From the NCBI GenBank assembly GCA_003990745.1, contig RBNI01003686.1, forward strand, positions 1-15,373: a DNA stretch of 15,373 nucleotides, read 5' to 3'. Source of the stretch: Jimgerdemannia flammicorona. Its lineage: Eukaryota > Mucoromycota > Endogonomycetes > Endogonales > Endogonaceae. Of the stretch, positions 1-15,373 are shown piece after piece (position 1 is the first letter of the stretch; each line of letters opens with the position of its first letter). The notes beneath the pieces are model-generated. The model did no database searches and was not told the DNA's origin. It saw nothing but the letters and a program-made list of their open reading frames with translations. Both the position numbers and the translations under genes were made by a program.

Positions 1-371
1 CCCCCCTACCCCTTCCCGATGAAAGACTACCTTATCTAACACTATCGCTACCCTCCTACCACTCTGCTCACAGATCCTCACCACCAGACTGCGACGTCAG
101 CCCCCTGAAGACCCCAACCCACCCACCATCCAATCAGCAGATCCTCCAATAGCCCTTTCCATCTTAATACCTTCTCCCCCAGTCTCAGCTGCTGTCTCTC
201 CTCAAATACAAAAAACCAATGACCCACCAGTCCTACCTATATTACTAATACCTACCCTACAGTGAGCCAACTATTACCCACCCCACCCACAAGCCAAGAT
301 CGCAAGTCCCCCCAGCGACCTCCCTCCCCCACCAGCCTATGCCCCACACCCAGTCGATCCCCTATCTTAGC

Positions 372-464
372 CCAAAAGTCCCCCAAAACCTCACACTCTC
401 CTAACCAATGTTCTGGCATCTGTACATGACCCCCAGCTCTCCCAACATCATAACACTCCTCACA
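372..464 (-). other. C-terminal zf-RVT-like Cys/His motif of LINE ORF2
   Basis: Within the ORF2 tail of copy A, residues follow C-x2-C-x14-H-x4-C-x6-W (CEEC, then EHWLGECEVLGDFW). This arrangement resembles the reverse-transcriptase-associated zinc-binding (zf-RVT) module found after the thumb in many LINE ORF2 proteins. The preceding stretch KFWVVWWRML also fits the conserved lead-in to that module. In that family the module is thought to bind nucleic acid; here the assignment is by pattern only. The forward segment D at the right edge stops just before the equivalent cysteines. Confidence 0.6.
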
Positions 465-1205
465 GTCAAATTGTCCACCATCCACCAAATGCCCCATATG
501 GAAATTCAGCATAATATTCCTCTGCAACATTCTCCACCATACCACCCAGAACTTGAGGAGAAGCCACCTCCATACCTCTGCGCTCCAAGACCAGATACTA
601 GCCCAGTCCCACTCCTCACCGATCCCTGCCACCTGCCAGCCACTTGGCCAAAGATCCTGGCCAAGCCCCTGCTGGCACTCTACTCCCTCCCCAATATCGA
701 ACATAACAAGTGGCACACCTCTAAGGAGCAATCTATCTCAATGCCACATATTCGGCCCCTACACTGTCTCCCCCTTATTACCTTGCCAGTGCAGGCCAAT
801 TTGGTGCACGCCATCAGTCACGCCCTACCAAAAGCCCTTAAACTGCAGCCACCGAATTCCATTCAGCTCCACCAAAGAGAGCAGATCGCTGGAGGACCCC
901 CAAGGAGATGTTCACATCTCCCATACCTTCTGCATCAGAGGCACCCAACTTCTGCCATGCAGTTCCACAGCTCTTTTCAACCACCAGGCTCGCAAACAGT
1001 ACAGTCTCTTAGGAAAGTCCACTAGTCCAAGACCTCCCCTGACTACCAGCCTCACAAGAGTATCCCAACTGATCTGGGACCTCCTCCTCGCCCAAATCCA
1101 ATCCCTAGCCATCTTCATCAGCTTCTTCACTACCCATGCTAGGAAGTTGAGGTGATATGCCACATACCACAGCTTGGGGAACCAGTAAACATTCAGAATT
1201 GACAC

Positions 1206-1208
1206 TCA
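1206..1208 (-). other. In-frame TGA in the RT thumb, shared by copies A and B
   Basis: The thumb of copy A reads ISLAG, stop, VSILNVYW in one frame. Copy B has the same TGA at 11230-11232. LINE and related reverse transcriptases usually have AGR here, so the stop is best explained as CGA to TGA. Its presence in both copies suggests it was inherited from their common source, or that the same CpG mutated twice. Confidence 0.8.
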
Positions 1209-2769
1209 CCCTGCTAGAGAGATATGGCAACCTCCCCATCCTTGAAGAGCCTCCCCCCAAATGTTCACCCTGCTCTCCCACCACCCTTGTGGCAAGACAG
1301 AACCATATATAGAGAGGAAGATGCCCAAATACTGCACCACCTCACCAGTAGGGACAATTGTTCCAATGACATCCCCACCCACTAGCCCATTCCCTAGCAC
1401 CATTGTCTCACACTTATGCCAGTTGAGCTTCGCCCCCGAGTGGGCCTCATACCATTCCACAGTCTTCTGTAGTACCGCTACATCTGCCACATTCCCAAGT
1501 CCAACCACCATATCATCAGCAAAGGCCCCCACCTTCCACCCTATACCATATATAGAGAGCCCCACCACCTTCCGGCGAATCCTATCCATCAATGGCTCCA
1601 GCAAAAGGGCATAAAGAATAGGGGACAGAGGATCCCCCTGAGGAACTCCTCTTCTCAAGGAAAATGCCCTCCCATGGTGACCATTACACATCAGAGCTAC
1701 CCAACTGCTCTCCAGCAGACTCAACATAGAGGTGCTAAACCTTGGGGGAACTCCAATTCGGTCCAATACCTTGCCCAGCCATACCCACCATACACAGTCA
1801 TAGGCCTTCTCCTGGTCCAAAAAGACCAACCTTCCATCCAGGCCACAGGCCTGGGCCCCTTCAATCATACCATGAACCCACACAGTCCCATCTCTTATAA
1901 GTCTGCCCCCAACAAAGCCCCGCTGCTCCTCCCCCAGCACCTGTTGGGTAACTCTCTGCAGCCTTGTGACAATCACCTTAGTCACCATCTTCCTGTCCAT
2001 GTCCAGAAGCATGATCAGCCTCCAGTTCTTCCAGTCTTCTCTCCTCCCCTTGTCTTTGTACAATAAGACCACCAGCCCAAGATCCTGCTCTCCCACCCAC
2101 TCACCACTCTGAAGGACATGGTCACAGAGAGCAGCCATCTCACCCAAAACTCCAGGGACATTGACCATCTTCTTCCAGAAGTCCCATGGCAATCCATCCT
2201 CCCCTGGCACCGTCCCTAGTTTAGTTGCTGTCAGGACACTCTGAATCTCTTCCCCCTGCACCAGTAAGATCAAGTCACCCAGTCCAGCTACCTGTGGCAG
2301 CCCCCACTCTTCCAGTGTATCTGCAATCTCCACTTCATCAGCACCCCCTTCTCTCTCACTCCACAAGCCCTGCTATCTCTCCTTCAACACCCCTAAGATT
2401 TGTTGCATACCATGTATCATATCCCCATCAGCATCCAGGACCCTATCCCACTGATGTTGTACTCTCCTGGCTTTGAGAAGTCTTGATAAGTATCCAGTAG
2501 GCCGCTCACCCTCCTCAAGCCCCTGCTACTGTAGTCTAGCAGCCATGCCCCGCATATGAGTCTCCTCCTCTTCCCTCAACACCTGTTGTAGTTCCACAAT
2601 CTCCAATTTTGCCCTCTTGATCCTCCAATCCTCCACCCCAACAACAGTGAGCAAATCCACCCAATCCATTTGTAATCTCCTCAGCCTGTTGGAAGCACAC
2701 CTTGTGCACCTCCTCCTCTGCCTCCCAGCCTCTCTACCAGCCTCTCCCCAATAAGCCCTCACAGCCTCT

Positions 2770-2776
2770 TTTACTC
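2770..2776 (-). other. Internal deletion junction in copy A (ORF1 to RT linker)
   Basis: On the minus strand, sequence like copy B ORF1 (near 14,499) switches to sequence like the copy B ORF2 linker (near 12,796) within a few bases. About 1.7 kb is lost, removing the ORF1 C-terminal part, the ORF1/ORF2 spacer and the whole AP endonuclease. The reading frame also shifts from the ORF1 frame to the ORF2 frame at this point. The breakpoint is uncertain by several bases because both sides are purine-rich. Confidence 0.8.
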
Positions 2777-3872
2777 CCAGATACCTCAGCCCCAACTGCC
2801 TTCTTCTTCACCTCTACTGTCATACTCGCCAGAAGCTCCCTCTGTCTCCTGTGCCCCTACACCCACTCCCACTGCCCCTTGTCTATACGGATATGCTTCC
2901 CCTCCACCACCTCCAGATGTGTCAACTCCTCATACATCTTCCAGGCCCTTGCCCTCCTCTCCACAGCTCCACTCATCTCCTCCAATGCCTCCAACAAATC
3001 CTCCTCCTCCTCCTTACTCTCCTTCACCCTCGACACCTTACAGATGAATGCCCCCCACATCAGTACAGAAGGCCAGTCACTTGCCTTCCCTGTGGCCTCC
3101 TTTCCCACCAGCCAAATCCTGACATCAATGTCACCTGTCCTGATTGTTGTCCCCTCCCACACCTGAAAGCCGATGTCCACCATGTTGCCATAATCAATCA
3201 TCACCTCCTCCACCCTCTTCCTAGTCTCCTCCTTAGTCACCATGAGCACCCCCTTCACCAGAAGCTATACCACCCTGGGGTTCTATCACAAGCACCACAC
3301 CATGGGGACCACCACCTCCCCAACCACGACTCCAGTCTTCAATGCCTCATCCAGTGGCCCAGCCTCCTCAAAGCCCACCTCGACCCCCTCCAGACCCTTC
3401 AAGAACTTTACTGAAGCTGCCCCAGCCACCTGCTTCAAAATAAGTCCCAGAACCATCCTCGCCGTCACCACCAAGCCCCAGAAGCACAAGGTCACTGCAA
3501 ACTCCAAGATTGACTTCTTGAGTAACAGGGCCACCACCAGCCCCATTATACCATCCGCCAGGTCCCTCTTCTACATTGGAAACCCCTGCCCCACCTGGCC
3601 ATCAGCCATTACATCTCTTTTTTTTTCCTGATTCCCTGTCACACTCCCATCAACAGTCACACCCCCAGCTACAGCACCACCAGCCCCTACACCTGCACTC
3701 CCAGCCGGAGCACTGCCCCCCCTCCCAAGGCTTGCCTTGCCCTTCTCCTACACATTACCAGCCCTATTACCAGCTGGCCACCCACTCCCCTTAATCTTGT
3801 CTGCGAAGCTTGGGAGACCAGATCTTCCCCCATTGCTACTGGACACCAGCCCCCCTCCAGAGTCTTCTCCAT
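2776..3872 (-). pseudogene. LINE ORF1 remnant, N-terminal and middle parts (copy A)
   Basis: ORF1 of the LINE, expected from the family to bind element RNA, although I recognise no RRM or CCHC knuckle. A possible ATG start is at 3872-3870; the homologous protein continues in another frame, so a small indel lies just after it. A low-complexity Gly/Ala-rich N-terminus is followed by a conserved core (ALLLKKSILEF, then KQVAGAASVKFLKGLEG) at 3546-3286. Next comes the block MVTKEETRKRVEEVMIDYG, an RTGDIDVRI strand and an acidic run (SKEEEEEDLLEAL) with coiled-coil character at 3258-2857. Adjacent TGA and TAG codons lie at about 3282-3277, and TAG interrupts QWEWV/GH near 2854. The C-terminal third is deleted. 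Copies B and C confirm the frame. Confidence 0.82.
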
Positions 3873-4074
3873 TCTTTGGTCCTCTGAAGGCCCCTATCTC
3901 CAGGCCATAATCCCTTCCCAGTCAAAGGCCCTAGATCCACCCAACCTAATATGTGCACCTGTATAGTCATTGCTCACTATGTTGCTAGTCACCTTTCACT
4001 AAAAACATTGTCAAAAGTATTGCTTGAGTCTTGTGTCACCTGAATGTTACCGGTAAAAGGTCTGTCTCCTTGAG
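3873..4074. other. Unassigned spacer between LINE copies A and C
   Basis: About 200 bases between the possible ORF1 start of copy A and the last recognisable reverse transcriptase sequence of copy C. It could be the 5' UTR of copy A, a piece of copy C too decayed to align, or both. I see no open frame, RNA gene or clear target-site duplication in it. Confidence 0.5.
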
Positions 4075-5750
4075 TATAGCTCTACTCTCTTCTAGTAAGT
4101 TGACCATTGCTATCTGGAACTAGTGAGAGATACCAATCCTATCCAATATCTTCACCAATCAGATCTGCTAAACACAGTCATATATCTTCTCCTGATCTAG
4201 AAAAACCAGTCACCCATTCAGTCCACAGACTTGTGCTCCTTCAATAATATCATAAACCCAAGCTGTGTCATCCTTAATGAGCTGGCCCTCTACAAAGCTC
4301 CACTGCTCCTCACTCAGGACTTACTGAGCCACCTTCTGCAACCTTACTACCACTATCTTAGTAACTACTTTCTATCTATATCCAGAAGCATAATTGGCTG
4401 CCAGTTCTTCCAGTCCTCTCTCCCACCCTTATTCTTATAAAGCAGCACTACCAGCCTCAGATCCTGCTCACCCACCCATCTTCAGACTGTAGTATCAAGT
4501 TACAAAGCTCCATCAGCTCCCTCAATACTTTAGGGACTCCCACTATCTTCTTCTAAAAGTTCTAGAGTAGACCATCCTCTCCTGGTACTGTGCCTAGCAT
4601 AGTTGTAGCAAAAACCTGATGAATCTCCTCCTTATATATAGGCATCACTAAGCTATCCAGCTCTTCTGCTTAAGGTGGGTGCCAATCCTCCAAGGTCTGA
4701 TCAATGACAGCAGCATCAGCCCCACTCTCCTCCTTACTCCACAAACTACTCTACTCTCTCCAGAGCCAACAGACCAGTCTAATCTTCCAGAAGCCTAGTT
4801 AATCTAGTAGAAGCCCACATTGCTCTCTTCCTCCTCTGGCTTCCAGCCACCTTACCAGTCTTTCTTCAGTAAACCCTAGCAGCCTCTTTCATCCTTATCT
4901 ACTGGACTCCAACTGGGGCTCCTTTCTGTATCCAACCTTCCACTCTCTACTAAATATCCTTCGCCCACTTGTCCCATAGTACCTTATCATCCAATAAAGA
5001 GGAATTGAGATACCAATGTCCACGCCCATCCTCACTCTTTCCAAAATGTCTCTATCTTAGCAGCCCTCAATGATCAGACCATAGATACCACTCAGCCTCC
5101 AGTGACTTCCAAACACTTAAGCCCCAGCAGTTCACCATCAGAACTCAGTCAATCCTTGTCCCCAGATCACTTACTCAGTATGTATATACTCTCCTATTAC
5201 TCCAAAACTCTCTGCCAGCATCCACTAGAGCATTTAGCCTTTCTACTTCCTCCTATACCTCCAGATCACTACTCCTACCCTCAGCCCCCTACTCTCTGTC
5301 CATCCTATCCACCAGCACATCTCTGACCATATTAAAGTCCCCTCTAAGCATATCTACTCCTGTCTCTGTAAGAGCCCCACTCTCTTGGAGACCCTTCACC
5401 TAATATACATACTCATCTCTTACAGCAGGACAATAGTAGGAACCCACTATAACTAGCCTCTCAACCTGTTCATATCCACTCCCCCCAAACCAGTCTGTCT
5501 CCTCAGCTCCTCATATCTCATATCTCCCCTCTGCCTCTCCAGACCAGAATCTCAATCTTGCTCTTCCAAACCATCTCACCTCCCCATTTCTTTGTCTATT
5601 CCAGTCTATCCAAATCATCCTTACATCTGACATCCTGCAAAAGAAAGAGATCAGCCTTCAATCTCTTCAGCCAAGTAAAAATGTTTCAATGCCAAAATGA
5701 ACCCCATAACCCATTCATATTCAATAAAAAATATTAGTTGTACTGTTTAT
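4075..5750 (-). pseudogene. LINE ORF2 remnant: AP endonuclease and N-terminal RT (copy C)
   Basis: Decayed ORF2. The start aligned with copy B is ATA at 5750-5748, a likely mutated ATG. The endonuclease opens with MNGLWG and IFTWLKRLKADLFLLQDVRC, matching the AP endonuclease N-terminus (asparagine-containing first motif, then LQ[E/D]). Further on, VGSYYCPAVRDEY and MLRGDFNMVRD give the internal GDFN motif near 5,330. The linker KEAARVY is present, then a deletion at 4741-4755 joins it directly to SLWSKEE. The RT portion shows the fingers/palm region up to VKILDRIGI, where recognisable sequence ends. Many stops at positions that are Gln, Arg or Trp in copies A and B. No RT catalytic FADD box remains. 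Confidence 0.8.
4741..4755 (-). other. Internal deletion junction in copy C ORF2
   Basis: In copy B about 0.25 kb (roughly 12,400-12,646) encodes a charged linker between the endonuclease and the reverse transcriptase. In copy C the sequence goes directly from the start of that linker (LLALERVE) to SLWSKEE. The breakpoint differs from the larger deletion in copy A, so the two losses were independent. Confidence 0.65.
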
Positions 5751-5781
5751 AAGGAATCTTGTGAAATAGCAAGTGCATTCT
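5751..5781 (-). other. ORF1/ORF2 spacer of LINE copy C (31 nt)
   Basis: The ORF1 stop TAG is at 5784-5782 and the codon equivalent to the ORF2 start is at 5750-5748, leaving 31 nt. Copy B has exactly the same spacing (13657-13687) although the two copies are well diverged. The constant length suggests it matters for ORF2 translation, for example by reinitiation. Confidence 0.6.
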
Positions 5782-7673
5782 CTACTGCTCTATATTTATC
5801 TCCTTCTGAGCCAAATCTAGATTGTATTCAGCAGCCACTGCCTTCTCTTCAATCTTCTTAGTCTCCAATCCAATCAGTAGTTCCCCATTCTTTTTCTCCT
5901 TGAAATCCTCACAATACTCTAGGCAGACCTCCTGCCAGAGCTGTAATCTATAACACTCTGCCCAACAGAAGGCAGCCCACTCACCAGTAGCAACTGCTAG
6001 CTTGGCCTCCCTCTCCTTATCAACCTCATACTCTTTCTTTTCCAGAAAAACTACAAGAACCTCTGCCTTCAGTGCCTCCACCACTCCATTACTATGCAGG
6101 ATCTGTGCCCAATACTCTTCACTCATCACTCTCAGGTCCACCTCTCTCAACTCCTCCACTGCAAAGTTATTCATCATTTGGCACATCTATAGTAAGTTTT
6201 CCACCTCCTTCCCCCCTGAAGTTGCTGGCCTTCCTCTATCTAGCATTGAGGTATCAGTCTCTGTACTCATAGTCTCATCCTACTCCTCTTCTTGGACATC
6301 CACCAGTTCATCCTCACTAGCCACCACCACCTATCACCCCTTTGCTACCTCAGGAACTCCAAAGTATACTCACTGGGTCTTCCATATGGGCATATCCTCT
6401 ACCACTCTACCCCTTGAAGCTGGACCTCATCTAATAAGAGGAGTAAGAGGTAGAGAGTCCTCCCAGATCTTGAATGTATTATCTATATATGGGTCATTAC
6501 CAGTTATCTCCTTGTCTACTTCTGGCCCCTTCTCTACATTCTCTCTATCTTCACTGGCCCAGACACTCACTTTGGCTCTCTCTATGACCTCAATTCCACT
6601 AGTATCCTTCTTTGCCCTGCTCTCCAGATTCACCAATAGCTCTCTCTGCCTTTTATATCCTTGAGACCTTTCCCATAGCTTCTTATCCACATTGATCTGT
6701 TTTCTATCTACCACCTCCAAATGCATTGACTTTACATATGCCTTCCAAGCCTTTGTCCTCTACTCTACTATACTACTCAGCTCCTTCAGTGCTTCTAACA
6801 AATCCTCTTCCTCCTCCTCACTCTCCTTTACCCTCATCACCTTGCATAAGAATGCCCTCTATATCATTACTAAAGGCCAGTCCCTGGCCTTTCTAGTAGC
6901 TTCTCTTCCTGTTAACTGAATCTAGATATCAATATCTCCAGTTCTAAAAGAGGTCTCTTCTCAGACCCAGAACCCAACATCAATCATCTCCTCATATTTG
7001 GCCATGACTTCCTCAACTCTCCTCCTCATCTCTATAGTAGTCACTATAGACACCCCTTTCACCAGAAGTTGCACCACCTGGGATCCCACCTCAAGCAATA
7101 TGCCATCAGAATGTACACCTCCCCAACAGTTAGCCTAGCCTTCAACACATCCTCCAATAGTCCAGTCTCCTCAAAGCCTATCTCTATCTCTTTCAATTCC
7201 TTCAAGAACTTCACAGATATCACTCTAGCTACCTGCTTTACAATTAGTCCTAATATCATTTTCACTATTACTACTAAATCCCTGAAGCACAAAGTGACTG
7301 TAAACTCCAAGATTGACTTCTTGAGTAATAGAGCTACTGTCAGGCCCATTACACTATCTGTCAGATCCCCCATCTGTCTAAGCCCCATCCTCTCAGCCCT
7401 ACTATCAGCAATTACATCTGGATTTTTTTCCAGATCACCAGTTACTACCTCATCAGCAGTCACACCCCCAGCCACTACTCTACCAACCCTTTCACCCAAT
7501 ACCCCCAAGGGAGCCCCTTCTGGTCCTCCAGCAGCAGTCTTCTCCCTCACTGTCTCCTGGCCCTTTCTCAGTCAGCCCTTCAGCCCATTCACTGGCTGAC
7601 CCCTCTTCACCATATCAGTGAAGCTTGCTCTCCCTGTCCCCTGTCTTCCAACTCTGCTCTCCCCCTCTTCCAT
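5782..7673 (-). pseudogene. LINE ORF1 remnant, nearly full length (copy C)
   Basis: The only ORF1 here with both ends. The ATG at 7673-7671 (MEEGESR) is the best start: it precedes the conserved RASFTDMVKRG block that aligns with copy A. The frame stays open from 7550 to 7059 and includes the core ALLLKKSILEF. A one-base loss near 7,075-7,081, relative to copies A and B, shifts the frame. The rest continues in another frame: RTGDIDIQI, an acidic helix SEEEEEDLLEAL, HLEVVDRKQINVDKK (6726-6427), and the C-terminal block at 6186-5782 (EELREVDLRVM, EYWAQILHSNG). The terminal TAG is at the same place as in copy B, so it is probably the natural stop. About 630 codons overall. I recognise no known fold; RNA binding is inferred from family position only. 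Confidence 0.82.
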
Positions 7674-8063
7674 ATTCTCCCACCAGCAGACCCCTCATAC
7701 TTCCCCCCAAGCCAGGTATAATAACTCTTATTTCTATCTCTCTCTGATCCTTTGGATACTTAGGGAAATAAGGTATTACTTAGGGACTTAGTATATAATG
7801 TGTACCAAGAAGCCTTCAGTTGAAGAAGTGCTCACTTGAAAGTAGTTATAGTAGCAGTGCCTTATCTTTCAAAGGTCTTTCTCTGGTTTGCTCTATCTTT
7901 TAAGAGTCTTATTCTTTGCTATATACAGACTGAATTTATCTTGGAATTTAGGTTCAATAGGTTTACTTAAGTCTTTGGAGATTTATATACTGGTCTCAGT
8001 TCTGGCAGAAGTTAGCTAGACTTCTGGAGTTTGGTCAGAAACACTAGAGTCACTTAGGTATCA
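7674..8063. other. Gene-free AT-rich stretch, possibly LTR-derived
   Basis: No supported gene. Sequence upstream of LINE copy C ORF1 may include its 5' UTR up to about 7,740. Beyond that lies AT-rich DNA continuous with the LTR-like segment on the right, so part may be U5 or leader of an LTR element read on the minus strand. I could not find a convincing primer-binding site. Confidence 0.35.
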
Positions 8064-8138
8064 TTACTAAGACTTAGGGGAATGTGTGTGTGTGTGGGGA
8101 GACTTGATTCTTGTATCAAGGACTGAACTAAAAACTGC

Positions 8139-8144
8139 TTTATT
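8139..8144 (-). promoter_or_regulatory. Possible polyadenylation signal AATAAA
   Basis: AATAAA on the minus strand, about 20 bases downstream of the TATAAATA box at 8171-8164. TATA followed closely by a poly(A) signal is the usual arrangement across the R region of an LTR and is unusual for an ordinary gene promoter. Confidence 0.4.
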
Positions 8145-8163
8145 TTGGATGGAAACTGGGGGG

Positions 8164-8171
8164 TATTTATA
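8164..8171 (-). promoter_or_regulatory. TATA box (TATAAATA) of the LTR-like segment
   Basis: A perfect TATAAATA on the minus strand followed by ACCCCC. Direct repeats lie about 60-120 bases upstream, consistent with U3 enhancer elements. Confidence 0.45.
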
Positions 8172-8230
8172 CAAGTTGGTCTGTAATTTCTGACTAAGTA
8201 TGAGTGACTAATTTGGTAACTATAGTGAGG

Positions 8231-8290
8231 TTTGTGATCATGACCTTTGTTAGGTCATTTTTGACAAAAACAACTTTGTGATCAGGACCT
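8231..8290. repeat. Paired 16-base direct repeat with a small hairpin
   Basis: TTTGTGATCATGACCT at 8231-8246 is repeated as TTTGTGATCAGGACCT at 8275-8290 (15 of 16 identical, 44-base spacing). The first copy overlaps an inverted repeat, TGACCT at 8241-8246 with AGGTCA at 8252-8257. This looks like a duplicated protein-binding site upstream of the minus-strand TATA box. Confidence 0.6.
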
Positions 8291-8514
8291 CAATTACTAG
8301 GTAATGATCAGCTGCTGTGGTAATAGTTGCTATAGTGCCAATTGTCAGAGATAAACTGGATATTATTCTTCATATTGTTTTTTACATCATTCATTCATTA
8401 TTTGTAATATCATATGTTATGCTTGATTGTATGACATCATTACTAGATCATATAATTACTCATCTTGTCATGTCTTATCTATTCACTCATTTGTTCTATT
8501 ATATACTTCTCTCC

Positions 8515-9342
8515 TTAGAAATCAATATCCTCATTGATTTGGAAATTGAGAACCAGGGGAGAGAAAGGTGGGGAGTCTTTCTCAGTATTGTTGCCTTCTC
8601 TTTCAGTGGCAGAGAGGGTAGTTACTAATAGCTCAGTGTCTAGGATGGAGAAGTCAATGAGATCTACAAAGGATTCTTACATTGATATAAGCATTGGTGT
8701 AGGAGTTCTCCATCTAATATAGTTGGGACCATCCAAGTAGGGTTTTTGATCCTCATGTCTAGAGATATCCATTCAAATGGGTGGTCCTTCAAAGAGATCA
8801 GAGAGGTCTTAGAGCCATTAGTCTAGGTTGTTATTTAGGAGGGGGTTCTAGTAAGGTTTACAGTCAGTGGACTTGAGGGTAATCTAGGAGTTGGTTTCTT
8901 AGACTATCTGGATTTCTAGCTTATCAACCTCAGAGAAGAAGAGGTTCTGAAAATCCTTTAGTTAGATATAGTTGAGGTTGGGAATTGCAAAGAGTGTATG
9001 GTGTATAATTTGATAGACCTTCTTGACAAGTCTTTGCTCATACCTATCTAGGTGAGTCCAGTCTGAGATCTGGTCAGTGGGTAGGTCTTTTATATATTGG
9101 CAGAGTTGGTGGCCAATTTTGTATTCATACCAGATCTCTAGACAGCTGGTAGCAAGATAGATCCTCTTGATGACTTTATGGTAATTGAGGACATAGTGTC
9201 TTAGGTCCTAGCTGGAGAGGTTAAGGGCCTCAGAGTGGTAGTTACTTTCTTAGATAGCAACCTGGATATATCCAAAGAGGCAGTCAATCTGGCTTGAGAG
9301 GGGCTGGCTATAGTGGGCAGTTTGGTAGTGAGTAGTAGGCAT
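8515..9342 (-). pseudogene. Unknown retroelement-like ORF, 276 codons with ten internal stops
   Basis: A minus-strand frame starting at the ATG 9342-9340 (MPTTHYQTAHYS) and ending at TAA 8517-8515. It keeps one frame throughout with no indel, but contains ten internal stops, nine of them TAA or TAG and one TGA. The codon usage and flowing sequence between stops (for example HYVLNYHKVIKRIYLAT, WYEYKIGHQLCQYI, RLVKKVYQIIHHTL) look like a real protein. I do not recognise it. A gag-like protein is possible because it sits between chromovirus pol and an LTR-like segment, but it lies 3' of pol, the wrong side for the gag of that element. A TATAAATA box is 64 bases upstream of the ATG. The C-terminal half is acidic. 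It could belong to a second element or be a relic host gene. Confidence 0.6.
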
Positions 9343-9405
9343 TCTTATCTTGTCTTTTCTTTGTGGAGAGGGAAATAGAGATGGTGGTATGCTCTTTGCC
9401 TTAGG

Positions 9406-9413
9406 TATTTATA
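9406..9413 (-). promoter_or_regulatory. TATA box upstream of the unknown ORF
   Basis: TATAAATA on the minus strand, 64 bases before the ATG at 9342, followed by a pyrimidine-rich leader (CTCTATTTCCCTCTCC) of the kind seen before fungal start codons. The spacing fits a core promoter for the 276-codon frame. Confidence 0.45.
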
Positions 9414-9579
9414 CTTATTTGCCTGCCTAGTATGACTTTCAATCTGATCATACTTTCTAGCAGAATGTATGACCTATTGCTGTAAGCAGGGCATGTGCTG
9501 ATCACATGAGAAAACTATGATTTCAAAGATATCACCACTTATAGTTATGGTTACACAGAGTTGACAGATCTTGGTCCTC

Positions 9580-9725
9580 TTTTTTTTTTGACTCATTGGT
9601 ACATTTGCAAGGACTGGCCATCCTTGTCTAGAGTGAGGGCTCTCATTGTTACAGCTGGGGGTTTGAACCTCTCAGAAATAGTATTTCTTGTAATCTGAGA
9701 CAATTTCTAGTAACAATATCTATCA
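9580..9725 (-). repeat. Possible degraded tRNA-derived SINE
   Basis: On the minus strand, GGTTCAAACCC at 9669-9659 matches the Pol III B box (T-arm) consensus. It is followed about 70 bases later by an A10 run at 9589-9580, as expected for a SINE tail. GTTAC upstream can pair with GTAAC after the B box like an acceptor stem, but only about four of seven pairs hold and the A box is weak. The left limit is approximate. It may be chance. Confidence 0.25.
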
Positions 9726-9986
9726 TGTAGATGGACTTAGATTGGTTTCAATATCATTGGCTTTCCTAAGTTCCATATGAAGCATCCATTATAATCTAGT
9801 GGAGATGATACAGATAACATGAAATAGAGTTGTTAAAATACATTTTACTATACCATACTAGGTTGTTCTTTGCCTGAGTATCTTTTTGTTGATTAATTAT
9901 AGTGTTCCTTTTTCTGTAATGTTTTGTATTGTATGTTTTGGATAAAATATATAGTGTCTTCTTTTTGTTACTGTGTACTCTAAGCC

Positions 9987-10640
9987 CTAGAGTTGCAGTT
10001 CCTTCCTTTGCTGGGGAGTGAGTGTTTCCATATAGTTCTGGAGGGCTTTGCATGTATTTTTCAGAACTTCTTCTTTTTCCCAGATAGCATCATAGGAGGG
10101 GTAACCCTTCCACTTGATGAGGAAAAACTGCTTAACTGTTTTGGTATGTTTACAGACCTTGTGGTCAAGTATTTCCTCAATTTCGAATTCCTCATGATCT
10201 TTAATCCTAACTAGGGGTAGTAGTGGAATCTTACACTTAGAAAAAGAATTCTCATAGTAGTCCACCAATTGGTTGATATGGAATACTGGGTATACTCAAA
10301 TATTGTGGAGAAGTTATAACTTGTAGTTGACTTCACTGACTTTTTCTACAATCTTATATGATCTAATTCTTCTAGCACAGAGTTTCTTGGCTGATTGTTG
10401 TACCAGGGTGTCTGGGTAGAGGTGGTCTGTTCTAAGCATGACCATATCACTAATATTATAGGAGGCTTCTCTTTACTTCAAGTTCACATACTTGGTCTAA
10501 TAGTCCTGTGCTTCTATGAGAGCATCTCTTGTCATTTGGATAAGATCAGAAATAGTCTCAGCCAAATCTTGGGCTACTGGGACTGCTGATTTCACAGTAG
10601 TACTTGGGGTTCTTGGGTATTGACCATAATTCAGTCTTCA
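9987..10640 (-). pseudogene. Chromovirus integrase C-terminal region and chromodomain
   Basis: Continuation of pol after a frameshift near 10,640. It starts with LNYGQYPRTP, a hallmark of the region just after the integrase core. It then has RDALIEAQDY, the SDMVMLRTDHL strand of the integrase C-terminal domain, ARRIRSYKIVEKV, and HINQLVDYYENS. Stops interrupt it at about five sites, nearly all explained by Gln or Arg codons mutated by C to T. An open stretch of 93 codons at 10268-9987 carries the chromodomain and ends at the natural-looking TAG. In the family this region helps target integration to heterochromatin. Confidence 0.85.
10029..10187 (-). other. Chromodomain at the end of the chromovirus polyprotein
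   Basis: Fifty-three residues with the chromodomain pattern: FEIEEILDHKV, then QFFLIKWKGYPSYDAIW and EKEEVLKN. Compared with HP1-type domains, the three aromatic cage positions correspond to Phe (in EFEIEEI), Trp (KWKGY) and Tyr (KWKGY), so histone methyl-lysine reading could have been functional. It is uninterrupted by stops, unlike the preceding integrase. Confidence 0.88.
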
Positions 10641-11037
10641 TTGTAGAGGTTTGCTGGCTATTATTGTAGACAAACTCAGCATAGGCTAAGTATTTGTTCT
10701 AGTCATTCTGCTTATAACAGCAGAAGATTCTAAGCATCTGCTTGAGGGTTCTATTGGTTCACTCAGTTTGACTGTCACTCTGAGGGTGGTAGACAGTAGA
10801 GAACTTCAGCTTAGTTCCATTAAAAGAGAAGAATGTCTTCCAGAAGTTACTTGTAAACTTTGCATCTCAGTCAGACATAATAGTGCTAGGTATACTATGT
10901 AGTCTGAATACTTAATTGAGGAAAATCTCAGCAATCTCTGGTACTGTGGCAGTGGTTTTGGTGAGTACAAAATGGGCTTATTTGCATAGACAGTCTACAA
11001 ATACCACAATGACATCCCATCCTTTCTTGGTCTTAGG
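10641..11037 (-). pseudogene. Chromovirus integrase catalytic core fragment
   Basis: Integrase of the DDE transposase superfamily, which would join the element cDNA to host DNA. Read from the LINE junction: TKKGWDVIVVFVDCLCK contains the first catalytic Asp. STIMSD, stop, [13 protein letters not shown] contains the second. [11 protein letters not shown], stop, TNRTLKQML contains the catalytic Glu, and YAEFVYNNSQQT follows. All three acidic residues are present. Five or more stops interrupt it, at codons expected to be Gln, Arg or Trp in relatives. The core starts only a few residues before the first Asp because LINE sequence replaces the upstream part. A frameshift near 10,640 separates it from the C-terminal region. 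Confidence 0.88.
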
Positions 11038-11229
11038 AAAGTCCACCAGCCCAAGACCTCCCCTGACTACCAGCCTCGCAAGAGTATCCCAACTGACCTG
11101 GGACCTCCTCCCTGCCCAAATCCAATTCCTAGCCATCTTCATCAGCTTCTTCACTACCCAAGCTGGGAAGTTGAGGTGATATGCCACATACCACAGCTTG
11201 GGGAACCAGTAAACATTCAGAATTGACAC
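10978..11229 (-). other. Chimeric open frame: LINE RT thumb fused in frame to integrase
   Basis: A continuous frame of 83 codons reads from the LINE thumb (VSILNVYWFPKLWYVAYH) through GLGLVDFPK directly into integrase (TKKGWDVIVVFVDCLCK) and ends at a CAA-derived TAA. The fusion is in frame by chance of the insertion point. It has no start signal of its own and follows a TGA, so I do not regard it as a gene. Confidence 0.85.
11031..11037. other. LINE/chromovirus junction with 7-base microhomology
   Basis: TCTTAGG here is followed by GAAAGTCCAC exactly as in copy A (1007-1013). On the left it continues naturally into chromovirus integrase (CTAAGACCAAGAAAGG on the minus strand). The seven shared bases are where the target strand could have annealed to LINE RNA. 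Confidence 0.75.
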
Positions 11230-13656
11230 TCACCCTGCTAGAGAGATATGGTGACCTCCTCATCCTCGAAGGGCCTCCCCCCAAATGTTCACTCTGCTCT
11301 CCCACCACCCTCATGGTAAGACAGAACCATATATGGAGAGGAAGATGCCCAAATACCACACCACCTCACCAGTAGGGACAATTGTTCCAATGACATCTCC
11401 ACCCACTAGCCCATTCCCTAGCACCATTGTCTCACACTTATGCCAGTTGAGCTTTACCCCTGAGCGGGCCTCATACCATTCCACTGTCTCCTGTAGGGCC
11501 ACTACATCTGCCACATTCCCAAGTCCAACCACCATATCATCAGTAAAGGCCCCCACCTTCCACACTATACCATATATAGAGAGCCCTGCCACCTTCCAGC
11601 GAATTCTATCCATCAATGGCTCCAGCGAAAGGGCATAAAGAATAGGGGACAGAGGATCCCCCTGAGGAACTTCTCTTCCCAAGGAAAATGCCCTCCCATG
11701 GTGACCATTACACATCAGAGCTGCCTGACTGCTCTCCAGCAGACTCAACATAGAGGCACTAAACCTCGGAGGAACTCCAATTCAGTCCAATACCTTGCCC
11801 AGCCACACCCACCGTACATGGTCATAGGCCTTCTCCTGGTCCAGAAAGACCAACCTTCCATCTAGGCCACAGACCCGGGCCCCTTCAATCACACTATGAA
11901 CCCATGCAGTCCCATCTCTTATAAGTCTGCCCCCAACAAAGCTCCACTGCTCCTCCCCCAGCACCTGCTGGGCAACTCTCTGCAGCCTTGCAACAATCAC
12001 CTTAGTCACCATCTTCCTGTCCATATCCAGAAGTATGATCAGCCTCCAGTTCTTCCAGTCTTCTCTCCTCCTCTTGTCTTTGTACAATAAGGTCACCAGC
12101 CCGAGATCCTGCTCCCCCACCCACTCACTGCTCTGAAGGACATTGTCACAGAGAGCAGCCATCTCACCCAAAACTCCAGGAACATTGATCATCTTCTTCC
12201 AGAAGTCCCATGGCAGTCCTTCCTCCCCAGGTGCCATCCCTAGTTTAGTTGCTGCCAGGACACTCTAAATCTCTTCCCTCAGCACTGGCATGATCAAGTC
12301 ACTCAGTCTGGCTACTCATAGTGGCCCCCACTCTTCCAGTGTGTCTGTAATCTCCACTTCATCAACACCCCCTTCTCTCTCACTCCACAAGCTCTGCCAT
12401 CTCTCCTTCAATACCCCTAAGATTTGTTGTGTGCCATGTATCATATCCCCATCAGCATCCAGGACCCCATCCCACCGATGTTGCACTCTCCTGGCTTTGA
12501 GAAGTCTCAATAAGTATCCAGTAGGCTGCTCACTCTCCTCAAGCCCCTGCCACCATAGTCTAGCAGCCATGCCCTGCATATGAGTCTCCTCCTCTTCCCT
12601 CAACACCTGTTGTAGTTCCAAAATCTCTAATTTCATCCTCTCGATCCTCCAATCCTCTACCCCAACAACAGTAAGCAAATCCACCCAATCCATTTGTAAT
12701 CTCCTCAGCCTGTTGGAAGCACACCTTGTACGCCTCCTCCTCTGTCTCCCAGCCTCTCTACCAGCCTCTCCCCAATAAACCCTCGCAGCCTCTTTCAATC
12801 TCATCCAGCAGACAGCCACAGGCAAACCCTCATGCCTCCAGGCAAAAACATTTGCCTGAATATCCACCACCCACACTTCTCACAACCCCTTCTCAGCCAG
12901 CAGAGAGGAGTTAAGGTGCCAATGTCTGGGTCAATCTCCACTCTCCCCAAACTGCCCCTGCCCTAAAAGTCCCCAGTGATCAGACCATGGGCACCACTCA
13001 ACCTCCAATATCTTCCAAACATCCGACCCCCAGCACTCCGCCATCAGAATCCAATCAATCCTTGTGCCCAAGCCATTCACCCAATGTGTATAGACCCTCG
13101 CATCCCCCCACCTCATTCTGCCCATATCCCCCAATGAGCTCAACGTCTCCACCTCTTCCCATGTATCCAGACCTCCACTTCTGCTCCCAGCACTCCTCCC
13201 TCCATCAGTTCTGTCTAGATGCTGATCCCGAACCATATTAAAATCTCCACTGAGCATATCGACCCCTTCCTCCAAGAGAATACCCTCCTCCAGCAGCTCC
13301 CTAATCTATGCAATCCACTCACCCCTAGCCACAGGGCAGTAGCAAGAGCCCACCTTCACTGATTCCCACCCTGGCCGATGCCAATCTCCCCAGACCAAGC
13401 AATCACCCCAGCTCCCAATGTCCCCCAATTTGCCTCTACCCTTCCTCACCAAAATCGCTACCTTTTCAAACCAAGCTGTGGCCCCACCCCATTCCCTAGT
13501 CCACTCTACCCAGTCATCCTCATCCTCACATCAAATATCCTGCAGTAAAAAGAGATCAGCCTCCAATCACTTGAGCCAAGTAAAAATATTCTTGCACTGC
13601 CCAGAGCCCCATAACCCATTCACATTCAAAGAGAAAATGTTGGTTGTACTGTTCAT
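11031..13656 (-). pseudogene. LINE ORF2, AP endonuclease and reverse transcriptase, truncated in the thumb (copy B)
   Basis: The best ORF2 here. It starts at ATG 13656-13654 (MNSTTNIFSLNVNGLWG) and keeps one frame to the junction at 11,031, about 875 codons, interrupted only by stops. Endonuclease: the N-terminal NVNGLWG and ADLFLLQD, GSCYCPVARGEW, MLSGDFNMVRDQHLDR (13275 onward), then RIDWILMAECWG and WCPWSDHWGLL, whose SDH carries the catalytic His. The linker is charged (REEEETHMQG). Reverse transcriptase: GEEGLPWDFWKK, FLDQEKAYD, EVPQGDPLSPIL, and FTDDMVV, where Thr replaces the usual Ala of FADD but both Asp remain. Stops include TGA 12928-12930, 12877-12879 and 12313-12315, TAG near 12,268, TGA 11779-11781 and 11230-11232. 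Cys/His tail missing. Confidence 0.9.
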
Positions 13657-13687
13657 AAGGAATAAATATATAATGTTGTCTCATCCT
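13657..13687 (-). other. ORF1/ORF2 spacer of LINE copy B (31 nt)
   Basis: Separates the ORF1 stop TAG (13690-13688) from the ORF2 ATG (13656-13654). It is AT-rich, and its length is identical in copy C although the sequences have diverged. Confidence 0.65.
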
Positions 13688-15046
13688 CTACAAGTCTGCA
13701 GTCCGCTCCTCCTGCACCAAGTCCAAGTCATGTTCAGCAGCCAGCTCCCTCTTCCCTGCTTCCTGTGCTGCCAATGCTCCCAGAAGTTCTATCATTGCCC
13801 CATTGTCATGCTCCTCAAATTCCTCACGATACTCTAGACAGGCCTTCCACCAGAGCCACAAACCATGACGCTCTGCCCAGCAGTAGGCCACCTGCTCACC
13901 AGCAACTGCCCCAAGTTCTGCCCTCCTCACCTCATCAACCTCATACCCCTCCTCCTCTAGGAAAATATCCATAATCTCCATCTTCAGTACCTCCTCCACT
14001 CCATTACCACGCAGAATCCTTGCCCAATGCTCCTCAGGCATCGCTCGCAAGTCCACTTCTCCCAAAGCTTCAGCTGCTAGATTGTCCATCACTGTGCACA
14101 TCCACAACAGGTTCCCCACCTCCTTCCCTCCTGGGGTCCCTGGCCGCCCTGCTTTCAGCATCGTAGTGTCAGCTCCTACACTAGCAGCCTCATCCCACTC
14201 CTCCTCAGGAACATCCACCAGCTTGTCCTCGCTGACCGCCACCACCTGACCCCCTTGCCCCACATCAGGAACCCCAAAGCGCACCTACTGGGCCCCCTGC
14301 ATCCTTGTATCCCCCATCGTCCCTCTCTTCCCAACCGGGCCCCTCCTGATAAGTGGGGGGGGGGTGGAATCCAACTCTGGCTCCCACACTTTGAAGGTAC
14401 CATCAGCAAATGGATCCTTACCCAGTGCCCCCCCAGCCCCTACCTCCTTCGCCTCCACCTCCTCTCCTCCTTTCCCAGCCCAGACACTGGCTTCAGCGCC
14501 TCCAGACTCCTCAGTTCCAACCATCGTCTTCTTCACCTCTCCTGTTATACTCGCCAACAGCTCCCTCTGCCTCTTGTGTCCCTGGGCCCACTCCCACTGC
14601 TTCTTATCCATACGGACATGCTTCACACCCACCACTTCCAGATATGTCGACTCCTCATACAGTTTCCAGGCCTTTGCCCTCCTCTCTACAGCACCACCCA
14701 ACTCCTCCAGCACTTCCAACAAGTCCTCCTCCTCCTCTTCACTCCCTTTCACCCTCGACACCTTGCAGACAAAGACCCCCCACATCAGCACCAAGGGCCA
14801 GTCACTCCCCTTCCCCATGGCCTCCTTGCCCACCAGCTGAATCCTGACATCCACATCTCCTGTCCTGATCTCAGTCCCCTCCCACACTTGAAAGCCGATG
14901 TCCACTATGTCACCATACTCCAACATCACCTCCTCCACCCTCTTCCTCATCTTCTCCTTAGTCACCATGGGCACCCCCTTCACCCGAAGCTGCACTACCC
15001 TGGGGTCCCATCACAAGCACCACACCATGGAGACCACCACCTCCTC
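13688..15046 (-). pseudogene. LINE ORF1, middle and C-terminal parts (copy B)
   Basis: ORF1 lacking its N-terminus because the inversion junction cuts it at about 15,046. One frame runs from there to the TAG at 13690-13688, interrupted by TGA at 15013-15011 and TAG at 14287-14285. Order: VSMVWCL, KGVPMVTKEKMRKRVEEVM, GFQVWEG, RTGDVDVRIQL, the acidic helix SEEEEEDLLEVLEEL, a basic stretch GHKRQRELL, a low-complexity Pro/Gly linker, then the C-terminal block NLAAEALGEVDLRAM, EEHWARILRGNG and WWKACLEYREEFEEH. The TGA at 15011 is shared with copy A, while copy C has Arg (AGG). An RNA-binding role is inferred from position only. No CCHC knuckle or RRM seen. Confidence 0.85.
14355..14364 (+). repeat. 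G10 homopolymer inside ORF1
   Basis: Ten consecutive G on the plus strand, encoding consecutive Pro codons in minus-strand ORF1. Copy C lacks the run at the matching place (near 6,430), so it expanded after the copies separated. It is a likely site of length error in sequencing or replication. Confidence 0.8.
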
Positions 15047-15048
15047 AT
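15044..15048. other. Head-to-head inversion junction between LINE segments B and D
   Basis: Left of this point the sequence matches copy A ORF1 on the minus strand (ACCATGG then ACCACCACCTCC). Right of it, TGGCCTGCGCTGGCGAGG matches the reverse complement of copy A near 799. No filler bases are obvious, and overlap is at most a few bases. Confidence 0.8.
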
Positions 15049-15373
15049 GGCCTGCGCTGGCGAGGCAATGAGGGTGAGGCAGTGTGGGGGCCGAATATGT
15101 GGCATTGGGATAGATTGCTACTGGGAGGTGCTCCACTTGCTACGTTTGATATTGGGGATGGGGTAGAGTGCCAGCAGGGGCTTGGCCAGGATCTGTGGCC
15201 AAGTGGCTGGCAGGGGGTAGGGATCGGCGAGGAGTGGGACTGGGCTGGTGTATGGTCCTGGAGTGCGGAGGTACGGCGGTGGCTTCCCCCCAAGTTCTGG
15301 GTGGTATGGTGGAGGATGCTGCGGAGGAATGTCATGCTGAATTTCCGTTCAGGGCATTTGGTGGATAGAGGAC
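15049..15373 (+). CDS. LINE ORF2 C-terminal fragment, plus strand, open to the window edge (segment D)
   Basis: An open plus-strand frame of 108 codons with no stop, beginning mid-protein at the inversion junction and running off the right edge. It encodes the region between the RT thumb and the Cys/His motif: EAVWGPNMWHWDRLLLGG, GDGVECQQGLGQDLWPSGW, EEWDWAGVWSWSAEVRRW, PPKFWVVWWRMLRRNVMLNF. It is homologous to copy A on the minus strand at about 799-479. Two codons that are stops in copy A (in VW/GP and HW/DR) are Trp here, showing that copy A suffered TGG to TAG and TGG to TGA. It is a fragment of a longer ORF2, not a complete gene. The family's Cys/His motif should begin a few codons beyond the edge. 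Confidence 0.85.

Follow-up and report, generated by a model that had tools for sequence, protein, structure and literature searches.

The stretch of DNA analysed here (the window) comprises all of contig C3686 of Jimgerdemannia flammicorona, 15,373 nucleotides long, so its right edge falls inside the forward LINE segment that we call D; searches were made in the genome assembly (134.8 Mb, 7754 contigs). Besides an inverted structure at its right end, the window contains two LINE copies (A and C) and the remnant of a chromovirus (Table 1). As a ruler for the LINE we used L009, a full-length young relative in the same genome (contig C158:3080-8954), and positions on it, given as e, are contig positions minus 3079. 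L009 spans e1-e5875 and is followed by poly(A), and nine further LINE copies whose 5' edges were printed start with CATCTTTCTC. Pfam matches in L009 to Exo_endo_phos (PF03372, E 2.9e-11) and RVT_1 (PF00078, E 9.7e-9) place the family, by its predicted endonuclease and RT domains, among the APE-type non-LTR retrotransposons. A search with the RT listed 72 proteins, most of them unnamed, and the long ORFs at three loci yielded no host gene of use. At the 3' end, 18 of 20 fetched places show an A-run with a readable flank; in the remaining two the A-run is cut by a contig end (L086) or interrupted (L082). A target-site duplication was looked for around L009 and was not found. Contigs C7136, C5741, C1000 and others frequently stop in the last ~500 bp of the LINE or at its poly(A), and insertions are therefore split between contigs. 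Copy A has itself lost e1303-e3000 (1.7 kb), and near 4001-4059 it carries sequence resembling the first 60 bp of a LINE.

Table 1 Features of the window used in the analysis, with positions on the LINE ruler (e) where they apply.
Feature	Position	Strand	Remarks
LINE copy A	1..4059	-	e5780-e3001 joined to e1302-e421; same family; ruler of the preliminary description
Pfam PF00385 match	9987..10268	-	E 1.1e-12
Chromovirus integrase remnant (insertion target)	10300..11034	-	cut at LINE junction
Left copy of putative target-site duplication, TTTCTTGGTCTT, at least 12 nt	11023..11034	+	same 12 nt at C866:24-35
Target microhomology, chromovirus/LINE	11031..11037	.	TCTT (11031-11034) certain; TCTTAGG maximum
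Segment B, inverted LINE	11031..15047	-	e4773 to e757; 92.7% to L009 over 4017 bp
Inversion joint	15047..15048	.	no microhomology; 208 bp of element absent
Segment D, forward LINE	15048..15373	+	e4982 to e5307, cut by contig end; 90.2% to L009

The integrase-like reading of the chromovirus remnant, FPKTKKGWDVIVVFVDCL, was identified by eye. The remnant has 85-87% DNA identity to at least 39 other places, and in the 10 relatives printed the chromovirus sequence continues past the point at which the LINE joins it in the window. Segment B covers the rest of ORF1, the endonuclease, the RT and beyond, and it also lacks e1-e756, 756 bp at the 5' end; segment D shows 92.9-93.9% identity to five copies of a lineage named G2 below. 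The head-to-head order of a minus-strand B and a plus-strand D, as given in the preliminary description, was reproduced by alignment to L009 with coordinates correct within 1-2 bases, and the loss of about 0.2 kb claimed between the segments was measured as 208 bp. The missing interval, e4774-e4981, is present and colinear in all 11 full-span copies fetched; the gap measures 208 bp in the nine that align right up to both edges, and 210 in L019 and L028, where the alignment ends 2 bp early. When the joint-spanning sequence was used as a query, 37 of the best-scoring 39 other places listed start at the D edge, and the other two (C213 and C6545) begin ~20 bp before it, with LINEs that continue colinearly. 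Among these 39 best-scoring places, the joint was seen at none, and it is so far a feature of the window copy. A strong difference in divergence between B and D had been named as an observation that would refute twin priming; private differences amount to 62/4017 in B (1.54%) and 6/326 in D (1.84%), no clear difference, and these figures do not show different ages for the two segments.

At the left junction, chromovirus GGTCTT joins LINE AGGAAAGTCC. The 10 chromovirus copies printed read GGTCTTGGGGAG and similar forms at this point, with GGTCTTAGG once, and LINE relatives at e4773 read mostly CCTCTTAGGAAAG in antisense. The microhomology of seven bases claimed earlier can thus be kept at four bases with certainty, and at seven only if the invaded copy had the chromovirus variant that is found in one of the 10 printed relatives (L048). 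The chance of such microhomology is ~1.6% for at least 4 nt and 0.04% for at least 7 nt.

The end of the contig inside D hides the tail of the LINE, and the right flank was therefore sought elsewhere in the genome as a poly(A) run with the bases around 11031 behind it. A gapped pattern of an A-run and an 8-nt form of the target was found at 36 distinct places. One of them, C866, matches from the very first base of the contig, with the A-run at 1-19 and TTGGTCTT at 28-35; a second 8-nt match, C7184:10521-10556 (minus), may be near a contig end. The four preceding bases TTTC, as in the window, are present at C866 (24-35) and absent at C7184, and the extended 12-nt form of the target occurs at 51 places in the genome, of which C866 is the sole one common to both searches. 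Bases 20-23 of C866 separate the A-run from the 12-nt repeat; the target would supply ATCC here, so the repeat is not perfectly extended, since base 20 is not A. The 14-mer TTGGTCTTAGGAAA was not found at C866, which does not continue as AGGAAA, and C866 therefore does not duplicate the left junction. By our rough estimate, a match of this kind would arise at a contig start by chance ~1 or 2 times in 100. We infer that C866 is a candidate for the other side of the window insertion, linked to it by 12 nt. Contig C5156 was also considered as a carrier of the target repeat and was rejected, as the 14-mer lies there in DNA unlike LINE or chromovirus by eye.

The two segments differ in lineage. Using 190 diagnostic sites that separate G1 (L009, L016) from G2 (L018, L022, L023, L024, L028), site counts were 11:1 for G1 in B at e4251-4773 and 0:9 for G2 in D. 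With five copies a side, the log10 likelihood ratio of G2 over G1 was -17.1 for the last 570 bp of B (e4204-4773) and +11.5 for D with the same panels as for the controls (+15.1 with larger panels), on a scale that is rough, as L009, L016 and copy A score near zero on the left when excluded from their own panel. A comparably sharp switch, with opposite signs both beyond 4, was seen in none of the 18 control copies. The D interval was fetched for the 20 best-ranked new places among the 39 others listed for the end of B, and it is present at 19, all of which lean to G1 with 86-92% identity to D (L057, L059 and L060 only in part); at the twentieth, L063, a different LINE piece takes the place of the interval. 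Among the places of this list typed earlier, L009, L014, L016 and copy A are G1 in D and L012 (C213) leans to G2 (1:7), so that in total 23 of 24 typed places lean to G1. These diagnostic sites and likelihood ratios, which assign B and D to different lineages, weigh against the claim that a single LINE was the source.

Relatives that resemble both halves can nevertheless be found, and their existence aids an account with one source. C347 has a left side of 6:3, 94.0% identity to B over e4440-4773 and 93% to D; the left sides of C6867 (7:2) and C6823 (2:2, 180 bp only) are, like that of C347, mixed or G1-leaning, and their D parts are 92-93% identical to D of the window. C7709 also has a left side of 7:2, with a D part only 90% identical, and L012 and L026 are weak mosaics. 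Because such weaker mosaics exist, the source RNA may itself have been a G1/G2 mosaic, although none as sharp as the window was seen among the copies typed. The correlation of identity to B with identity to D over 10-11 copies was -0.37 for the window (p 0.26) and 0.14 to 0.77 for 11 controls, a difference that is suggestive, not significant. The overlap of the lists of B and D relatives was also tried as a lineage test and given no weight, because the G1 control L016 (7 shared places) did hardly better than the window (5 shared among 39 listed each); L024 had 19. As a separate observation, L013, L014, L015 and L019 resemble G1/G2 mosaics that switch near e3000, which suggests that LINE lineages recombine or that templates are switched between them.

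In a non-random sample of young copies, drawn from matches to D and to the chromovirus, the 5' end was readable in 21. Eleven are near full length (L009, L013, L014, L016, L018, L019, L022, L023, L024, L028, L041), nine are truncated (L011, L012, L017, L020, L021, L025, L026, L027 and C6823, in L094) and one, the window copy, is inverted; L015 and copy A were excluded as complex. No reversed segment of the same family was found upstream of the eight truncated copies other than C6823. At L011:4357-9993 (C6545), a young LINE truncated at ~e4603 adjoins, to within ~1 nt, the starting base of a LINE that runs the other way and belongs to another family; the latter is 65-75% identical to L009 in pieces and extends to at least e4480. 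A second inversion seemed to lie on C158, where minus-strand e4552-e5875 beside plus-strand e3-e4455 first resembled full-length twin priming. It was rejected when the next 3 kb proved to belong to an intact element nested in another LINE: a full-length LINE of a second family (C158:15035-20901, covered by L010, L051 and L052; ~67% to L009, with poly(A)) lies in reverse at ~e4527-4552, flanked by a perfect 15-nt duplication, AGAGATAAGTGGTAA. Nesting can thus imitate an inversion pattern. The 3' flank of L078 falls on antisense LINE sequence at e4562 and, together with C158, perhaps marks a recurrent insertion site.

We consider that a single twin-primed insertion into the chromovirus integrase, from an RNA that was a mosaic of two lineages, is the best single account of the structure, and we hold it with somewhat better than even confidence. 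A LINE with an APE-type endonuclease would have entered the integrase gene by target-primed reverse transcription, with the bottom-strand nick priming at the poly(A) tail and the RNA being copied back to about e4982. The 3' end of the top strand (ending in TTTCTTGGTCTT) would have annealed within the coding region of the RNA, at AAGA of e4770-e4773, and would then have primed a second cDNA extending to e757. Joining of the two cDNAs would leave e4773-e757 inverted and e4982 onward forward, with 208 bp lost. This reading is favoured because the order, the orientation and the gap match it, because there is microhomology at the target and none at the inversion joint, as in 5'-inverted L1, and because C866 starts with an A-run and then the target repeat, as predicted. 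The confinement of the joint to the window among the best-scoring places listed and the similar private divergence of B and D also count in its favour, as does the perfect duplication around the related C158 LINE. It is weakened by the imperfect 12-nt link to C866 and by the finding that the window copy is the one inversion of the family among the 21 young copies, and in its simple one-RNA form by the assignment of B to G1 and D to G2. Of the twin priming proposed in the preliminary description, the structure, the gap, the microhomology and the candidate flank therefore fit, and the single LINE is not established. We infer one mosaic RNA of the two lineages as the template, two RNAs being less likely.

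The sharp change of lineage, together with the target repeat, would also be accounted for if each end of the target DNA had primed its own LINE RNA in one event, G1 giving B and G2 giving D. We regard this as unlikely, since the weaker mosaics indicate that a single RNA can suffice. Two templates also leave unexplained why no more than 208 bp of the element map separate the breakpoints, but this closeness counts little, as 3 of 9 observed 5' truncation points are also within 208 bp of e4773. The arrangement at L011 repeats the layout of the window with elements of two families, and would be a second case on which a two-RNA reading could be tried. Another reading is that of two separate events, in which a reverse LINE, B, lost its 3' end by a microhomology-mediated deletion into the chromovirus, and D, a 5'-truncated G2 LINE, was inserted later, head-to-head, into B at e757. 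The lineage mismatch is expected from such a history, and L011 gives an example, with elements of different families, of a truncated forward LINE that directly adjoins a reversed one. LINE-in-LINE insertion is common (LINE sequence is matched by 4 of the 18 3' flanks that could be read, and the C158 element is another nested case), and B reads GAGACCACCACCTCCTCA before the joint, GA being the start of 10 of 22 LINE 3' flanks. However, two events predict e756 antisense past the tail of D, and none of the 71 places with the 15-mer from the e757 edge of B fits this at the required position near a contig end, as judged from contig rank. They also leave the A-run and target repeat of C866 to chance, and we think that this history is improbable. 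We give rather less credence still to an artefact in which the last 326 bp were attached via a chimeric molecule or a wrong repeat path. D is indeed the terminal 326 bp of the contig and of a lineage other than that of B, in an assembly whose contigs often stop in the 3' end of this LINE family. Against this, the joint offers an assembler no shared sequence, rare or private bases occur throughout D (e4996 to e5301), as they would in a single copy, and the target repeat behind the A-run calls for a forward 3' end on the right. The mosaic-RNA, twin-primed insertion thus remains our preferred reading.

The window copy is probably a case of the known 5'-inverted LINE type in a LINE distant from L1. 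In the sections of PMC2912911 available to us, target-side microhomology is reported in 577 of 605 5'-inverted L1 copies and none in 28 of 605; about 70% show 2-5 bp, and the inversion joint is more often without microhomology. In the excerpts consulted, L1 inversion rates vary by set, being about 10% of copies, 30.9% (639/2068) or 18.2% (298/1634). As far as these descriptions reach, the window copy is like 5'-inverted L1 in its inverted 5' part, forward 3' part, loss between them and target-side microhomology and, at the candidate right flank C866, in its A-run and target repeat. It is unlike 5'-inverted L1 in that it belongs to another LINE family, its segments are of two lineages and its flank is linked indirectly. 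The zebrafish elements ZfL2-1 and Nimb-2_DR, studied in DT40 and HeLa cells, are also non-L1 LINEs that use target-primed reverse transcription (PMC4245944, in part), but their inserts are described in the accessible text as free of 5' inversion, bar one Nimb-2_DR insert in DT40 cells. With this one exception, 5' inversion was confined in that cross-species study to human L1 in human cells, and in the passages seen it is described as varying with the LINE species and with the host. No fungal or plant case of twin priming was found in our literature search, as judged by titles and abstract openings, and in the available portions of PMC2718515 and PMC5389967 the term appears in reference lists alone. 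The C158 nested LINE is like the window in having head-to-head LINE sequences in the same genome, but it is a complete element that lies within another LINE, carries poly(A) and a 15-nt duplication, and is ordinary nesting. If such an inversion were well supported in a LINE so distant, this would suggest that priming of the second strand on the RNA is a more general property of target-primed reverse transcription. Through the lineage switch, it becomes testable whether the two cDNAs must share one RNA. If the two-RNA reading were true, each broken DNA end would have captured its own template within one insertion.

Beyond the inverted copy, the 3' flanks show a bias of their own. G directly follows the A-run in 14 of the 22 readable LINE 3' flanks (18 from L073-L092, with L082 and L086 dropped, together with L009, L026 and two on C158), and this G, or GA, may reflect a possible preference of the endonuclease.
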